From Hyphomicrobiales bacterium (GTDB lineage Bacteria; Pseudomonadota; Alphaproteobacteria; Rhizobiales; Xanthobacteraceae): a DNA stretch of 64,000 nt. The stretch's first letter is position 1. Each line of letters begins with the position of its first letter. The stretch covers positions 62,001 to 126,000 of the forward strand of contig JAFKKG010000027.1 of NCBI GenBank assembly GCA_017305715.1. The letters run 5' to 3'. The position numbers were made by a program, and so were the translations under genes. Below are positions 1-64,000 of this stretch, in pieces. The notes beneath the pieces were generated by a model. It worked only from the letters and a program-made list of their open reading frames with translations, had not been told where the DNA came from and searched no databases.

Positions 1-293
1 AGCACCCGCAACTGGCGGACTTGCGCGAATCCGGCTCGATCGAACAGGACGCCGACGTCGTGATCTTCGTGTACCGCGAGGAATATTACCTGCAGAACAA
101 GGAACCCAAGATCGGTACCCCCGAGCACGAGAAGTGGAAGCTCGACATGGAGCTCGCCCACGGCAAGGCCGAGGTCATCATCGCCAAGCAGCGCCACGGG
201 CCGACGGGTACGGTCCAGTTGCAGTTCGAAGGACAATTCACGCGGTTCAGCGACTACGCCGAAGGGGATAACCTGCCCTACCGCGCGCCGTAG
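1..293 (+). CDS. dnaB: Replicative DNA helicase DnaB, C-terminal part (5' end outside window)
   Basis: The reading frame is open from the window edge and ends at TAG 291-293, so only the last ~97 residues are present. They read through a [16 protein letters not shown] stretch, then [10 protein letters not shown], and close with [15 protein letters not shown]. This is the end of the RecA-like motor domain of hexameric replicative helicases, including the arginine-rich sensor region that acts across the subunit interface. DnaB unwinds the lagging-strand template at the fork and loads primase. It is followed 64 nt later by alr on the same strand, a common alphaproteobacterial order. Identity is firm; the N-terminal domain cannot be assessed. 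Confidence 0.95.
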
Positions 294-357
294 AAATCGC
301 AACTGCAACCGGCCTCAGCGCGGTTGAACCACGGCGCCCGCGCGCGTAAAATGCGGC

Positions 358-1659
358 ATGAACATCGCATCCGCACCCAAATCCATCCCGGCCAGCACCC
401 CGCTCTCGCCCGAGGCGAACCAGGCGGCCGCGCTGGCCAGCGCGACCGGCGTCCTCACCGTCGATCTCGACGCCATCGTCGCCAACTGGCGCAAGCTGGA
501 AAAGACGGCGGTGCCGGCCGAATGCGCCGGCGTGGTGAAGGCGGATGCCTATGGCTGCGGCGCCGATCAGGTCGCACGGGCGCTGGCCAATGCCGGCTGC
601 AAGACTTTCTTCGTTGCAACCCTCGATGAAGCCCGCGTGGTCCGCGCGGCCGTGCCGGCGGCCGCGATCTATACGCTCGACGGCTTCTTCCAGAACACCG
701 GCGACGCCTACGCCAAGATCGACTGCAAGCCGGTGATCGGCGATCTCAACGAACTCGCCGAATGGGATGTGTTCTGCCGCCGCTCCGGCTGGTCCGGCGG
801 TGCGGCCATCCACATCGACACCGGCATGAACCGGCTCGGCCTCACCGTGACCGAGGCGCATGGCATCATTCCGCGCATCAATGCCGGCGATCACGGCATC
901 ACGCTGGTCATGAGCCACCTCGCCTCCGCCGAGCTGCTCAACAACCCGCTGAACGCCAGGCAGCTGACGGCCTTTCGCGAAATCGCCAGCCTGTTCTCGG
1001 GCGTGCCGGCGTCGCTGGCGAATTCATCCGGCGTGTTCCTGGGGCCCCAGTTCCAGTTCGAGCTGGTGCGGCCGGGGGCTGCGGTCTACGGCATCAATCC
1101 GACCCCGGAAGCCGACAACCCGATGCAGCCCGTGGTCGAATTGAAGGCGCGCATCGTGCAGATCCGCAATCTCGAAAAGGGCGAGACCGTCGGATATGGC
1201 GGCACCTGGACCGCGCGGCGGCCGACGCGGATCGCGATCGTTTCCGCCGGTTATGCCGACGGCTATTTCCGCGCCGCCAGTTCCAATGACGGCAGCCGCG
1301 GCGCCGAAGTGGTGGTCGCCGGCAAGCGCTGCCCGATCGCCGGCCGCGTCTCGATGGACCTGATGGCGGTCGACATCACCGATCTGGAAAAGAGCGCGGT
1401 GCGCCGCGGCCACATGGTGACGCTGATCGGCGAAGGCATCACGGTGGACGAACTCGCGCACCATTTCGGCACCATCGGCTATGAGGTGCTGACCAGCCTC
1501 GGCAAGCGCTACGCGCGCGTCTACAAGGGTGGCGAGGCAAAGCCCGAGCCGGTCGCGGCAACTGCGCCGCCGGTGCCCGGGCCGCCTGTGCCCCCAGCCG
1601 CAGAACCAGCGCCCGCGGCGACTGATCCGGCCCCAACCCCGCCTCCGCTGCCGACCTGA
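358..1659 (+). CDS. alr: Alanine racemase
   Basis: PLP-dependent interconversion of L- and D-alanine in the cytoplasm, supplying D-Ala for peptidoglycan. The cofactor lysine lies in the motif V-V-K-A-D-A-Y-G (K61), and the second-domain motif S-A-G-Y-A-D-G-Y is near residue 299. The fold is an N-terminal TIM barrel (about 35-260) followed by a beta domain (about 265-385). At 433 aa it is longer than typical Alr (360-380 aa) in two ways: about 30 extra residues at the N-terminus, and a Pro/Ala-rich tail from about residue 394 to the end, absent from most homologues. The ATG at 358 is the first start after dnaB. Confident assignment; the tail looks disordered and has no obvious function. Confidence 0.95.
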   Translation: MNIASAPKSIPASTPLSPEANQAAALASATGVLTVDLDAIVANWRKLEKTAVPAECAGVVKADAYGCGADQVARALANAGCKTFFVATLDEARVVRAAVPAAAIYTLDGFFQNTGDAYAKIDCKPVIGDLNELAEWDVFCRRSGWSGGAAIHIDTGMNRLGLTVTEAHGIIPRINAGDHGITLVMSHLASAELLNNPLNARQLTAFREIASLFSGVPASLANSSGVFLGPQFQFELVRPGAAVYGINPTPEADNPMQPVVELKARIVQIRNLEKGETVGYGGTWTARRPTRIAIVSAGYADGYFRAASSNDGSRGAEVVVAGKRCPIAGRVSMDLMAVDITDLEKSAVRRGHMVTLIGEGITVDELAHHFGTIGYEVLTSLGKRYARVYKGGEAKPEPVAATAPPVPGPPVPPAAEPAPAATDPAPTPPPLPT

Positions 1660-1674
1660 CAATTCCTGTCAGGC

Positions 1675-2445
1675 ATGAAGATCGCGACCTTCAACATCAA
1701 CAATGTGAATCGCCGCCTGCCCAATCTGCTGCGCTGGCTGCGGCAGGCAAAACCCGATGTCGTGGCGTTGCAGGAGTTGAAATCGACCGACGCCGATTTT
1801 CCGGCGGCCGCGATCGAGAAGGCCGGCTACGGCGCGGTGTGGCGCGGCCAGAAGACCTGGAACGGCGTCGCCATCCTGGCGCGCCACACCGAACCGGTGC
1901 TGACACGGACCGCACTGCCCGGCGACACCAAAGATCACGAGGCGCGCTACATCGAGGCCGCCGTCAGCGGCATCATCGTCACCAGCCTCTATCTGCCGAA
2001 CGGCAATCCCCAGCCCGGGCCGAAATTCGACTACAAGCTCGACTGGTTCAGGCGGCTGCGCGCGCACGCCGCAAAATTCATCAAGCAGGACATTCCCGTG
2101 GTGCTGGCCGGCGATTACAACGTCGCGCCGACGGAGCTGGATATCTACCCGACAAAATCGTGGGACAAGGACGCGCTGATCCAGCCGAAGAGCCGCGCCG
2201 CCTTCAAGACGCTGACGGCGCAGGGGTGGACCGACGCGATCCGCACCCTGCACCCGTCACAGCCGATGTTCACCTACTGGGACTACAAACGCAACCGCTG
2301 GCCGCGCGACGCGGGCTTGCGGCTCGATCATCTTCTCCTCAGTCCGGTGGTCGCGCCGCGCCTGCTCAAGGCGGGCGTCGACCGCGCCATTCGCGGCGAG
2401 GAAGGCGCCAGCGATCATGCCCCGGCGTGGATTGTGCTGAAATAG
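1675..2445 (+). CDS. xth: Exodeoxyribonuclease III (AP endonuclease, ExoIII/APE1 family)
   Basis: 256 aa, the normal length for the endonuclease/exonuclease/phosphatase fold. It starts M-K-I-A-T-F-N-I-N-N with the first catalytic asparagine, has the metal-binding glutamate in L-Q-E-L-K (E34), the G-D-Y-N-V-A-P motif (D147, N149) and ends with S-D-H-A-P (D247, H248). These are the signature residues of ExoIII enzymes, which cut at abasic sites and degrade one strand of duplex DNA from 3' ends during base excision repair. It begins 15 nt after alr and may be cotranscribed. Alphaproteobacteria often carry more than one ExoIII paralogue, so whether this is the main repair copy cannot be told. Confidence 0.92.
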   Translation: MKIATFNINNVNRRLPNLLRWLRQAKPDVVALQELKSTDADFPAAAIEKAGYGAVWRGQKTWNGVAILARHTEPVLTRTALPGDTKDHEARYIEAAVSGIIVTSLYLPNGNPQPGPKFDYKLDWFRRLRAHAAKFIKQDIPVVLAGDYNVAPTELDIYPTKSWDKDALIQPKSRAAFKTLTAQGWTDAIRTLHPSQPMFTYWDYKRNRWPRDAGLRLDHLLLSPVVAPRLLKAGVDRAIRGEEGASDHAPAWIVLK

Positions 2446-2509
2446 CAGGGCCCGTACACAAGACTGCGAAAACACCCCCATGCAAAGATGCGGTTGGCAA
2501 CAATTGGTC

Positions 2510-2625
2510 TCAGGTTGGCATACTTCCGTTCTCACGCCGTTCCAGCCAGGGCGCCAACGCCTCGAAAGTGACCTCGTCCGGATCACCGCCCGTAGCCGCG
2601 CTGATTGGACAGGAGAACCAGCTGG
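2510..2625 (-). pseudogene. Possible remnant of a solute-binding-protein gene
   Basis: On the minus strand this gap encodes, in one frame ending at the stop 2510-2512, a stretch containing A-T-G-G-D-P-D-E-V-T-F-E. The intact binding protein at 3465-4433 has K-A-T-G-G-D-P-D-K-V-T-F-K. At DNA level, 2564-2597 matches 3924-3957 with only two mismatches in 34 bases. Similarity stops after the V-T-F codons. A piece of a duplicated binding-protein gene left between the exonuclease and the permease explains this best; a short chance or gene-conversion match is the alternative. Confidence 0.35.
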
Positions 2626-2630
2626 AACCG

Positions 2631-3446
2631 TCAGGTTTTTCCCATCCAGGGGATGAGGCGCGCTTCCAGGACGAGAAACAGCCTGTTGATGGTGTAGCCG
2701 GTGATGGCCAGATACATCACGGCGGCATACATCAGGTCCGGCCGCAGGGCGTACTGCATCTCCACCAGATAATATCCGATCCCGCTCGAGCCCGCGATCA
2801 TTTCCGAAACCACCGCAACTACCAGCGTAAGGCTCGTGGCCGTCCGCAAGCCGGCGGCAATGGCGGGCAACGTTGCCGGGAGAATCACTCTCAGCAGCGT
2901 TCTCGCCCAACTCGTGCGAAAGGTGCGCGCGGTCTGTATCAGCGTGTCATCGACCGTGGCGACGCCGGCAAAGGTGTTGGTGAACACCGGGAAGAAGGTA
3001 GCCAGAGATATTGCGAATATCTTGAGCGCATCATCCACGCCGAGGAACATGATGAGCGGCGGGATCACGGCCGGCGTCGGAATCGGACGCACGATCTCGA
3101 TAAGCGGCAACAGAGCTATCCGGAGCACCTTGCTCCTGCCCAGCAGAATTCCGAGTGCAACGCCGAGGGTCGAACCCACCGCAAACCCGATTGCGGCTCT
3201 GCGCAAGGTCGCGGCGAGCGACACCAGAATGTCGCCTCCGGCGAGTTGAACGATCGCAGCCTGAAAAATCTGCGACACGGGCGGCCAGTAGGCACTGACG
3301 ATCCAACCGAGCCTGGACGAAACTTCCCAGAACAGCAGGATAGCCGCGATCAGAACCACACCATAGACGCGCTTTCCCAACCGCCTCCGGTTTGATCCGG
3401 CGGTCCGTTTGCGCGAGGTGCCCTCCAATGTGCCTGCCACCGACAT
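2631..3446 (-). CDS. ABC transporter permease (nitrate/sulfonate/taurine type), second permease
   Basis: 271 aa membrane protein with about six hydrophobic segments and the BPD_transp_1 EAA loop near residues 175-195 (S-W-A-R-T-L-L-R-V-I-L-P-A-T-L-P). It belongs to the SsuC/TauC/NrtB permease group. It is the last gene of a minus-strand cluster (amidohydrolase, ATPase, permease, binding protein, this gene) and starts 18 nt after the binding protein stop. Two different permeases flank one binding protein, suggesting a heterodimeric channel rather than the usual homodimer. The substrate is not readable from the sequence; the neighbouring aromatic-amine genes suggest an aromatic or amide compound (inference). 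Confidence 0.85.
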   Translation of the reverse strand: MSVAGTLEGTSRKRTAGSNRRRLGKRVYGVVLIAAILLFWEVSSRLGWIVSAYWPPVSQIFQAAIVQLAGGDILVSLAATLRRAAIGFAVGSTLGVALGILLGRSKVLRIALLPLIEIVRPIPTPAVIPPLIMFLGVDDALKIFAISLATFFPVFTNTFAGVATVDDTLIQTARTFRTSWARTLLRVILPATLPAIAAGLRTATSLTLVVAVVSEMIAGSSGIGYYLVEMQYALRPDLMYAAVMYLAITGYTINRLFLVLEARLIPWMGKT

Positions 3447-3464
3447 CCCTGACGTTCCGGTCCC

Positions 3465-4433
3465 TCAGAGCGCCATCGGATCGATGATCTTTGCGAGATC
3501 AATGGGCCCGGTCAGGAGCTTGTTCTCGATCATCAGATCCATCGTCTTTTTCACCTGGGTGAGGTCCGATCGCAGCGGAGCCGCCCCCAGCGCGACCGAC
3601 TTGAGGATCGAGGCGTCCGTCTTGGTGTATCCGCTGATGACGGCCAGAATCGCATCGCTCGTCCGGTTTGCGTTAAACCATTCGGCTCCCTTGCGCAGGC
3701 CCGCAGCGAACTTCTTGATCGTCTCGGGTTTCGTCGACAGCAGTTTTCCGGTCGTGATGTATTGTCCGACGTCGACGCCAGGCTGGATGTCCGAGTAAGG
3801 ATTGGCAATCGCCGTCAGGCCCGGCTTCTGGCGGGAGATGACGGAGAACGGCGCGACCAGAAATGACGCATCGACCCGCTGCTGGCGCAAGGCATCTTCG
3901 ACCTGCGGGAACGGGATCTCCTTGAAAGTGACCTTGTCCGGATCACCGCCCGTCGCCTTGATCCAGGCTCTCGCGTAGAGCCAGATCACATTGTTGCGCG
4001 TGTTGACGGAGATGCTCTTTCCTTCGAGATCCTTGCCGCTCTTGATGCCGGAGTCGCTCCTCACGAGGATCGGCGTGGTGTCGGTCTCCCGCTGGTCCAC
4101 CTTGGTGCCCGGTGCGATCACCTTGACGTCCAATCCCTGCTGAGACGCCAGCAGCACGGAAACGACATTGCCGTACACCACGTCAAAACTGCCGCCGATC
4201 AAGCCGGGAATCCCGGCCGCGCCTCCTGCCGATGGCGTCGTATCGATTTCCAGCCCCAGTTCGCGAAAATAGCCGTTCTGCATCGCGACGAAGAGCGGAG
4301 CCACGTCATTGATGGGAATGATGCTGACGCGGACCTTCTCCAGGTCAGAAGCGGTCGCACGTTGGATTGCAAGGACGAACAGTCCCATGACCGCGAAGCC
4401 GATCAGAAACACCTTACGCATGTAGTTCCCCAT
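3465..4433 (-). CDS. ABC transporter substrate-binding protein (NMT1/SsuA/TauA-like)
   Basis: 322 aa with an N-terminal signal peptide (hydrophobic core G-F-A-V-M-G-L-F-V-L-A, probable cleavage after T-A-S). The mature part has the family's features: I-I-P-I-N-D-V-A-P-L-F-V-A near the start, followed by G-Y-F-R-E-L-G-L and the glycine-rich A-G-I-P-G-L-I-G-G-S-F-D-V. Such proteins capture a small organic acid, sulfonate or thiamine precursor in the periplasm and hand it to the permeases encoded on either side (4437-5207 and 2631-3446). Spacing to the upstream permease is only 3 nt, so translation is probably coupled. The ligand is unknown. Confidence 0.87.
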   Translation of the reverse strand: MGNYMRKVFLIGFAVMGLFVLAIQRATASDLEKVRVSIIPINDVAPLFVAMQNGYFRELGLEIDTTPSAGGAAGIPGLIGGSFDVVYGNVVSVLLASQQGLDVKVIAPGTKVDQRETDTTPILVRSDSGIKSGKDLEGKSISVNTRNNVIWLYARAWIKATGGDPDKVTFKEIPFPQVEDALRQQRVDASFLVAPFSVISRQKPGLTAIANPYSDIQPGVDVGQYITTGKLLSTKPETIKKFAAGLRKGAEWFNANRTSDAILAVISGYTKTDASILKSVALGAAPLRSDLTQVKKTMDLMIENKLLTGPIDLAKIIDPMAL

Positions 4434-4436
4434 TTT

Positions 4437-5207
4437 TCAGGTTTTGCCGCGCCACGGCACCAGCCGCCGCTCGACCAGATCAAACAACATCATCAATCCC
4501 CCACCCAGCGCGACGAGGACGAAGATCCAGGCGAACATGTCCCGGATCTGAAACGCGCGCTGAAGGTCAAGGATACGAAAACCGACGCCATCCTCGCCGG
4601 CGAGCATTTCGGCGAGGATGACGAGAACGAGGCCGAGCCCCAGCGCCACGCGCATGCCCGCAAGGATCATGGGAAGAGATGCAGGAAGAACGATCGAAAC
4701 GATGGTCCGCATCCGCGAAGTCTGGAATGTGCGCGCCGTGTCGAGGAGTACCGGATCCAGTCCTCTGACGCCCTGGAAGGTGCTGATCAGGACCGGAAAC
4801 ACCGCCGCGAGCGCGACAACGGTAATCATGGTGGCCTTGCCGATGCCGAGAAACAGGAAAAGGACCGGGACCAGCGCCGACTTCGGAATGGGACGAAGAA
4901 TCTCGACCAGCGGCTCGAGAACTCCGTACAACGTTTCGGACGTGGCCATCGCCACCCCGATGGTGACCCCCAGAATACTCGCTATCACATAACCGACGAC
5001 AAACAATGCGACGGTGTACAGCAACGGCGGAAACACCGCACCGTTGGCGACAAGTTCGACCAGCGTCCATACGATCTGCGAAGGCCTGGGAAGCAGAATC
5101 GGATTGACCCAGCCCAATAGGCCCGCGGTTTCCCAGATCGACAGCACGATAGCCGGCGATAAAAGCCCCAGGAGGCTGGTGCGGTAGACGTCAGACCGCT
5201 GCGACAT
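4437..5207 (-). CDS. ABC transporter permease (nitrate/sulfonate/taurine type), first permease
   Basis: 256 aa, about six transmembrane segments and the EAA-loop motif around T-S-R-M-R-T-I-V-S-I-V-L-P-A-S-L-P. Same family as the product of 2631-3446 but clearly diverged from it. Its start lies inside the 3' end of the ATPase gene (17-nt overlap, 5191-5207), and its stop is 3 nt before the binding protein, which places it firmly in the transporter operon. Role: transmembrane channel half for uptake driven by the ATPase. Confidence 0.87.
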   Translation of the reverse strand: MSQRSDVYRTSLLGLLSPAIVLSIWETAGLLGWVNPILLPRPSQIVWTLVELVANGAVFPPLLYTVALFVVGYVIASILGVTIGVAMATSETLYGVLEPLVEILRPIPKSALVPVLFLFLGIGKATMITVVALAAVFPVLISTFQGVRGLDPVLLDTARTFQTSRMRTIVSIVLPASLPMILAGMRVALGLGLVLVILAEMLAGEDGVGFRILDLQRAFQIRDMFAWIFVLVALGGGLMMLFDLVERRLVPWRGKT

Positions 5208-5991
5208 GACCTGAATTCCTGGCCAACAGCAGACTGGTGAGATGATGGCGAAGTTTCAGAAACCGGGGATCCTCGCGGGTGGTGAGCTGGTCTCGCGGCC
5301 GCGGCAGACCGACTTCGATGATCTCCTTCAACGCGGTCGGCTTGGCTCCGAGAACTGCGACGCGATCGGCTAGGAAGATGGCCTCTTCCACGTCGTGGGT
5401 GACCAGGATCGCCGTGAATTTCCTTCGCTCCCATAGCTGCAGAACGAGAGTCTGCAGTTCCATCCTCGTCAAGGCATCGACCGCGCTGAACGGCTCGTCG
5501 AGCAGGAGAACTTGGGGATCGGCCGCCAGAGCCCGTGCGATGGCGACACGCTGCTGCATCCCTCCGGAAAGTTGCCAGGGATAACTGTCCTCGAAACCGT
5601 CGAGTCCGACCTGCTTGAGATAGTCGCGGCACATTTCACGCAAATCGCCGCGCTGGTGGCGGGGCGCGCCTTCGAGCGGGAACATGACGTTGTCGATCAC
5701 CGTACGCCATGCGAACAGCGACTTGGCATATTGCTGGAAAAGGTAGACCACACCCGGAGGCGGGTCGAAAATGGGTTTGCCGTCGAGCAGAATCTTGCCC
5801 TTGGTGGGGGGCATCAGGCCGGCGGCCATTTTCAGCAAGGTCGACTTGCCGCATCCGGACGGACCGACGATCGCGAGAAATTCGGAAGAGGCAGCCTCGA
5901 GCGTGATATCGTCGAACGCGACGAAGCCCGTATCGCTGCCGGGCGTCTCGAAGATCTTCGTAACGTGATCGAATCCAAGCCTCTCGCCCAC
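5191..5991 (-). CDS. ABC transporter ATP-binding protein (SsuB/TauB/NrtD-like)
   Basis: 266 aa from a GTG start at 5991; the frame stays open further upstream but this GTG has a good ribosome site (GGAAGGAACGG) and sits just after the amidohydrolase stop. Walker A is G-P-S-G-C-G-K-S-T (43-51), the signature is L-S-G-G-M-Q-Q-R, Walker B is V-L-L-L-D-E-P-F-S-A-V-D, and the H-loop is V-T-H-D-V-E-E-A. It powers the two adjacent permeases from the cytoplasmic face. The overlap with the downstream permease and the 43-nt gap to the upstream amidohydrolase indicate a single transcript. Confidence 0.9.
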   Translation of the reverse strand: MGERLGFDHVTKIFETPGSDTGFVAFDDITLEAASSEFLAIVGPSGCGKSTLLKMAAGLMPPTKGKILLDGKPIFDPPPGVVYLFQQYAKSLFAWRTVIDNVMFPLEGAPRHQRGDLREMCRDYLKQVGLDGFEDSYPWQLSGGMQQRVAIARALAADPQVLLLDEPFSAVDALTRMELQTLVLQLWERRKFTAILVTHDVEEAIFLADRVAVLGAKPTALKEIIEVGLPRPRDQLTTREDPRFLKLRHHLTSLLLARNSGHVAAV

Positions 5992-6034
5992 TGTCCGTTC
6001 CTTCCGAAGTGCCCGTCTCCGTTTCAGAGAGCTG

Positions 6035-7726
6035 CTATGTTGCCGTTTTGCGCTCGAAGACGGTTCGGCCTTCCACAATGGTGCGGATCGCGACGATATC
6101 CTTGATGGCTTCGTCCGGCACACCCAGTATATCGTCGGAAATAACGGTCATATCGGCGTACTTGCCGGGCTCGATCGTTCCCGTCTTTTCTTCAGCGAAG
6201 GAATAACGCGCAGCCGAACTCGTATAGAGCCGGATAGCCTCCTCGCGACTGATGCGCTCACTAGCGCCGAAAACATCGCCGTTCTTGTCCTTGCGCGTCA
6301 CCATGACGTACATGTTGATGAACGGATTGAGGAGATTGATCGGGTAGTCGGTTCCCTGAGCAACCGCGTCCAATCCCATCACGTCGATCATCGTGCGCAT
6401 CGGGAACGCACGATCGGCCGTCTCCTTGCCGAGGAAGCGGGCGACGACGGCAGCTTTGTCCCACAAAAACGATGTTTGCGCGTCGACCCGGACGTCCAGC
6501 CTGCGCGCACGCTCCATCTGATCGCGGCGCATCAGGCTGCCGTGGATGACAATGAAGCGGCGGCCCTTGATCGATCGCTCGGCATCCGCCAATTCGTAGG
6601 CGTCCAGGACGCAATCGACTGCAGCGTCGCCGACCGCGTGAACACCCACTCGCCAACCATACCTGTTGGCGGTGGCGACCAGGGCGTTGAACCGGGCAGG
6701 CTCGATCACGATCGTGCCTTTGTAGTCCGGATCATCCGGATAGCCGTCGCGCATCGCAGCCGTGCGCAGCGTCATCCCGCCGTCGATCTGAAGCTTGACG
6801 CCCGAATAGCTCAACCAGTCGTCGCCAAAATCCGACGCCACGCCGATCCGCGAGAAGAACAGCTCCCACTCATCGATGGTCATGCTGGGGTTGAGGCCGC
6901 CGGTAGGCGCATACATGGCGCTGATGCGCAGGGACGCTTGTCCGCGCTGCCGTACACGTTGATGAGCCCGCAAGGTTGCCGGATCGACCGCGGCAGATAT
7001 CGCCGAGGTCAGGCCAAATTCGTTGAAGTATTGCATCGCATACTGCAACTGCTCGTCCCGCTCGTCGTCCGACCAGTCCGGCAGCAGATCGTGAACCAGA
7101 TCCTCAGCTGCTTCTTCGAGGGTGCCGTTAGGCTCGCCGCTGGTCTTGTCGCGATGGATGATGCCTCCGTCAGGATCGGGGGTGTCCCTGGTGATGCCTG
7201 CCAGCGCCAGCGCTTCCGAATTCACCAGCGTGAAGTGGCCGATTGGCAGACATACAGGGTTGTGGGGTGCCGCCCGATCCAGTTCCTGCCGGGTGAGAAA
7301 GCGCTTTTCCGCAAGCTGCGAGATCGGATGCCATTGCGCGCCACGAATCCACCGCCCTTTGGGCGTCCGCGCCGCATGCTCCGATATCCGGGCCAGTGCC
7401 TGCGAAACGGTGCTGACATCGTTGAGCTGCACCGTATTTTTCAGCAGCCCCGCCCGCTCGACATGTGCATGCGTGTCGATCAGGCCGGGAAGCACGGTAG
7501 CGCCCTGAAGATCGACCACGGTCGTCGAGGGAGCGGCAAGCGATCTGATTTCTTCCGTCGAGCCGACCGCGAGGAAGCGTCCATCGCGCACAGCCACCGC
7601 GTGCGCTACGCCGAACGCGCTGTCCGCCGTGATGAACTTGCCGTTGATGAAGATCGCGTCGGGATGCCCCGATGGAATGGTTCCGCCAACCCGCGAACTG
7701 GCAGACCTCGAGTCCCGCGAACTCAT
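6035..7726 (-). CDS. YtcJ-type metal-dependent amidohydrolase (amidohydrolase_3)
   Basis: 563 aa from ATG 7726; an upstream in-frame ATG at 7783 lacks a ribosome site, whereas 7726 is preceded by GGGATGGGA. The N-terminal metal motif is L-P-G-L-I-D-T-H-A-H-V-E, typical of the amidohydrolase superfamily, and later blocks (V-G-V-H-A-V-G-D-A-A-V-D; V-I-H-G-S-L-M) supply further ligands; the C-terminal I-E-P-G-K-Y-A-D-M-T closes the beta sandwich. Family members hydrolyse N-formyl or other amide bonds of exogenous compounds (for example N-substituted formamide deformylase). It is the first gene of the transporter operon, so the imported compound is probably its substrate. Exact chemistry unknown; no signal peptide seen. 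Confidence 0.85.
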   Translation of the reverse strand: MSSRDSRSASSRVGGTIPSGHPDAIFINGKFITADSAFGVAHAVAVRDGRFLAVGSTEEIRSLAAPSTTVVDLQGATVLPGLIDTHAHVERAGLLKNTVQLNDVSTVSQALARISEHAARTPKGRWIRGAQWHPISQLAEKRFLTRQELDRAAPHNPVCLPIGHFTLVNSEALALAGITRDTPDPDGGIIHRDKTSGEPNGTLEEAAEDLVHDLLPDWSDDERDEQLQYAMQYFNEFGLTSAISAAVDPATLRAHQRVRQRGQASLRISAMYAPTGGLNPSMTIDEWELFFSRIGVASDFGDDWLSYSGVKLQIDGGMTLRTAAMRDGYPDDPDYKGTIVIEPARFNALVATANRYGWRVGVHAVGDAAVDCVLDAYELADAERSIKGRRFIVIHGSLMRRDQMERARRLDVRVDAQTSFLWDKAAVVARFLGKETADRAFPMRTMIDVMGLDAVAQGTDYPINLLNPFINMYVMVTRKDKNGDVFGASERISREEAIRLYTSSAARYSFAEEKTGTIEPGKYADMTVISDDILGVPDEAIKDIVAIRTIVEGRTVFERKTAT

Positions 7727-8112
7727 TACTGCAATCCCATCCCGGCGACGCCGTTCGCCTATTGAACAATCGTGCGTGACCATTGTAATTTGTAAGCGTT
7801 CAAAATTGCAATGTCAAAGGCAGCATCAAGCCGCGCGGTTCAGAGATTCAAAATGTCAGATTGCCGTTTCCGTGGCTTACCCGTTTGACGCGATGATCTT
7901 CCGGAATGGCGCATGTGAGCGAAGCTTTCAAAATTCGTGATGACACTTGAAGACTGACGTCCGAACGCCCGATGATTGAACAAAGCAATCACCGGATCGC
8001 CCCCGTCGTGCGCAGCCGCGATGTTATTGCGTCTTGCAATTTCGTGATTTGCAATGATTGTGCCAGTCTCGTGCGGATCACGTGTGCACGATTCAAAACC
8101 TGTGAGACCTAC
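7727..8112. promoter_or_regulatory. Divergent promoter region with repeated ATTGCAAT-like sites
   Basis: This 386-nt gap separates the minus-strand amidohydrolase/ABC operon from plus-strand ridA. It is markedly more AT-rich than the genes around it. Two similar inverted repeats stand out: CATTGTAATTT (7781-7791) facing AAAATTGCAATG (7802-7813), and CTTGCAATTT (8033-8042) facing ATTTGCAATG (8047-8056). One lies near each promoter, as expected for a regulator controlling both transcripts. No regulator gene is present nearby and no coding sequence in the gap is convincing. Confidence 0.45.
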
Positions 8113-8523
8113 ATGCCGAAGACCGTCATAACATCCAGCGGCGCGCCGGTGACCGGCTTTACCGACCGCTCCACCCCATCGCCGATCGTCCAGGCCATCC
8201 GGTTCGGCAACATGCTGTTCGTCTCCGGGCAGGGTCCTCTCGATCCGGAGACCAAACAAGTGGTTGAGGGAGGCATTGAGGCTCAGGCACGGCGCACATT
8301 GGCAAATCTTCGCAGCGTTCTTGCCGCGGCAGGCGCTGATTTCTCGAATGTCGTCAACATGAGGGTCATTCTTCGGGACGTCAGGGAATTCAAACAATTC
8401 AACGAAATCTTCCGCCAGGAGATCGGCGAAGAGAAGGTAACGCGGACCTGCGTCGGCGGGACACCGCACCGCGACGGCGTCGATGTGGAAATCGACTGCG
8501 TGGCAATGTTCGATCATTCGTGA
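8113..8523 (+). CDS. RidA/YjgF-family protein, candidate 2-aminomuconate deaminase
   Basis: 136 aa starting at ATG 8113 (M-P-K-T-V-I-T); the frame is open further upstream but that part does not resemble the family. It has the RidA signature N-M-L-F-V-S-G-Q-G and a late conserved arginine (V-T-R-T-C-V-G-G) with V-D-V-E-I-D-C-V-A. RidA proteins hydrolyse enamine/imine intermediates; one branch includes 2-aminomuconate deaminase of nitrobenzoate and aminophenol degradation. The gene overlaps the next by one base (TGATG), and that neighbour is an ACMSD-family enzyme, so the deaminase role is plausible. A general imine deaminase is the alternative. Confidence 0.82.
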   Translation: MPKTVITSSGAPVTGFTDRSTPSPIVQAIRFGNMLFVSGQGPLDPETKQVVEGGIEAQARRTLANLRSVLAAAGADFSNVVNMRVILRDVREFKQFNEIFRQEIGEEKVTRTCVGGTPHRDGVDVEIDCVAMFDHS

Positions 8524-9464
8524 TGGGCGTCATCGATACCCATCATCACTTCCTGCCTCCTCGATACGTCGATCTCGTCGGAGAGGATGCTATCGCCGGC
8601 CTGCTCGTCTCCGGCCGGATTCCGGAGTGGAGCGCGGAAAAATCCCTGGAGGCGATGGACCGCAACTCCGTCGCGCAGGCGATACTGTCCCTCTCCTCAC
8701 CCGCCGTATGTACGGTCGCTCCCGGCAAACGCGCGTCCCTCGCCCGTGATTGCAACGAGTATGCGGCGACGCTGATGCAGAAGCATCCCGGTCGCTTCGG
8801 CTCCTTCGCAACGCTGCCGTTGCCGGACATCGATGCCAGCCTGGCCGAGATTGACCATTGCCTTGGCGACTTGTCCTGCAATGGATTCTGCCTGCTCACC
8901 AATTACGCCGGCAGCTACCTCGGTGATCACGCCTTCGCGCCTGTCCTGGAGGAATTGAACCGGCGCTCGTCAGTTGTCTTCGTCCATCCTGCCATGCCGG
9001 AGCCGCAGGCCGCGGCCCTGGGATTGCCCGCGGCCTCGCTGGAGTTTCCGTTCGATACGACACGGACCATCGCCGGCATGCTCCTTAACGGCACATTCGC
9101 CCGATACCGGAACATACGGTTTCTGTTCTCGCATGCCGGAGGAACTGTCCCATTTCTGGCGGCGAGGCTGGCCCGGCTGGAATCTCAAGATCGCTTCAAA
9201 CGGAACGTACCGGATGGCGTGATTGCCGAACTCAGGCGGCTCTATTTCGACGTCGCGCTCTCGGTGGACGCATACACCCTGCCCGGCCTGCTTCGCCTCG
9301 CCCCGCCAGACCACGTCCTGTTCGGGAGCGATTATCCTCATGCCGGGGCCGTGATCATCGACAAGGCGCTGGAGGCCCTCAGGACACACGAACTGGGATC
9401 TGAAACGCTTGCGGCGATCATGCATGCAAACGCCATCAGGCTGCTCGGCGAAAGCACCGCCTGA
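8523..9464 (+). CDS. Amidohydrolase_2 family protein, ACMSD/6-methylsalicylate-decarboxylase-like
   Basis: 313 aa from ATG 8523 (GTG 8520 immediately upstream is possible). The start D-T-H-H-H-F-L-P-P carries the HxH metal pair, followed by V-F-V-H-P-A-M-P, the metal histidine in F-S-H-A-G-G-T-V-P-F, and the aspartate in L-F-G-S-D-Y-P-H-A. This set is characteristic of the decarboxylase branch of the amidohydrolase superfamily, whose best-known member converts 2-amino-3-carboxymuconate semialdehyde to 2-aminomuconate semialdehyde. The gene is translationally coupled to ridA and convergent with the 3-hydroxyanthranilate dioxygenase, whose product is exactly the ACMSD substrate. Exact substrate is inferred from context. 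Confidence 0.8.
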   Translation: MGVIDTHHHFLPPRYVDLVGEDAIAGLLVSGRIPEWSAEKSLEAMDRNSVAQAILSLSSPAVCTVAPGKRASLARDCNEYAATLMQKHPGRFGSFATLPLPDIDASLAEIDHCLGDLSCNGFCLLTNYAGSYLGDHAFAPVLEELNRRSSVVFVHPAMPEPQAAALGLPAASLEFPFDTTRTIAGMLLNGTFARYRNIRFLFSHAGGTVPFLAARLARLESQDRFKRNVPDGVIAELRRLYFDVALSVDAYTLPGLLRLAPPDHVLFGSDYPHAGAVIIDKALEALRTHELGSETLAAIMHANAIRLLGESTA

Positions 9465-9479
9465 TCGATCGCCCGGCGA

Positions 9480-10007
9480 TCAAGGCTTTGGCATGACGTT
9501 GCCGCACGAAGCGCATGTGCGCGCCTTCTCACTTTCGAAGAAATTCCGGTACGCCTGCGAGACCGGATCGGCCCGATAATCGGAAACGACGAACTCTTCC
9601 TCGTGCAGGAGTTCGTCGCATTTCGGACAGAACCACTGGAACTTGTCGATTTCGTTCTGACGGCGTCCGCGCTCGACGATCAGGGCAAAGGCGTCCGGCG
9701 GAAAGCGCGGCGAATGCGGCGTCCCCGCCGGCATGAAATTGACCGAGCCCTCCGGGATCACGACAACCTCTTCCTTGCCCTCCGGCGTGCGGTAATGAAG
9801 GTTCATCGTACCCTTGATCATGTACGTGAACTCGTCGCTGTCGTTGATATGGAATTCGCTCCTGTATTCGCGCCCTCGAGCCACGAACGCCAGCGACTCC
9901 GGCTCCTGCCACAACACCTCCACGCGCTTTTGCGTGTCGCGGAGTCTGTCGGTAACTTCTTCGAGCTTCACCAAAGGCGGCGGAAACATGCTTGCTGACC
10001 TCTTCAT
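9480..10007 (-). CDS. nbaC: 3-hydroxyanthranilate 3,4-dioxygenase
   Basis: Fe(II) cupin that opens 3-hydroxyanthranilate to 2-amino-3-carboxymuconate semialdehyde. 175 aa matches bacterial enzymes. Counted from ATG 10007: Fe ligands H53 and E59 in F-H-I-N-D-S-D-E-F and H98 in T-P-H-S-P; a substrate arginine at about R49; and the second, rubredoxin-like metal site C-P-K-C (127, 130) plus C-A-S-C (165, 168). All match the enzyme of Cupriavidus. An ATG at 9989 with GAGG upstream may be the true start. It lies tail-to-tail with the ACMSD-like gene, 15 nt apart. The complete ligand set makes this the anchor for the pathway reading of the cluster; kynurenine-type or nitrobenzoate-type origin of the substrate is undecided. 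Confidence 0.87.
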   Translation of the reverse strand: MKRSASMFPPPLVKLEEVTDRLRDTQKRVEVLWQEPESLAFVARGREYRSEFHINDSDEFTYMIKGTMNLHYRTPEGKEEVVVIPEGSVNFMPAGTPHSPRFPPDAFALIVERGRRQNEIDKFQWFCPKCDELLHEEEFVVSDYRADPVSQAYRNFFESEKARTCASCGNVMPKP

Positions 10008-10115
10008 CCGGAACTGGACACGGCAAATCTATTTCGAAATGTCGCGCTGGTCGATCGGAAAAAGGAGGGCACGGCTTCCTGCATCGGCAGGATCTCCGTC
10101 AGGGCTTCCGCGTCT

Positions 10116-10158
10116 GACGCGTTTTCTTCGCGCGCAGGTCAACTTCGCTGGAAAATGC
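10116..10158. repeat. Diverged copy of the GACGCGTTTTC...GAAAACGC intergenic repeat
   Basis: The block begins GACGCGTTTTCTTC and ends ACTTCGCTGGAAAATGC. It is an imperfect copy of the 47-nt elements at 38101-38147 and 57049-57095, four bases shorter and with several substitutions. Its ends can pair (GCGTTTTC with GAAAATGC). It lies between the dioxygenase start and the stop of the spermidine-synthase-like gene. Confidence 0.6.
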
Positions 10159-10163
10159 TCCAG

Positions 10164-12425
10164 CTAGCCGCCGAATTTCCGCCGCAGCATGGCGCCCAGG
10201 ATGTTGGAGTAATCGTCGGTCCACAGCGCGCTGGATCGGTCTGACGGCAGCGGTGTCCAACTTTGGGCCACGCTTCCAGCGTCGGCACCGTCGCGCGCGA
10301 GCACCACGAGGCGGGCATTGCCCTTCAGCGTTGTCAGGAGATCGCCGGCACTGCCGTCCTCGCGCAGAAACGCTTTGAGCCCGAGCGATTGCGCGACATT
10401 GGCCACCACGGGCGCGAGATCGAGGTGCCGGTTGGAGATGTGCGCCACGATCACGCCATGCGGCGCAAGCTTTGACAGATACCCCGCCACCGCCTCGCGC
10501 GTCAGCAGGTGCACCGGGATGGTATCCGACGAGAAGGCATCCAGCACGATCAGGTCATAGCGATCGGTTGAGGCTTCCAGCGTCAGGCGCGCATCGCCGG
10601 TCACGATGGGCATATCGGGGGCGCATTTCGACAGGAACTCGAAACGAGCAGAGTCCCGCGCGATCCGGATCACTTCGGGGTCGATCTCGAAGAAGGTCCA
10701 GTGCTCCCGGCCCTTGCGATGGCAGGCCAGCGAGCCGGTGCCGAGACCGACGACGGCGACATGGTCCAGGCTGCCGCGCGCCGTACGCGCGGCATTGATC
10801 GCTTCCGCGAACGGACCGCCAAAATAATAATAGGTCAGCGGCGCGGGAACGCCTGTAACGGGCGTGCCGTCGTCGTTGCGCAGCCGCTGCGCGCCATGGA
10901 TGGTGGTGCCGTGATAGAGCACGCGGGCACTGCCACCATTGATCTCCGCGACCTTGTGGACGCCGAAGAAACTGCGCGCGGTCTCGATCGGTGCAATCCC
11001 GGGCCGCCACAGCGCGGTAACAACAAAGCTCAGCATGACCAGCCCGAAGAAGCGCATCGGGCGCTGCCGTTGCAACAGCATCGCCGTTGCGAGCAGCGCC
11101 AGCACGATGACGAATGCCAGTTCCAGCGCCGCCGGCGGCTGATAGCGCGAGACCCCCCAGACCAGCGCCAGCACCGCGCTGATCGCCAGCCATGGCAGAG
11201 CGCCCCCCAGCGCCTTGCGGGCGCCGCCGGCAAACATGCCGGGCATACACAGCAGCGCCAGCGCGATCAGGATCGGATATTCGTAATTGCCGTTGAATAT
11301 CTGCGGCGCCACGAGACCGGCAAAGGCGCCCCCGATCACCCCGCCGAACGAGGTGCACAAATAGAATTCCGTCAGCCGCCGCGGGCTCGGCCGCCGCGCG
11401 TAAAGTTCACCGTGGCACATCAGCGTCAGCAGCGCGAAGGCGATCAGGTTGAGCGCTGTCATCGTCAGCCAGAACACCTTTTCGCCGCCGATCAGGCTGA
11501 CCGCGAGCGGCGCCACCGCGAACGGAACGAAGCGCACCACATTGGCATGCGCGATCCACGGCCGCTCGCGGAACACCGCCACGAAGGTGAGGAGGTAAAT
11601 CGCCAGCGGCACCACCCACAGGAACGGGGCTGCGGCGATATCGGTCGTCAGATAGGCGGTGACCGCGATGACGAGCCCCGATGGCACCGCTGACAGCGCC
11701 ATCCAGCGCAGCCGCTCGCCGCCGCGCGCGCTATCGTCCGCCGCCTCGACCTGAACTGCGGCAGGCGCCGCGCGCGACGTCAACACCGCGACGAGACTGA
11801 GGAGCATGGCCAGCAGCGAAAACCCGATCGACCACGCCGCAACTTGCGTTTTCAGCGTGAGAAACGGTTCGATAACGACCGGATAGGCAAACAATGCCGC
11901 GAACGAGCCGAGGTTGGACGCGGCATAGAGCACATAGGGGTTGCCGGCCTGCCGGTGCCCGCTCGCCGAAAACCAGCTTTGCAGCAGCGGGGCGCTGGCC
12001 GACAGCGTGAAGAACGGCAGCCCGATCGAAACCGCGAACAGGCCGAACAGCCAGAGCGCCGTCCCCTCCGATGGCGGAACGCCCCATCCCGGCGCGATTG
12101 ATATCGGCAGCATGGTCGCGGTCACGCCGAGCAGCGCCAGATGAAACAGCGCCGCCCAGCGCGGCGAAAGCATGCGGTTCAACAGATGCGCGTAGGCGTA
12201 GCCTGCCAGCAGCACCGTCTGGAAGAACACCATCGCGACCGACCACACCGCCGGGGCGCCGCCGAGCTTCGGCAGCACCATCCTGGCGAACATCGGCTGG
12301 ATCGAGAACAGCAGCAACGCCGAGACGAACAGGGTCGCGGCATAGAGCAGCGGCGTCAGCCGGGCGGCCATTGCCTGCCGATCGACATCGGCTGCTATCC
12401 GATCGGAAGCGTTGGAAATTGACAT
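10164..12425 (-). CDS. Fused membrane protein/spermidine synthase-like methyltransferase-fold protein
   Basis: 753 aa from ATG 12425, which has a GGGGA ribosome site; the open frame upstream is not protein-like. Residues ~15-480 form some 12-14 hydrophobic segments resembling an MFS-like membrane module. The C-terminal ~220 residues are a Rossmann methyltransferase-fold domain of the spermidine synthase family: the nucleotide-binding loop V-A-V-V-G-L-G-T-G-S-L-A, F-F-E-I-D-P-E-V, G-D-A-R-L-T-L and Y-D-L-I-V-L-D-A-F-S-S-D. Fused proteins of this type are widespread in proteobacteria but their reaction is not established; polyamine synthesis should not be assumed. It stands alone, divergent from the epimerase at 12631. 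Confidence 0.83.
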   Translation of the reverse strand: MSISNASDRIAADVDRQAMAARLTPLLYAATLFVSALLLFSIQPMFARMVLPKLGGAPAVWSVAMVFFQTVLLAGYAYAHLLNRMLSPRWAALFHLALLGVTATMLPISIAPGWGVPPSEGTALWLFGLFAVSIGLPFFTLSASAPLLQSWFSASGHRQAGNPYVLYAASNLGSFAALFAYPVVIEPFLTLKTQVAAWSIGFSLLAMLLSLVAVLTSRAAPAAVQVEAADDSARGGERLRWMALSAVPSGLVIAVTAYLTTDIAAAPFLWVVPLAIYLLTFVAVFRERPWIAHANVVRFVPFAVAPLAVSLIGGEKVFWLTMTALNLIAFALLTLMCHGELYARRPSPRRLTEFYLCTSFGGVIGGAFAGLVAPQIFNGNYEYPILIALALLCMPGMFAGGARKALGGALPWLAISAVLALVWGVSRYQPPAALELAFVIVLALLATAMLLQRQRPMRFFGLVMLSFVVTALWRPGIAPIETARSFFGVHKVAEINGGSARVLYHGTTIHGAQRLRNDDGTPVTGVPAPLTYYYFGGPFAEAINAARTARGSLDHVAVVGLGTGSLACHRKGREHWTFFEIDPEVIRIARDSARFEFLSKCAPDMPIVTGDARLTLEASTDRYDLIVLDAFSSDTIPVHLLTREAVAGYLSKLAPHGVIVAHISNRHLDLAPVVANVAQSLGLKAFLREDGSAGDLLTTLKGNARLVVLARDGADAGSVAQSWTPLPSDRSSALWTDDYSNILGAMLRRKFGG

Positions 12426-12630
12426 GGATTCCCCGGCGGCCGGCAATTTGGGCCTGCACGGTAGCCAGCCAGTCCTCAGCAAAGGCTTAATCCGGCGACC
12501 GACCGCGGTTCTGAATGTGATCGGCATCACGTCCCGGATTGTCGGAAGCGGGTATTCGAAGGTCACCGGGCGGCACTGCACCCGGCTTCGCCCTCCGCGG
12601 GCGATCGCTCAAACGACGGGAGCTTCGGTC

Positions 12631-13632
12631 ATGACACCTGTACTGGTTACCGGCGGTAGCGGCTTTATCGGCCAGCATCTGGTGTCTCAACTGGTCGCCC
12701 GGGGCCGGCAGGTGCGCGTTCTCGATGTCTGCGCGCCAGCCCGGGCCGTGCCTGCGGTGGAATATATCGAAGGTTCGGTGCTGGATACGCGCGTCGTGGA
12801 CGACGCGGCGGCAGGCGTCGGCGAGATTTATCATCTGGCCGGTCTGCCCGGCATGTGGAAGCTGGATCGGACGGAATTCCACGACGTCAATTTCATCGGC
12901 ACAAGGAACGTCCTGGCCGCCGCGCGCCGACATCATGTCGGGCGGATTCTGCACTGCTCGACCGAGTCGATTTTCTTCAACGCCTCCAGGCCAGCTTCCG
13001 GCGAAGAAGCCTTGCTGTCCGTCGACGAGATGCCGGGGCCGTACACGCGCTCCAAAATGCTCGGCGATGAGCTGGCGATGCAGGCTGCCGCCTCGGGTTT
13101 GCCTGTCATCATCGGCTGCCCCACCATGCCGATCGGCCCGTCCGATCGCAATGTCACGCCGCCGACCGCCATGCTGCAATATTTTCTCCGCAAGTCATTC
13201 CTGCAGATCTATCTCGATTTCATCGTCAACATGGTCGATGTGCGCGATGCCGCCGCGGGACTTATCCTCGCGATGGAGAAAGGCCGGATCGGGCACCGCT
13301 ACCTGCTGGGCGGCGACAGCTTGCCGCTCGGAGACATACTGAAGCTGATGGCTTCCATCAGTGGCCGCGGCACGGCTCTGGTTCGGCTTCCTGGAATCGT
13401 CGCGGAACTGGCGGCCTGGTTTATCGAGCTCAAGGCCGATTATATCACGGGTCGCGAACCCTCGGCGACGGTCGAAGGTGTGCGGATTGCACGGCGGGCG
13501 ACCGCCCTGTCGATCGAGAAGGCGAGACGCGAACTCGGTTACGTGGCCCGTCCGGTCGAACCGATCCTGCGGGAGTTGATCGCCGGCATGGTGGGCGCGC
13601 CCGCTACGGCCCAGGTTCTAAGGCACGCCTAG
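12631..13632 (+). CDS. NAD-dependent epimerase/dehydratase (extended SDR)
   Basis: 333 aa from ATG 12631, preceded by GGGAG. It starts with the NAD-binding motif V-T-G-G-S-G-F-I-G and has the catalytic Y-x3-K in G-P-Y-T-R-S-K-M, with the serine-containing strand L-H-C-S-T-E-S-I upstream. The fold is that of dihydroflavonol reductase and hopanoid-associated sugar epimerase-like proteins. Substrate unknown. It reads divergently from the spermidine-synthase-like gene and is convergent with the cupin gene; no biosynthetic neighbours point to a particular sugar or lipid. Confidence 0.85.
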   Translation: MTPVLVTGGSGFIGQHLVSQLVARGRQVRVLDVCAPARAVPAVEYIEGSVLDTRVVDDAAAGVGEIYHLAGLPGMWKLDRTEFHDVNFIGTRNVLAAARRHHVGRILHCSTESIFFNASRPASGEEALLSVDEMPGPYTRSKMLGDELAMQAAASGLPVIIGCPTMPIGPSDRNVTPPTAMLQYFLRKSFLQIYLDFIVNMVDVRDAAAGLILAMEKGRIGHRYLLGGDSLPLGDILKLMASISGRGTALVRLPGIVAELAAWFIELKADYITGREPSATVEGVRIARRATALSIEKARRELGYVARPVEPILRELIAGMVGAPATAQVLRHA

Positions 13633-13688
13633 CCGCGTCAGCGAACCAAGCGATGCCGCCGCATTGAGCGGACGCCTGCCCTGGCTTG

Positions 13689-14138
13689 TCAGCCCTTCCC
13701 TGTATGACCCCAGATCGCGTCCCAGTCCTCGCCCGCGGCGTCGACGACGCGACCATCAGCCTCGAAGAACTTGTTCGGGACCTGGAAGATCGCGAGCATC
13801 AGTCCGCCTTGCGGACACCAGGCGACATGGCGGCTGCCCTGCTCGCGCCAGATATATTCGCCGGCCTTGCACTCGATGCCCTGGGCCGGGCCTTCCTTGT
13901 CGACCAGCGAGCCCTCGAGCACAAAGGTCTGCTCGATGTTGACGTGCTCATGGTCGGGCAGCACCGCGCCGGGGGCAAACTTCATCAGCGCCGTCATCAG
14001 GCCGGTCTTGCGATCGAACAACAGCGTCTTGGCTTCGCAACCCGGGAACCGCGTCTTCTGCCATTCCATGTCGGCCGGCCGAACCAGGTGCGAATGCGTG
14101 TCAGCGGTCTGCGGGCCTTTCGGCGTCACGGCGTCCAT
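13689..14138 (-). CDS. Cupin-domain protein (ChrR-like)
   Basis: 149 aa single-domain cupin. The metal motif is P-D-H-E-H-V-N-I-E-Q-T-F-V-L-E-G (two histidines and a glutamate), followed by the second-motif histidine in G-S-R-H-V-A-W. The length and the E-Q-T-F-V-L-E-G-S-L stretch resemble the cupin domain of anti-sigma factor ChrR and 2,4'-dihydroxyacetophenone dioxygenase relatives. No zinc anti-sigma domain is attached, so regulation of a sigma factor is unlikely. Function is unknown; it is a single-gene unit convergent with the epimerase. Confidence 0.78.
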   Translation of the reverse strand: MDAVTPKGPQTADTHSHLVRPADMEWQKTRFPGCEAKTLLFDRKTGLMTALMKFAPGAVLPDHEHVNIEQTFVLEGSLVDKEGPAQGIECKAGEYIWREQGSRHVAWCPQGGLMLAIFQVPNKFFEADGRVVDAAGEDWDAIWGHTGKG

Positions 14139-14289
14139 GGCGATCCTCCGTCTTGTTGATTTGAGGCGATCCTAGCAGGATTACCCATGACCGCCAGCCG
14201 GTACAGGCGGGAGAACCCGCAACCTGCCTTGCTGGCTTGCGCGGCCAAATGTAGGATCAGCGGGCCACTCCCGCGCCGGTTGGTGAACC

Positions 14290-15027
14290 ATGGCGGCACT
14301 GCAACATTCGCGTTTCTGCAAGGGCTGCTGGGAGCAGATGCATCTGCCGGTGCCGCTTCGCGGCGTGATCTCGGCGCCATTCCGGGCGTTCGGCGTTCGT
14401 CCGAGCCGGATGAACCCTAACACCTGCACCATTTGCGAGCTGATGTTCACCAAGGTGATGCGGGTCCGCAAGATCACGATCGACGCCACCGTGATGTTTG
14501 CGGATCTGCGCGGCTATACCAGCCTGTCCCAATCGCGCTCAGCGGAGGCCGTCTCCGGCCTGCTCGATGCGTTCTACGATGAATGTGCCGACGCGATCTG
14601 GCAGCATGACGGGCTGCTCAACAAGACGATCGGCGACGCCGTCATGGCCGTCTTCAATTTTCCCTTGCAGCGCGACGACCATGCCCGAAATGCCCTGCTC
14701 GCGGCGCGCGATATCCAGAGAAACTGGCGCGAGCGGCGCGACAGCCTTGCCGCCGCCCTCGGCCTCAATGCCGGCGAACTCGGAATCGGGATCGGCATTC
14801 ACGCCGGCGAACTCAGCTTTGGCGAGTTCGGCCGGTCGCACAAAGACCTCACCGCCATCGGCACCGTCGTCAACACCGCCTCGCGCGCGCAGTCCGTCGC
14901 CCAGGCCGACCAGATTCTCGTGACGCAGGCGGTCTATCAGCGGGCGCAACCGGATCTGCAGGATAGTCATGCGAAGACGTTTCAGCTCAAGGGATTCGAT
15001 GCGCCCATCGAGCTATATGCGGCATAG
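14290..15027 (+). CDS. Class III adenylate/guanylate cyclase with Cys-rich N-terminus
   Basis: 245 aa, probably soluble. The N-terminal ~60 residues hold two paired-cysteine motifs, F-C-K-G-C-W and N-T-C-T-I-C-E, separated by a conserved-looking R-P-S-R-M-N-P segment, suggesting a metal-binding or redox module. The catalytic domain follows: metal aspartates in F-A-D-L-R-G-Y and I-G-D-A-V-M-A, and the transition-state pair in A-I-G-T-V-V-N-T-A-S-R. Threonine replaces the usual substrate-selecting aspartate (I-G-T-V-V-N), a feature of class IIIb cyclases, some of which respond to bicarbonate (family knowledge). Makes a cyclic nucleotide; the sensed signal is unknown. Start codon at 14290 chosen because it retains the Cys motif. 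Confidence 0.82.
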   Translation: MAALQHSRFCKGCWEQMHLPVPLRGVISAPFRAFGVRPSRMNPNTCTICELMFTKVMRVRKITIDATVMFADLRGYTSLSQSRSAEAVSGLLDAFYDECADAIWQHDGLLNKTIGDAVMAVFNFPLQRDDHARNALLAARDIQRNWRERRDSLAAALGLNAGELGIGIGIHAGELSFGEFGRSHKDLTAIGTVVNTASRAQSVAQADQILVTQAVYQRAQPDLQDSHAKTFQLKGFDAPIELYAA

Positions 15028-15035
15028 CTCCACGC

Positions 15036-15404
15036 TCACCAGAGATTCTTCCCGTCGATGACCGTGACCGGCACGGCGTCCAGATCGAATTCGTCGAACA
15101 GCCGCGCATTAACGCCGACCTTGGGGTTTTCGAAGTCCGGTTTGCCGGTCGACCAGTCCGGCGATTCCGAATAGGTCCCGCAGCCGCAATGGGCGCAGAA
15201 ATGATGTTTGACGGTGCGGCTGCCCCACAGATAGGTCGCGACATTCTCCGGTGGTGAAGTGAGGCGAAACTGCGCGGGCGTATAATAGGCCCACAATGCG
15301 CCGCGTTTTGCGCAAAGCGAACAGTTGCATCTCGTGACGTCCGCCGGCGCCGCATTCACCTCGAATTGCGTCTGACCGCAATGGCAGCTTCCCTTGATCG
15401 ACAT
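15036..15404 (-). CDS. GFA/CENP-V family zinc protein
   Basis: 122 aa from ATG 15404, which is preceded by the strong site GGAGGGA; upstream in-frame ATGs lack one. The N-terminal S-C-H-C-G-Q-T, C-N-C-S-L-C and later H-F-C-A-H-C-G-C-G motifs are the cysteine clusters that bind structural and catalytic zinc in the GFA family (glutathione-dependent formaldehyde-activating enzyme and relatives). Most small GFA proteins of this type are uncharacterised, and formaldehyde activation is not implied. It is tail-to-tail with the cyclase at 14290, 8 nt apart. Confidence 0.85.
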   Translation of the reverse strand: MSIKGSCHCGQTQFEVNAAPADVTRCNCSLCAKRGALWAYYTPAQFRLTSPPENVATYLWGSRTVKHHFCAHCGCGTYSESPDWSTGKPDFENPKVGVNARLFDEFDLDAVPVTVIDGKNLW

Positions 15405-15665
15405 GATTCCCTCCGCATTCCGAATTGATCCGATACGGCAATCCGTAACGGAGCGCTGCTGCCAGCATGGTGTCAGCAGCAGGCAAGTTGCCTTCACGCG
15501 AAAGTCATTCGGTTAGCGCCGGCGTCTCACCCCGTCCTTTGGCGTAAACAATCCCGCACATTTTCAATCGCTTGGCGGAGAATTGTTAACGATACCCTCC
15601 GGCTTGTCCCCAAGCCTTCAGGCCACGGTCATGCGCTTGTCAACGACTCCGCCTAATGCTCGCGC

Positions 15666-15887
15666 ATGAGCTACGAACCCGCCACCATCGCGACGCTTCG
15701 TCGTGCGCTCGACGAAGTCATCAAGGACAGCCGCTTTCGTCAGCGGAAGTCGACCTCCGTGCTCGAGGTCGCCGAACACCTTTTGGCCCAAGCGGCCATC
15801 GGCGAGCGCGACCTGGAAAGATTGAAGGCGTCCGCCTTTCAGAAACTGACTGCAACGGCCGAGCGGCTTCCGAACCAGGCCGCTTGA
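15666..15887 (+). CDS. Small conserved-type protein, function unknown
   Basis: 73 aa, mostly helical and charged, with no signal peptide or cysteine. It reads M-S-Y-E-P-A-T-I-A-T-L-R-R-A-L-D-E-V and continues with a basic segment S-R-F-R-Q-R-K-S. Codon use matches genuine genes around it. I do not recognise a family; the helical pattern would suit a small dimeric protein. It sits alone between the GFA gene and the permease. Confidence 0.6.
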   Translation: MSYEPATIATLRRALDEVIKDSRFRQRKSTSVLEVAEHLLAQAAIGERDLERLKASAFQKLTATAERLPNQAA

Positions 15888-15989
15888 GCCTCATCGCATT
15901 GATTTCCGCTTCCGGTTGCGCTGCCGGGGTATTCCGAAATTTGCTAGGCTTGCCGTTCCCGCCACCGCGAATCGCGGAGACAGCAGCGC

Positions 15990-16715
15990 TTGGGTTTCTT
16001 CTTCGTTCTCACGGTCGGGCTTCTGGCCGGCACCATCAGCGGTATCGTCGGCACCGGCTCGTCGATCATGCTGATGCCGGTCTTGATCTATCAATACGGA
16101 CCGAAGGAAGCCGTGCCGATCATGGCGGTGGCGGCCGTGATGGCGAACCTGTCGCGCATCCTCGCCTGGTGGCGCGAGGTCGACTGGCGCGCCTGCCTTG
16201 CCTATTCGGCGACGGGGATTCCGGCAGCCGCGCTCGGCGCGCGGACGCTGCTCGCTTTGCCGGCACACACCGTCGACATGGCGATCGGGCTGTTTCTGAT
16301 CGCGATGGTGCCGGTGCGGCACTGGCTCGATCGTTGCCAGCTCAAAGCGAAACTCTGGCATCTGGCGGTCGGTGGCGCGCTCATCGGCTATCTCACCGGC
16401 ATCGTGGTTTCGACCGGACCGCTCAGCGTGCCGCTGTTTCTGTTTTACGGATTGAACAAGGGCGCTTTCCTCGCCACCGAGGCCGCAAGCTCGCTCGGCC
16501 TATTCCTCAGCAAGTCCGTCACCTTCGAGCGTTTCGGCGCGCTGACGCCGGATGTCGCGCTGAAGGGCCTGATCGCAGGCTCCTCGCTGATGTTAGGCGC
16601 CTTCATCGCCAAGCGCTTCGTGCTGCATCTGCAGCCCAACGTGTTTCGCCTGCTGATGGACGGCATCATGCTGGTGGCCGGGCTTTCGCTGCTGTGGTCG
16701 GCCTTCACGCGCTGA
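15990..16715 (+). CDS. TauE/SafE-family membrane permease
   Basis: 241 aa with about seven hydrophobic segments and the family's duplicated glycine motifs: G-L-L-A-G-T-I-S-G-I-V-G-T-G-S-S near the N-terminus and G-G-A-L-I-G-Y-L-T-G-I-V in the second half. Proteins of this family export or import sulfite, sulfoacetate and related anions. The likely start is TTG 15990 preceded by GGAG; no ATG lies in a better position. Single gene; substrate unknown. Confidence 0.82.
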   Translation: MGFFFVLTVGLLAGTISGIVGTGSSIMLMPVLIYQYGPKEAVPIMAVAAVMANLSRILAWWREVDWRACLAYSATGIPAAALGARTLLALPAHTVDMAIGLFLIAMVPVRHWLDRCQLKAKLWHLAVGGALIGYLTGIVVSTGPLSVPLFLFYGLNKGAFLATEAASSLGLFLSKSVTFERFGALTPDVALKGLIAGSSLMLGAFIAKRFVLHLQPNVFRLLMDGIMLVAGLSLLWSAFTR

Positions 16716-16843
16716 AATCTCCCGCTCAGAGCCGAACCACCCCGGCGGCACGGGAGACGAAGTAACGTGAAGGCCGAACCACAGCAGCAAGCCATGGTGC
16801 CGGGGATCGCGGTCTCGGGCATCATCATGTTGGGAATGGACCG

Positions 16844-17299
16844 ATGCGCAATCTCATCGCCGCGGCGGGCGTCCTGTTCGCGGTCATCACGCCCTCACAG
16901 GCCGCGGAGGGCTTTGACGGTCTCTGGGCGCTGTCCAAAATGGAATGCCGCCACACGGACAAGGCTGACAGCCGGACCATGATCGATTTGAGCAAACCGA
17001 TCGGCGGCAACCCCGCGCCGATGGTCGATCAGTACGAAAATCACTGCCGGATCGATCGCAAGACCGCGGCCGGCGACGGGCTGGTGCTTGCGGTCACCTG
17101 TTTTGAGTTCTGGGACAATTTCAAGAACAACATCGAACCGCGCAAGGCAGCCTTCAGGCTGGCGCACGGAACGAACGGCACCATCAAGATCGACGGCCAG
17201 ACGTACTTCCGCTGCAAAATGCCTGACATTCGCCAGGCGCCGCCGTCGCGAGCCGTCGTCAACGCTCCTGGAAAACGCGGCTCCGTGACATCGCGCTGA
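16844..17299 (+). CDS. Exported protein of unknown function
   Basis: 151 aa with a typical signal peptide (M-R-N-L-I-A-A-A-G-V-L-F-A-V-I, cleavage near S-Q-A-A). The mature part has four cysteines that could pair and begins E-G-F-D-G-L-W-A-L-S-K-M-E-C, a start seen in small secreted proteins. No family recognised. Ribosome site GGGAATGG precedes the ATG. Confidence 0.7.
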   Translation: MRNLIAAAGVLFAVITPSQAAEGFDGLWALSKMECRHTDKADSRTMIDLSKPIGGNPAPMVDQYENHCRIDRKTAAGDGLVLAVTCFEFWDNFKNNIEPRKAAFRLAHGTNGTIKIDGQTYFRCKMPDIRQAPPSRAVVNAPGKRGSVTSR

Positions 17300-17319
17300 C
17301 GCCAAGAATACCCGATACC

Positions 17320-18774
17320 GTGATAATGCAGTATCCGATGCATTCGGTTTTGAGGGCGAACGTCTTGAGCGCAATAGCTGATGTAGCTGATATCACCGAT
17401 CCCGGGAGCAAGCCGGCCAAACGCGCCGACGCCCAACAGGAGACGCTCAAATTCGCGGAGGCGGCGCTTGCCGACAATAAGCGCCAGGGCCTGCTGCTCG
17501 CGGTTCGCGCCCGCTGGGTCGCGCTGGCGGTGACGGCGGCAACCCTGCCGATCATCAATCCGCAGTGGGAGGTCCTCTATTATGTCCTGATGCTCGGCCT
17601 GTTTGCCCTGATCGGATGGGCCCAGCTCAAGGTCGGCAAGGCCGAGCGGTCATGGCCGGAGCTCATTCTGATATTTTGCGATCTGTTGCTGCTGACGTTC
17701 CTGAGCGTGATCCCCAGTCCCTGGAGCACGGTCGATTGGCCGATTGCGATGCAGTACAGGTTCGACAGTTTCCTCTATTTCTTTGTCTTCCTGTCCACCG
17801 CCACGATGGCCTATTCGTGGCGCACCGTGGTGGCCATGGGGTTCTGGACCTCCGCGCTGTGGGCCATCGGTGTCGGCTGGGTTTACCTGCAGCCGCAAAC
17901 CCATGCCGCGCTGTCGGAGCGGATACGGGCCGCCGTCGGCTCCGACGTCCGCCTGTTCGATATCATCGACCCTGCCTCGATCGGCTTTGGCGCGAGATTC
18001 CAGCAAATCACCGTGTTCATGATCGTTGCCATGACGTTGGCGCTGGCGGCGCGGCGCTCGAATGCGCTGCTGATCAGCCACGCCGGCATCGAGCGCGAAC
18101 GCACCAATCTGGCGCGGTACTTTTCGCCCAATGTGGTCGAGCAGCTATCCAAGAACGACGAGCCGCTGAAGCAGGTGCGAACCCAGAATGTCGCGGTGCT
18201 GTTCGCCGACATCGTCGACTTCACCGCCTATGCTGACCGCCGAACCCCTATGGACGTCATTGCGACGCTGCGCCAATTCCACGAGCGCATGGAACGCGAA
18301 GTGTTCCGGCACGATGGGACGCTCGACAAATATCTCGGCGACGGATTGATGGCGACGTTCGGCACGCCCTTCACCGGCGATTCCGACGCCGGCAACGCGC
18401 TGCGATGCGCGCAGGCCATGATCGGCTCGATCGGCGAGCTCAACCGCGAACGAGAGGGTCGCGGCGAGCCACCGATCCGGCTCAGCATCGGATTGCACTA
18501 CGGTCAGGTCGTGCTCGGCGATATCGGATTGAACCGACTCGAATTCGCCGTGATCGGCTCGGCGGTAAATGCCGCCAGCCGTCTCGAATCCCTCACCCGC
18601 GAATATGGCTGCGCCCTGGTGGCCAGCGACGAACTCGTGCAGCGGGCGCGGGCCGAAGCCGGCAGCTCAAGCGCCGATTTTGCGCAGCTTGTCCAAAAGC
18701 CGCCGCGGACGATCCGGGGCCTCGAGCAGCCGGTCGGAATATGGACGCGGGGCTATGACGCCGAGGCAAACTGA
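17320..18774 (+). CDS. Membrane-bound class III adenylate/guanylate cyclase
   Basis: About 484 aa; the start is uncertain (GTG 17320 or ATG 17326/17338, none with a clear ribosome site). Residues ~60-240 hold five or six hydrophobic segments, then a short linker (E-R-E-R-T-N-L-A-R-Y-F-S-P-N-V-V) leads into the cyclase domain. Metal aspartates lie in L-F-A-D-I-V-D-F-T and L-G-D-G-L-M-A, the substrate lysine in L-D-K-Y-L, and the Asn/Arg pair in I-G-S-A-V-N-A-A-S-R-L. Serine replaces the usual aspartate in I-G-S, again class IIIb-like. The Y-F-S-P linker is a common coupling element in membrane cyclases. Second cyclase within 3 kb but a different architecture from 14290. Confidence 0.85.
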   Translation: MIMQYPMHSVLRANVLSAIADVADITDPGSKPAKRADAQQETLKFAEAALADNKRQGLLLAVRARWVALAVTAATLPIINPQWEVLYYVLMLGLFALIGWAQLKVGKAERSWPELILIFCDLLLLTFLSVIPSPWSTVDWPIAMQYRFDSFLYFFVFLSTATMAYSWRTVVAMGFWTSALWAIGVGWVYLQPQTHAALSERIRAAVGSDVRLFDIIDPASIGFGARFQQITVFMIVAMTLALAARRSNALLISHAGIERERTNLARYFSPNVVEQLSKNDEPLKQVRTQNVAVLFADIVDFTAYADRRTPMDVIATLRQFHERMEREVFRHDGTLDKYLGDGLMATFGTPFTGDSDAGNALRCAQAMIGSIGELNREREGRGEPPIRLSIGLHYGQVVLGDIGLNRLEFAVIGSAVNAASRLESLTREYGCALVASDELVQRARAEAGSSSADFAQLVQKPPRTIRGLEQPVGIWTRGYDAEAN

Positions 18775-18775
18775 A

Positions 18776-19234
18776 TCAATCAGCGGCCCCGGAGACCTTC
18801 CACTGCAACAGCGAATGTGCCGGGTCGGCGTCGTTGTGATGCTCGAAGACGCCGGTCACCGGCGTGCCAATGGCAACCGGCTGATGGACGTCACCCACGA
18901 GGTTGCCGATCACGCGCACGTTTCCCGCATGAGGAAGCTCGACGACGACGACGATATAAGGCCCGTGATTGGTCAGGGCATCATGGGTCGGATGCCAAAC
19001 CCGCGTCCAGCTATAGATGCGCCCCTCGGGCCTGACCGGCTTCCACGCGACATCGAACGAATGACAGGCGTGACAGATCCATTCGGGTCCCCACTGCCAG
19101 GTCGAACACTTCTCGCAGCATTGGATGGATAGTTCGTTCCGGCGCAGCCCCGCCCAATGCGGCGCGCTCAGGCCATCGGGCTCGGCTACGGGAATCGGCA
19201 GGCCTTCGGGCAAATAATGCGGTCGCGCAGTCAT
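18776..19234 (-). CDS. DUF35 OB-fold protein with zinc ribbon, acyl-CoA associated
   Basis: 152 aa starting at ATG 19234, which overlaps the stop of the thiolase-like gene by 4 nt (ATGA). The zinc-ribbon cysteines are in I-Q-C-C-E-K-C and I-C-H-A-C, followed by the OB-fold domain (~65-150) with G-R-I-Y-S-W-T-R-V. DUF35 proteins partner SCPx-type thiolases and aldolases and are required for their activity or acyl-CoA binding, as in steroid side-chain degradation (ChsH2 with Ltp2). The tight coupling here supports a complex with the product of 19231-20415. Confidence 0.87.
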   Translation of the reverse strand: MTARPHYLPEGLPIPVAEPDGLSAPHWAGLRRNELSIQCCEKCSTWQWGPEWICHACHSFDVAWKPVRPEGRIYSWTRVWHPTHDALTNHGPYIVVVVELPHAGNVRVIGNLVGDVHQPVAIGTPVTGVFEHHNDADPAHSLLQWKVSGAAD

Positions 19235-20415
19235 CCGAGTGCAGCCTCCGAACCATAGATCGCTGTGCTTACCGGCGTCACCATCGGGCCGGCGATGACA
19301 AGGGCGACATCGGCGTCCTTGACCTGATTGCAGGACGCTCCGCGCAATTGCCGGACCGCTTCGGTATGCAATTCGAGGCCATGCATGTAGCATTCCGCCA
19401 GATTGCCGCCGCTGGTGTTGAGCGGCAACTTGCCGCTTCCAGCCACCAGGTTCGGCAATGTGAGAACCTCGTTGGCTTCCTCCGCCTCGAACAGGCCGTG
19501 CTCGACGAGACTCATCAGCACGCCACCGGTGAAGTTCTCGTAGCTTTGCACCACGTCGATATCCTTCGGCGCGACCTTCGCCATGGCATAGAGGTGCGGG
19601 GCGACCGTCTTGAAGTGCGAACTGCCAAAATCGGGCGTGTTGCCCGCCGTCGCGGCGGCCCGATACGGACCGCCGGCGGCGGCGCCGAGCAGATAGGCAG
19701 GCTTTTGCCGGAGGTCCCTGGCCCGTTCCGCCGAAACCAGGATCATCGCCGCGGCGCCGTCGTTCTCCTGACAGCAATCGTACAGATGGAAAGGTTCGGA
19801 TATCCATCGTGAATTGTCGTACTTCTCCTCGTCCAGCGGCCGCCCGTACATGACCGCGCGGGGATTTTTCTGGGCATGCTGGTAGGACGCCAGCGCAATC
19901 GCGCGCAGCGCTTCCTGCTTGATTCCGTGATCATGGATGAACCGCATGGCCTTCATCGAGTAGCGTTGCGCCGGCGTCATCGCGCCATACGGAATCGACA
20001 GCGCGCCCTCTCCGGAGATCGTCTTGACCGGGGCGCTCCGCCCAAACCTGGCAAACTGCCCCTGTGCCAGTGAACGGTAGACCACGACGCAATCCGCCAT
20101 GCCGGTGGCAATGGCGGCAGCCGCATTGGCGGCCGCGGCGGCGCCCCCTCCGCCTCCACCGCCCCACTGCATATTCGAGAAACGCAGTTCCTTGCAACCC
20201 AGCGCGGCCGCCAGCCGCGGCGGCTCGTTGCGATCGTTCGAATAGGATGAAAAGCCATCGATTTCGCGCGGATCTATTCCGGCATCCGCGCATGCATTCA
20301 AGATCGCCATCAAGGCCAATTTGAACTCGGAGTCCGGCGACTTGCCGTGCTTGTAATAGGTTGTCTCGCCGATGCCCGCGACCGCCGTCTTGCCGCGCAG
20401 GGTTCGTTCGTCCAT
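19231..20415 (-). CDS. Thiolase-fold acyl-CoA lyase (Ltp2/SCPx-like), probable retro-aldolase
   Basis: 394 aa with the two-domain thiolase fold. The position of the thiolase nucleophilic cysteine instead reads M-Q-W-G-G-G-G-G, and the usual H-P-x-G motif is replaced by N-T-S-G-G-N-L-A-E-C-Y-M-H-G. Both changes are typical of the Ltp2 group, which performs retro-aldol cleavage of branched beta-hydroxyacyl-CoA with a DUF35 partner, rather than true thiolysis (family knowledge). The DUF35 gene follows with a 4-nt overlap. It is divergent from the acyl-CoA dehydrogenase genes across a region with two ACTGT-N2-ACAGT sites. Substrate unknown. Confidence 0.83.
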   Translation of the reverse strand: MDERTLRGKTAVAGIGETTYYKHGKSPDSEFKLALMAILNACADAGIDPREIDGFSSYSNDRNEPPRLAAALGCKELRFSNMQWGGGGGGGAAAAANAAAAIATGMADCVVVYRSLAQGQFARFGRSAPVKTISGEGALSIPYGAMTPAQRYSMKAMRFIHDHGIKQEALRAIALASYQHAQKNPRAVMYGRPLDEEKYDNSRWISEPFHLYDCCQENDGAAAMILVSAERARDLRQKPAYLLGAAAGGPYRAAATAGNTPDFGSSHFKTVAPHLYAMAKVAPKDIDVVQSYENFTGGVLMSLVEHGLFEAEEANEVLTLPNLVAGSGKLPLNTSGGNLAECYMHGLELHTEAVRQLRGASCNQVKDADVALVIAGPMVTPVSTAIYGSEAALG

Positions 20416-20529
20416 CGATCTGCCCTCAAACCTTGGTCACTGCCGCCTTCGCGCGCGGGAGCCGGGATGCCGCCCGCCGCCGACGCGTCGGAGCGGCGCG
20501 TTGACGTCGTAATAAGCATCCCGCCCTTG

Positions 20530-20541
20530 ACTGTCTACAGT
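20530..20541. promoter_or_regulatory. Putative operator, ACTGTCTACAGT
   Basis: Palindromic half-sites ACTGT and ACAGT two bases apart, in the gap between the divergent thiolase-like and acyl-CoA dehydrogenase genes. Two more copies of the same pattern occur at 20580-20591 and 24750-24761, always in a divergent promoter region of this acyl-CoA cluster. The pattern suits a dimeric repressor; the regulator is not in the window. Confidence 0.55.
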
Positions 20542-20577
20542 TTTCAGTGTGGGCACGCGCTTGGGACCCTTGCCATG

Positions 20578-20593
20578 AAACTGTTGACAGTTT
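20578..20593. promoter_or_regulatory. Putative operator, AAACTGTTGACAGTTT
   Basis: A perfect 7-bp inverted repeat with a 2-bp centre, the best-formed of the three sites in this cluster. It lies 49 nt upstream of the GTG start of the acyl-CoA dehydrogenase at 20642 and 37 nt from the site at 20530, so it is well placed to block transcription in that direction. Confidence 0.6.
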
Positions 20594-20641
20594 TTGAAGC
20601 AGCTTCCTAGAGTGGCTGCGTCAGCATGGGGTATCCAAACC

Positions 20642-21757
20642 GTGAATTTTGATTTTTCGGACGAGTTGCATCTGCTGCGCGATCAGGCGCGTCAATTTCT
20701 GCGTGACAATTGTCCGCCGGCGCGTGCACGCAGCGTCATGATGGGGACGCAATCGCACGACGCGACGCTCTGGCAGCAGATCGCGGCGATGGGCTGGACC
20801 GGAACCACCATACCGGAACAGTACGAAGGCTCTGGCCTCGGACATCTCGGGCTTTGCGTGCTCGCCGAAGAGCTCGGATACGCGATTGCGCCCCTGCCCT
20901 TCTCGAGCACGCTCTATCTTGCGGCCGAGGCGCTGTTGCTGGCCGGCACCGAGGAGCAGAAATCGAAATGGCTGCCACGGCTGGCGACCGGGCAGGCCAT
21001 TGGCACCTTCGCGCTGTCCGAAGGGCTGAACCACTGCAGCGCCAGCCAGGTGCGCACCCGGTTCGAAGGCGGCCGGCTGAGCGGCGTCAAGATGCCCGTG
21101 GCGGACGGCTCTTTGGCAGACTTTGCGATCGTGGTGGCGCGCTCGGACTCCGGCCCTGGCCTGTGTCTGGTGGAGTTGAAGGGCGACGGCGTCGGGTCGA
21201 AGCCGGTGGCGACGCTGGATCCGAGCCGTCCGCATGCGCAGCTGACGTTCACCCGGGCGTCCGCGGAACCGGTCGGCCGGCCCGGTGACGGCGAAAAGCT
21301 GCTCGATGCGCTCTATGATCGCGCCGCGGTATTGTTTTCATTCGAACAGCTCGGCGGGGCACAGGCCGCGCTGGATATGGCCAAGGCGTATGCGCTCGAT
21401 CGCTACGCGTTCGGCCGGCCGATCGGATCGTTCCAGGCCATCAAGCACAAGCTGGCGGACGTGTTCGTCGCGGTCGAGCTGGCGCGATCGAACGCCTATT
21501 ATGGCGCATGGGCGTTGTCACGCAACGCGCCCGAGCTGCCGGTGGCCGCCGCCACCGCACGGGCCTGCGCGACTGACGCCTATTGGCTGGCCGCCAAGGA
21601 AAATATCCAGGTGCACGGCGGAATTGGTTTCAGCTGGGAGTCGGACTGCCAGCTCTATTACCGGCGGGCGAAGCTGCTCGGGCTCACCATCGGGAACGCA
21701 TCGCGATGGAAAAATCGCCTGATCGGACATCTCGAGACCGCCCGGCGCGCGTCGTAA
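20642..21757 (+). CDS. Acyl-CoA dehydrogenase, subunit or isozyme A
   Basis: 371 aa from a GTG start at 20642 (GGGG upstream). FAD-dependent alpha,beta-desaturation of an acyl-CoA. The helical N-terminal domain, the central beta domain (F-A-L-S-E-G-L) and the C-terminal domain are complete; the C-terminal Q-V-H-G-G-I-G-F-S-W-E-S-D supplies a glutamate at the expected catalytic position. The next gene, 12 nt downstream, is a second, different acyl-CoA dehydrogenase, the arrangement seen for heterotetrameric enzymes such as ChsE1-ChsE2 in steroid degraders (inference). Confidence 0.88.
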   Translation: MNFDFSDELHLLRDQARQFLRDNCPPARARSVMMGTQSHDATLWQQIAAMGWTGTTIPEQYEGSGLGHLGLCVLAEELGYAIAPLPFSSTLYLAAEALLLAGTEEQKSKWLPRLATGQAIGTFALSEGLNHCSASQVRTRFEGGRLSGVKMPVADGSLADFAIVVARSDSGPGLCLVELKGDGVGSKPVATLDPSRPHAQLTFTRASAEPVGRPGDGEKLLDALYDRAAVLFSFEQLGGAQAALDMAKAYALDRYAFGRPIGSFQAIKHKLADVFVAVELARSNAYYGAWALSRNAPELPVAAATARACATDAYWLAAKENIQVHGGIGFSWESDCQLYYRRAKLLGLTIGNASRWKNRLIGHLETARRAS

Positions 21758-21769
21758 CAGGAGCCCCAG

Positions 21770-23005
21770 ATGGATTTTGAAGACACCAGGGAAGAAGCCG
21801 AGTATCGCGCCCGCGCCCGCGCATTCCTGCAGGCCAACGCAACACGCAAGCCGGTCGATTCAAGCCGGGGCTACCGCGACGGAAACGAAAGCCATGACGC
21901 GCTGGCCAAGGCCAGAATCTGGCAGCAGAAGAAGGCTGCAGCCGGCTTCGCCGCCATCACCTGGCCGAAGCAGTGGGGCGGACCTGGCGGCAGCGCGATC
22001 CAGCAGGTCATCTACAACCAGGAAGAGGCCGAGTTCGACGTTCCCGTCGGCTTCTTCGAACTGGGTATCGGCTGGGCGATGCCGAGCCTGTTCGCATGGG
22101 GGACACCAGCGCTGGTTCTGCCGCATGCCGAGAGAACCCGCACCGGAGCCGAGATCTGGTGCCAGTTGTTTTCGGAACCGGCCGGTGGCACCGACCTTGC
22201 CGCCCTGCGCACGCGGGCCGAACGGCAGGGCGACGAATGGGTCATCAACGGCCAGAAGATCTGGACGACCGGCGCGCAATTCTCCGACTACGGATTGCTG
22301 ATCACCCGAAGCGACTTCACGGTACCCAAGCACAAGGGACTGACCGCGTTCTACGTCGACATGAAGTCGCCGGGCGTCGAGGTGCGTCCGATCCGCCAGA
22401 TGTCGGGGGAGGCCCATTTCAACGAGGTGTTCTTCAACGACGTGCGGATTCCCGACAGCCAGAGGCTTGGCGCTCCCGGCGACGGGTTCAAGGTGGTCCT
22501 CACCACGCTCAACAATGAGCGGTTCAATATTTCCGAGCTTTTCCCCCCGGACTTCGACCAGCTCTTTGAACTCGTGAAGAATCTCGAATACCCGGAAGGG
22601 CCCGCGATCCAGAACGCGGCGATCCGCGAACGGCTGGCTGATTTCTATATCAAGTCGCAAGGTGTCAAATGCGCCAACTTCCGCGCCATGACCGCCTTGT
22701 CGCGCGGTGAAACGCCGGGGCCGGAAATTTCCATCGGCAAGCTGGTCAGTTCCGCGCGGCTTCAGGATCTGTCCGCTTTCGGCGCCGACCTCATGGACGC
22801 GGCCGGGATCATGACCGACCCCGACCAGATGCCGATGAAAGCGCTGTTCCAGCGCGGATATTTGTACTCACCGGGCCTGCGGGTCGGTGGCGGTACCGAC
22901 GAGATTATCCGCAACGTGATCGCCGAACGCGTGCTCGGCCTGCCTGCCGAGGTACGCGTCGACAAGGATCTTCCGTTCAACCGTCTTCCGACCGGCAAGC
23001 GCTGA
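21770..23005 (+). CDS. Acyl-CoA dehydrogenase, subunit or isozyme B
   Basis: 411 aa, starts 12 nt after the preceding dehydrogenase with GGAG upstream. The FAD-binding blocks are clear (C-Q-L-F-S-E-P-A-G-G-T-D; Q-K-I-W-T-T-G-A), and the C-terminus has the V-G-G-G-T-D-E-I-I-R-N-V-I-A-E-R-V-L-G motif of the FadE-type group. The region expected to hold a catalytic glutamate reads A-A-G-I-M-T-D-P-D, without one, so the active site may rely on the partner subunit or on a residue elsewhere. This fits an alpha2beta2 enzyme with the product of 20642. Substrate unknown. Confidence 0.88.
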   Translation: MDFEDTREEAEYRARARAFLQANATRKPVDSSRGYRDGNESHDALAKARIWQQKKAAAGFAAITWPKQWGGPGGSAIQQVIYNQEEAEFDVPVGFFELGIGWAMPSLFAWGTPALVLPHAERTRTGAEIWCQLFSEPAGGTDLAALRTRAERQGDEWVINGQKIWTTGAQFSDYGLLITRSDFTVPKHKGLTAFYVDMKSPGVEVRPIRQMSGEAHFNEVFFNDVRIPDSQRLGAPGDGFKVVLTTLNNERFNISELFPPDFDQLFELVKNLEYPEGPAIQNAAIRERLADFYIKSQGVKCANFRAMTALSRGETPGPEISIGKLVSSARLQDLSAFGADLMDAAGIMTDPDQMPMKALFQRGYLYSPGLRVGGGTDEIIRNVIAERVLGLPAEVRVDKDLPFNRLPTGKR

Positions 23006-23095
23006 GCGTGGCATGGACGGCGATGCCGCGCTCCAACGGCCGGCATCGCTCCAGCACGGATCCGGCGGTGAAAGCGACGGCGGGCCGGAACCGCT

Positions 23096-24124
23096 TCATT
23101 CCGACTTGATGCCCGCCTTGGCCACAATGTCCGCCAACTCGGCGGTTTCCTTCTTGATTTTGGCGCTGAATCCGGCCGGAGAGAGCGTCAGCACGGTGCC
23201 GTGGGAGGCGAGCCTCGCCTGCACCGCGGGATCGTTTGCCGCATTCACGATCTCCCTGTGTAGAATCTCGACGACCGAGGCCGGTGTCGCCTTGGGGACG
23301 AACACACCGCTCCAGAACGCAACGTCAAAGCCCGGATATCCCTGCTCGGCGACCGTCGGAACGTCCGGCAGCGCCGGCGTGCGTTCCGGCGACGAGACGG
23401 CGAGCGCACGCAGCTTGCCCGACTGAACCAGCGGCACCACACCCAGCGTATCGAACGTCGCCACCACTTCCTTGCCCAGCGTCGCAACCTGTGCGGCCGC
23501 CGCGCCGCGATACGGAATATGCAGCATCTGAACGCCCGCGCGATTGCTGAGCAGTTCCATGGCGATCTGCGTGATGTTGCCATTGCCGGCCGAGCCGTAG
23601 GGCAGCTCGCCCGGCTTCGACTTCGCCAGCGCGATCAGATCCGGAAGGCTCTTCACATTCGCCATCAAGGGGTGTTCGGGATTGATGACGAGGACGAGCG
23701 GCCCCGAAATGACGGTCGTTACCGCCGCAAAATCCCGCTCCGGATTATAGCTGATGTTCTTGAACAGCGTCGGGTTGAGCGTGATCGTGGTGCTGTTGCT
23801 CATGAAGATGGTGTAGCCGTCGGGCGGCGCCGTCGCGACGGCATCGGCGGCCAGCATGCCGTTGGCACCGGAGCGGTTCTCGACGACGAAGGGTTTGCCG
23901 AGCTTGCTCGCCAGCCGCTCGCCGACAATCCGGGCAACGACGTCGATCACCCCGCCCGGGGCAAACCCGACCACCATCTTCACGGGCCGCGACGGGTAGA
24001 CCTCGGCGCGCACCCCGCAGGGGGCCAATACCAATCCAAACGCGGTCAATGCAGCCGCGATGATCCGTACCGAACTGATCTCGCGCCCCCTGTTGGCTCG
24101 TCGCCCGCACCAGATGTCCCGCAT
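23096..24124 (-). CDS. Bug/TctC-family periplasmic solute-binding protein
   Basis: 342 aa from ATG 24124 with the strong site GGGGGAGGGG. A signal peptide occupies residues ~15-40 (S-S-V-R-I-I-A-A-A-L-T-A-F-G-L-V), then the mature protein opens Y-P-S-R-P-V-K-M-V-V-G-F-A-P-G-G, the hallmark of the Bug family. These proteins bind carboxylates and normally serve tripartite tricarboxylate transporters; no TctA/TctB genes are present, which is usual for Bug genes in this group. It is downstream of the MaoC gene (24189-24659) on the same strand, so it probably captures the carboxylate that feeds the acyl-CoA pathway. Confidence 0.87.
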   Translation of the reverse strand: MRDIWCGRRANRGREISSVRIIAAALTAFGLVLAPCGVRAEVYPSRPVKMVVGFAPGGVIDVVARIVGERLASKLGKPFVVENRSGANGMLAADAVATAPPDGYTIFMSNSTTITLNPTLFKNISYNPERDFAAVTTVISGPLVLVINPEHPLMANVKSLPDLIALAKSKPGELPYGSAGNGNITQIAMELLSNRAGVQMLHIPYRGAAAAQVATLGKEVVATFDTLGVVPLVQSGKLRALAVSSPERTPALPDVPTVAEQGYPGFDVAFWSGVFVPKATPASVVEILHREIVNAANDPAVQARLASHGTVLTLSPAGFSAKIKKETAELADIVAKAGIKSE

Positions 24125-24188
24125 CACCCCTCCCCCAAAACTCTTTGTTGTTTTTATCTGTTGGTCCCGCGTCCTGCCGAACCGTCCG

Positions 24189-24659
24189 TCAGGACGGGCG
24201 CCGCTTGTACATGATGGTGATTTCCATCTCCTGCACCTCCTGCCCGTGCTGGTTGATGAATGTACGGGCGAAGGTGATGACCCCGCGATCTGCATGACGC
24301 GTCTCTCGCTTGGCGATGACCTTCGATCGCACGAAGATGGTGTCGCCGTGCTTGACGGGGATCTTCATCCGCCACTTGTCCATGCCGAGAAATGCGATCA
24401 GCGTTCCGTCATTAATCCCCGACGCGTAGTTCAGCCCCGCCGCCACCGCGAATACCAGCGTGCCGTGCGCAATCGGCTCGCCGAACGCGGTGGTCTTGCA
24501 GTACTCGTGATTGGTGTGCACCTCGTTGAAATCCCCCGAGAGGCAGGCAAAATTCACGATGTCGGTGGCCGTGATGGTGCGGCGGCCCGTTTGCAGCGCC
24601 TGGCCAATCTCAAAATCTTCAAAATACATCCCGCGCGGGGCCGGCGAGTTCGACGTCAT
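24189..24659 (-). CDS. MaoC-like hot-dog enoyl-CoA hydratase
   Basis: 156 aa single hot-dog domain. The hydratase motif is S-G-D-F-N-E-V-H-T-N followed by I-A-H-G-T-L-V-F; D and H are the catalytic pair that adds water to a trans-2-enoyl-CoA. It would act between the dehydrogenases at 20642/21770 and the thiolase-fold lyase at 19231. Its promoter side carries the ACTGT-N2-ACAGT site at 24750. Confidence 0.87.
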   Translation of the reverse strand: MTSNSPAPRGMYFEDFEIGQALQTGRRTITATDIVNFACLSGDFNEVHTNHEYCKTTAFGEPIAHGTLVFAVAAGLNYASGINDGTLIAFLGMDKWRMKIPVKHGDTIFVRSKVIAKRETRHADRGVITFARTFINQHGQEVQEMEITIMYKRRPS

Positions 24660-24749
24660 GGTGAGTTTCCTTCAAGGCTCGGGCCCGGCAAGCGCGCGCC
24701 GATCGCCCGCGCGGGGCGTGCGGTTTTGAGTTTCGTCGCTGCTATGAAA

Positions 24750-24761
24750 ACTGTCAACAGT
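24750..24761. promoter_or_regulatory. Putative operator, ACTGTCAACAGT
   Basis: Third copy of the ACTGT-N2-ACAGT palindrome, preceded by GAAA as in the 20578 copy. It lies between the divergent MaoC gene (start 24659) and the PLP-enzyme gene (start near 24882), which ties both to the same putative regulator as the thiolase and dehydrogenase genes. Confidence 0.55.
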
Positions 24762-24881
24762 CTTCTGTTCGATAGATGGAGCTGCCATGGGCGGATGCAC
24801 GGCTCGGTGGCTTTGCCGGTAGCCGGGGACGGTTCGCGGTTGACCACTCACCGCGTCCGGGCGCATAGGCCACAGCGGAGA

Positions 24882-26045
24882 ATGAACTCGCGCATGGTTG
24901 CCCCGATGCCCCAACGAAATCCCGATGCCTCCTTCTACATCGAGCCGCACAGCGGCGAGCGCTATCCGCTGGATCTGCCGCGCTGGTGTTCCGACGGACA
25001 AAAGCCACTGCTGATCAACCCGCAGCCCGGCATCATCAGAGACGAGATCGATCGCGGCACGCGGTCACTATGGCGGTATCGGGCCTCGCTGCCGGTCGAC
25101 ATTGCAAAACCGGTTTCGCTCGGTGAAGGCTGCACCCCGCTGGTGCAAAGGGAATGGGACGATTTCCGGCCGTTCTTCAAGCTGGAATGGTTCAACCCGA
25201 CCTGCAGTTTCAAGGACCGCGGCACCACGGTCATGCTGTCCTTCGTGCGGCAGCTCGGAATCGATGCGGTGCTGGAAGACTCCTCTGGCAATGGTGGCGC
25301 GTCGGTGGCGGCCTATGGCGCGGCGGGCGGCATGGGCGTGAAGATATTGGCGCCGGCCTATACGTCTCCCGCAAAAGTCGCGCAGGTTCGCGCCTATGGC
25401 GCCGAGGTGCAACTCGTCGAAGGGCCGCGCGAGGAATCCGAGCGCGAGGCGATCCGCCAATCCAGCCAGATCTTCTATTCGAGCCACAACTGGCAGCCAT
25501 TCTTCCTGCAGGGCACCAAGTCGATGGCGTATGAACTCTGGGAGGATTTCAACTTCACGGCGCCCGACAACATCGTCATTCCGGTCGGCGCGGGCAGCAA
25601 TTTGCTCGGCTGCCACATCGGCTTCTCCGAGTTGCTCGCCGCCGGCCAGATCCGCAAACTGCCAAAACTGTTTGCCGCGCAGCCCCTCAACTGCTCACCG
25701 CTGGATGCGAGTTTCCAGGCCGGCGTCGATACGCCGGTCGCGCGCGCCGTGCACAAGACGATCGCGGAGGGCACCGCCATCGCCCATCCGCTGCGGCTGA
25801 AGGAGATGATCCACGCCTTGAAGGACAGCGGCGGGGAATCGGTCGCAGTCACAGAAGACGAGATCGTGGCCGCCCTGAAACGGCTCGCACGGCTCGGCCT
25901 GTTCGTGGAGCCGACCTCGGCCAGTGTCGCGGCTGCGTTCGCCAGGCTTACCGCGCGCGGCGTCATTGGGAGCCGCGAAAACACGGTGCTGTTGATTTCG
26001 GGCACCGGCATCAAGACCGCATCGACAATTGCCGAGCTGTTTTGA
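24882..26045 (+). CDS. Threonine-synthase-like PLP-dependent enzyme
   Basis: 387 aa of the fold-type II PLP family. The cofactor lysine is in T-C-S-F-K-D-R-G-T-T, the phosphate/substrate loop in S-S-G-N-G-G-A-S-V-A-A, and the glycine-rich PLP-phosphate loop in P-V-G-A-G-S-N-L-L-G. It resembles short threonine synthases and diaminopropionate ammonia-lyase relatives. Start is uncertain among ATG 24882, 24894 and 24906. The promoter region shares an operator-like site with the acyl-CoA genes, so it may remove or transfer an amino group from a pathway compound rather than make threonine (inference). Confidence 0.82.
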   Translation: MNSRMVAPMPQRNPDASFYIEPHSGERYPLDLPRWCSDGQKPLLINPQPGIIRDEIDRGTRSLWRYRASLPVDIAKPVSLGEGCTPLVQREWDDFRPFFKLEWFNPTCSFKDRGTTVMLSFVRQLGIDAVLEDSSGNGGASVAAYGAAGGMGVKILAPAYTSPAKVAQVRAYGAEVQLVEGPREESEREAIRQSSQIFYSSHNWQPFFLQGTKSMAYELWEDFNFTAPDNIVIPVGAGSNLLGCHIGFSELLAAGQIRKLPKLFAAQPLNCSPLDASFQAGVDTPVARAVHKTIAEGTAIAHPLRLKEMIHALKDSGGESVAVTEDEIVAALKRLARLGLFVEPTSASVAAAFARLTARGVIGSRENTVLLISGTGIKTASTIAELF

Positions 26046-26129
26046 TCCCTACCTTGGTGTATCCCAGCCTTTGACTTGGCTTTGGAACCACGATAGAACA
26101 AAATAAGAACACGTATTCACCGAAAGTCC

Positions 26130-27590
26130 ATGGCCAAATCCACCCTCTCCTTCGTCTGTCAGAACTGCGGGGCGGCGTTTAATCGCTGGCAGGGCAAGTG
26201 CGAGTCCTGCGGCGAGTGGAATACGCTGGCCGAGGAGGACACAGGCGCGACATCGATGCCGGCCTCGATCAGGTCCAAGCGCAGGGGAAGAACCTTTGCG
26301 CTGGAATCGCTGACCGGGAAAAGCCAGGACGCGCCGCGCCTCTCCTCCGGCATGGTCGAACTCGATCGCGTCACCGGCGGCGGCTTTGTTCGCGGCTCGG
26401 TCTTGCTGGTCGGTGGCGATCCCGGCATCGGCAAATCGACGCTGCTGACGCAGGCGACCTCCATGATGGCGCGTGCGGGGCATCGCGCGGTCTACATTTC
26501 CGGCGAAGAAGCCGTCGCCCAGGTGCGGCTGCGCGCCGAGCGGCTCGGCCTCGCCGATGCGCCGGTGCAGCTCGCGGCCGAAACCTCCGTCGAAGATATC
26601 GTCTCGACGCTCTCCGAGGGCGCGGTGCCGCGGCTGATCGTGATCGATTCGATCCAGACCATGTGGACCGACACGGTGGAATCGGCCCCCGGCACGGTCA
26701 CCCAGGTCCGCGCCTCGGCGCAGGCGCTGATCAGGTTCGCCAAGAAGTCCGGCGCCACGATCATCCTGGTCGGACACGTGACAAAGGACGGCCAGATCGC
26801 CGGCCCCCGCGTGGTCGAACACATGGTCGATGCGGTGCTGTCGTTCGAGGGCGAAGGCTCGCAGCAGTTCCGCATCCTGCGCGCCGCCAAAAACCGCTTC
26901 GGCCCGACGGATGAAATCGGCGTGTTCGAGATGACGGGCCTCGGCCTGCGCGAGGTCTCCAACCCCTCCGAATTGTTCCTGTCGGAGCGCGATCTCGGCA
27001 GCCCGGGCACCGCGGTATTTGCCGGCATCGAGGGCACCCGCCCGGTGCTGGTGGAATTGCAGGCGCTGGTGGCGCCGACCACCCTCGGCACGCCCCGGCG
27101 CGCCGTGGTGGGCTGGGACCCGAGCCGGCTGTCGATGGTACTGGCGGTGCTGGAGGCCCATTGCGGGGTCAAACTGTCAGGCTACGACGTCTATCTGAAC
27201 GTGGCGGGCGGCCTGCGCATCCAGGAGCCCGCGGCCGACATGGCCGCGGCCGCAGCCCTGGTCTCGTCGCTGGTCAATGCGCCGCTGCCGACGGATGCGG
27301 TCTATTTCGGCGAGATTTCGCTGTCCGGCGCGGTCCGGCCGGTGGCGCAAACCTCGGCCCGGCTGAAAGAGGCGGCAAAACTCGGCTTTGGCCGCGCGAT
27401 ACTGCCCGAATCGGCGCGCGGCGAAGCCGGCGGTGACGCCGGCCTGGTGCTGAACAGCGTCGGTGGATTGACCAGCCTGGTCGCCGAAATCGCCGCGCGT
27501 GGCACACCGAGAGCCAATCGAGAGGCTAGTCGCGACGGACCAGCGGAGAAAAATGCCACACCGCCACGATTCCGTCGCGAGAACGGCTAA
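26130..27590 (+). CDS. radA: DNA repair protein RadA
   Basis: 486 aa with the full RadA layout: N-terminal zinc finger C-Q-N-C...C-E-S-C (residues 10, 13, 24, 27), RecA-like ATPase with Walker A G-G-D-P-G-I-G-K-S-T (95-104), the RadA-specific K-N-R-F-G motif near residue 255, and a C-terminal Lon-protease-like domain (~300-455). RadA promotes branch migration and processing of recombination intermediates. The last ~35 residues are rich in Arg/Pro and diverged. It leads the conserved radA-cvpA-purF run. Confidence 0.95.
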   Translation: MAKSTLSFVCQNCGAAFNRWQGKCESCGEWNTLAEEDTGATSMPASIRSKRRGRTFALESLTGKSQDAPRLSSGMVELDRVTGGGFVRGSVLLVGGDPGIGKSTLLTQATSMMARAGHRAVYISGEEAVAQVRLRAERLGLADAPVQLAAETSVEDIVSTLSEGAVPRLIVIDSIQTMWTDTVESAPGTVTQVRASAQALIRFAKKSGATIILVGHVTKDGQIAGPRVVEHMVDAVLSFEGEGSQQFRILRAAKNRFGPTDEIGVFEMTGLGLREVSNPSELFLSERDLGSPGTAVFAGIEGTRPVLVELQALVAPTTLGTPRRAVVGWDPSRLSMVLAVLEAHCGVKLSGYDVYLNVAGGLRIQEPAADMAAAAALVSSLVNAPLPTDAVYFGEISLSGAVRPVAQTSARLKEAAKLGFGRAILPESARGEAGGDAGLVLNSVGGLTSLVAEIAARGTPRANREASRDGPAEKNATPPRFRRENG

Positions 27591-27757
27591 AGCGGCGTGA
27601 CGTTAGGTCCCCTCGCCGCTATACAACGCGCGCGAAAGGCGCATGGGATGGCGCGATATCCGGCCTTGCGGGATACGCCAGATGACCGTCACCTAGAACG
27701 GCACCGACACGCCGATTCGCAGAACTTTGAGAATTTACGAGCGGACCTGACCAGCCG

Positions 27758-28384
27758 ATGCCGATAACGATACTCGATCTCGTCCTGCTTGGTGTGATGC
27801 TGATTTCGGGGCTGCTCGCCATGGTGCGCGGCTTCATGCGCGAGATTCTGTCGATCGCAGCCTGGGGCGCGGCGGCGCTGGTCACCCTGTATGCTTTCTC
27901 GAAACTGCTGCCGACCGCCAAAACTTATTTCAATAATGACACGGTTGCGGCCGTGGTTGTCGTTGCCGGCACCTTCATCGCCACCTTGATCGTGGTGTCG
28001 ATCATCACGGTGCGGATTTCGGATATGATCCTGGATTCGCGGATCGGCGCGCTGGACCGCACCCTCGGCTTCCTGTTCGGTCTCGCCCGCGGCCTCTTGA
28101 TCGTGGTTGTCGCCTTCCTGTTCTTCAGCTGGCTGGTCCCGGACAAGCAGCGGCCGGACTGGATCACCGGGGCCAAATCCCGGACCGTGCTCGATGGAAC
28201 CGGACAATGGTTAATGTCGCTCTTGCCGGATGACCCTGAGAACACCATCTTAAAGAGATTCAAGAAGAATAAACCGGACGACGATTCAACTGACGCCGAG
28301 CCGGCAGCCCCGGCCGGTGATGGCTACAGCAAGCCTGCCCGCGACGGCCTTAAAAAGCTGATCGAGAAACCCGCGGGCAAGTAA
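27758..28384 (+). CDS. cvpA: CvpA family membrane protein
   Basis: 208 aa with four predicted membrane helices in the first ~145 residues (L-D-L-V-L-L-G-V-M-L-I-S-G-L-L-A and following) and a charged, Pro/Ala-rich cytoplasmic tail. CvpA-family proteins affect envelope stress resistance and colicin V export in enterobacteria; the molecular function is unsettled. It precedes purF by 23 nt, the same order as in E. coli, so the two are probably cotranscribed. Confidence 0.88.
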   Translation: MPITILDLVLLGVMLISGLLAMVRGFMREILSIAAWGAAALVTLYAFSKLLPTAKTYFNNDTVAAVVVVAGTFIATLIVVSIITVRISDMILDSRIGALDRTLGFLFGLARGLLIVVVAFLFFSWLVPDKQRPDWITGAKSRTVLDGTGQWLMSLLPDDPENTILKRFKKNKPDDDSTDAEPAAPAGDGYSKPARDGLKKLIEKPAGK

Positions 28385-28407
28385 ACTTTTGGGCCAATAG
28401 AGAGGCG

Positions 28408-29925
28408 ATGGACGCGATGCAAAACCCTTCCGATCCCGCCGCGCAACTTGACCGAAACTCCGGTCCGATCGATTTGCAGGACGATCTCGAAGGCGACACG
28501 CTCCGCGAGGAATGCGGCGTGTTCGGCATCTTCGGCCACCCCGAGGCCGCCGCCATCACCGCCCTCGGATTGCACGCCTTGCAGCATCGCGGGCAGGAAG
28601 CCGCCGGCATCGTCTCCTTCGACGGCAGCCGCTTTCACTCGGAGCGCCGCCTCGGCCTCGTCGGCGACACCTTCTCCCGCCGCGAAGTGATCGAGCGTCT
28701 CCCCGGCAACGCCGCCGTCGGCCATGTCCGTTATTCCACGACCGGCGCCACCATCCTGCGCAACGTGCAGCCGCTGTTCGCCGAACTCAATGCCGGCGGG
28801 TTCGCCGTCGGCCACAACGGGAACCTCACCAACGGTCTGACGCTGCGCCGCGAGCTCGTTCTCCACGGCGCCATGATGCAGTCGACCACCGACACCGAAG
28901 TGATCCTGCATCTGGTCGCGCAATCGAAGCGCAGCCGCTTCATCGACCGCTTCATCGAGGCGCTGCGCACGATCGAAGGCGCCTATTCGCTGGTGTCGCT
29001 GACCAACAAGAAACTGATCGGCGCGCGCGATCCGCTCGGCATCCGCCCCCTGGTGCTCGGCGACCTCGACGGCCACCCGATCCTGACCTCGGAGACCTGC
29101 GCGCTCGACATGATCGGCGCGAAATATGTCCGCGACGTCGAGCCCGGCGAAATCGTCGTGTTCGACGAGCAGGGCGCGCACAGCCACAAGCCGTTCCCGC
29201 CGAAACCGCCACGGCCCTGCATCTTCGAATACATCTACTTCTCGCGGCCGGACTCCATCGTCGGTGGCCGCTCGGTCTATGAGGTTCGAAAAGCGTTCGG
29301 CGCGCAGCTCTCGCGCGAAAGCCATGTCGAGGTCGACGTCGTGGTGCCGGTGCCGGATTCCGGCGTGCCCGCCGCGATCGGCTACGCCCAGCATTCCGGC
29401 GTGCCGTTCGAACTCGGCATAATCCGCAACCATTATGTCGGCCGGACCTTCATTCAACCGACCCAGAGCGTGCGCGAACTCGGCGTGCGCATGAAGCATT
29501 CGGCCAACCGCGCCGCGATCGAAGGCAAGCGCATCATCCTGATCGACGACTCGCTGGTGCGCGGCACCACCTCGAAGAAGATCGTGCGCATGATGCGCGA
29601 CGCCGGCGCCCGCGAAGTGCATTTCCGCCTCGCCTCGCCGCCGATCCTCTACCCCGATTATTACGGCATCGACCTGCCGGACCGCGGCGGACTGCTGGCC
29701 GCCACGCATTCGCTGGAAGAGATGCGCGAGATCATCGGTGCCGATTCACTGGCGTTCCTGTCGATCGACGGCATGTACCGCGCGATGGGCGAACCCGGCC
29801 GCGATCCCGCCAATCCAAAATTCTCGGACCATTGCTTTACCGGCGCCTACCCGACCCACCTCACCGACCAGACCCAGGTCGAACCGCAGCCGCGGCAATT
29901 GTCGCTTCTGGCGGAGGCGAGTTAG
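28408..29925 (+). CDS. purF: Amidophosphoribosyltransferase
   Basis: First committed step of purine synthesis: transfer of the glutamine amide nitrogen to PRPP. 505 aa. The nucleophile is the cysteine in E-E-C-G-V-F-G (C36), so a 35-residue propeptide must be removed to expose it, as in Bacillus-type PurF. The PRPP motif is I-L-I-D-D-S-L-V-R-G-T-T-S. The conserved P-V-P-D-S-G-V-P-A-A segment is present. Cysteines that could bind the Fe-S cluster of Bacillus PurF are not evident near the C-terminus. Cytoplasmic. Confidence 0.95.
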   Translation: MDAMQNPSDPAAQLDRNSGPIDLQDDLEGDTLREECGVFGIFGHPEAAAITALGLHALQHRGQEAAGIVSFDGSRFHSERRLGLVGDTFSRREVIERLPGNAAVGHVRYSTTGATILRNVQPLFAELNAGGFAVGHNGNLTNGLTLRRELVLHGAMMQSTTDTEVILHLVAQSKRSRFIDRFIEALRTIEGAYSLVSLTNKKLIGARDPLGIRPLVLGDLDGHPILTSETCALDMIGAKYVRDVEPGEIVVFDEQGAHSHKPFPPKPPRPCIFEYIYFSRPDSIVGGRSVYEVRKAFGAQLSRESHVEVDVVVPVPDSGVPAAIGYAQHSGVPFELGIIRNHYVGRTFIQPTQSVRELGVRMKHSANRAAIEGKRIILIDDSLVRGTTSKKIVRMMRDAGAREVHFRLASPPILYPDYYGIDLPDRGGLLAATHSLEEMREIIGADSLAFLSIDGMYRAMGEPGRDPANPKFSDHCFTGAYPTHLTDQTQVEPQPRQLSLLAEAS

Positions 29926-29941
29926 TAGACCCCATTGGTAT

Positions 29942-30062
29942 GTCGTCCCGGCGAAGGCCGGGACCCATAACCACAGGCCTTCGTTGTTCGGACGCCTCCA
30001 GACACAACCACCTTTCGCCTCATAACCGTCACGGCGTGGGTCCCGGCCTTCGCCGGGACGAC
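29942..30062. repeat. Large intergenic palindrome (26-bp arms)
   Basis: Perfect inverted repeat between purF and the SDR gene: arms 29942-29967 and 30037-30062 (starting GTCGTCCCGGCGAAGG, and its complement) with a 69-bp spacer. This sequence is the type of dispersed palindromic element common in Bradyrhizobium and relatives. It could fold into a long hairpin at the 3' end of the purF transcript; there is no U-run, so it is not a classic terminator. Confidence 0.8.
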
Positions 30063-30079
30063 GATGATAGAGCCCACTG

Positions 30080-30820
30080 ATGCCCCAATCCCTCACCTCC
30101 CGTATCGCTCTCGTCACCGGCGCCTCGCGCGGCATCGGCTATGCCACCGCGCGGGCCCTTGCCAAGGCCGGCGCGCATGTCGTGGCGGTAGCGCGGACGC
30201 AAGGGGGGCTCGAAGAGCTCGACGACGAGATCCGCAAGGACGGCGGCAGCGCCACGCTGGTGCCGCTGAACCTGACCGACTATGACGGCATCGCCCGGCT
30301 CGGCGCCGCACTGCATGAACGTCACGGCAAGCTCGACATCCTCGTCGGTAATGCCGGGGTCGCCGGTCCCTCCTCGCCGCTCGGCCATATCGAGCTGAAG
30401 CCGTGGAACGACGTGATGGCTGTCAATGTCACCGCAAACTTCCAGCTGATCCGCTGCATGGAACCGCTGCTCAAGCAATCCGACGCCGGCCGCGCGGTGT
30501 TCGTGACCTCGGGCGCGGCCAGCAAGGCCAGCGCCTATCTCGGCCCCTATGCCGCCTCGAAGGCGGCATTGGAAACGCTGGCGCGCGCCTGGGCCAACGA
30601 GACCGCGAGCACGCCGCTGCGCGTCAATCTGTTCAGCCCCGGGCCGCTCCGCACGCGGATGCGCGCCACCGTATTTCCGGGCGAAGACCCGGCGACGCTG
30701 GAGATGCCGGAGAATGCCGCCGGCTTCATCGTGGCGATGTGCGCGCCGGACTGGAACGAGACCGGCAAGCTCTATGATTACAAAACGCGCACGCTGATGA
30801 GCTTTCACCCGCCTGCGTAA
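30080..30820 (+). CDS. Short-chain dehydrogenase/reductase
   Basis: 246 aa classical SDR. Cofactor motif T-G-A-S-R-G-I-G (residues 12-19), N-A-G-V-A-G, and the catalytic serine, tyrosine and lysine in V-T-S-G-A-A...Y-A-A-S-K. NAD(P)-dependent alcohol/ketone oxidoreductase of unknown substrate. It follows purF across the palindromic repeat and keeps the same direction. Confidence 0.88.
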   Translation: MPQSLTSRIALVTGASRGIGYATARALAKAGAHVVAVARTQGGLEELDDEIRKDGGSATLVPLNLTDYDGIARLGAALHERHGKLDILVGNAGVAGPSSPLGHIELKPWNDVMAVNVTANFQLIRCMEPLLKQSDAGRAVFVTSGAASKASAYLGPYAASKAALETLARAWANETASTPLRVNLFSPGPLRTRMRATVFPGEDPATLEMPENAAGFIVAMCAPDWNETGKLYDYKTRTLMSFHPPA

Positions 30821-30919
30821 GCGCTCTTCGCGTCAAGGCGTTGACACCCTCCCCGCCCCGCGATTGACTGCCCGCCAAGCGGGAGCAACCCGCCAAGAAG
30901 ATCAAGGGAGGAAGCCATC

Positions 30920-32074
30920 ATGCCGATGCACCATCGTGCGCGCTCGATACCTGCCGTCAATCTCTCCAGAAACATTGTTGCAGGCATCGCCGCCGTCACG
31001 CTGATGACGGTAGCGACCACGCCGCGCGCCGCACTCGCGGGCGACATTCCGACCTTCGCAGTCGAGCCATCCTGGCCAAAGCCGCTGCCGAACAACTGGA
31101 TTCTCGGTCAGGTCGGCGGCATCACCGTCGATTCCAGGGACCACATCTGGGTCATCCATCGTCCACGCTCGCTGACCGACGACGAAAAGGGTGCGGCGTT
31201 GACGCCACCGCGCTCGAAATGCTGCGTCTCGGCACCACCCGTGCTGGAGTTCGATGCCGAGGGCAATCTGCTGCGCTCCTGGGGCGGCGCGGGTGAAGGC
31301 TATGAATGGGTCGGCCGCGAACACGGCATCGAGGTCGATGAGAAAGGTTTCGTCTGGATCGGCGGCAATGCCGACAATGACAACGCCATTTTGAAATTCA
31401 CGCTCGACGGCAAGTTCGTGATGCAGATCGGCAAGATCGCGCCGAGCAAGGGCTCCAATGACACCACCCAGCTCGGCAAGCCCGCCGAGACCGCGATCGA
31501 CAGGGAAGCCAACGAGATCTACGTCGCCGACGGTTACGGCAATCGCCGCGTCATCGTGTTCGACGCCACCACAGGCGCCTACAAGCGGCACTGGGGCGCC
31601 TATGGCAAGCCGCCGAACGACGACAAGCAGCCCCCCTATGATCCCAAAGCGCCGCCCGCGCAGCAATTCGCGAATCCGGTGCATTGCGTAAAACTCACCA
31701 CCGACGGGCTGGTCTATGTCTGCGATCGCATCAACAACCGCATCCAGATATTCAAGAAGGACGGAACCTTCGTGAAAGAGTGGTTCTTCGAGAAGAACAC
31801 GCTCGGTAATGGCGCGGTGTGGGACATCGCGGTCTGGCCCGATCCGAAACAGACCTATTTGCTGAGCGCCGACGGCGAAAACAACGAAATCCGGGTGCTG
31901 AAACGCGACGACGGTAGCGTGGTCGGGACGTTCGGCCGCAACGGCCGCAACGCGGGCCAATTCCACTGGATTCATGCCATGGCGATCGATTCCAAGGGCA
32001 ACGTCTTTACCGCCGAAGTCGACACCGGAAAGCGCATCCAGAAATTCAAGCTGACATCGGACGCACTACGATAG
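30920..32074 (+). CDS. Exported six-bladed beta-propeller (NHL-repeat) protein
   Basis: 384 aa; ATG 30920 has AAGGGAGGAAG upstream. Signal peptide with hydrophobic core I-V-A-G-I-A-A-V-T-L-M-T and cleavage near A-L-A-G. The mature part is built of NHL-like repeats (for example G-G-I-T-V-D-S-R-D-H-I-W; H-G-I-E-V-D-E-K-G-F-V-W; H-A-M-A-I-D-S-K-G-N-V-F), as in periplasmic propellers and the lyase domain of peptidyl-glycine amidating enzymes. An adjacent cysteine pair (K-C-C-V) is notable. It sits 103 nt upstream of an orphan binding protein on the same strand. Ligand or reaction unknown. Confidence 0.8.
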   Translation: MPMHHRARSIPAVNLSRNIVAGIAAVTLMTVATTPRAALAGDIPTFAVEPSWPKPLPNNWILGQVGGITVDSRDHIWVIHRPRSLTDDEKGAALTPPRSKCCVSAPPVLEFDAEGNLLRSWGGAGEGYEWVGREHGIEVDEKGFVWIGGNADNDNAILKFTLDGKFVMQIGKIAPSKGSNDTTQLGKPAETAIDREANEIYVADGYGNRRVIVFDATTGAYKRHWGAYGKPPNDDKQPPYDPKAPPAQQFANPVHCVKLTTDGLVYVCDRINNRIQIFKKDGTFVKEWFFEKNTLGNGAVWDIAVWPDPKQTYLLSADGENNEIRVLKRDDGSVVGTFGRNGRNAGQFHWIHAMAIDSKGNVFTAEVDTGKRIQKFKLTSDALR

Positions 32075-32177
32075 GTGGGATTGCCGCGAACAGCGGGAAC
32101 CACTACCACCATCGCAGGTAATACCGGGTCGGACCTCATCAAGAAGGCCGCCCGGCTACCATAGATGGAGGAAGTGA

Positions 32178-33404
32178 ATGACTACACTTAATGCGCGGCG
32201 TTTGGCTGCGTTGCTTACCGTTGCGTGCGCCTGTTTCACCGCGCCCGCCTATGCCCAGGACAAGAACGTCAAGATCGGCGTGCTCACCGACATGTCGAGC
32301 CTCTATGCCGACATCAACGGTCCGGGCGCCGTGACCGCCGTCAACATGGCGATCGAGGATTCCGGTCTGCGCGCCAAGGGCTGGAAGATCGAAGTGGTGA
32401 GCGGCGATCACCAGAACAAGCCTGACGTCGGCGTCAACATCGCGCGGCAATGGATCGACACCGAGAAGGTGGACGTCGTCGCGGATACGCCGAATTCCGG
32501 CGTGGCGCTCGCCATCAGCAACCTCGTCAAGGAAAAGAACGCCATCCTGCTCAACCAGGCCGCGGCCAGTGCCGACCTGACCGGCAAGGCCTGCAACGCC
32601 AACACCGTCTCCACGACCTATGACACCTACATGCTCGCCAACGGCACCGGCAAGGCGCTGACCAAGGCGGGCGGTGACAGTTGGTTCTTCGTTTCCGCCG
32701 ACTACGCTTTCGGCGCGGCGATGCAGCGTGACGCAGCCACGGTGGTCGAAGCGAATGGCGGCAAGGTGCTGGGCAACGTCAAGCACCCGCTCAACACCTC
32801 GGACTTCTCGTCCTTCCTGCTGCAGGCGCAATCGTCGAAGGCCAAGGTCATCGGCTTTGCCAATGCCGGCGGCGACACCACCAACGCGATCAAGCAGGCC
32901 GCTGAATTCGGCGTCGTCGCCGGCGGTCAGAAGCTCGCGGCGCTGCTGTTGTTCATCAACGACGTGCATTCGCTCGGCCTGAAAACCGCGCAGGGCCTGA
33001 CCTTCACCGAGTCCTTCTATTGGGACCTGAACGACAAGACCCGTGCCTTTTCGGCCAAGTTCCAGGAAAAGGCCGCCAATCATGCCAAGCCGTCGATGAC
33101 GCAGGCCGGCAACTACGCCGCGATCTCGCACTACCTCAAGACGCTGGAAGCGCTCGGCGGCAACCCGCATGACGGCGCCAAGGTGGTGGCGAAAATGAAG
33201 GAACTGCCGACCGACGATCCGCTGTTCGGCAACGGCCCGATCCGCGCCGACGGCCGCCGTCTGATTCCGGCCTATCTGTTCGAAGTGAAGAAGCCGGAAG
33301 AGTCGAAAGGTCCGTGGGACTATTACAAGCTGCTCGCCACGATCTCCGCCGAAGACGCCGCCAAGCCGCTCGCGCAAAGCGAGTGTCCGCTGGTGAAGAA
33401 GTGA
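32178..33404 (+). CDS. Branched-chain-amino-acid-type ABC substrate-binding protein (orphan)
   Basis: 408 aa with a signal peptide (A-A-L-L-T-V-A-C-A-C-F-T, cleavage near A-Y-A-Q) and the periplasmic-binding-protein type I fold (Peripla_BP_6). Ribosome site GGAGGAAG. It is closely similar along its whole length to the product of 50318-51535: both open Q-D-K-N-x-K-I-G-V-L-T-D, share S-D-F-S-S-F-L-L-Q-A-Q, and end in E-C/A-C-P-L-V-K-K with the same K-K-P-E-E-S-K-G-P-W-D-Y-Y-K block. No permease or ATPase gene is beside it, so it may deliver a different ligand to the Liv-type transporter encoded at 48397-53086. Confidence 0.88.
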   Translation: MTTLNARRLAALLTVACACFTAPAYAQDKNVKIGVLTDMSSLYADINGPGAVTAVNMAIEDSGLRAKGWKIEVVSGDHQNKPDVGVNIARQWIDTEKVDVVADTPNSGVALAISNLVKEKNAILLNQAAASADLTGKACNANTVSTTYDTYMLANGTGKALTKAGGDSWFFVSADYAFGAAMQRDAATVVEANGGKVLGNVKHPLNTSDFSSFLLQAQSSKAKVIGFANAGGDTTNAIKQAAEFGVVAGGQKLAALLLFINDVHSLGLKTAQGLTFTESFYWDLNDKTRAFSAKFQEKAANHAKPSMTQAGNYAAISHYLKTLEALGGNPHDGAKVVAKMKELPTDDPLFGNGPIRADGRRLIPAYLFEVKKPEESKGPWDYYKLLATISAEDAAKPLAQSECPLVKK

Positions 33405-33415
33405 CCGCGTAGCGG

Positions 33416-33494
33416 TCATTCCGGGATGGTGCGCGAGCACCAGACCCGGAATCTCGAGATTCCGGGTTCGCGTCCTCGACGCGCCCCGGAATGA
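33416..33494. repeat. Nested palindromic intergenic repeat
   Basis: Outer arms TCATTCCGGG (33416-33425) and CCCGGAATGA (33485-33494) enclose a perfect 22-bp palindrome at 33445-33466 centred on TCTCGAGA. It matches the dispersed CATTCCGGGATGG-type element of Bradyrhizobium/Rhodopseudomonas genomes. It sits between convergent genes and could act as a two-way transcription barrier. Confidence 0.8.
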
Positions 33495-33504
33495 ATTGGG
33501 TTGA

Positions 33505-35241
33505 TCAACGCGGCAGTAGATTGGTCTTGGCGAGGTCGAGCACCTCGTCGCCGCGGCCGCTCATCACCGCCCGCAAGATCCACAGGCTGAAGCCCTTGAT
33601 CTGCTCGGCGGTGATCGTGGGCGGCATCGACAATTCCTGCCGCGCCGTGACGACGTCGAGCACCGCGGGCCCGTCATGGTCCAGCATTTCGCGAATTGCC
33701 TGCGGCAGGTCGCCGGGGTCCTCGACCCGCCGCCCGTGAATGCCCATCGCGCGCGCCATCGCCGCAAAATCAGGATTCTCCAGGTCGACGCCGGTCTCGA
33801 TGAATCCGGAGGCCTTCATTTCCAGCGCAACGAAACCCAGCACGCCGTTGTTGAAGATCACCACCTTCACCGGCAGCTTCATCTGCCGCAGCGTAATCAG
33901 GTCGCCCATCAGCATCGCGAATCCGCCATCGCCGGACATCGACACCACCTGCCGCCCCGGCTGCGACGCCTGGGCGCCGATCGCGTGCGCCATCGCATTG
34001 GCCATCGAGCCATGCACCCAGGATCCGACAAGGCGCCGGCGTCCGTTCATGACCAGATAGCGCGCCGCCCAGACCGTCGGCGTGCCGACATCGGCCGTGA
34101 AGACCGCGTCTTCGGAAGCGGCCTCGCTGAGCAGGCGCGCCAGATATTGCGGATGGATCGGCTTCTTCCCGGGCGTGCCGCGCGCCAAATCGTCCAACCC
34201 GGCGCGGGCTTTCTTGTAGTGCGCGACGCTGTCGTCGAGATGGCGGCTGTCATCCTTGGTGGTCAGTTTCGGCAGCAGCGCCTCGATGGTGGCGCCGACA
34301 TCGCCGACCAGACCGAGATCGAGTTTGCAGCGGCGGCCGAGATTTTCGGGGCGGATATCGACCTGCGCGATCTTTGCGCCTGTCGGCAGAAACTGCTTGT
34401 AGGGGAAATCGGTCCCCAGCATCAACAATACGTCGCAGGCATGCATGGCGGCGTAGCCGGACGAGAAACCGATGAAGCCGGTCATGCCGACATCATAGGG
34501 GTTGTCGAATTCGACGTGTTCCTTGCCGCCGAGCGCATGCACCATGGGGCTCTTGAGCTTGTCGGCAAGGCGCATCAGGCTGTCATGGGCGCCCGCGCAG
34601 CCGCGGCCACAGAATAACGTCACACGTTTGGCGCTGTTCAGAAGATCGGCCAGCGCCGTCAATTCTGACTCGGCCGGCCGAACCGTTGGCGCCTTCGGCA
34701 ACAGCCCGGCCTTCGGTGAAATGCCGCGGCCCGGCGCCTTCAGCAGCGCGATGTCGCCGGGGATCACCAGCACCGCGACGCCCCGGCGGCCGACGGCAGC
34801 ACGGATGGCGTTTTCCAGCACGTAGGGAAGTTGCGCGGGATCGGAAACGAGTTCGCAGTAATGGCTGCATTCGCGAAACAGATCCTGCGGGTGCGTCTCC
34901 TGAAAATAGCCGCCGCCGATCTCGGCGGAGGGAATCTGGGCGGCGATGGCCAGTACCGGCGTGCGGCTGCGATGCGCATCGAACAGGCCATTGATGAGAT
35001 GGAGATTGCCGGGCCCGCACGAGCCTGCGCATACCGCAAGCCCGCCGGTAATTTGCGCCTCGGCCGAGGCTGCAAAGGCCGCGACCTCCTCATGCCGGAC
35101 ATGAACCCAGTCGATCGCCTCGCGTTTGCGCATCGCTTCGGTCAGGCCGTTGAGGCTGTCCCCGACCACGCCGAAGACGCGTTTCACGCCGGCCTGAATC
35201 AAGGTTTCCGCGATGAGGTCGGCGACGGTGTCGATCGGCAT
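33505..35241 (-). CDS. ThDP-dependent oxidase/dehydrogenase, PoxB-like
   Basis: 578 aa from ATG 35241 ([10 protein letters not shown]), aligning with PoxB N-termini; ATG 35277 is possible. Three domains of the ThDP family: N-terminal Pyr domain with the activating glutamate in V-R-H-E-E-V-A, a central FAD/Rossmann domain, and the C-terminal PP domain with the motif G-D-G-G-F-A-M-L...[12 protein letters not shown] near the start is characteristic of pyruvate:quinone oxidoreductases. Expected to decarboxylate pyruvate to acetate and CO2 on the membrane; acetolactate synthase or sulfoacetaldehyde acetyltransferase roles are less likely. Single gene. Confidence 0.85.
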
Positions 35242-35366
35242 GGTGGCCTCGCTCTGCTGGAGGAGCTTTCCGCACATCTGCCTCAGGTGTAGCGGGCCGG
35301 GCCGGCTCGAACAATTCAGGCTGCCGTGATGTCGGCGGGTTCCCGGTCAGGCAGGCAAGGCCGGCT

Positions 35367-36617
35367 TCATGTGCCTGGTTTGGCCGCCAGCGTCCGCCAC
35401 GCGACCAGGAGCGCCAGCGCAAGCAGCGCCGCGGCCAACAGAAACGGCGCGCCCGGCATTTTCACCGGGGCGGAATCGCTGATGAAATAGGCAAAGATCA
35501 GCGTGAACAGAAACGGGCCCGCCATCTGGGCGATGCTGTTGACGCTGTTGGCGGCGCCCTGCAACTGGCCCTGCTGATCGGGCGCGACCAGTTGCGTCGT
35601 CAATGCCTGGATCGCAGCGCCCGCGATGCCCCACAGCGCCATCACGGGAATACCGGCCCAGAACAGCGGTCCGGTGGGGGCTGCGCCATAGATCAGGAAG
35701 CCGAGCGCGCCGCAGCCGAGCCCGAGCAACAGCGCGCGGCGTTCGCCGAGACGCTTGACGATCGGTCCGACGCCGGCGCCCTGCACCACCATGGCGCTGA
35801 TACCAACGAGCGCCAGCGTCAGGCCGACGGTCCTTGTGTCCCAGCCGTAGCGATAGGTCGCGTACAGCACGAAGGTCGAGGGCAGCACGACATGCGCGAC
35901 CTGGCCAAAGAAATTCGACAGCGAGAGACCGGCAAGGACCCGGTTGGAGCGCAGCAGATGCAGCGCGCCGAGCGGGTTGGCGCTTTTCCAGCGGAACGGC
36001 GCGCGCCGCTCCGGCGGCAGTGACTCCGGCAGGATCAGCCAGCCGTAAAGCGTGTTGGCAAAACTCAGGCCCGCCGCGACCCAGAACGGCAGCCGCGGAT
36101 CCATATCGCCGAGCAGGCCGCCGACGGCGGGTCCGAGGATGAAGCCGGCGCCGAACGCCGCGCCGATCCTGCCGAACACCGCGGCGCGCCGCTCCGGCGG
36201 CGTCACATCGGCGATGTAAGCAAAGGCAGTTGAGATACTGGCCGAGGTGATGCCGGAGATCACGCGGCCGACGAACAACCACAGCAGTGACGGCGCCAGC
36301 GCCATCAGCACGTAATCCAACGCCAGTCCGAAGTTGGACAGCAGCACCACCGGCCGGCGGCCGAAGCGGTCGGACAGAGCGCCGAGGATCGGCGAGAAGA
36401 TGAACTGCATCACCGCCCAGGCGGTGCCGAACAAGCCGAAAATCCGCGCCGCCGTGGCGGTGTCGTTGTCGACAAAACTCTCGACGAGTTTGGGCAGGAT
36501 CGGCAGGATCAGGCCGAGCGCGAACATGTCGAGCAGGATGGTGACGAAAATGAAGGCGGCCGCACCGCTACGTACCGGCGGCATCTCGGCAGCACGCTCC
36601 GAGGCCGCCTCGCTCAT
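35367..36617 (-). CDS. MFS transporter of the TetA-like efflux group
   Basis: 416 aa, 12 transmembrane segments. The cytoplasmic-loop motif [12 protein letters not shown] follows segment 2 and the antiporter motif G-x8-G-P-x-x-G-G appears as [13 protein letters not shown] in segment 5, both diagnostic of drug:H+ antiporters. Its start overlaps the stop of der by 4 nt (ATGA), so it is cotranscribed and translationally coupled with der. Substrate unknown; resistance should not be assumed. Confidence 0.87.
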
Positions 36618-37999
36618 GACGGCCGCTTGCGCTTGTGGGCGAACGGATTGTCTTTCTCGCGCAAGGTGATGCGGACCGGCGTGCCCGGCAGGTCGAAGGC
36701 TTCACGCAGGCTGTTGGTGAGATAGCGCAGATAGGAGGTCGGCACCGCATCGGCACGCGAGCAGAACAGGATGAAACTCGGCGGCCGCGCCTTGGCCTGC
36801 GTGATGTAATTCAGCTTCAGCCGGCGGCCGGATACGGCCGGCGGCGGATTGGCGTCGACCGCCTGCTCGAACCAGCGGTTGAGGGCTGCCGTCGGCACGC
36901 GCTTGTTCCAGACCGCATAGGCTTCCTCGATTGCCGTCATCAGCCGGTCGATGCCCTCACCCATCAGGCCGGACACCGCAACGATCGGCGCGCCCTTGAT
37001 CTGGGGCAGCCAGTGATCGGCATCGGTGCGCAGCGCCGAGATCAGGCTGCCTTTCTTCTCCATCAAGTCCCATTTGTTGACGGCCAGCACGACCGCGCGC
37101 CCCTCGCGCTCGATCAGATCGGCGATGCGCAGATCCTGCTCCTCGAACCGGTTCTGCGCATCCATCATCATCACCACGACTTCGGCAAAGCGCACGGCCC
37201 GCAACGCATCCGCCACCGAAAGCTTTTCCAGCTTCTCGTCGATCCGCGCCCGCCGCCGCAGGCCTGCGGTATCGAACACCCGGAAGTCGCGCCCCTGCCA
37301 GGTTACCTCGACAGAGATGGAATCGCGGGTGGTGCCGGCCTCGGCGCTGGTCAGCAGCCGCTCCTCGCCGAGCAGATGATTGATCAGCGTCGACTTGCCG
37401 GCGTTGGGGCGGCCGACGATCGCAACCCGAATGGGACGTTTGGCAAGATCCTCGTCGGATTCGATGATGTCGTCATCGTCGAATTCCTCGCCCTCCTCGG
37501 TCGGATCGGGCATCAGCACGCGGAGCGAATCATAGAGATCGCTGAGGCCCTCGCCATGCTCGGCCGAAATCTGCACGGGATCGCCGAGGCCGAGCGCATA
37601 GGATTCCATCGCGCCGACCTCGCCGTGCCGGCCTTCGCTCTTGTTGGCGACCAGCACCACCGGCTTGTTGGCGCGGCGAGCGAAATCGGCGAAGGCGCGG
37701 TCGTTCGGCGTCAAGCCGGCGCGGGCGTCGATCACGAACATCAGCGCGTCGGCCAGCGCGATCGCGGTTTCGGTCTGCTCCTGCATCCGCGCGGTGAGCG
37801 AGCCCTTGGCGCCCTCGTCGAGGCCGGCGGTATCGATCACGGTGAATTCGAGATCGCCGAGACGCCCATTGCCCTCGCGGCGGTCGCGGGTGACGCCGGG
37901 TTCGTCGTCGACCAGCGCGAGCTTCTGCCCGACCAGCCGGTTGAACAGCGTCGACTTTCCGACATTGGGCCGGCCGATGATGGCAATCGTAAAGGGCAT
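36614..37999 (-). CDS. der: Ribosome-assembly GTPase Der (EngA)
   Basis: 461 aa from ATG 37999 (M-P-F-T-I-A-I-I-G). Two tandem GTPase domains with P-loops G-R-P-N-V-G-K-S-T (9-17) and G-R-P-N-A-G-K-S-T (near 200), D-T-A-G switch motifs in each, N-K-S-E and N-K-W-D guanine motifs, and the C-terminal KH-like domain. Der is essential for 50S subunit maturation. The order TPR protein - lipoprotein - der recalls yfgM-bamB-der of E. coli. Confidence 0.95.
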
Positions 38000-38049
38000 G
38001 AATAATCCAGACGCCCTCCTCTGAGGGCGTGTCAATCGAATGTGGCAGT

Positions 38050-38147
38050 GAGATCAGGGTTCTGACCTGATCGGTCAGAACCCTGATCTCATTCTTATTT
38101 GACGCGTTTTCTTCACGCGAACCGGCGTCCACTTCGCTCGAAAACGC
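38050..38147. repeat. Composite repeat: 18-bp hairpin plus 47-nt GACGCGTTTTC element
   Basis: Two parts. A perfect 18-bp hairpin (38050-38067 with 38073-38090, loop TGATC) is followed ten bases later by the block 38101-38147 that begins GACGCGTTTTCTTCACGCG and ends CTTCGCTCGAAAACGC. The block matches 57049-57095 in 45 of 47 positions, and that copy also has a hairpin the same distance upstream. The hairpin sequences differ, so only the layout is shared. Confidence 0.8.
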
Positions 38148-38154
38148 GACACGA

Positions 38155-38709
38155 TCAGCGCGTAAACGTACCGCTCGGCATCGGCGCCGGGAACGGTGCG
38201 GCGGATTGTTGGGTAGATTGCGCGGGCGCGGCCGATTGGGCTGCCGGCTGGTCGGGCGGCGGCGCGGTGGTGCGCTTGCGCACGATCTTTTTCGGTTTCG
38301 GCGCCGGCGGTGCGGCGGCGGTGCCGCCCTCTTCCTCGGCCGCGGCGTCGGGTTCGGCGGCGGGCGCCGTAGCGACCGGGGCTGGCGCCTGATGGCCTCT
38401 GGATTTCGCGGAGCCTTTCGATTTCGGCTCCTGCGGAGGCGGCGCCGCAGGCGCGACCGCGGCCTGGGCGTTCGGGTCGTCGATCTGCTGCTGGCGCGCG
38501 CCCTTGTAGAGATCTTTCGGCACGCCCTGCTCGAGGCCCGGCACACCGTCGGGAAAGACCGGCTTGCGTTCACCGGGCAGCTTCTTCTTGGTGTCGAGCC
38601 AGTCGAGCATGTCGGTCGGATCGAAATTGCCCATGCTGCCGCAGCCTGCCAGTGCGCTTGCGAGCGCGACGAGGATGGTGGCTGCGATCAGACGTTGCGG
38701 GCGGAGCAT
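38155..38709 (-). CDS. Pro/Ala-rich lipoprotein, function unknown
   Basis: 184 aa with a lipoprotein signal (hydrophobic core I-A-A-T-I-L-V-A-L-A-S-A, lipobox L-A-G-C with C23). The mature N-terminal ~70 residues are ordered-looking (P-T-D-M-L-D-W-L-D-T-K-K-K-L-P-G-E-R-K-P-V-F-P-D-G-V), followed by a disordered Pro/Ala/Lys-rich tail. Probably outer-membrane anchored facing the periplasm. It lies between a YfgM-like gene and der, the slot that holds bamB in many Gram-negatives, but it has no beta-propeller and is not BamB. Confidence 0.75.
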   Translation of the reverse strand: MLRPQRLIAATILVALASALAGCGSMGNFDPTDMLDWLDTKKKLPGERKPVFPDGVPGLEQGVPKDLYKGARQQQIDDPNAQAAVAPAAPPPQEPKSKGSAKSRGHQAPAPVATAPAAEPDAAAEEEGGTAAAPPAPKPKKIVRKRTTAPPPDQPAAQSAAPAQSTQQSAAPFPAPMPSGTFTR

Positions 38710-38750
38710 GCTCAGGTCTCGTTTATCTCGTTTGGCCGGCTCAGCTCTTG

Positions 38751-39404
38751 TTAGCTTTTGGCGACCGGCGGCAGCAGAGCCTGCAGCGCTTCGGCGCGCG
38801 ATCGCAGGCTCGGCGGCGTCTCGCCGTCATTGGCAATCAGGTCCAGCCACTGCCGCGCCGCGGCGGCATCGTTGGCGCGCCAGGCCGACAGCGCCAGCAA
38901 TTCGCGCGCGGTATGGCGAAAGGTAGCCCCCTGAGCGGCGGCCGCCTCAAGGCGCGTCTTCATGTTGGGATAGGTCGTGCCTTCCAGCAGCAATTGCGCG
39001 GCGCGCACCCGCGCCAAATCCCGTTCGGCCACCCCGACGCTGCTGTCAGCGGCAATCTCGTCGAACATCTTGGCGGCAGCCTGCGGATCGCGGTTTGCGA
39101 CCTCCGCCGCCGTGCGCAGCCGCGCCAGCAGGCGGTATCCCGCCGGGGCCTTGGCCGCCAAATCGGCAAAGGCCGCCTCGGCCTCGGCATGTTTGTTGGC
39201 TTCGGAGAGCTCGGTGGCCCTGTCAAACGCCGCCCCCGCCTCGGCCGCTTTCTTGGCTTCCAGATATTGATAGCCACGCCAGCCGCCCACGGAGGCGATG
39301 ATCAGGATCGCAACCGCAATGATATAGATGGAATATTGGTCCCACAGCTTCTTGAGCTGGTCGCGACGGACTTCCTCGTCGACTTCATTAAATAATTCAG
39401 ACAC
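38751..39404 (-). CDS. YfgM-like single-pass membrane TPR protein
   Basis: 217 aa. A short cytoplasmic N-terminus (S-E-L-F-N-E-V-D-E-E-V-R-R-D) precedes one membrane helix (about 26-44) and a periplasmic TPR-type helical domain (about 50-205). This matches the YfgM/TPR_21 family, which associates with the SecYEG translocon and periplasmic chaperones in E. coli. It starts the minus-strand run with the lipoprotein (41-nt gap), der and the MFS gene. Confidence 0.83.
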   Translation of the reverse strand: MSELFNEVDEEVRRDQLKKLWDQYSIYIIAVAILIIASVGGWRGYQYLEAKKAAEAGAAFDRATELSEANKHAEAEAAFADLAAKAPAGYRLLARLRTAAEVANRDPQAAAKMFDEIAADSSVGVAERDLARVRAAQLLLEGTTYPNMKTRLEAAAAQGATFRHTARELLALSAWRANDAAAARQWLDLIANDGETPPSLRSRAEALQALLPPVAKS

Positions 39405-39665
39405 TTAAGGTTATCCCATCCCCGATATGGCGCAGCTCGCGCGGCAAGCCGGCGCCCCCGATGCCCGCATGGCGGCGGCGATACCCTAACGATATGGCGG
39501 TGGCAAGGCAAAGCGAGCCGGATCAAAGCGTTAACGCTGAAGCCGCGGCGGCCACGCGAATTGCCCGGCGCCACATGCCCTTCGGGAATATTGACTTCGC
39601 GGTTCAAAGCTTGGCGTAATCCGTCCGATTTTTGTCGGTTATTCGTCTGATTTTGCAGGTGCTTC

Positions 39666-40529
39666 ATGGTTTGCCGCGCCCTGGTCGTCATCCTCGCCAT
39701 CGGGGCCACTGCCCCGCCGGCCGCGACCCAAGCCTACGACATCAAGCCGAAAACGCCGGAAACTGCGTTCTCCGGAAAGCTGCGGCCGGACATTCTGGGC
39801 ATCTCGGCGGATTCCACCGCTGATTCCACGCGCGCCGTCCTCGAGTCGTTCTTCAAGGGACACAGCAACGCCACCACAGACATCCAGCAGCAGAAGTTCG
39901 GCGACACCGCCATCAGCTTCATCTCGGCGCTGAATTTCAGCCTCCCCCCGGGCACCAACCAGAACGGCGAGGCGCTGACGAGCAGCTTCTCGTCGCCCGC
40001 CAGCGGCAATCGCATCTATTTCCTCGCGCGCAACCTCACCTTTGCAAAGGACCAGCAGCCGGCGAAGGCCGACATGGTCAAGGAGGTGATGGGCAAATAT
40101 GGCGCGCCCACCATCGTCGGCGATCAGCACCTCTATTACATCTATCGCGGAGGCTCGATCGTCTCGGTCGGAACCAAATACAAGGAAGCCACCGCGATCG
40201 AGGCGATCGCCAAACCGCTCGATCCCAAAGCCGCACTCAAACTCAATGGCGAGACCATTCGCGGCAGCTGCGTCGCGGTGGTCAAGCGCGCACAGACGAA
40301 AGAAAAGGCACTGGCAGCCATGCTGACGGAGGCCAAAGGCGCCAATTGCGACGGCGTATTGAGCGTGCAACTGGTACCCGGCACCGCACCCGACCGCGTC
40401 GGGATTGCGCAATTTTCGCTGCTGGACGTCAAGCGCGTGATCAGCGCCGCGGCGATCGACAGTGACGCGATGGCCGCCGAACAGAACGAACGCAACGCCG
40501 CACCAAAAGGCAGCGCGCCAAAACTCTAA
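39666..40529 (+). CDS. Exported protein of unknown function
   Basis: 287 aa with a signal peptide (V-C-R-A-L-V-V-I-L-A-I-G-A-T-A, cleavage near T-Q-A). The mature part contains an S-A-D-S-T-A-D-S-T-R-A-V-L-E-S-F-F stretch and repeated charged helices; two cysteines in the later half could pair. I recognise no domain. Transcribed away from the YfgM-like gene. Confidence 0.7.
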   Translation: MVCRALVVILAIGATAPPAATQAYDIKPKTPETAFSGKLRPDILGISADSTADSTRAVLESFFKGHSNATTDIQQQKFGDTAISFISALNFSLPPGTNQNGEALTSSFSSPASGNRIYFLARNLTFAKDQQPAKADMVKEVMGKYGAPTIVGDQHLYYIYRGGSIVSVGTKYKEATAIEAIAKPLDPKAALKLNGETIRGSCVAVVKRAQTKEKALAAMLTEAKGANCDGVLSVQLVPGTAPDRVGIAQFSLLDVKRVISAAAIDSDAMAAEQNERNAAPKGSAPKL

Positions 40530-40549
40530 AGCTTTCCGTTCCGATTGAA

Positions 40550-42145
40550 TCAGCTTCCGATGTTGCGCGCCTCGCGCAACTGCCGCTTCAGCACCTTGCC
40601 GTTGGCGTTGCGTGGCAGCGGATCGGTGGTGAGGTCGATGGTTTCCGGCACCTTGTAGTCCGACAGCCGGTCGGCACACCACGCCTGCAGCGTCGCGACG
40701 CTGCTTTCGCCCCTGACCACCACGACGGCATGGACGCGCTCGCCGAGCACCGGGCACGGTTTTGCAATGATCGCGCTTTCCAGCACGTCGGGATGGCCCG
40801 ACAGCACCGACTCGACCTCGGCGGAATAGATCTTGAGGCCGCCGCGGTTGATCATGTCCTTCTGGCGATCGAACACGCGCACGAAGTTGGCCTCGTCGAT
40901 CGAGCCGAGGTCGCCGGAATGCCAGAAGCCGCCGGTGAAACTTTCCACCGTGGCCTTGGGATTGTTCCAGTAACCCTTGATGACCGAGCCGCCGTGAATC
41001 CAGATTTCACCGATCTCGCCGCGCGGCAGTTCGTGGCCGTCGCCATCCACGGCAATGATCTGCGCACCCGGACAGGGCAACCCGACGCTGTCGATATGCG
41101 CAGCGGTCAGCTCGCCCGGCATCATCGTCGATGGCGACGTGGTCTCGGTGGCGCCGTAGCAATTCGCCAGCTTGAGGCCCGGAACCTTGGCGGCCAGGCG
41201 CTCGATGGTCGCGATCGGCATCGGTGCGCCGCCAAAGCCGCCGATCCGCCAGCTCGACAGGTCGTAGCTGTCGAAATCCGGCTGCAGCAGGCAGAGATTG
41301 TACATCGCCGGCACCATCACGGTGTAGGTGACGCGCTCCCGCGCCGCCAGCTTCAAATATTCGGCGGCCTTGAACTCCGGCATGACGATCAGCGCGCCGG
41401 CGCAGCGCACCATGGTCATGATGTTGGCGACCACGCCGGTGACATGACCGAGCGGTACCGCCGCAATCGAACGGTCCGCCGCGGTCAATTGCAGGCACGA
41501 CACGAACACCATCGAGGAATGAATGATGTTGCAATGCGCGAGCATCGCCCCTTTCGGCTTGCCCGTGGTGCCGGACGTGTAGAGGATCATCGCGGTGTCT
41601 TCTTCACCGACCTCGGCCGGCATGGCCGAACCGCCATGATCGAGCAGGCTCGAAAACCGAGAGGCATGGCTGTCGTCGACGGAAATCCGATGCTCGAGAT
41701 CAGCGACCTCGCCGGCGTCAGGCAGGCGGTCGGCATGCGTTGCCTCATGGATCAGAAGCCGGGCGCCGCTGTCGTTGAGCACATAGGCGATCTCGGGCTT
41801 TTGCTGGCGGGTCGAGAGCAGCACCGTCACCAGCCCGGCATGGGCGGCGGCAAACATCGTCAGCACGAACTCGATCCGGTTGCCGAGCAGCACGGCGATG
41901 CGATCGCCGGGCCGCAATCCGAGCCGCTGAAAACCCGCCGCGATCCGCGCCGACTGTTCGGCGACATCGCGCCAGTTCATGCGGCGGTCACCGCAGATCA
42001 GCGCCTCGCCGTCGGGATTGCGCTGCGCGGCTTCGGCAATCATGGCCCAGACGCTGTGCGGCCGTTCGGTAAACGCCGGCACCACGCGATCACCGAACCG
42101 CGCCTCGAGCCGCATCGCCGGAATCGAATGCTGCGCCCAGTCCAC
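40550..42145 (-). CDS. Acyl-CoA ligase (AMP-binding family)
   Basis: 531 aa adenylate-forming enzyme. The AMP-binding motif is M-I-L-Y-T-S-G-T-T-G-K-P-K-G, followed by G-A-T-E-T-T-S-P, the hinge region F-V-R-V-F-D-R-Q-K-D-M-I-N-R-G-G, and the C-terminal catalytic lysine in L-P-R-N-A-N-G-K-V-L-K. Activates a carboxylic acid to its CoA thioester via the acyl-adenylate. It begins 11 nt after panB, in a probable operon with panB and nnrU, but the biochemical link with pantothenate synthesis is unclear. Confidence 0.88.
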   Translation of the reverse strand: MDWAQHSIPAMRLEARFGDRVVPAFTERPHSVWAMIAEAAQRNPDGEALICGDRRMNWRDVAEQSARIAAGFQRLGLRPGDRIAVLLGNRIEFVLTMFAAAHAGLVTVLLSTRQQKPEIAYVLNDSGARLLIHEATHADRLPDAGEVADLEHRISVDDSHASRFSSLLDHGGSAMPAEVGEEDTAMILYTSGTTGKPKGAMLAHCNIIHSSMVFVSCLQLTAADRSIAAVPLGHVTGVVANIMTMVRCAGALIVMPEFKAAEYLKLAARERVTYTVMVPAMYNLCLLQPDFDSYDLSSWRIGGFGGAPMPIATIERLAAKVPGLKLANCYGATETTSPSTMMPGELTAAHIDSVGLPCPGAQIIAVDGDGHELPRGEIGEIWIHGGSVIKGYWNNPKATVESFTGGFWHSGDLGSIDEANFVRVFDRQKDMINRGGLKIYSAEVESVLSGHPDVLESAIIAKPCPVLGERVHAVVVVRGESSVATLQAWCADRLSDYKVPETIDLTTDPLPRNANGKVLKRQLREARNIGS

Positions 42146-42156
42146 GGTTCGCCTCG

Positions 42157-42981
42157 CTAGCCCTTTGCCTTCATATCATAGACATGCTCGGGCCCGGGAA
42201 AGGCCCGCGAACGCACGTCGGTGGCGTAGCCCTCGATCGCAGCTTCGATCGCGGGCCCGAGATTGCCGTAGCGGCGCACGAATTTCGGCGTCCGCGGCGA
42301 CAGGCCGAGCATGTCTTCCAGCACCAGCACCTGGCCATCGCAGGCGGCGCTGGCGCCGATGCCGATGGTGGGAATGGCGATGCTTTCGGTAATCTTGCGG
42401 GCCAGCGGTTCGGCAATCGCCTCGATCACGACCGAGAAGGCGCCCGCCTCGGCAATCGCCCTGGCGTCGTTCTCGATCGGCTCCCAGCTACCCTCCTCGC
42501 GCCCCTGCGCGCGAAACGAGCCGAGCGTGTTGATCGATTGCGGCGTCAGGCCGATATGGCCCATGACGGGAATGCCGCGCTCGCTGAGAAACGCGACCGT
42601 CTCCGCCATCCGCACGCCGCCTTCGAGTTTGACCGCACCGCAATGGGTCTCCTTGAGGATCCGCGCCGCGGCATGGAACGCCTGCTCCTTGGACGCCTCG
42701 TAGGAGCCAAAGGGCATGTCGACCACGACCAGCGCGCGTTGCGAACCGCGCATCACCGCGCGGCCCTGCAGGATCATCATGTCGAGCGTCACCGGCACCG
42801 TGGTCTCGAAACCGTGCATGACGTTGCCGAGGGAATCCCCGACCAGGATGGCGTCGCAATAGCGATCGACCAATGCCGCCGTGTGCGCGTGATACGACGT
42901 CAGCATCACGATCGGATCACCGTTCTTGCGCGCGCGAATGTCGGGCGCGGTCTTGCGCCTGATGGCCGACTGGACTGACAT
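42157..42981 (-). CDS. panB: 3-methyl-2-oxobutanoate hydroxymethyltransferase
   Basis: First enzyme of pantothenate synthesis: adds a hydroxymethyl group from methylene-tetrahydrofolate to ketoisovalerate. 274 aa from ATG 42981 (GGAG 7 nt upstream; ATG 42993 is less likely). Diagnostic stretches: [24 protein letters not shown] with the metal aspartate, V-K-L-E-G-G, and G-H-I-G-L-T-P-Q. Starts 1 nt after the NnrU gene stop, indicating coupling. panC is not in the window. Confidence 0.94.
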
Positions 42982-42982
42982 G

Positions 42983-43567
42983 CTAGACTCCAACCACGGG
43001 GACGCCGATCACGACCGGATGGAACGCGAATGCGAGCGCCAGATAAGCGATGCAACCGACCGCGATCGCGATCAGGTCGTTGGTGGGACCGCCGACCGGG
43101 ATCGGCGGCGCGCCGGCGTCGGGACGCCGCTTCAGCGAGATGCGGTCGAACACCGCCCACGCCAGGAACGAACCGAACAGGATGATCGAGCCGAGATCGC
43201 CGTTGGCGAGCAGATGCGCCGCCGCCCACAGCTTGACGCCGGTCAGCATCGGATGCTTCAGCGTCGTGTAGATCCGGCCGCGGATATAGGAGGCGACCAC
43301 GAGAATGACGGCGGGCAGCATCAGGGCGACCGTGATGTGCTTGAACGCCGTCGGCGGGTTCCAGACGTCGATCCACCCCGTCGCGCGGTAATGGGCAAAT
43401 CCCCAGGTGACCAGCGCCAGGCCCGCCACCGAGGCCAGCGTATAGCCGATCTTGTAGGTGCTCTCGCCCATCGCGCCGACGACCCGGGCGCGCAATTGGC
43501 GTTGCGTGGAAAGGGTATGGACGCCGAAAAACAGGATCAGGCCAAGGATCATCACCAGCAGTCCCAT
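42983..43567 (-). CDS. nnrU: NnrU-family membrane protein
   Basis: 194 aa from ATG 43567, which has the strong site GGAGAGGG. Five or six hydrophobic segments, the family motif L-F-F-G-V-H-T-L at the start and [25 protein letters not shown] in the middle. NnrU was described near nitrite/nitric oxide reductase genes, and the fold is related to methyltransferases of the isoprenylcysteine type, but no denitrification genes are near. Role in this organism unknown. Confidence 0.87.
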
Positions 43568-43652
43568 GATGTCCCTCTCCTTGCGCGGCTTCGCTTCCCC
43601 TCGCCTATCATTGATGGGGCTCGGAGCGCAATGCGCTACGCTGCCGCCCAAA

Positions 43653-44267
43653 TCACGGCTTTTCGGCTTGCTTGCCCAGATCGCGGTTGTCGACATAGCG
43701 GATCGCGATCGGCCGGCCCGCGAGCGCGCCGCCGAGCCCGCCGGTGAATTTCAGCGGCACGCAGGCGTCAAGCGAGGCGTTGATGGCCTTCAGGTAGGTG
43801 GCGCGGGTATCGGCCGGGGTGCCGGCTGTGGCGAACGTCAGCCGGGGGGCGGCGATGATTTCGCCTGTTCGCTTGAAGCTGAAGCGCACCGACATCTGCA
43901 TGCCCTCGCGCGCGCGCTCCGTGGGCGGCGGGGTCCAGCAGGATCGCAGCGCCGCAAAGAGATCGCCGATGGTGTCGAGGTCGTGATCGGGCTTTTGGTA
44001 TTTCGCGGCCTGGTCCTTTGGCGGCACGCTCTCGATCGTGAGTTGCAGGTTTTGACCGTAGGGATAATCGATCTCGGGAATGCACGGGCCATCGTTGAAG
44101 ACGCTGCAGAATGACGGCGTACAGGGCACGCCGTCGAGCACGCTGCACGGCGCGTGCGAAAACGGCGTGGCGTCGATATGACGCCGCGGCTGGGCGTCGG
44201 CGGCGCTGATGCCGGCAAACGCCAAGACAAACGTCAAGACCAGGCAAATCGTCATGCGTCGGAGCAT
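43653..44267 (-). CDS. Exported protein of unknown function
   Basis: 204 aa from ATG 44267 (AAGGA upstream). Signal peptide with hydrophobic core I-C-L-V-L-T-F-V-L-A-F-A, cleavage near A-D-A-Q. The mature part starts with a cysteine-rich stretch (A-P-C-S-V, V-P-C-T-P-S-F-C-S, G-P-C-I-P) and ends with a TonB-C-like segment (S-V-R-F-S-F-K-R-T-G-E-I), resembling the C-terminal domain that contacts outer-membrane receptors, though without a TonB transmembrane anchor. Function unknown. Confidence 0.72.
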   Translation of the reverse strand: MLRRMTICLVLTFVLAFAGISAADAQPRRHIDATPFSHAPCSVLDGVPCTPSFCSVFNDGPCIPEIDYPYGQNLQLTIESVPPKDQAAKYQKPDHDLDTIGDLFAALRSCWTPPPTERAREGMQMSVRFSFKRTGEIIAAPRLTFATAGTPADTRATYLKAINASLDACVPLKFTGGLGGALAGRPIAIRYVDNRDLGKQAEKP

Positions 44268-44392
44268 GCGCTCGATCCTTGACAGGCGATGCAATCAACT
44301 TGGTACGCCCCTTGGTCGGGTTCAAGCCGGCCGGCGTTCACATCCCCGCGTTCATTTGGCGGCAAAGATAGCCCGAGTAGTGGGCCAGGCCC

Positions 44393-46012
44393 TCAGGCCT
44401 TCTTCTTCACATCCTTGATGTGAGAGAACACGATGCCCTCGGCGCGTTCCTTGGTGTAGCCGAGATAGAACTCGTTCTTGGCGAGGAACACCGGGTCGCC
44501 ATCGACGTCGTCGGCGACGCCGGAGCCGTTGGCCGCGATGAACGTGTCGAGCTTCTTGCGGTCGTCGGAGGAAATCCAGCGCGCCAGCTGGAACTCGGAA
44601 ACTTCGAATTCCACCGGCAGCGAATATTCGGCGTCGAGGCGGGCTTTCAGCACGTCGAGCTGCAGCGGGCCGACCACGCCGACCAGCGCCGGTGCACCGT
44701 CCCGCGGGCGGAACACCTGCACGACGCCCTCCTCCGACATCTGCTGCAGCGCTTCCTTCAGCTTCTTGGCCTTCATCGCGTCCGTCAGCCGCACACGGCG
44801 GACGATTTCCGGTGCGAAGCTCGGCACGCCGACGAAAGTCAGATCCTCGCCCTCGGTCAGCGTATCGCCGATCCGCAACGTGCCGTGGTTGGGAATGCCG
44901 ACGACGTCGCCGGCATAGGCTTCGTCCGCCACCGAACGGTCCTGGGCAAAGAAGAATTGCGGCGAGGACAGCGACATGTTCTTTCCGGTGCGCACCAGCT
45001 TGGCCTTCATGCCGCGGCTGAGTTTTCCGGAGCACAGCCGCGCGAACGCGATGCGGTCGCGGTGGTTCGGATCCATATTGGCCTGGATCTTGAAAACGAA
45101 GGCGCTCATGCGCGGCTCCGATGCCTCGACCTTGCGCAGGTTGGAGTCCTGCGCGCGCGGCTCCGGCGCAAAGCGGCCGAGGCCTTCCAGCAAATCGCCG
45201 ACGCCGAAATTACGCAGCGCGCTGCCGAAATAGACCGGGGTCAGATGCCCCTCGCGGAACGCCTCGAGCTCGAACGGCTTGCAGGCTTCCGAGACCAGCG
45301 CGAGTTCCTCCTTGACCTCGGCGACGTCGAGATTGGCGTTGCGGCCGGCGAGATCGGCGATATCGATCTGTTGCGCCGCGCCGGTCTTGGCGCCGCCGCC
45401 TTCCAGCAGGCGTATGCCACCGGTTGCGATATCGTAGGTGCCGAGAAAGTCGCGGCCGCGGCCGACCGGCCAGGTCATCGGCGTGGTGTCGAGCGCCAGC
45501 GTCTTCTCGATCTCGTCGAGCAGTTCGAACGTGTCGCGGCTCTCGCGGTCCATCTTGTTGATGAAGGTGATGATCGGGATGTCGCGCAGGCGGCACACCT
45601 CGAACAGTTTTCGCGTCCGCGCCTCGATGCCCTTGGCGGCGTCGATCACCATGACGGCGGAATCGACCGCAGTCAGCGTGCGATAGGTGTCCTCCGAAAA
45701 GTCCTCGTGGCCCGGCGTATCCAGTAGGTTGAACACCAGGCCATCGAATTCGAAGGTCATGACCGAGGTGACCACCGAGATACCGCGCTCGCGCTCGATC
45801 TTCATCCAGTCGGAACGGGTATTGCGGCGTTCGCCCTTGGCCTTGACCTGTCCTGCGAGATTGATGGCGCCGCCGAACAGCAGCAGCTTTTCCGTCAGCG
45901 TGGTCTTGCCGGCGTCCGGATGGGAGATGATGGCAAAGGTCCGCCGCCGCGCCACTTCATCTGAAAGCGGCGACCGGGACGGCGATTCGGCTGAGGCGGC
46001 AATGTCGGACAT
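44393..46012 (-). CDS. prfC: Peptide chain release factor 3
   Basis: GTPase that recycles RF1/RF2 from the ribosome after termination. 539 aa from ATG 46012. G1 P-loop S-H-P-D-A-G-K-T-T (about 29-37), switch and G3 L-D-T-P-G-H-E-D-F, guanine motif N-K-M-D, and the RF3-specific C-terminal domain with [11 protein letters not shown]. The N-terminal extension of about 20 residues is rich in serine. Single gene, divergent from the guanidine riboswitch and sugE. Confidence 0.94.
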
Positions 46013-46098
46013 GAATCGAGCGTTTGGCAGGGAAAACGGGCGCAATCAAGGGCGAATTGGCGATTGCCGAAGCGGGATACAAGCCCCATATCGGGCTG

Positions 46099-46144
46099 GG
46101 GAGGACGACCTTCCGATCAACATCATCCGCGGGGACGACCCTGC
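46099..46144 (+). promoter_or_regulatory. Guanidine-II (mini-ykkC) riboswitch
   Basis: Two small hairpins, each with the tetraloop ACGA closed by G-C pairs: stem 46099-46114 with loop 46105-46108, and stem 46129-46144 with loop 46135-46138, both with six base pairs including one G-U. A 14-nt linker joins them, and the ribosome site GGAGGG of the exporter gene (46152-46157) follows 7 nt later. Two ACGR-loop hairpins next to a small multidrug-resistance exporter gene is the definition of the guanidine-II class, which turns on genes when guanidinium binds. Confidence 0.92.
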
Positions 46145-46163
46145 CTTATCTGGAGGGTTTGTC

Positions 46164-46478
46164 ATGGCTTGGGCTATCTTGTTCGTCGCGGGTCTCCTCG
46201 AAATAGGCTGGGCCATTGGCCTCAAATACACCGAAGGCTTTACGCGGCTGATGCCGTCCGTCCTGACGCTGGCCGCGATGACGGGAAGCATTCTCCTGTT
46301 GGGACTGGCGTTGAAAACGCTGCCGATCGGAACGGCCTATGCCGTGTGGACCGGCATCGGGGCCGTGGGAACGGCCATCCTTGGCATTGCCTTGTTCGGC
46401 GAACCGGCGACCGCCGCACGCCTGGCGAGCATCGGGCTGATTGTGGCCGGCATCGTCGGCCTGAAACTGGTCACCTGA
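46164..46478 (+). CDS. gdx: Guanidinium exporter (SMR family, SugE/Gdx type)
   Basis: 104 aa with four transmembrane helices, the standard size for the small multidrug resistance family. The active-site glutamate is in the first helix (G-L-L-E-I-G-W-A), and the [11 protein letters not shown] segment is typical of SugE/Gdx rather than EmrE. Gdx proteins export guanidinium with proton antiport as a dimer. The guanidine-II riboswitch immediately upstream makes this function very likely. ATG 46164 follows GGAGGG. The 3' end overlaps the convergent phosphate transporter gene by 8 nt. Confidence 0.93.
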
Positions 46479-47475
46479 GCAGCACCACCGCCCAATAGGT
46501 CGCGGCGGCCACGATCGCCGAGGCCGGGATGGTGATGACCCAGGCATAGACGATCGAACTGGCCACGTTCCAGCGCACCGCCGAGACCCGCCGCGCCGCA
46601 CCGACGCCGACAATGGCGCCGGTGATGGTGTGCGTCGTCGAGACCGGCACCCCGAGCCAGGTCGCCATGAACAGCGTCGCGGCCCCGCCGGTTTCCGCGC
46701 AGAAGCCCTGCATCGGCGTCAGCTTGGTGATCCGCAATCCCATGGTGCGGACGATCCGCCAGCCGCCCATCAGGGTACCCAGCGCCATCGCCGCCTGGCA
46801 CGCCAGCACCACCCAGAACGGGATGGAGAATTCGGTGCCGAGATGGCCCTGCGAATAGAGCAGCACCGCGATGATGCCCATGGTCTTCTGCGCGTCGTTG
46901 CCGCCATGGCCGAGCGAGTACAGCGAGGCCGAGACGAATTGCAGGATGCGGAAGGCGCGATCGACCGCAAACGGCGTCGAGCGCACCGAGAACCAGGACA
47001 CGATCGCGACCAGCACCAGTGCCAGCAGGAAGCCGACCAGCGGCGACAGCACGATCGCCAGCAGCGTCTTGGTGAGGCCGCTCCAGACCGCAGCGGATAT
47101 CCCCGCCTTCGCCATGCCGCCGCCGACCAGCCCGCCGATCAGCGCATGGGAACTGGACGAGGGAATCCCGAGCCCCCAAGTGATCAGGTTCCAGACGATG
47201 GCCCCGACCAGAGCTGCAAAGATCACGGTCGCATCGACCACGCTCGGCTCGATGATGCCGGTGCCGATGGTGTTGGCGACATGAAGCCCGAACACCAGGA
47301 AGGCGATGAAATTGAAGAAGGCGGCCCACAGCACCGCATATTGCGGGCGCAGCACCCGCGTCGACACGATGGTGGCGATCGAATTCGCCGCATCGTGCAG
47401 TCCGTTCAGGAAGTCGAACAGCAGCGCAACCCCGATCAGGATCGCCAGAACCGGAAGACCAAGCGTGGCGTCCAC
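46471..47475 (-). CDS. pit: Low-affinity inorganic phosphate transporter, PiT family
   Basis: 334 aa from GTG 47475 (the frame extends to 47523 but the extension is not protein-like). About ten membrane segments; PiT signatures [11 protein letters not shown] in the first half and [12 protein letters not shown] in the second half. Imports metal-phosphate with protons. It lies 124 nt downstream of the PhoU-like gene, the standard partner pair. Confidence 0.92.
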
Positions 47476-47503
47476 CTGTTGGCCCTGCCCTATGCAATTT
47501 CTT

Positions 47504-47602
47504 TGAGCATGATCTCCGCGCAAACGCCTTCGGCGTTTGTCGCGAAGGAAAACCGGTGCCCACTTTGCGCTAACGCGGCCCTACGGGTCCGGATCATGCT
47601 CA
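47504..47602. repeat. Palindromic intergenic repeat with TGAGCATGATC arms
   Basis: 11-bp inverted arms 47504-47514 and 47592-47602, with an inner perfect hairpin CAAACGCC-TTC-GGCGTTTG at 47521-47539. The right arm includes the stop codon of the PhoU-like gene. The sequence matches the GAGCATGATC...GATCATGCTC element repeated in Bradyrhizobium genomes. Located between cotranscribed genes, it may affect mRNA processing or relative expression. Confidence 0.75.
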
Positions 47603-48244
47603 TACCTGTTCGATCACGATGGAATTGATTTCGTTGGCGACATCGTCAAAGCGATCCGAGACCTTTTCGAGATGCTTGTAGATCTCGGCGCCGACCACGA
47701 AATCCATGACATTGGCGTCACGGTGTTTGAGGAACAGCTCCTTCAGTCCGATGTCGTGGAGGTCGTCGACGCGGCCCTCGAGCTTGCCGATCTCCTCGGT
47801 GATCGCCGTCAACATCGCGACGTTGTCGCCAATTGCCTGCATCAGTGGCAAGGCACGGCCCACCAGATTGGCGCACTCGACCAGCAGCGTGCCCATTTCG
47901 CGCATCGGCGGCTCGAAGGTCCGCACCTCGAACAGCACGACCGCCTTTGCGGTCTGCTGCATCTGGTCGATGGCGTCGTCCATCGCCGTGATCAGGTTCT
48001 TGATGTCGCCGCGGTCGAACGGGGTGATGAAGGTGCGCCGGACTGCCGTCAGCACTTCGCGGGTGATGCTATCCGCGTCGTTCTCGAACTGATTGACGCG
48101 CTGGCAGAACACCGGGGTCTCGTCACCGCCGCGCAGCATGTCCTGCAGCGCCTGGGCCCCCTGCACCAGGGTCTGGGAATGGCGGGCAAACAGGTCGAAA
48201 AACCGCTCTTCCTTCGGCAAGAAATAGCGAAACCAGCGCAGCAT
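47600..48244 (-). CDS. PhoU-like DUF47 phosphate transport accessory protein
   Basis: 214 aa, wholly helical. Segments such as F-E-N-D-A-D-S-I-T-R-E-V and D-R-G-D-I-K-N-L-I-T-A-M-D-D-A-I-D hold the acidic metal-binding repeats of the DUF47/PhoU_div family (TIGR00153-like). These proteins pair with Pit transporters and modulate their activity. Upstream ATGs at 48253 and 48277 are possible starts. No promoter elements noted in the 152-nt gap upstream. Confidence 0.88.
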   Translation of the reverse strand: MLRWFRYFLPKEERFFDLFARHSQTLVQGAQALQDMLRGGDETPVFCQRVNQFENDADSITREVLTAVRRTFITPFDRGDIKNLITAMDDAIDQMQQTAKAVVLFEVRTFEPPMREMGTLLVECANLVGRALPLMQAIGDNVAMLTAITEEIGKLEGRVDDLHDIGLKELFLKHRDANVMDFVVGAEIYKHLEKVSDRFDDVANEINSIVIEQV

Positions 48245-48396
48245 CGGCCTCATCCATCGTTCCGGACGGCCACCCAAAGCAGCGCGTCACAAAACTGTCA
48301 TAGACTATTCACGTGGAAAGCGCGCCATGGCAGCCCCCCGGAAAGCGGTCATCCACCGCTTTGTGAGGCATGAAATCCGACGAAAACCGGCGGGAT

Positions 48397-49365
48397 TCAG
48401 AGCGAACGGCGGAAAAAATGCGCGATCTCGCCGATCAGGCCGCGGCGGAAGGTCAGCACACAGGTGACGAAAATGACGCCCTGGATCACCGTCACCCACT
48501 GGCCGAACCCGGCCAGATATTGCTGCATGGCGATGATCACGAAGGCGCCGACCACCGGGCCGAATACCGTTCCGAGACCGCCGACCAGCGTCATCAGCAC
48601 GACCTCGCCCGACATCGTCCAGTGCACGTCGGTCAGCGAGGCGTTCTGCGCCACGAACACCTTCAGCGAGCCGGCAAAACCGGCGAGCGTCCCGGAAAGG
48701 ATGAAGGCCAGCAGTTTGTACTGATCGGTCTTGTAGCCCAGCGAGATCGCCCGCGGCTCGTTCTCCCGGATCGCCTTCAAGACCTCGCCAAACGGCGAGT
48801 TGATGGTCCGATAGATCACGAGGAAACCGCCGAGGAAACCGATCAGCACGACGTAATAGAGCGTTGTCGGCTTGGCGAGATTGAAAATCCCGAACAGATA
48901 GCCCTGCGGGATGCCCTGGATACCGTCTTCGCCATGGGTGAACGGCGTCTGCAGATAGACGAAAAACAGCAACTGCGACAGCGCCAGCGTGATCATCGAG
49001 AAGTAGATGCCCTGCCGGCGGATCGAAACGTAACCGGTGATGACGCCAAGCGCGGCCGCGCCCGCGGTACCGAACAGGATCCCCAGTTCCGGCGACAGGC
49101 CCCAGACCTTCAGCGCGTGCGCGGTGAGATAACCCGCCGTCCCCAGAAACATCGCGTGGCCAAACGACAGCAGGCCGCCGTAGCCGATCAGCAGATTGAA
49201 CGCGCAGGCAAGCAGCGCAAAGCACAGCGCCTGCATCACGAAGAACGGGTAGATGCCGGTCCACGGCACGATGACGAGCAGTGCCGCCATGATCACGAAA
49301 ACGATCATCTCGTCGCGAACGGCGCGCGGGCTTGCCGGCAGGGTATCGTCAGTCAATGCGCTCAT
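48397..49365 (-). CDS. livM: Branched-chain-type ABC transporter permease LivM
   Basis: 322 aa with eight to ten membrane segments and the LivM-type core G-Y-G-G-L-L-S-F-G-H-A-M-F-L-G, plus the later G-G-L-G-T-V-F-G-P-V-V-G-A motif. Second permease of the Liv operon, 1 nt after livH. Imports amino acids, amides or aromatic acids depending on the binding protein. Confidence 0.92.
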   Translation of the reverse strand: MSALTDDTLPASPRAVRDEMIVFVIMAALLVIVPWTGIYPFFVMQALCFALLACAFNLLIGYGGLLSFGHAMFLGTAGYLTAHALKVWGLSPELGILFGTAGAAALGVITGYVSIRRQGIYFSMITLALSQLLFFVYLQTPFTHGEDGIQGIPQGYLFGIFNLAKPTTLYYVVLIGFLGGFLVIYRTINSPFGEVLKAIRENEPRAISLGYKTDQYKLLAFILSGTLAGFAGSLKVFVAQNASLTDVHWTMSGEVVLMTLVGGLGTVFGPVVGAFVIIAMQQYLAGFGQWVTVIQGVIFVTCVLTFRRGLIGEIAHFFRRSL

Positions 49366-49366
49366 G

Positions 49367-50230
49367 TCAGGCCGCCCGTCCAGTCAGTCCCGTTGGCTTC
49401 ACCAGCAACACCAGCACCATCAGCACGAAGACCACGGTGTTTGAAGCTTCGGGATAAAAATATTTGGTCAATCCTTCGATCACGCCAAGCGCAAAGCCGG
49501 TGATGATCGATCCCATGATGGAGCCCATGCCGCCGATGACCACCACCGCGAACACGACGATGATCAGGTCGGCGCCCATCAGCGGCCGGACCTGGTTGAT
49601 CGGCGCGGACAGCACGCCGGCCAGCGCCGCCAGACCAACGCCGAGGCCGTAGGTCAGCGTGATCATCCGCGGCACATTGATGCCGAACGCCCGCACCAGC
49701 GTCGGATTTTCGGTGGCCGCGCGCAGATATGCGCCAAGCCGGGTCTTTTCGATCAGGTACCAGGTGGCAAGACAGACGACCAGCGAGAACACGACCACCC
49801 ACCCGCGATAGATCGGCAGGAACATGAAGCCGAGATTCATGCCGCCCTTCAGCTCGTCGGGGATCGCGTAAGGCAGACCCGAGGAGCCGAAATAATTCTG
49901 GAACACGCCCTGCACGATCAGCGCGATGCCGAACGTCAGCAGCAGCCCGTAGAGATGGTCGAGGCCGGCAAGCCATTGCAGCATGGTCCGTTCCAGGATC
50001 ATGCCGAAGATGCCGACCACGATCGGCGCGATGATCAGCGCCGGCCAATAGCCGAGGCCGGTGAGGTTCAACAGGAAGTAGGCGCAGAAGGCGCCCATCA
50101 TGTAGAGCGCGCCATGGGCGAAATTGATGATGTTGAGCATGCCGAAGATCACGGCGAGCCCGAGGCTGAGCAGCGCGTAGAACGAGCCGTTGATCAGTCC
50201 CACCAACAATTGTGCATAGAGAGCTTGCAT
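49367..50230 (-). CDS. livH: Branched-chain-type ABC transporter permease LivH
   Basis: 287 aa with seven to eight membrane segments. Opens L-V-G-L-I-N-G-S-F-Y-A-L-L-S-L-G and has the motif F-G-M-L-N-I-I-N-F-A-H-G-A-L-Y-M, standard for LivH. Follows the binding protein gene by 87 nt and is coupled to livM. Confidence 0.92.
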   Translation of the reverse strand: MQALYAQLLVGLINGSFYALLSLGLAVIFGMLNIINFAHGALYMMGAFCAYFLLNLTGLGYWPALIIAPIVVGIFGMILERTMLQWLAGLDHLYGLLLTFGIALIVQGVFQNYFGSSGLPYAIPDELKGGMNLGFMFLPIYRGWVVVFSLVVCLATWYLIEKTRLGAYLRAATENPTLVRAFGINVPRMITLTYGLGVGLAALAGVLSAPINQVRPLMGADLIIVVFAVVVIGGMGSIMGSIITGFALGVIEGLTKYFYPEASNTVVFVLMVLVLLVKPTGLTGRAA

Positions 50231-50317
50231 CGGTTTAGCACTCGGTCTCGTTATGACGCTATGTCGCGTGGTGACGCGAAGGCAAGCCCGCCGGCCGGTG
50301 CCGGCGGGCGATAACAG

Positions 50318-51535
50318 TTACTTCTTTACCAGCGGACAGGCGCTTTCCGAAAGCGGCCGGAAAGCCTGGTCTGCCGGCGTGGTGCCGATCAGCTTGTAGT
50401 AGTCCCACGGCCCCTTGGATTCCTCGGGCTTCTTGACCTCGAACAGATAGGCCGGATGCAGCTTGCGGCCGTCGACGCGGATGGAGCCCTTGCCGAACAG
50501 CGGATCGTCGGTCGGCAATTCCTTCATCTTGGCGACGACCTTGGCGCCGTCATGCACGTTGCCGCCCATCGCTTCGAGCGTCTTGAAGTAGTGGATCAGG
50601 CCCGAATAGACACCGGCCTGCACCATCGACGGCTGGGCCTTGTTCTTCATACGGTCGGAAAAGCGCTTCGAGAAGGCGCGCGTGCCGTCGTTGAGGTCCC
50701 AATAGAAGGTTTCGGTGAAGTTCAGGCCCTGCGCCACCTTCAGACCGAGCGAGTGGACGTCGGTGACGAACAGCAGCAGACCGGCGAGCTTCTGGCCGCC
50801 CGCGACGATGCCGAACTCGGAAGCCTGCTTGATCGAGTTGGTGGTGTCGCCGCCCGCGTTCGCCAGGCCCACGATCTTCGCCTTCGACGCCTGCGCCTGC
50901 AGCAGGAACGAGGAAAAATCCGACGAGTTCAGGGGGTGCTTGACGCTGCCGAGCACCTTGCCTCCCGACTTGACGATGACGGCCGTGGTGTCGCGTTCCA
51001 GCGCCGCGCCGAACGCGTAGTCGGCGGTCAGGAAGTACCAGGTATCGCCACCCGCCTTCACCAGCGCCTGACCGGTGCTGTTGGCCAGCATATAGGTATC
51101 GTAAACCCAATGAATCGTGTTCGGCGTGCACTGCGCGTTGGTAAGATCCGACGTCGCAGCACCGGTATTGATCATGATGGAGTTTTTCTCCTTCACGACG
51201 TTATTGACAGCAAGGCCCACGCCAGAGTTCAGCACGTCCATCAGGATGTCGACCTTCTCGACGTCGATCCATTGGCGCGCGATGGTCGTGGCGATGTCGG
51301 GCTTGTTCTGGTGGTCGGCCGATATCAGGTCGATCTTCCAGCCCTTGGCCGCTAGCCCGGAATCCTCGATCGCCATTTGCGCGGCAAGCGTGGAGCCGAC
51401 GCCGCCGAGGTCGGAATACAGACCGGAATTGTCGGTGAGAACGCCGATCTTGATGTTCTTGTCCTGCGCCACCGCCGCGCTCGCGCAGAACGCCAATGCG
51501 GTGCCGAACAAAAGAGCGGAAATTTTCTGTTTCAT
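50318..51535 (-). CDS. Branched-chain-type ABC substrate-binding protein
   Basis: 405 aa with signal peptide (L-L-F-G-T-A-L-A-F-C-A-S-A, cleavage near A-V-A-Q) and the Peripla_BP_6 fold. Member of the cluster with its own livH, livM, livG and livF. Strikingly similar to the orphan at 32178 across the whole protein (most of the last 60 residues identical). Ligand unknown: this family includes amide, urea and aromatic-acid binders as well as leucine binders. Confidence 0.9.
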   Translation of the reverse strand: MKQKISALLFGTALAFCASAAVAQDKNIKIGVLTDNSGLYSDLGGVGSTLAAQMAIEDSGLAAKGWKIDLISADHQNKPDIATTIARQWIDVEKVDILMDVLNSGVGLAVNNVVKEKNSIMINTGAATSDLTNAQCTPNTIHWVYDTYMLANSTGQALVKAGGDTWYFLTADYAFGAALERDTTAVIVKSGGKVLGSVKHPLNSSDFSSFLLQAQASKAKIVGLANAGGDTTNSIKQASEFGIVAGGQKLAGLLLFVTDVHSLGLKVAQGLNFTETFYWDLNDGTRAFSKRFSDRMKNKAQPSMVQAGVYSGLIHYFKTLEAMGGNVHDGAKVVAKMKELPTDDPLFGKGSIRVDGRKLHPAYLFEVKKPEESKGPWDYYKLIGTTPADQAFRPLSESACPLVKK

Positions 51536-51579
51536 ATTCTCTTTCTCTCCCTGAATCTTATTTGCAGTAATCGTACCGA

Positions 51580-52308
51580 TCAGACGCCGAGATAGGTATG
51601 GAGCTTGTCCATGTTGGCCTGCAGCTCCGAATTCGCGAATCCGTCAATTACCTTGCCATGCTCGACGATGTAGTAGCGATCCGCCACCGTCGAGGCGAAA
51701 CGGAAGTTCTGCTCGACCAGCAGAATGGTGAACCCTTCCGACTTCAGCCGCGCAATGGTGTGGCCGATCTGCTGGATGATGACGGGTGCAAGACCCTCGG
51801 TCGGCTCGTCCAGCATCAGGAACCGTGCGCCGGTGCGCAGAATCCTGGCAATCGCCAGCATCTGCTGCTCGCCGCCCGAAAGCTTCGTACCCTGGCTGTT
51901 CAGGCGTTCCTTCAGGTTCGGAAACAATTCGAAAATCTGATCGAGCGACAGCCCGCCCGGACGCACGATCGGCGGCAGCAGCAGGTTTTCGCGCACGTCG
52001 AGGCTTGCGAAAATGCCGCGCTCCTCCGGACAGAAGGCAACGCCCATCCGCGCGATCTTGTCCGACGAGGCGCGGGTGATGTCTACGTTGTCAAAGCGGA
52101 TCGAACCGGTACGCTTGCCGATGATCCCCACTACCGATTTCAGCGTGGTGGTCTTGCCGGCGCCGTTGCGGCCAAGCAGCGTGACCACCTCGCCGGCATT
52201 CACATTGAAGTTGATGCCGTGGAGAATGTGGGATTCGCCGTACCAGGCCTCCAGGTTCTGAACCGATAGAACCGGCGTGGCGCCTGTCTTTGCGGGGGCT
52301 TCCGCCAT
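51580..52308 (-). CDS. livF: Branched-chain-type ABC transporter ATPase LivF
   Basis: 242 aa from ATG 52308, chosen because GAGGTGA lies just upstream; an in-frame ATG at 52323 overlapping livG is possible. Walker A G-R-N-G-A-G-K-T-T, signature L-S-G-G-E-Q-Q, Walker B L-M-L-D-E-P-T-E-G-L, and the LivF-type N-F-R-F-A segment near the end. Partners LivG in the transporter. Confidence 0.92.
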   Translation of the reverse strand: MAEAPAKTGATPVLSVQNLEAWYGESHILHGINFNVNAGEVVTLLGRNGAGKTTTLKSVVGIIGKRTGSIRFDNVDITRASSDKIARMGVAFCPEERGIFASLDVRENLLLPPIVRPGGLSLDQIFELFPNLKERLNSQGTKLSGGEQQMLAIARILRTGARFLMLDEPTEGLAPVIIQQIGHTIARLKSEGFTILLVEQNFRFASTVADRYYIVEHGKVIDGFANSELQANMDKLHTYLGV

Positions 52309-52315
52309 CTTCACC

Positions 52316-53086
52316 TCAGTCATGTCCCGCCCCAAGATAGGCTTCCTTGACGCGCTCGTCCTTGGACAGTTCGGCGTAATTGCCTTCGGCCAGCACCTGA
52401 CCGCGCGTCAGCACCGTGATCGTGTCCGACAGGTTGGCCACGACGTTCAGATTGTGCTCGACCATCAGGATCGTGTACTTCGCCGAAATGCGTTTGATCA
52501 GTGCCGCGACCTTGTCGATATCCTCATGGCCCATGCCGGCCATCGGCTCGTCGAGCAGCATCATCTCCGGGTCGAGCGCCAGTGTCGTCGCAATCTCGAG
52601 TGCGCGCTTGCGCCCATAGGGCATCTCGACCGCGGGCGTATCGGCGAATTCGCTCAAACCGACATCGTTCAACAGCTCACGGGCGCGCCCGTTGAAGCGA
52701 TCGAGCACGCTCTTGGAGCGCCAGAAATCGAATGACGAACCGTGCTGGCGCTGCAGCGCGACCCGCACATTCTCCAGCGCCGTCAGATGCGGAAACACCG
52801 CCGAAATCTGGAATGAACGCACCAGGCCGAGGCGGGCCACGTCGGCCGGCGCCAGCGCGGTGATGTCCTGCCCCTTGTACAGAATCTGGCCCGCCGAGGG
52901 CTTCAGAAACTTGGTCAGGAGGTTGAAACATGTCGTCTTGCCGGCGCCGTTCGGCCCGATCAACGCATGAATACTGCCGCGGCGCACCTTCAGGGCGACG
53001 TCGCGAACGGCAAAGAAACCCGCGAATTCCTTGGTCAATCCGTGGGTTTCGAGAATGAACTCATCGGCCAAACAAACTTCCCCCAT
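52316..53086 (-). CDS. livG: Branched-chain-type ABC transporter ATPase LivG
   Basis: 256 aa. Walker A G-P-N-G-A-G-K-T-T, signature M-P-Y-G-R-K-R (the usual LivG variant), Walker B M-L-L-D-E-P-M-A-G-M, and H-loop V-E-H-N. The ATG at 53086 lacks a ribosome site; a TTG at 53071 preceded by GGGGGAA is an alternative. First gene of the operon livG-livF-binding protein-livH-livM. Confidence 0.92.
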   Translation of the reverse strand: MGEVCLADEFILETHGLTKEFAGFFAVRDVALKVRRGSIHALIGPNGAGKTTCFNLLTKFLKPSAGQILYKGQDITALAPADVARLGLVRSFQISAVFPHLTALENVRVALQRQHGSSFDFWRSKSVLDRFNGRARELLNDVGLSEFADTPAVEMPYGRKRALEIATTLALDPEMMLLDEPMAGMGHEDIDKVAALIKRISAKYTILMVEHNLNVVANLSDTITVLTRGQVLAEGNYAELSKDERVKEAYLGAGHD

Positions 53087-53437
53087 CAGCCGGGCTGCGA
53101 AGTCCCCTCGCGCGCGGCCGATTTTTCCTTGTACGGGCAGGCTCCCCCGGACGTCTTGGAAACCGTCCCGGACCTGCCGCCTCCGGGCCGGAATATGCCG
53201 TCAACGGCGGGGATTAGGCAAGGCGGAAAGCTCGGCAGGGCAACGCACCCGCCCCGGTTCCGAACCCGCCATTAGTCGAATTCGTCGGCCTGGGGTTCGG
53301 GACGCCGTTTTTTCCCTCGACCGGCACACCGGAAAGCCGGCATTAACGGTCTTTTGCTGCAATTCGCCGTTTTCATGGAATATTTGCGCCGCAGGGCGGA
53401 TCATGGCGCGATTTCGCATTGGCAGGGATTTGCGGTT
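53087..53437. other. Gap between divergent livG and PAS gene
   Basis: This 351-nt stretch holds no convincing gene. It contains a short hairpin CCGGCACACCGG near 53321 and, on the plus strand, TTGCTG and GAATAT about 18 bases apart (from ~53353), a possible promoter for the PAS gene. No clear operator for livG was seen. Confidence 0.3.
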
Positions 53438-54043
53438 TTGGAATTCGAAAGCGCGCACCCATCGGTCGTCAAATCGATCAAGCAGCGGGATCTGCTGAAT
53501 GTCTGGCTGCGGCTTTATGCCCGAGCCCAGTCGCTGCCGCGCCTGGACGAATATCAACCGAGCCGGATCGAGGACGAACTTCCCGACCTCGTCTTCTATT
53601 CCATCGAGACCGACCTGCAGCCGCCGCGCCTGACGATCCAGAGCAACGGCACGCGGATGTCGAGCGCCTATGGTACGACCGGCAAGGGCCGTTATCTCGA
53701 CGAGTATCTCGGCCCGAGGCTCGCCCCGATCGTGATGCCCGTCTATTACGAATGCATCGCACGCCGCCTGCCCGCCTACACCATCGCCAATATCGACGAC
53801 ATTTACGGACGAATCGTCGCCTATGAGCGCCTGCTGCTGCCGTTCTCCGATGGCGATGGCAACGTCACCCACATCATCGCATCGCTGAAGACCATCAGCG
53901 AGGACGGCGGTTTCGAGATCAAGAATCTGATGCGCGGAAACGACAAGCTGCCGGTGCTGAAGCTTCGCGCCATCATCGACCGGGAGCTCTTTCATCGCGC
54001 CCCCGGCCGCATTTCGTCCGGCGACATCCTGGAATTCGGCTAG
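53438..54043 (+). CDS. PAS-domain protein (PAS_5 family)
   Basis: 201 aa from a TTG at 53438 (AGGGA upstream). This start is supported by the adjacent degraded copy, whose N-terminus M-E-F-E-S-V-D-P-S-V-V aligns with L-E-F-E-S-A-H-P-S-V-V here. The protein has the layout of small PAS_5 proteins found in many copies in rhizobia: R-I-E-D-E-L-P-D-L-V-F-Y, Y-G-T-T-G-K-G-R-Y-L-D-E-Y-L, and E-R-L-L-L-P-F-S-D-G. Probably binds a small ligand and passes the signal on; no output domain is attached and no partner is adjacent. Confidence 0.78.
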   Translation: MEFESAHPSVVKSIKQRDLLNVWLRLYARAQSLPRLDEYQPSRIEDELPDLVFYSIETDLQPPRLTIQSNGTRMSSAYGTTGKGRYLDEYLGPRLAPIVMPVYYECIARRLPAYTIANIDDIYGRIVAYERLLLPFSDGDGNVTHIIASLKTISEDGGFEIKNLMRGNDKLPVLKLRAIIDRELFHRAPGRISSGDILEFG

Positions 54044-54047
54044 TTCG

Positions 54048-54373
54048 ATGGAATTCGAAAGCGTCGATCCCTCGGTGGTGAGGTCGATCGAGCAGCGCGA
54101 CTTCCTCAACGCATGGCTGCGCGGGGCGGCCAGGCACCGGCCCCTCCCCCTCCTCGATGGTTTCCAGCCGAACCGCGTCGGCGACGAACGATTTCAACCG
54201 TGCAGGATGCCGACGACAAGGACTGCTACGAGCGCCTGCTGATGGGACTGCGACCCAAAGCCGTGTCCGTGATTTTGGTCCGGGCGATCATCGATCGCGA
54301 TTTCGTGCCGAGCCGGGTCTTGCCGGACGAAGTGGTCGAACTGGATGAGGGCCTGCGCACAATCAAGCCTTGA
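54048..54373 (+). pseudogene. Degraded tandem copy of the PAS-domain gene
   Basis: Begins 4 nt after the intact gene. The first ~48 codons (M-E-F-E-S-V-D-P-S-V-V-R-S-I-E-Q-R-D-F-L) match its N-terminus. Then the frame is lost; the matching C-terminal part (C-Y-E-R-L-L-M and V-R-A-I-I-D-R-D-F) continues in another frame to the stop at 54371-54373. About 85 codons of the middle are missing. A partial duplication that has decayed explains the layout. Confidence 0.8.
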
Positions 54374-54379
54374 ACGTCA

Positions 54380-54754
54380 TCAAGCCTTGCGCTTGGCCTT
54401 CGACGCCACTTCCTTGGCGTAGATGTCCGGTTTGAATCCGACCAGCAATTTGCCGCCGAGGTCGAGCACCGGACGCTTGATCATCGACGGCTGCGCCAGC
54501 ATCAGCGCCAGCGCCTTGCGCTCGTTCAGACCATCCCGGTCGCTCTCCGGCAGCTTGCGAAAGGTGGTACCGGCGCGGTTGAGCAGGGTTTCCCAGCCGA
54601 GTTCGTCCGACCATTGCTTGAGCTTGTCCTTGGCGATGCCCGCACTCTTGTAGTCGTGGAAGTCGTAGACGACGCCATGGTCGTCGAGCCAGGCGCGGGC
54701 CTTCTTCATGGTATCGCAGTTCTTGATGCCGTAGATGGTGATTGATTTTGTCAT
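54380..54754 (-). CDS. ArsC/Spx-family reductase-like protein (YffB-like)
   Basis: 124 aa thioredoxin-fold protein starting I-T-I-Y-G-I-K-N-C-D-T-M-K-K-A, with the single active-site cysteine at C13 and the family motif M-I-K-R-P-V-L near the C-terminus. Spx/YffB-like members use glutathione or interact with polymerase; arsenate reduction is not implied since the C-x5-R arrangement is not seen. 29 nt downstream of dctA on the same strand. Confidence 0.83.
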   Translation of the reverse strand: MTKSITIYGIKNCDTMKKARAWLDDHGVVYDFHDYKSAGIAKDKLKQWSDELGWETLLNRAGTTFRKLPESDRDGLNERKALALMLAQPSMIKRPVLDLGGKLLVGFKPDIYAKEVASKAKRKA

Positions 54755-54783
54755 AGTGCCCCGTGTGCCCCGTGCGTGCTGCG

Positions 54784-56118
54784 TCAGTTTACGGCTTGCG
54801 CCCCGCCCGGCTCAAGCGCCTCGCCGAACTCGACCGGGTGCGCCATCGTCTCGTGCAATTTATCCATGTCCAGTTCGCCTTCCGAACGGCTGATGACGAT
54901 GCAGGCAACGCCGTTGCCGATGAGATTGGTCAGCGCACGACATTCGCTCATGAACTTGTCGATGCCAACCAGGATGGCGATCGACTGGATCGGTATGTCA
55001 GGCACGATGGAAAGCGTCGCGGCCAATGTGATGAACCCCGCCCCCGTGACGCCCGACGCCCCCTTTGAGGTGATGATGGCAATACCGAGAATGCCCAGTT
55101 CCTGCCAGATCGTCAGGTGTGTGTTGGTCGCCTGCGCCAGGAACAGCGTCGCCAGGGTCATGTAGATATTGGTGCCGTCGAGATTGAAGCTATAGCCGGT
55201 CGGGATCACGAGGCCGACCACCGGCCGCGACGCTCCGAGATGCTCCATCTTCTGGATCATCTGCGGCAACACCGTCTCCGATGACGAGGTGCCCAGCACG
55301 ATCAACAACTCGTCCTTGATATAGGCGATGAAACGAAGGATCGAGAAGCCGGAAAGGCGCGCAATCGAACCGAGCACGATCAGGACGAACAGGATGCTGG
55401 TGAGATAGAACGTCGCGATCAGCGCGATCAGGTTCCACAGCGCGCCGAGGCCGTAAGCGCCGACCGTGAAGGCCATGGCACCGAAGGCGCCGAGCGGCGC
55501 GAGGCGCACGATCATGCGGATGATGCCAAAGAACATCTTGGCGGCCTGGTCGACCGCACGGGAGATCGGCTCGCCGGCCTTGCCGAGAAACGCGATGGCA
55601 AACCCGGACAGGATCGACACCAGCAGCACCTGAAGCAGATCGCCGCGGGCGAGCGCCCCGAAATAGCTGTCCGGAATGATCCCGAGCAGATGCTCGACGA
55701 TACCGCTCTCTTTTGCCTTGGTGACATAGGTGGCGACGGATTTCGGATCGATGGTCGCCGGATCGATGTTGAAGCCGCGGCCGGGCTGCAGCACTTCGCC
55801 CACGATCAGGCCGATCGCCAGCGCCACGGTCGACACGACTTCGAAATAGATCAGCGCCTTCAGGCCAACACGGCCGACGCGCTTGAGATCTCCCATCGAC
55901 GAAATCCCGTGCACGACGGTGCAGAAAATCACCGGTGCAATCATCATCTTGATCAGGGCGATGAAACCGTCACCGAGCGGCTTCAGGTGCTTGCCGAAAT
56001 CCGGGAAGAACCTGCCGATCAGGACACCAAGCACGATCGCGATCAGCACCTGAAGATAGAGGATCTTGTACCAGGATTGATGACGATGGACGGCGGGACG
56101 GACGGCTTCTGCGGTCAT
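54784..56118 (-). CDS. dctA: C4-dicarboxylate transporter DctA
   Basis: 444 aa, the usual DctA size, from ATG 56118 with GAGGTCA upstream. Glutamate/aspartate:cation symporter fold: serine-rich hairpin [11 protein letters not shown], the [13 protein letters not shown] motif and the hairpin [11 protein letters not shown]. Imports succinate, fumarate and malate. In rhizobia DctA feeds bacteroids; dctB/dctD regulators are not in the window. Confidence 0.93.
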
Positions 56119-56275
56119 GGTGACCTCGGGCAGCAATTGGGGCGGAAAGATCATGCGATGGAGCGGGGTGGCAGACAATGAATTTTGTCCTTTTCCACTT
56201 CACCGTCGCGTCATTTGCACTCGAATCTGCGATAGACTTGCCTTGTATCCACATGTCGTTGCTTTTGGGCGTCTC

Positions 56276-56434
56276 ATGGAATTCACCCTCTTGTTTCTCG
56301 CAGCGGGCATCGTGATGCTGGCGGCCTGGCGCGGTTCGCGCCCCCTTGCGCTCGGCCTGTACGCCGCCGTCATGGTCGCATGCGCCGCCACCTATCTGCA
56401 CCATGCCACCGACACGCTGAAACTGTCGTTCTGA
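56276..56434 (+). CDS. DUF5993-family small membrane protein
   Basis: 52 aa, two hydrophobic helices (L-L-F-L-A-A-G-I-V-M-L-A-A-W and A-L-G-L-Y-A-A-V-M-V-A). Ends 7 nt before dsbB, a pairing seen in many alphaproteobacteria, and probably contributes to the disulfide system. Its start (M-E-F-T-L-L-F) is the only ATG in a sensible position; too short for confident domain claims but the position and composition are convincing. Confidence 0.72.
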   Translation: MEFTLLFLAAGIVMLAAWRGSRPLALGLYAAVMVACAATYLHHATDTLKLSF

Positions 56435-56441
56435 GGCGCGC

Positions 56442-56999
56442 ATGACCCAGACCCGCGCCATCACCCTCAACGCCCTCAGCCTCTACGCCGTGGCGCTGGT
56501 GCTGGCGGCGGCGTTTGCGGCGCAACTCGTGCTGCATGAACTGCCCTGCCCGCTCTGCTTGCTGCAGCGCATCCTGTTTGCGATGCTCGCGATCGGCCCG
56601 ATCCTGAACATCCGCTTCGGGCCCCGCCCCAGCCACTATGCGCTGTCATTGCTGGCAGCGGTTGCCGGCGCAACCGCCTCGACGCGGCAGGTGCTGCTGC
56701 ACATCATGCCCGGCGACGCCGGCTACGGTTCGGCGCTGCTCGGCTATCACTACTATACCTGGGCGCTGATCGGCTTCATCGCCGCCATCGTGCTGCTGGC
56801 GGCGGTATTGCTGTTCGACCGGCAATTCGACGATGACGGCGCCGCCTTACCCCCGACCGGCGGCCTGTTCGCGCAGGCCGCGGTGTGGCTCGTGATCGGG
56901 CTCACCTCGCTCAACGTGATCTCGACATTGCTCGAATGCGGTTTTGGTGCCTGCGCCGACAATCCGACCGTCTACGAACTGCTCAAGCGGTTCTCTTAG
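56442..56999 (+). CDS. dsbB: Disulfide bond formation protein B (atypical)
   Basis: 185 aa with four or five membrane helices. The quinone-side pair C-P-L-C (C36, C39) is present. The second pair expected in the large periplasmic loop is absent there (the loop reads H-I-M-P-G-D-A-G-Y-G-S); instead C-G-F-G-A-C (C166, C171) lies near the C-terminus. DsbB passes electrons from the DsbA-type oxidase to quinone. The relocated pair suggests a subfamily that works with the upstream DUF5993 protein (inference). Confidence 0.87.
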   Translation: MTQTRAITLNALSLYAVALVLAAAFAAQLVLHELPCPLCLLQRILFAMLAIGPILNIRFGPRPSHYALSLLAAVAGATASTRQVLLHIMPGDAGYGSALLGYHYYTWALIGFIAAIVLLAAVLLFDRQFDDDGAALPPTGGLFAQAAVWLVIGLTSLNVISTLLECGFGACADNPTVYELLKRFS

Positions 57000-57000
57000 C

Positions 57001-57095
57001 GCATCGGTTCTGATTGTAATCAGAGCCGATGCGCCAGACTCTTGTTTTGACGCGTTTTCTTCACGCGAACCGGGATCCACTTCGCTCGAAAACGC
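57001..57095. repeat. Composite repeat: 15-bp hairpin plus 47-nt GACGCGTTTTC element
   Basis: Hairpin 57001-57015 with 57018-57032 (one G-U), then 57049-57095, a 47-nt block that matches 38101-38147 in 45 positions. It separates the convergent dsbB and GST genes. The two copies share layout but not the hairpin sequence. Confidence 0.8.
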
Positions 57096-57096
57096 T

Positions 57097-57801
57097 CTAC
57101 GGCCGCTTGGGAATGTTGAGGCCGCGCTCGACGGCAGGCCGCGCCAGGCCGCGTTCCAGCCACGCCGGCACGTGCGTGAGGTTATCGAACGCAACCAGCT
57201 CGTGCGCCCCATAGAAGCCGATCAGATTGCGCACCCAGCCGAGCATGGAAATATCGGCAATGCTATATTCGTCATCCATCACCCATTGGCGGCCGCCCAG
57301 ATGTGTCTCCAGCACGCCAAGCAGGCGCCTTGATTCGGCGACATAGCGTTCGAGCGGCCGCTTGTCGGGAAAATCCTTGCCGGCGAATTTGTGGAAGAAG
57401 CCGACCTGGCCGAACATCGGCCCGATGCCACCGATCTGGAAGTGAACCCATTGAATGGCCTGCCAGCGGCGCGCCGCGTCCGACGGCAGCAGCTTGCCGG
57501 TCTTCTCGGCGAGGTATTGCAGGATCGCGCCGGATTCAAACAGGCCAAGCGGCTTGCCGCCGGGACCATCGGGATCGAGGATCGCTGGAATCTTGCCGTT
57601 CGGATTCAGCGAGAGGAATTCCGGAGTCTTCTGATCGTCCTTGTTGAAATCGACGAGATGCACTTCGTAAGGCAGCCCGATCTCTTCCAGCATGATCGAG
57701 ATCTTGACGCCGTTCGGCGTCGGCAGCGAATAAAGCTGCAGCCGATCGGGATGTTGCGCGGGCCAGCGTTGGGTGATGGGAAAGGCGGAAAGGTCGGACA
57801 T
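57097..57801 (-). CDS. Glutathione S-transferase, YfcG/Ure2p-like (nu class)
   Basis: 234 aa. N-terminal thioredoxin-like domain with the nu-class motif S-L-P-T-P-N-G-V-K, the glutathione-binding N-P-N-G-K-I-P-A-I and E-S-G-A-I-L; C-terminal helical domain ends with F-D-N-L-T-H-V-P-A-W. Members often have disulfide-reductase activity with glutathione rather than transferase activity. Single gene. Confidence 0.87.
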   Translation of the reverse strand: MSDLSAFPITQRWPAQHPDRLQLYSLPTPNGVKISIMLEEIGLPYEVHLVDFNKDDQKTPEFLSLNPNGKIPAILDPDGPGGKPLGLFESGAILQYLAEKTGKLLPSDAARRWQAIQWVHFQIGGIGPMFGQVGFFHKFAGKDFPDKRPLERYVAESRRLLGVLETHLGGRQWVMDDEYSIADISMLGWVRNLIGFYGAHELVAFDNLTHVPAWLERGLARPAVERGLNIPKRP

Positions 57802-57972
57802 TGAAACTCATTCTTTTGATGGTTGTTGTTGACTGCTAATGTACGGCGGCAGCCATGCATAACAAGGGTCAGCGTCGTCAGCGCAGTGATCAGCGCGCCC
57901 AATGGATCCGACTGAAACCCGCGCGCCACTGCATGATGGCCTGTTGCTCGGCGCAAGCCGGGAGCCGCGCCA

Positions 57973-58653
57973 TCACCCCCGCTTCCGCAACACCGTCACG
58001 TGCAGCCGGCGGCGGATTTCCATGCCCTGCCTTCGGTACAGGGCGATGGCCGATTCATTGTGCGAAAATACATGCAGGAACGGAATCTCGCCGCGCGCCA
58101 CGATTCCGCGGGCCACGGCGCCGAGCAGCGCCTGGGCGTAGCCGCGGCCGCGATAAGATGGATGCACGCAGACGGCGGTCATCTCGGTGTAATTGCCGGG
58201 CTTCATGCGCTCGCCGGTCATCGCCACGAGCTGGCCATCGACCCTGATGCCGAGGAAGGTTCCGAGTTCATGGGTTCGCGTACCGAAGGGACCGGGCTTT
58301 GTCAGTTCGACCAGCGTGATCATCTCGGGCACGTCGGCCTCGCCAAGCGTGACAATCTCGACGCCGGGAAGCGGACTTTCCGCTGGCGTGCCGATCATCT
58401 GCTCGCCGGTATCGGCGAGCCGCACCTCGAACGCATCAGGTGCGGTCACCGCATCCGGCGTAAACAGCACGGCGATCTCGGTTCCGGACATCAGTTCGCC
58501 AAGCGCCGCAAAGCTGCCGGGCGACATGTCGACCATGTCGGCGAACGGCCCGACCGCCGGCGGATAGCGCCGCGCCAGCGCGCCGCCTTCCGCCAACGCC
58601 TGCTGCCGGGTCGTCAGCGCGCTCCAGACCGGTTGATCGAGCGGATGGGCCAT
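57973..58653 (-). CDS. GNAT-family acetyltransferase
   Basis: 226 aa. The acetyl-CoA-binding motif is H-P-S-Y-R-G-R-G-Y-A-Q-A-L-L (R-G-x-G), followed by F-L-H-V-F-S-H-N-E-S-A-I-A-L-Y, the FR47-like signature. The N-terminal half is not recognised. It starts 22 nt after the IlvD-like gene stop and may be cotranscribed. Substrate unknown. Confidence 0.85.
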   Translation of the reverse strand: MAHPLDQPVWSALTTRQQALAEGGALARRYPPAVGPFADMVDMSPGSFAALGELMSGTEIAVLFTPDAVTAPDAFEVRLADTGEQMIGTPAESPLPGVEIVTLGEADVPEMITLVELTKPGPFGTRTHELGTFLGIRVDGQLVAMTGERMKPGNYTEMTAVCVHPSYRGRGYAQALLGAVARGIVARGEIPFLHVFSHNESAIALYRRQGMEIRRRLHVTVLRKRG

Positions 58654-58675
58654 GGTTTTGCCGATCAGGGTTCGA

Positions 58676-60391
58676 TCAGAGCACGCATCCGTAATGCGCC
58701 GACGATACCAGGCGGATATATTTGTCGTGCACCGAGCCGCGCCGCACCCGCGCGGCGTCCGGCGCGCGCCAGTCGGCCATGCGCCGGGCGATCTCCTCTG
58801 GCGAAACCTCGAGGGTAACGGTGCGGCCGCCGGGATCGATCACGATCACATCGCCGTCGCGCACCGCCGCGATGGGACCGCCGCGCGCGGCCTCCGGGGA
58901 GACATGGCCGATCAGGATGCCATGCGAAACGCCGGAGAAGCGTCCGTCGGTGATCAGCGCGACACCCTCACCAAGACCCTGCCCCTGCAACTGGATCGTC
59001 AGCATCACCATTTCGGGCATGCCGGGCCCGCCGATCGGGCCGACATTACGCACCACGATCACATTGCCCGGCACGATCCCGCCGGCCCGGATCGCGGCCA
59101 TGGTGGCGGCCTCGGATTCGAACACCCGCGCGGTGCCGCGGAATTGGCCGTTGTCGAGCGTCTTGCCCGACAGTTTGAGCAGGCAGCTTTCCGGCGCGAG
59201 ATTGCCCTTCAGGACGCTGATGTGGTTGTTCGGCGGCGCCACGGGACTGGAGACCGGAGCAACGATCTTCTGCGAGCCGATCTGCTCCAGCGTCGGGACG
59301 CCGGCGAGATTTTCCGCCAGCGTCTTGCCGGTCACCGTCATGACGTCGCCATGCAGCAGGCCGTTGCGCAGCAATTCTTTCATCACCACGGGAACGCCGC
59401 CGATCGCATGCAGGCTTCCCATCGCAAAGGGTCCGTGCGGCTGCAGGTCGGCCAACAGCGGCACCCGCTCGCCGACCGCCTGGATGCGCTCGATCCCGAC
59501 CGGCACCTGCGCCTCGCGCGCAACCGCGAGCAGATGCAGGTACATGTTGGTCGAGCCGCCCATCGCATAGACGGTCGTGATCGCGTTCTCGAACGCCCGC
59601 TCCGTCATGATGTCGCGCGGCCGGATGCCCGCCTCCATCAGGCGGTACAGCGCCTCGACAGAGGCGCGGGCCTGCGCCCGGACGTCGGCATGGATGTCGC
59701 TGCCGGCGTGGTAGTCGGCGGGATGCGAGGCCCCGCGCGGCAGCATCATGCCGATGGCTTCGGCGATCGTGCTCATGGTGTTGGCCGTGAACATCGCCCC
59801 GCACGTGCCGCTGCCCGGCATCACGTTGCGCTCGATCTCGGTCAGTTCTTCCGGAGAGATGCGGCCGGACTCCTTGGCCGCGCGCGCCTCGGCATAATCC
59901 ATGATGGTCAGATTGTTGCCCTTGCCGGCCCAGGCGCCGAACGACACCCGTCCCGGCGAACTGGTGCCGGGATAGAGTACCAGCCCAAACGCGTTGGTCC
60001 GCGCCAGCGGCATCAGCGCGGCAGCGCCGGTCTTGTCGCAGCCGGAGATCACGATCATGGCGTCGCCATGGTGCGCGTAGTGGCCGATCTCGAAACAGTC
60101 GGCGACGACGTCGCGTGATGCGAGGCTGTAGCCCGCGGTCGGCGTGCCCTGCGTCAAAGCGTCCGACACCGCGGGCGCGCCGACGATCAGCCCCTGCCCG
60201 CCACGCTCGGCGAGGAGTTCGACCAGCAGGTCCGTGATGGTGCGCACGCGGTTGTTGCAACGATGCGCGTTGGTATAGGCGCTGGCGATCGTCACCACCG
60301 CGCTGGCTTTCGCGGCACGGTCGGGCTCGAAGCCGGCCGCGCGCAATTCGACACGGGCGTTCTTCCAATAGGTGCTGCTGTCGTCAACCAT
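58676..60391 (-). CDS. IlvD/Edd-family dehydratase (dihydroxy-acid or sugar-acid dehydratase)
   Basis: 571 aa. Three cysteines expected for the Fe-S cluster are present: C45 (H-R-C-N-N), C119 (I-S-G-C-D-K-T) and C198 (G-S-G-T-C-G-A). The first motif is H-R-C-N rather than the P-C-N of canonical IlvD, so this may dehydrate a sugar acid (arabonate, gluconate type) rather than serve branched-chain amino acid synthesis. Late motif G-P-G-M-P-E-M is present. Neighbours do not settle the substrate. Confidence 0.86.
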
Positions 60392-60397
60392 GGTGGC

Positions 60398-61732
60398 TCA
60401 TTTGCCTCTTGCGTGCTGGTCGAAGGCGCTGAGCACCGCCAGCGTCATCGCGGTGATGCCGGTTTGAATCGTCGGCTTCGGCACCGGCGCGAACAGCGGC
60501 GAATGGTTGGCCGGCATCGGGGTGCCGCTGGCGTTGGCTGCGCTCCACCGCTCGGGATCGTGGACGCCGATGTTGAACATCATCGACGGCACCCCGGCGG
60601 CGGCGAATTCGGAAAAATCCTCGCTTGGCGTGCCCGGCGGTGAAATCCTGAACTTGTCGCCATACGCAGCCTTCAGCGCCTTCTCCGCGGTCGCAACCAC
60701 CGCTGGATCATTCATCACCGCCTTGGCGCCCTCGACAATCCTGATGTCGGGCGCCGGCGCATCCGACATCGCGGCCGCCGCCTTCGCCACCCGTTCGATT
60801 CCGGCATGCAGTTTGGCGCGCACCTGCGGCTTGAAGGTGCGGATGGTGCCCTGCAATACCGCTTCATCGGGGATGATATTGCCGACCGTACCGCTCTGGA
60901 TCGCACCGATGCTGACCACCGCGAATTCGGTCGGGTCCTTTTCGCGGCTGATCACGCTTTGCACGTCGACGATGAACCGCGCGGCGATCATGATGGGATC
61001 GATGGTTGCCTGCGGTGTCGCGCCATGGCCGCCGCGGCCGCGGAACTTGATGTAGAGACCGTCGGCAACCGACGAACCCACGCCGACGCGATAGGCCAGA
61101 TTGCCGTGCGGGAAGCCGCCGGCATGCAGCGCGAAGGCGAAATCGGGCTTCTTGAATCGTGTGAACAGGCCATCGTCCAGCATCGCCTTGGCGCCCGCGA
61201 CGATTTCCTCGGCCGGTTGGGCGATGAACATCAGCGTGCCCTGCCACTGGTCCTTGAGCCCGACCAGCATCTTCGCCGTTCCGACCCAGCTCGCCATATG
61301 GATGTCGTGGCCGCAGCTATGGGCGACAAACGATTCCTTGCCACCGGACATGGCCTTGTCGCGGCTTGCATAATCGAGCCCGGTTTTCTCCTCCATGGGC
61401 AGCGCATCAAGTTCGGTACGCACCAGGATGGTGGGGCCGTCCCCGTTCTTGTAGATCGCGACCAGACCGGTCTTGCCGACCTTTTCCGTGACCTCGAAGC
61501 CAAGCGCGCGCATCTCGGCGGCGAGTTTTGCCGCGGTCTTTACCTCCTGAAAGGCGAGTTCAGGGTGGGCATGAATGTCCTTGTAGAGCGCGTCGAGTTT
61601 CGGATAGTCGGCTTCAAACGATTTCTCGATCGAAGCCTTGAGCGCGGGAACGTCCATCTCGGCATGTGCAGGCCATAGCGTGAGGGCGCAGAGCGCCGAT
61701 GACACGAGCAATGATCCGGCAAAATGCTTCAT
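60398..61732 (-). CDS. Exported M20-family metallo-amidohydrolase
   Basis: 444 aa with signal peptide (L-L-V-S-S-A-L-C-A-L-T-L, cleavage near A-H-A). M20D features: H-A-H-P-E-L-A-F at residues 54-61, R-T-E-L-D-A-L-P, and the metal-site motif A-H-S-C-G-H-D (C140, H142). Members hydrolyse N-acyl amino acids such as hippurate or indole-acetyl conjugates. Being exported is common in this group. Ends 6 nt from the IlvD-like start, so the two may be cotranscribed. Confidence 0.87.
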   Translation of the reverse strand: MKHFAGSLLVSSALCALTLWPAHAEMDVPALKASIEKSFEADYPKLDALYKDIHAHPELAFQEVKTAAKLAAEMRALGFEVTEKVGKTGLVAIYKNGDGPTILVRTELDALPMEEKTGLDYASRDKAMSGGKESFVAHSCGHDIHMASWVGTAKMLVGLKDQWQGTLMFIAQPAEEIVAGAKAMLDDGLFTRFKKPDFAFALHAGGFPHGNLAYRVGVGSSVADGLYIKFRGRGGHGATPQATIDPIMIAARFIVDVQSVISREKDPTEFAVVSIGAIQSGTVGNIIPDEAVLQGTIRTFKPQVRAKLHAGIERVAKAAAAMSDAPAPDIRIVEGAKAVMNDPAVVATAEKALKAAYGDKFRISPPGTPSEDFSEFAAAGVPSMMFNIGVHDPERWSAANASGTPMPANHSPLFAPVPKPTIQTGITAMTLAVLSAFDQHARGK

Positions 61733-61801
61733 GACGGCGACACTCCCCTGTTTCCCGGCGCTGTTCCTGCCGGCAAGCTTGAACGACGGCTCGCTAGGTG
61801 T

Positions 61802-62152
61802 CTAGCTGGTTTTGCCGTCGTCAAAACTCACGATCACGGCCGCGTTGGCGATCAGGATGGGATCGTTGCCCAGATCGGACGGAATCTCGAGCCCGCCCGC
61901 GATCGCCTTCACGGTCTTGGTGCCATATGGCAGTTCCTTGGCGACCTCAGCGATATCCACCGCCTCGGGGTTCGGCACGGCGATGGTGACATCGACGAAC
62001 ATGTCGTTGGCGGTCTTGCCCAGCATCCGGAAGAAGCCGAGGCTGGAGTGGCGGATCGCATCGGAGACCGCGCGCTTGGCGGCCTTGGTGGCGTCGCGGC
62101 CATGAACGTCAACGCCCATGCCCATTTCGGTGATACAGCGCACGCGTGCCAT
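61802..62152 (-). CDS. Lin0512-family protein
   Basis: 116 aa from ATG 62152; upstream in-frame sequence is not protein-like. Reads M-A-R-V-R-C-I-T-E-M-G-M-G-V-D-V-H-G with D-A-T-K-A-A-K-R-A-V-S-D-A-I-R-H-S-S, the pattern of the Lin0512 family (ring-shaped small proteins, function unknown). Possibly translated with the M20 gene 70 nt downstream. Confidence 0.8.
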   Translation of the reverse strand: MARVRCITEMGMGVDVHGRDATKAAKRAVSDAIRHSSLGFFRMLGKTANDMFVDVTIAVPNPEAVDIAEVAKELPYGTKTVKAIAGGLEIPSDLGNDPILIANAAVIVSFDDGKTS

Positions 62153-62393
62153 CGGTTTATTGCTTTCGTTGGAGTGCGGGACGTTTTGTGGTGACGCCGA
62201 CTTATAGACCAGCGGAAAAGCAGGCGCGAGGCTGGCCAAAAAAAAGAAAAGCGGACCTGTCGGAATCCGTCCCGCCCGTTCGTCCTTCCGGACGAACCCA
62301 CGTCCACGGAGTTGAAAACGGCCAATAATCCCCACTAATCCGCCTTCCGACCCCGCCACCTCACCGAACTCACCCCATGAAGGACATCCGTCA

Positions 62394-62831
62394 ATGACTT
62401 CCATCACGCCATTCCTCTGGTTCGACAACAACGTCCCCGCGGCAGTCGCCTTCTACAAATCGGTGTTCCCCAATGCCAAGGTCGAAGTCGTCAACGACTT
62501 CATGGCGAGCTTCGAGCTCGAGGGACAGAAGTTCAACGCCCTCAATGGCGGCCCCAAGTATAAATTCAACGAAGCCGTTTCCTTTTTCATCAGCGTCGAG
62601 ACCCAGGAGCAGGTCGACTATTTCTGGGATAGACTGACCGCCGATGGCGGCGAGGAATCGCAATGCGGATGGCTCAAGGATAAGTTCGGCCTGTCCTGGC
62701 AGGTCGTGCCCACGGCGCTCGGCCGCTATCTCGGCGATCCCGATCGCACCAAGGCCAATCGCGCCATGCAGGCCATGATGAAGATGCAGAAGATCATCAT
62801 TGCCGACCTCGACAAGGCATTTGCCGGTTGA
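62394..62831 (+). CDS. VOC-fold protein (PhnB-like)
   Basis: 145 aa. Begins T-P-F-L-W-F-D-N-N-V-P-A-A-V-A-F-Y, with E-Q-V-D-Y-F-W-D-R-L and C-G-W-L-K-D-K-F-G-L-S-W-Q in the second half, the pattern of the PhnB/3-demethylubiquinone-methyltransferase-like VOC group. Many are of unknown function. It precedes the DHFR-like gene by 19 nt in a likely two-gene operon. Confidence 0.85.
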   Translation: MTSITPFLWFDNNVPAAVAFYKSVFPNAKVEVVNDFMASFELEGQKFNALNGGPKYKFNEAVSFFISVETQEQVDYFWDRLTADGGEESQCGWLKDKFGLSWQVVPTALGRYLGDPDRTKANRAMQAMMKMQKIIIADLDKAFAG

Positions 62832-62850
62832 TCGCGGAAAAGGAAACCAA

Positions 62851-63504
62851 ATGGCAAAAGTTCGCGTCAACAGTTTCAGCGTTTCGATCGATGGATATGG
62901 CGCCGGTCCCGGCCAGGCGCTCGAGCATCCGATGGGCGTCGGCGGCATGCCACTGCACGAATGGGTGCTGCCGACGCGCATGTTTCAGGCGATGATCGGC
63001 AAGGAAGGCGGCAAGACCGGAATCGACAACGAGTTCGCGACGCGCGGCATGGAAGGGCTCGGCGCCTGGATCCTCGGCCGCAACATGTTCGGGCCCATTC
63101 GCGGACCGTGGACGGACGATCAGTGGAAGGGCTGGTGGGGCGACAACCCGCCCTATCACACGCCGGTCTTCGTGCTCACCCATCACGCAAGACCATCGAT
63201 CGAGATGGAGGGCGGCACGACGTTTCACTTCGTCACCGATGGCATCCACGCCGCCTTGCAGCGGGCGAAAGAAGCCGCCGGAACGCGCGACGTGAGGATC
63301 GGCGGCGGCGCCGCAACGATCCGGCAATATCTCAAAGCGGGACTGATCGACACCCTGCATCTGGCGATCTCGCCGGTCCTGCTCGGCAGCGGCGAAAACC
63401 TGCTTGCGGATATCGATCTGGCGCAGCTCGGATACCGCTGCAGCGAGCACGTCAGCAGCGCCGCCGCCATGCATGTCGTGATCACGAAATCGCAGCGAGA
63501 GTGA
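62851..63504 (+). CDS. Dihydrofolate-reductase-like (RibD C-terminal domain) protein
   Basis: 217 aa from ATG 62851, preceded by AAAGGAAACC. RibD-C/DHFR fold: start V-R-V-N-S-F-S-V-S-I-D-G, middle R-N-M-F-G-P-I-R-G and V-F-V-L-T-H-H, late V-R-I-G-G-G-A-A and L-H-L-A-I-S-P-V-L-L-G. NADPH-binding elements are present; these homologues are often annotated as dihydrofolate reductases but the substrate is unknown. Confidence 0.85.
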   Translation: MAKVRVNSFSVSIDGYGAGPGQALEHPMGVGGMPLHEWVLPTRMFQAMIGKEGGKTGIDNEFATRGMEGLGAWILGRNMFGPIRGPWTDDQWKGWWGDNPPYHTPVFVLTHHARPSIEMEGGTTFHFVTDGIHAALQRAKEAAGTRDVRIGGGAATIRQYLKAGLIDTLHLAISPVLLGSGENLLADIDLAQLGYRCSEHVSSAAAMHVVITKSQRE

Positions 63505-63761
63505 TTTACGTCACGTGCGTCCGATGATCGCGCCGTCGGTTGCAACATTGCTCGCCTTGCCGCTTGACATCCGCCAAGCGCGGGCGTATCTCCCGCGCCC
63601 TCGCGAACAATCGGGTTTGCGAACCAACATGAGCCCTGTGATGAACCACGGATACAAAATGCGCGTCGAACTATCGAGAGGCTGTTTGCCGATCGATGGC
63701 ACACGCCTGGCTCATGGGAACGATCTTGCGTAAGTGAGATCGACAGTCCGCATCTCACGGA

Positions 63762-63795
63762 CCCTCCCGAGCCAAAGGCTTCGGAGGGTTTTTTA
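63762..63795 (+). terminator. Rho-independent-type terminator
   Basis: Stem CCCTCC...AGCC pairs with GGCT...GGAGGG around a short A-rich loop, followed by a run of six Ts. It would end transcripts from the left, or act as an attenuator for sequences to the right; the small internal mismatch weakens it slightly. Confidence 0.6.
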
Positions 63796-63921
63796 TTGTC
63801 CGAAGCAAGGCTCTTTTGAAATATCCCGGCTTGAACGCCGGAACGGGAGACCCGGATCCCGGGGCTCGCGCCGGAAAGGCGTGTGCCCAAGCGCGCGGGG
63901 CCTGTCGGAGGGAACGAGGCG

Positions 63922-63996
63922 ATGAGCCGGATACCGATGACAGAGCGAACCTTGGAGGTTCGCAACAGCGGCGCATCGTTCACGCGCCGCAAATGA
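63922..63996 (+). CDS. Possible 24-residue small frame or leader peptide
   Basis: ATG to TGA with GGAGGG 10 nt upstream and a nearer GAGG. Translation begins M-S-R-I-P-M-T-E-R-T and ends with a basic S-F-T-R-R-K. It starts downstream of the terminator and GC-rich stems, the usual place for a leader peptide, but its length allows no family claim. Confidence 0.25.
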   Translation: MSRIPMTERTLEVRNSGASFTRRK

Positions 63997-64000
63997 ATTT

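Follow-up and report, generated by a model that had tools for sequence, protein, structure and literature searches.

DUF35-bound retro-aldolases of steroid metabolism are under study as biocatalysts. Among the described systems closest to the locus reported here is the Ltp2-ChsH2(DUF35) retro-aldolase of Thermomonospora curvata (PDB 6ok1), with which it shares a thiolase fold closest to that of Ltp2, a DUF35 partner gene, and two tyrosines. Its acyl-CoA dehydrogenases can be compared with two-subunit enzymes, namely, 4x28 and Tcur3481-Tcur3483 (6wy8 and 6wy9); 4x28 and 6wy8 are steroid heteromeric dehydrogenases. On the regulatory side, PmiR of Pseudomonas aeruginosa is reportedly a GntR protein that senses 2-methylisocitrate, and PDB entry 7xp0 is PmiR. 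Two further aldolase-like pairs are the bile acid aldolase Sal-Shy(DUF35) of Comamonas testosteroni (9myr; PMC12329534) and IpfD-IpfE of ibuprofen degradation (pIBU218; PMC9195938).

The locus lies in a 64-kb stretch of DNA from a soil bacterium, analysed as a whole and referred to below as the window. A sequence-only reading had described it as a seven-gene acyl-CoA module with a shared operator, similar to the steroid side-chain system and probably controlled by a TetR-type repressor encoded elsewhere. Our analysis makes it likely that the locus is a strain-specific six-gene insertion in the regulon of a distant GntR/FCD repressor, here called GntR-B, with a role in the retro-aldol cleavage of branched acyl-CoA.

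Results

The features of the locus are given in Table 1. The inserted block was present in one genome only and was missing from the relatives G280 and G209 at the same place; its ends are the ends of the blastn alignment against G280. Family searches detected no CoA ligase or transferase among the six genes of the block, and neither a regulator nor a dioxygenase among the seven genes examined, which include the PLP gene. This gene had been listed as a module member. We rejected that assignment because it occurs without the block: in G280 and G209 it stands between the cyclase gene and radA, and in G296 it is found (71% identical) in a different neighbourhood. Altogether, 131 of the 195 same-genus genomes carry it. 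The other six genes of the earlier list were correct, but the suggestion of an amino-bearing substrate loses its support with the exclusion of the PLP enzyme. Fortuitous expression of the PLP gene, driven from the edge of the insertion, is nevertheless conceivable.

Table 1: Features of the locus, in window coordinates (a dot marks features without strand).
Feature	Position	Strand	Basis or remark
Inserted block, ~6.06 kb	18768..24823	.	Six genes and three operators, between adenylate cyclase gene and PLP gene
DUF35 / ChsH2-type OB-fold and zinc-ribbon partner	18776..19234	-	PF01796 and PF12172, both over cut-off
Ltp2-like thiolase-fold protein, predicted retro-aldolase, YENF subfamily	19231..20415	-	Sequence, fold and motif comparison
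Operator 1, ACTGTCTACAGT	20530..20541	.	114 bp 5' of Ltp2-like ATG, 100 bp 5' of ACAD1 GTG
Operator 2, ACTGTTGACAGT	20580..20591	.	50 bp 5' of ACAD1 GTG; holds TTGACA -35 hexamer
Sigma-70-like promoter, TTGACA-18-TAGAGT	20584..20613	+	10/12 consensus letters; -35 hexamer inside operator 2
ACAD1, acyl-CoA dehydrogenase	20642..21757	+	Family search; GTG start
ACAD2, acyl-CoA dehydrogenase	21770..23005	+	Best solved matches 4x28_A, 6wy8_B
TctC (Bug-type) periplasmic carboxylate-binding protein	23096..24118	-	Family search; start codon uncertain
MaoC-type enoyl-CoA hydratase	24189..24659	-	Family search
Operator 3, ACTGTCAACAGT	24750..24761	.	90 bp 5' of MaoC gene, within insertion
PLP enzyme, threonine-synthase-like	24882..26045	+	Flanking chromosomal gene beside radA, outside block

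The ATG of the DUF35 gene (start codon read by eye) overlaps the stop codon of the Ltp2-like gene. The top match of the Ltp2-like protein was 6ok1, both by sequence and by fold, and the first two ranks of the fold search were DUF35-bound aldolases. Its Tyr292 and Tyr343 align with the catalytic Tyr294 and Tyr344 of TcLtp2, which are both kept in 84 of 84 aligned sequences. In contrast to the 6ok1 system, the window protein has the motif YENF instead of the YDHF of TcLtp2; this replaces the oxyanion-hole His with Asn, so its activity could differ from that of TcLtp2. It also falls below the cut-off of NCBIfam PRK07855 (360.7 bits against 469, with 583 bits for a pIBU218 lipid-transfer protein, which has YDHF), its gene context is non-steroid, and its DUF35 partner is a separate small protein that is not fused to a MaoC domain. 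Sal has YDCY with Tyr302/Cys304 and a Gln at the second Tyr, whereas the window protein combines YENF with that second Tyr. The IpfD and IpfE genes, which we assigned on pIBU218 from gene order, resemble the window pair in that a thiolase-like protein is encoded beside an OB-fold partner. However, the Ipf motif is YDAF, identity is 29% over 384 residues, and the Ipf genes adjoin a ring dioxygenase that the block does not have; IpfD/IpfE was rejected as the closest relative because of the low identity and the absence of a dioxygenase from the block.

One scan of GTDB species genomes yielded 158 confirmed relatives, and the best 80 of the 158 loci were examined. DUF35 adjoined the aldolase in 79 of these 80, the remaining contig ending there. 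Beyond DUF35, the neighbours at the 80 loci were mixed (with an ORF caller that is crude for high-GC DNA), so the substrate is not readable from context. Although the Ltp2-like protein has a thiolase fold and weak BbsA/BbsB matches, with BbsB and PhlC among its fold matches, the two conserved tyrosines and the agreement of sequence and fold on 6ok1 make a thiolase or acyltransferase role like that of BbsAB or PhlC, within an ordinary beta-oxidation spiral, unlikely. The lack of Cys in its nucleophile-loop stretch (residues 84-98) points the same way but is a weak argument, since Cys occurs there in 23 of the 84 sequences and in the aldolase TcLtp2.

The solved matches of ACAD1 included 1ukw_A, an unrelated ordinary dehydrogenase (136 bits, best), 6wy8_A (131 bits, second), and 4x28_D (107 bits, rank 13). 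By sequence alone, and with moderate scores of 107-139 bits, ACAD1 resembles one chain of the heteromers (6wy8_A, 4x28_D) and ACAD2 the other (4x28_A, 6wy8_B). These matches, together with 6ok1, bear out the proposed resemblance to the system of Ltp2, DUF35, and a two-subunit dehydrogenase. Unlike the arrangement in ChsH1-ChsH2 or Shy, MaoC is separate from DUF35, and its best matches were PaaZ and RipB domains. Steroid enzymes, 4x28 and 6wy8 for instance, are among the solved structures related to Ltp2, ACAD1, and ACAD2, but it is very unlikely that the block is a true Ltp2/Chs system for steroid side chains: the PRK07855 score and that of ACAD1 on NCBIfam IpdE2 (167.2 bits against 450) lie below the cut-offs, the motif is YENF rather than YDHF, and the shared sites suggest coregulation with PrpB/PrpF/MmgE-like acid enzymes.

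A pattern search of the 64-kb window found exact ACTGTNNACAGT at the three operator positions of Table 1, which agrees with the palindromes noticed earlier; the one then placed at 20578-20593 is the extended form of operator 2, AAACTGTTGACAGTTT. The same exact site is therefore shared by both promoter regions, as had been proposed. The entire 7.45-Mb genome holds six exact copies, three of which belong to the two promoter regions of the block, compared with two for the reversed-pattern control. In the 187 same-genus genomes without GntR-B we counted 57 exact sites (a hand tally from the site table), and at this background rate six sites in one genome correspond to a Poisson P of ~9e-7. The genome-wide count that the sequence-only reading had suggested thus favours its operator. 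With one mismatch, 24 places were found in the genome against 56 for the control, indicating that the signal is confined to exact copies; one-mismatch sites were rejected as regulon members because they showed no enrichment. Looser matches in the window were not enriched either (six at up to two mismatches, shuffled mean 7.3). One one-mismatch site (C40:287210) lies ~76 bp 5' of a second PrpF gene and is recorded as a lead only. Flanking positions were A/T at 40 of 44 in regulon sites and at 15 of 52 in background sites, the latter taken from 26 of the 57, one per genome (Fisher 4e-10). The promoter search gave one sigma-70-like promoter at operator 2 (shuffled mean 0.1) and no recognisable promoter at operator 3. 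Searching the available literature for the operator letters in several spellings returned only unrelated papers, and for one spelling none together with GntR.

GntR-B has a GntR winged helix and an FCD domain over the Pfam cut-offs and was found in 8 of the 195 same-genus genomes. Exact sites lie near its gene in all eight. Every one of the 16 sites in the seven genomes other than the window's is so placed, as are two of six in the window's genome. Four of the eight genomes have a site 175-186 bp 5' of gntR; in three others a decayed version with two mismatches sits where the upstream gene ends, and G279 has no site 5' of its gntR gene. Outside the genus, relatives of GntR-B in G054 (75%) and G075 (60%) have two exact sites each within their clusters, one of those in G075 being 63 bp 5' of gntR. 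The exact operator was thus beside the GntR/FCD gene in 10 of 10 genomes carrying that gene at no less than 60% identity, while the most distant relative (G118, 52%) had one-mismatch sites only. Near the GntR-B gene and near target genes alike, the operator is a palindrome with the GT-N2 or N3-AC type of core expected of this subfamily, and it fits FadR-subfamily GntR sites with a 2-nt GT-AC spacing (PMC4494728). This evidence points to a GntR/FCD regulator and not to TetR; GntR-B agrees with the expectation of a regulator that is encoded elsewhere and, in related genomes, carries the site in its own promoter. None of the best 80 of the 158 aldolase-DUF35 loci had an exact site, so relatives do carry that pair, though the pair alone, without the sites. 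The sequence-only reading would have counted this against a regulon, but it does not refute one, since the occurrence of the site goes with the regulator rather than with the enzyme.

The window's genome encodes a second FCD regulator (C23:89808-90521), also a GntR/FCD protein, with an exact site ~1.1 kb away, but it is highly improbable as the cognate regulator. Its type occurs in 65 of the 195 genomes, and it was rejected because 0 of the 64 others had an exact site within 10 kb (compared by hand, with full site counts for all 18 other genomes having both this regulator and a site); in addition, G209 and G280, the two relatives examined, lack both the C23 site and the accompanying TctC gene at the matching place. 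Very improbable, too, is a TetR-type repressor acting from elsewhere on seven genes that together handle an amino-bearing branched acid. The palindrome shape alone would also suit a TetR operator, and no regulator is encoded among the seven genes, but the operator accompanies the GntR/FCD gene, several times at its own promoter, and the PLP gene occurs without the block. The probabilities assigned to these rivals are not mutually exclusive.

The GntR-B gene belongs to a distant cluster on contig C40 that also encodes an ABC importer and enzymes resembling PrpB, PrpF, and MmgE/PrpD; the names Liv, MaoC, and TctC in this cluster are a reading of the sequences and not the result of family searches. 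The block MaoC and TctC are 84% and 69% identical to those of this core cluster, and the MaoC-TctC order is the same. GntR-B and 7xp0 align gaplessly across 210 residues (221 bits), and the GntR-B gene is grouped with the Prp-like genes; the likeness to PmiR is one of sequence and gene context. PrpB of the cluster exceeded its cut-off (TIGR02317, 418.9 against 354.4). In the window's genome no 2-methylcitrate synthase reached the TIGR01800 cut-off (best 329.4 against 421.3, G000), and one of the ten genomes searched had one that did. The core cluster is therefore not a standard methylcitrate cycle, and the same absence weakens the proposal that propionyl-CoA, set free by the aldolase, leads to 2-methylisocitrate as inducer.

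Discussion

We propose that the cassette carries the operator of an older acid-breakdown cluster elsewhere in the genome and that, gained by this strain, it probably shortens a branched acid in the manner of steroid side-chain trimming. GntR-B dimers would bind AAACTGTnnACAGTTT and act by repression rather than activation. Operator 2, predicted to cover the -35 of the dehydrogenase promoter, would together with operator 1 keep the divergent Ltp2-DUF35 and ACAD1-ACAD2 promoters silent, with operator 3 doing the same for MaoC-TctC. A carboxylic-acid effector, perhaps like 2-methylisocitrate, would lift repression of the block together with the core cluster. TctC may bind the extracellular acid, an ACAD1-ACAD2 heteromer would dehydrogenate the beta-branched acyl-CoA, and MaoC would hydrate the product to a tertiary beta-hydroxyacyl-CoA, which thiolysis could not cleave; the Ltp2-like/DUF35 pair would then cleave it in retro-aldol fashion, giving a short acyl-CoA and either a ketone or an aldehyde.

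More tentatively, and with somewhat less than even confidence, YENF/DUF35 proteins may be widespread uncharacterised retro-aldolases for non-steroid beta-branched acyl-CoAs, with a cassette assembled around one of them and bearing ready operators joined here, in a single event, to a GntR/FCD acid regulon already in place, and likewise at the C23 TctC gene. The core sites are kept with the regulator in and beyond the genus, and the four non-core sites of the window's genome lie in stretches missing from the two relatives examined, a pattern suggesting that the regulon grew by insertion. One regulator gene is now paired with one operator and a target set, so the prediction is directly testable with one purified protein. 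The results also point to a common, apparently undescribed branch of DUF35-bound retro-aldolases with an active-site motif unlike that of the steroid enzymes.

Operators in the window and in the genome

An operator shared by a seven-gene acyl-CoA module had been proposed from the sequence alone. All three palindromes were recovered in the window as exact copies of ACTGTNNACAGT.

Operators and neighbouring features in the window (window coordinates)
Feature	Position	Location	Match
Block (Ltp2-like, DUF35, ACAD1, ACAD2, TctC and MaoC genes)	18768..24823		
Operator 1, ACTGTNNACAGT	20530-20541	Ltp2-like/ACAD1 intergenic gap	exact palindrome match
Operator 2, ACTGTNNACAGT	20580-20591	Ltp2-like/ACAD1 intergenic gap	exact palindrome match
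Operator 3, ACTGTNNACAGT	24750-24761	90 bp upstream of MaoC gene	exact palindrome match
PLP gene (threonine-synthase-like enzyme)	24882..26045	adjoining block	

The Ltp2-like/ACAD1 gap is 226 bp long, and operators 1 and 2 are separated in it by 50 bp, centre to centre. A TTGACA hexamer lies within operator 2 and TAGAGT 18 bp further, forming a 10/12 promoter match. This was the sole promoter obtained from a scan of that gap (shuffled mean 0.1), and no comparable promoter was detected at operator 3.

The genome (G000; 7.45 Mb, 51 contigs) contained six exact copies, three in the window and the others at C23:91597, C40:303161 and C40:311733 on two further contigs, versus two for the reversed-pattern control. 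When one mismatch was allowed, 24 places were found versus 56 for the control, indicating that the signal resides in the exact copies. The exact site occurred in 53 of 195 genus genomes. By hand tally, the 187 genomes lacking the GntR/FCD regulator GntR-B held 57 sites (0.30 per genome), a background at which six in one genome are improbable (P ~9e-7). A one-mismatch operator, ATTGTTGACAGT, possibly a weak regulon member, was located at G000:C40:287210-287221 (fetched loci L021 8411 and L209 2711), ~76 bp ahead of a second PrpF gene with an MmgE/PrpD gene beside it.

GntR-B as the candidate regulator

GntR-B (PF00392 and PF07729, both over cut-off) is the only regulator readable in its 20-kb C40 stretch, and its gene is flanked by the two exact C40 sites. 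It was carried by eight of the 195 genus genomes, all with exact sites near the gene; in the seven besides G000, 16 of 16 exact sites lay within 9 kb of it. All of these except the second G279 site fell at three fixed places: the HIBADH-like/epimerase intergenic region or the DNA preceding the epimerase gene, the stretch upstream of gntR-B, and the PrpB/LivK intergenic region. In four genomes, an exact site was present 175-186 bp upstream of gntR-B itself, and G000 and two relatives retained a decayed copy (2 mismatches) at the end of the gene upstream; nothing within 2 mismatches was found there in G279. The sequence-only reading had expected a regulator encoded elsewhere with the site at its own promoter, which agrees with the distant position of GntR-B on C40 and the upstream site in four genomes. 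One orthologue (L105; G138:C1:1622389-1623189) contains one in-frame TAG, perhaps just the regular stop codon of a shorter protein.

Outside the genus, a 198-genome family sample yielded three further GntR-B relatives. Those of G054 (75% identity) and G075 (60%) were accompanied by two exact sites each, one in G075 being 63 bp upstream of the regulator gene, and G118 (52%) showed one-mismatch sites only. The recognition-helix segment GVSRGPLREAIRRLEGR was identical across GntR-B and the G054 and G075 proteins. Flanking positions were A/T in 40/44 cases at regulon sites versus 15/52 at background sites (26 of the 57). The GT-N2-AC spacing corresponds to an operator type described for FadR-subfamily GntR regulators (PMC4494728). 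Judged from these sequence patterns, ACTGTNNACAGT would be an operator switched by GntR-B, with putative binding and repression.

Another FCD regulator adjoins the C23 site and was found in 65 of the 195 genomes. It was rejected as the operator's owner; by hand comparison, none of its 64 other carriers had a site within 10 kb. At the corresponding position, G209 and G280 lack both the C23 TctC gene and its site.

The block as a six-gene insertion

The two genomes with the most similar PLP genes (90% in each), G280 and G209, lack the block and have the gene order cyclase-PLP-radA-cvpA-purF; the PLP gene of G296 (71%) lies in a different neighbourhood, likewise without the block. Homology between the window and G280 ended at ~18767 and restarted at ~24824, with 3 bp of intervening G280 DNA, indicating ~6.06 kb of additional DNA in the window's genome, with all three operators in it; loss of the block in the relatives is less likely. 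G209 carried an unrelated ~0.5 kb stretch at the insertion point. GC content was the same in the block (0.634) and outside (0.632 and 0.641). Because the PLP gene was present in 131 of 195 genus genomes (E <= 1e-90) and sits without the block in these three, the PLP enzyme, previously counted as a module member, is removed from it, leaving six genes. None of the six encodes a CoA-activating enzyme. The block's MaoC-TctC genes repeat, without change of order, a pair of the C40 core cluster; identity is 84% for MaoC and 69% for TctC.

Distribution of the window-type aldolase

The window-type aldolase, an Ltp2-like protein with a YENF motif, was found in G000 alone among the 195 genus genomes; the other matches, in 34 genomes and a second G000 copy, were 66-70% identical. 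Six of the 198 family-sample genomes had a match (E <= 1e-80). The G075 and G045 orthologues (87% and 84%) each adjoin a DUF35 gene, and no exact operator was found within ~10 kb of them, nor at any of 80 related aldolase loci (the best 80 of 158 relatives), as expected if the site goes with the regulator, not the enzyme. Relatives with the genes but without the sites had been said to count against a shared operator; such loci do occur for the aldolase-DUF35 pair taken alone, but they do not refute the proposed regulon, since the site tracks the regulator.

The second G000 copy (68%; L020, G000:C40:259000-278900) has no exact operator and is accompanied by a LigXa-type Rieske oxygenase, a reductase, a further lipid-transfer/DUF35 pair and an MFE-2-type hydratase. 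In G075, two acyl-CoA dehydrogenases are fused in a single 783-residue frame (L016 2133-4484); the distance to the nearest Ltp2-like relative is 5-7 kb. About 88 kb away on that contig lie the 60% GntR-B relative and its two exact operators (L219). The MAG records L076 and L066/L069/L096 are titled Klebsiella pneumoniae and Asaia bogorensis, titles that may be mislabelled.

Core cluster and proposed function

The C40 core cluster comprises genes for MmgE/PrpD, an acyl-CoA dehydrogenase, MaoC, TctC, a HIBADH-family dehydrogenase, an epimerase, a metallo-beta-lactamase-fold hydrolase, PrpF, an OYE-type flavoenzyme, GntR-B, PrpB, an aldehyde dehydrogenase and a Liv-type ABC importer, the MaoC, TctC and Liv names being assigned by reading and similarity to the window's proteins. 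PrpB exceeded its curated cut-off (418.9 vs 354.4). Among solved structures, the nearest relative of GntR-B is 7xp0, matched at 221 bits over 210 residues; this entry is PmiR, reportedly a 2-methylisocitrate sensor. However, the GntR-B cluster does not amount to a standard methylcitrate cycle, since no 2-methylcitrate synthase over cut-off was found in G000; it would probably act on a different acid, methyl-branched or unsaturated.

Precedents exist for the enzyme class, for two-subunit dehydrogenases and for this type of GntR operator. The literature searched, which included PMC12329534 and lay mostly outside subscription journals, yielded no report of the combination, of the YENF subfamily or of an insertion that carries operators. 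The block's parts fit a route in which a beta-branched acyl-CoA would undergo dehydrogenation, hydration and retro-aldol cleavage, with putative catalysis and substrate. The reaction series resembles steroid side-chain degradation, but the block's acid would be a different one. GntR-B would switch the block jointly with its core cluster.
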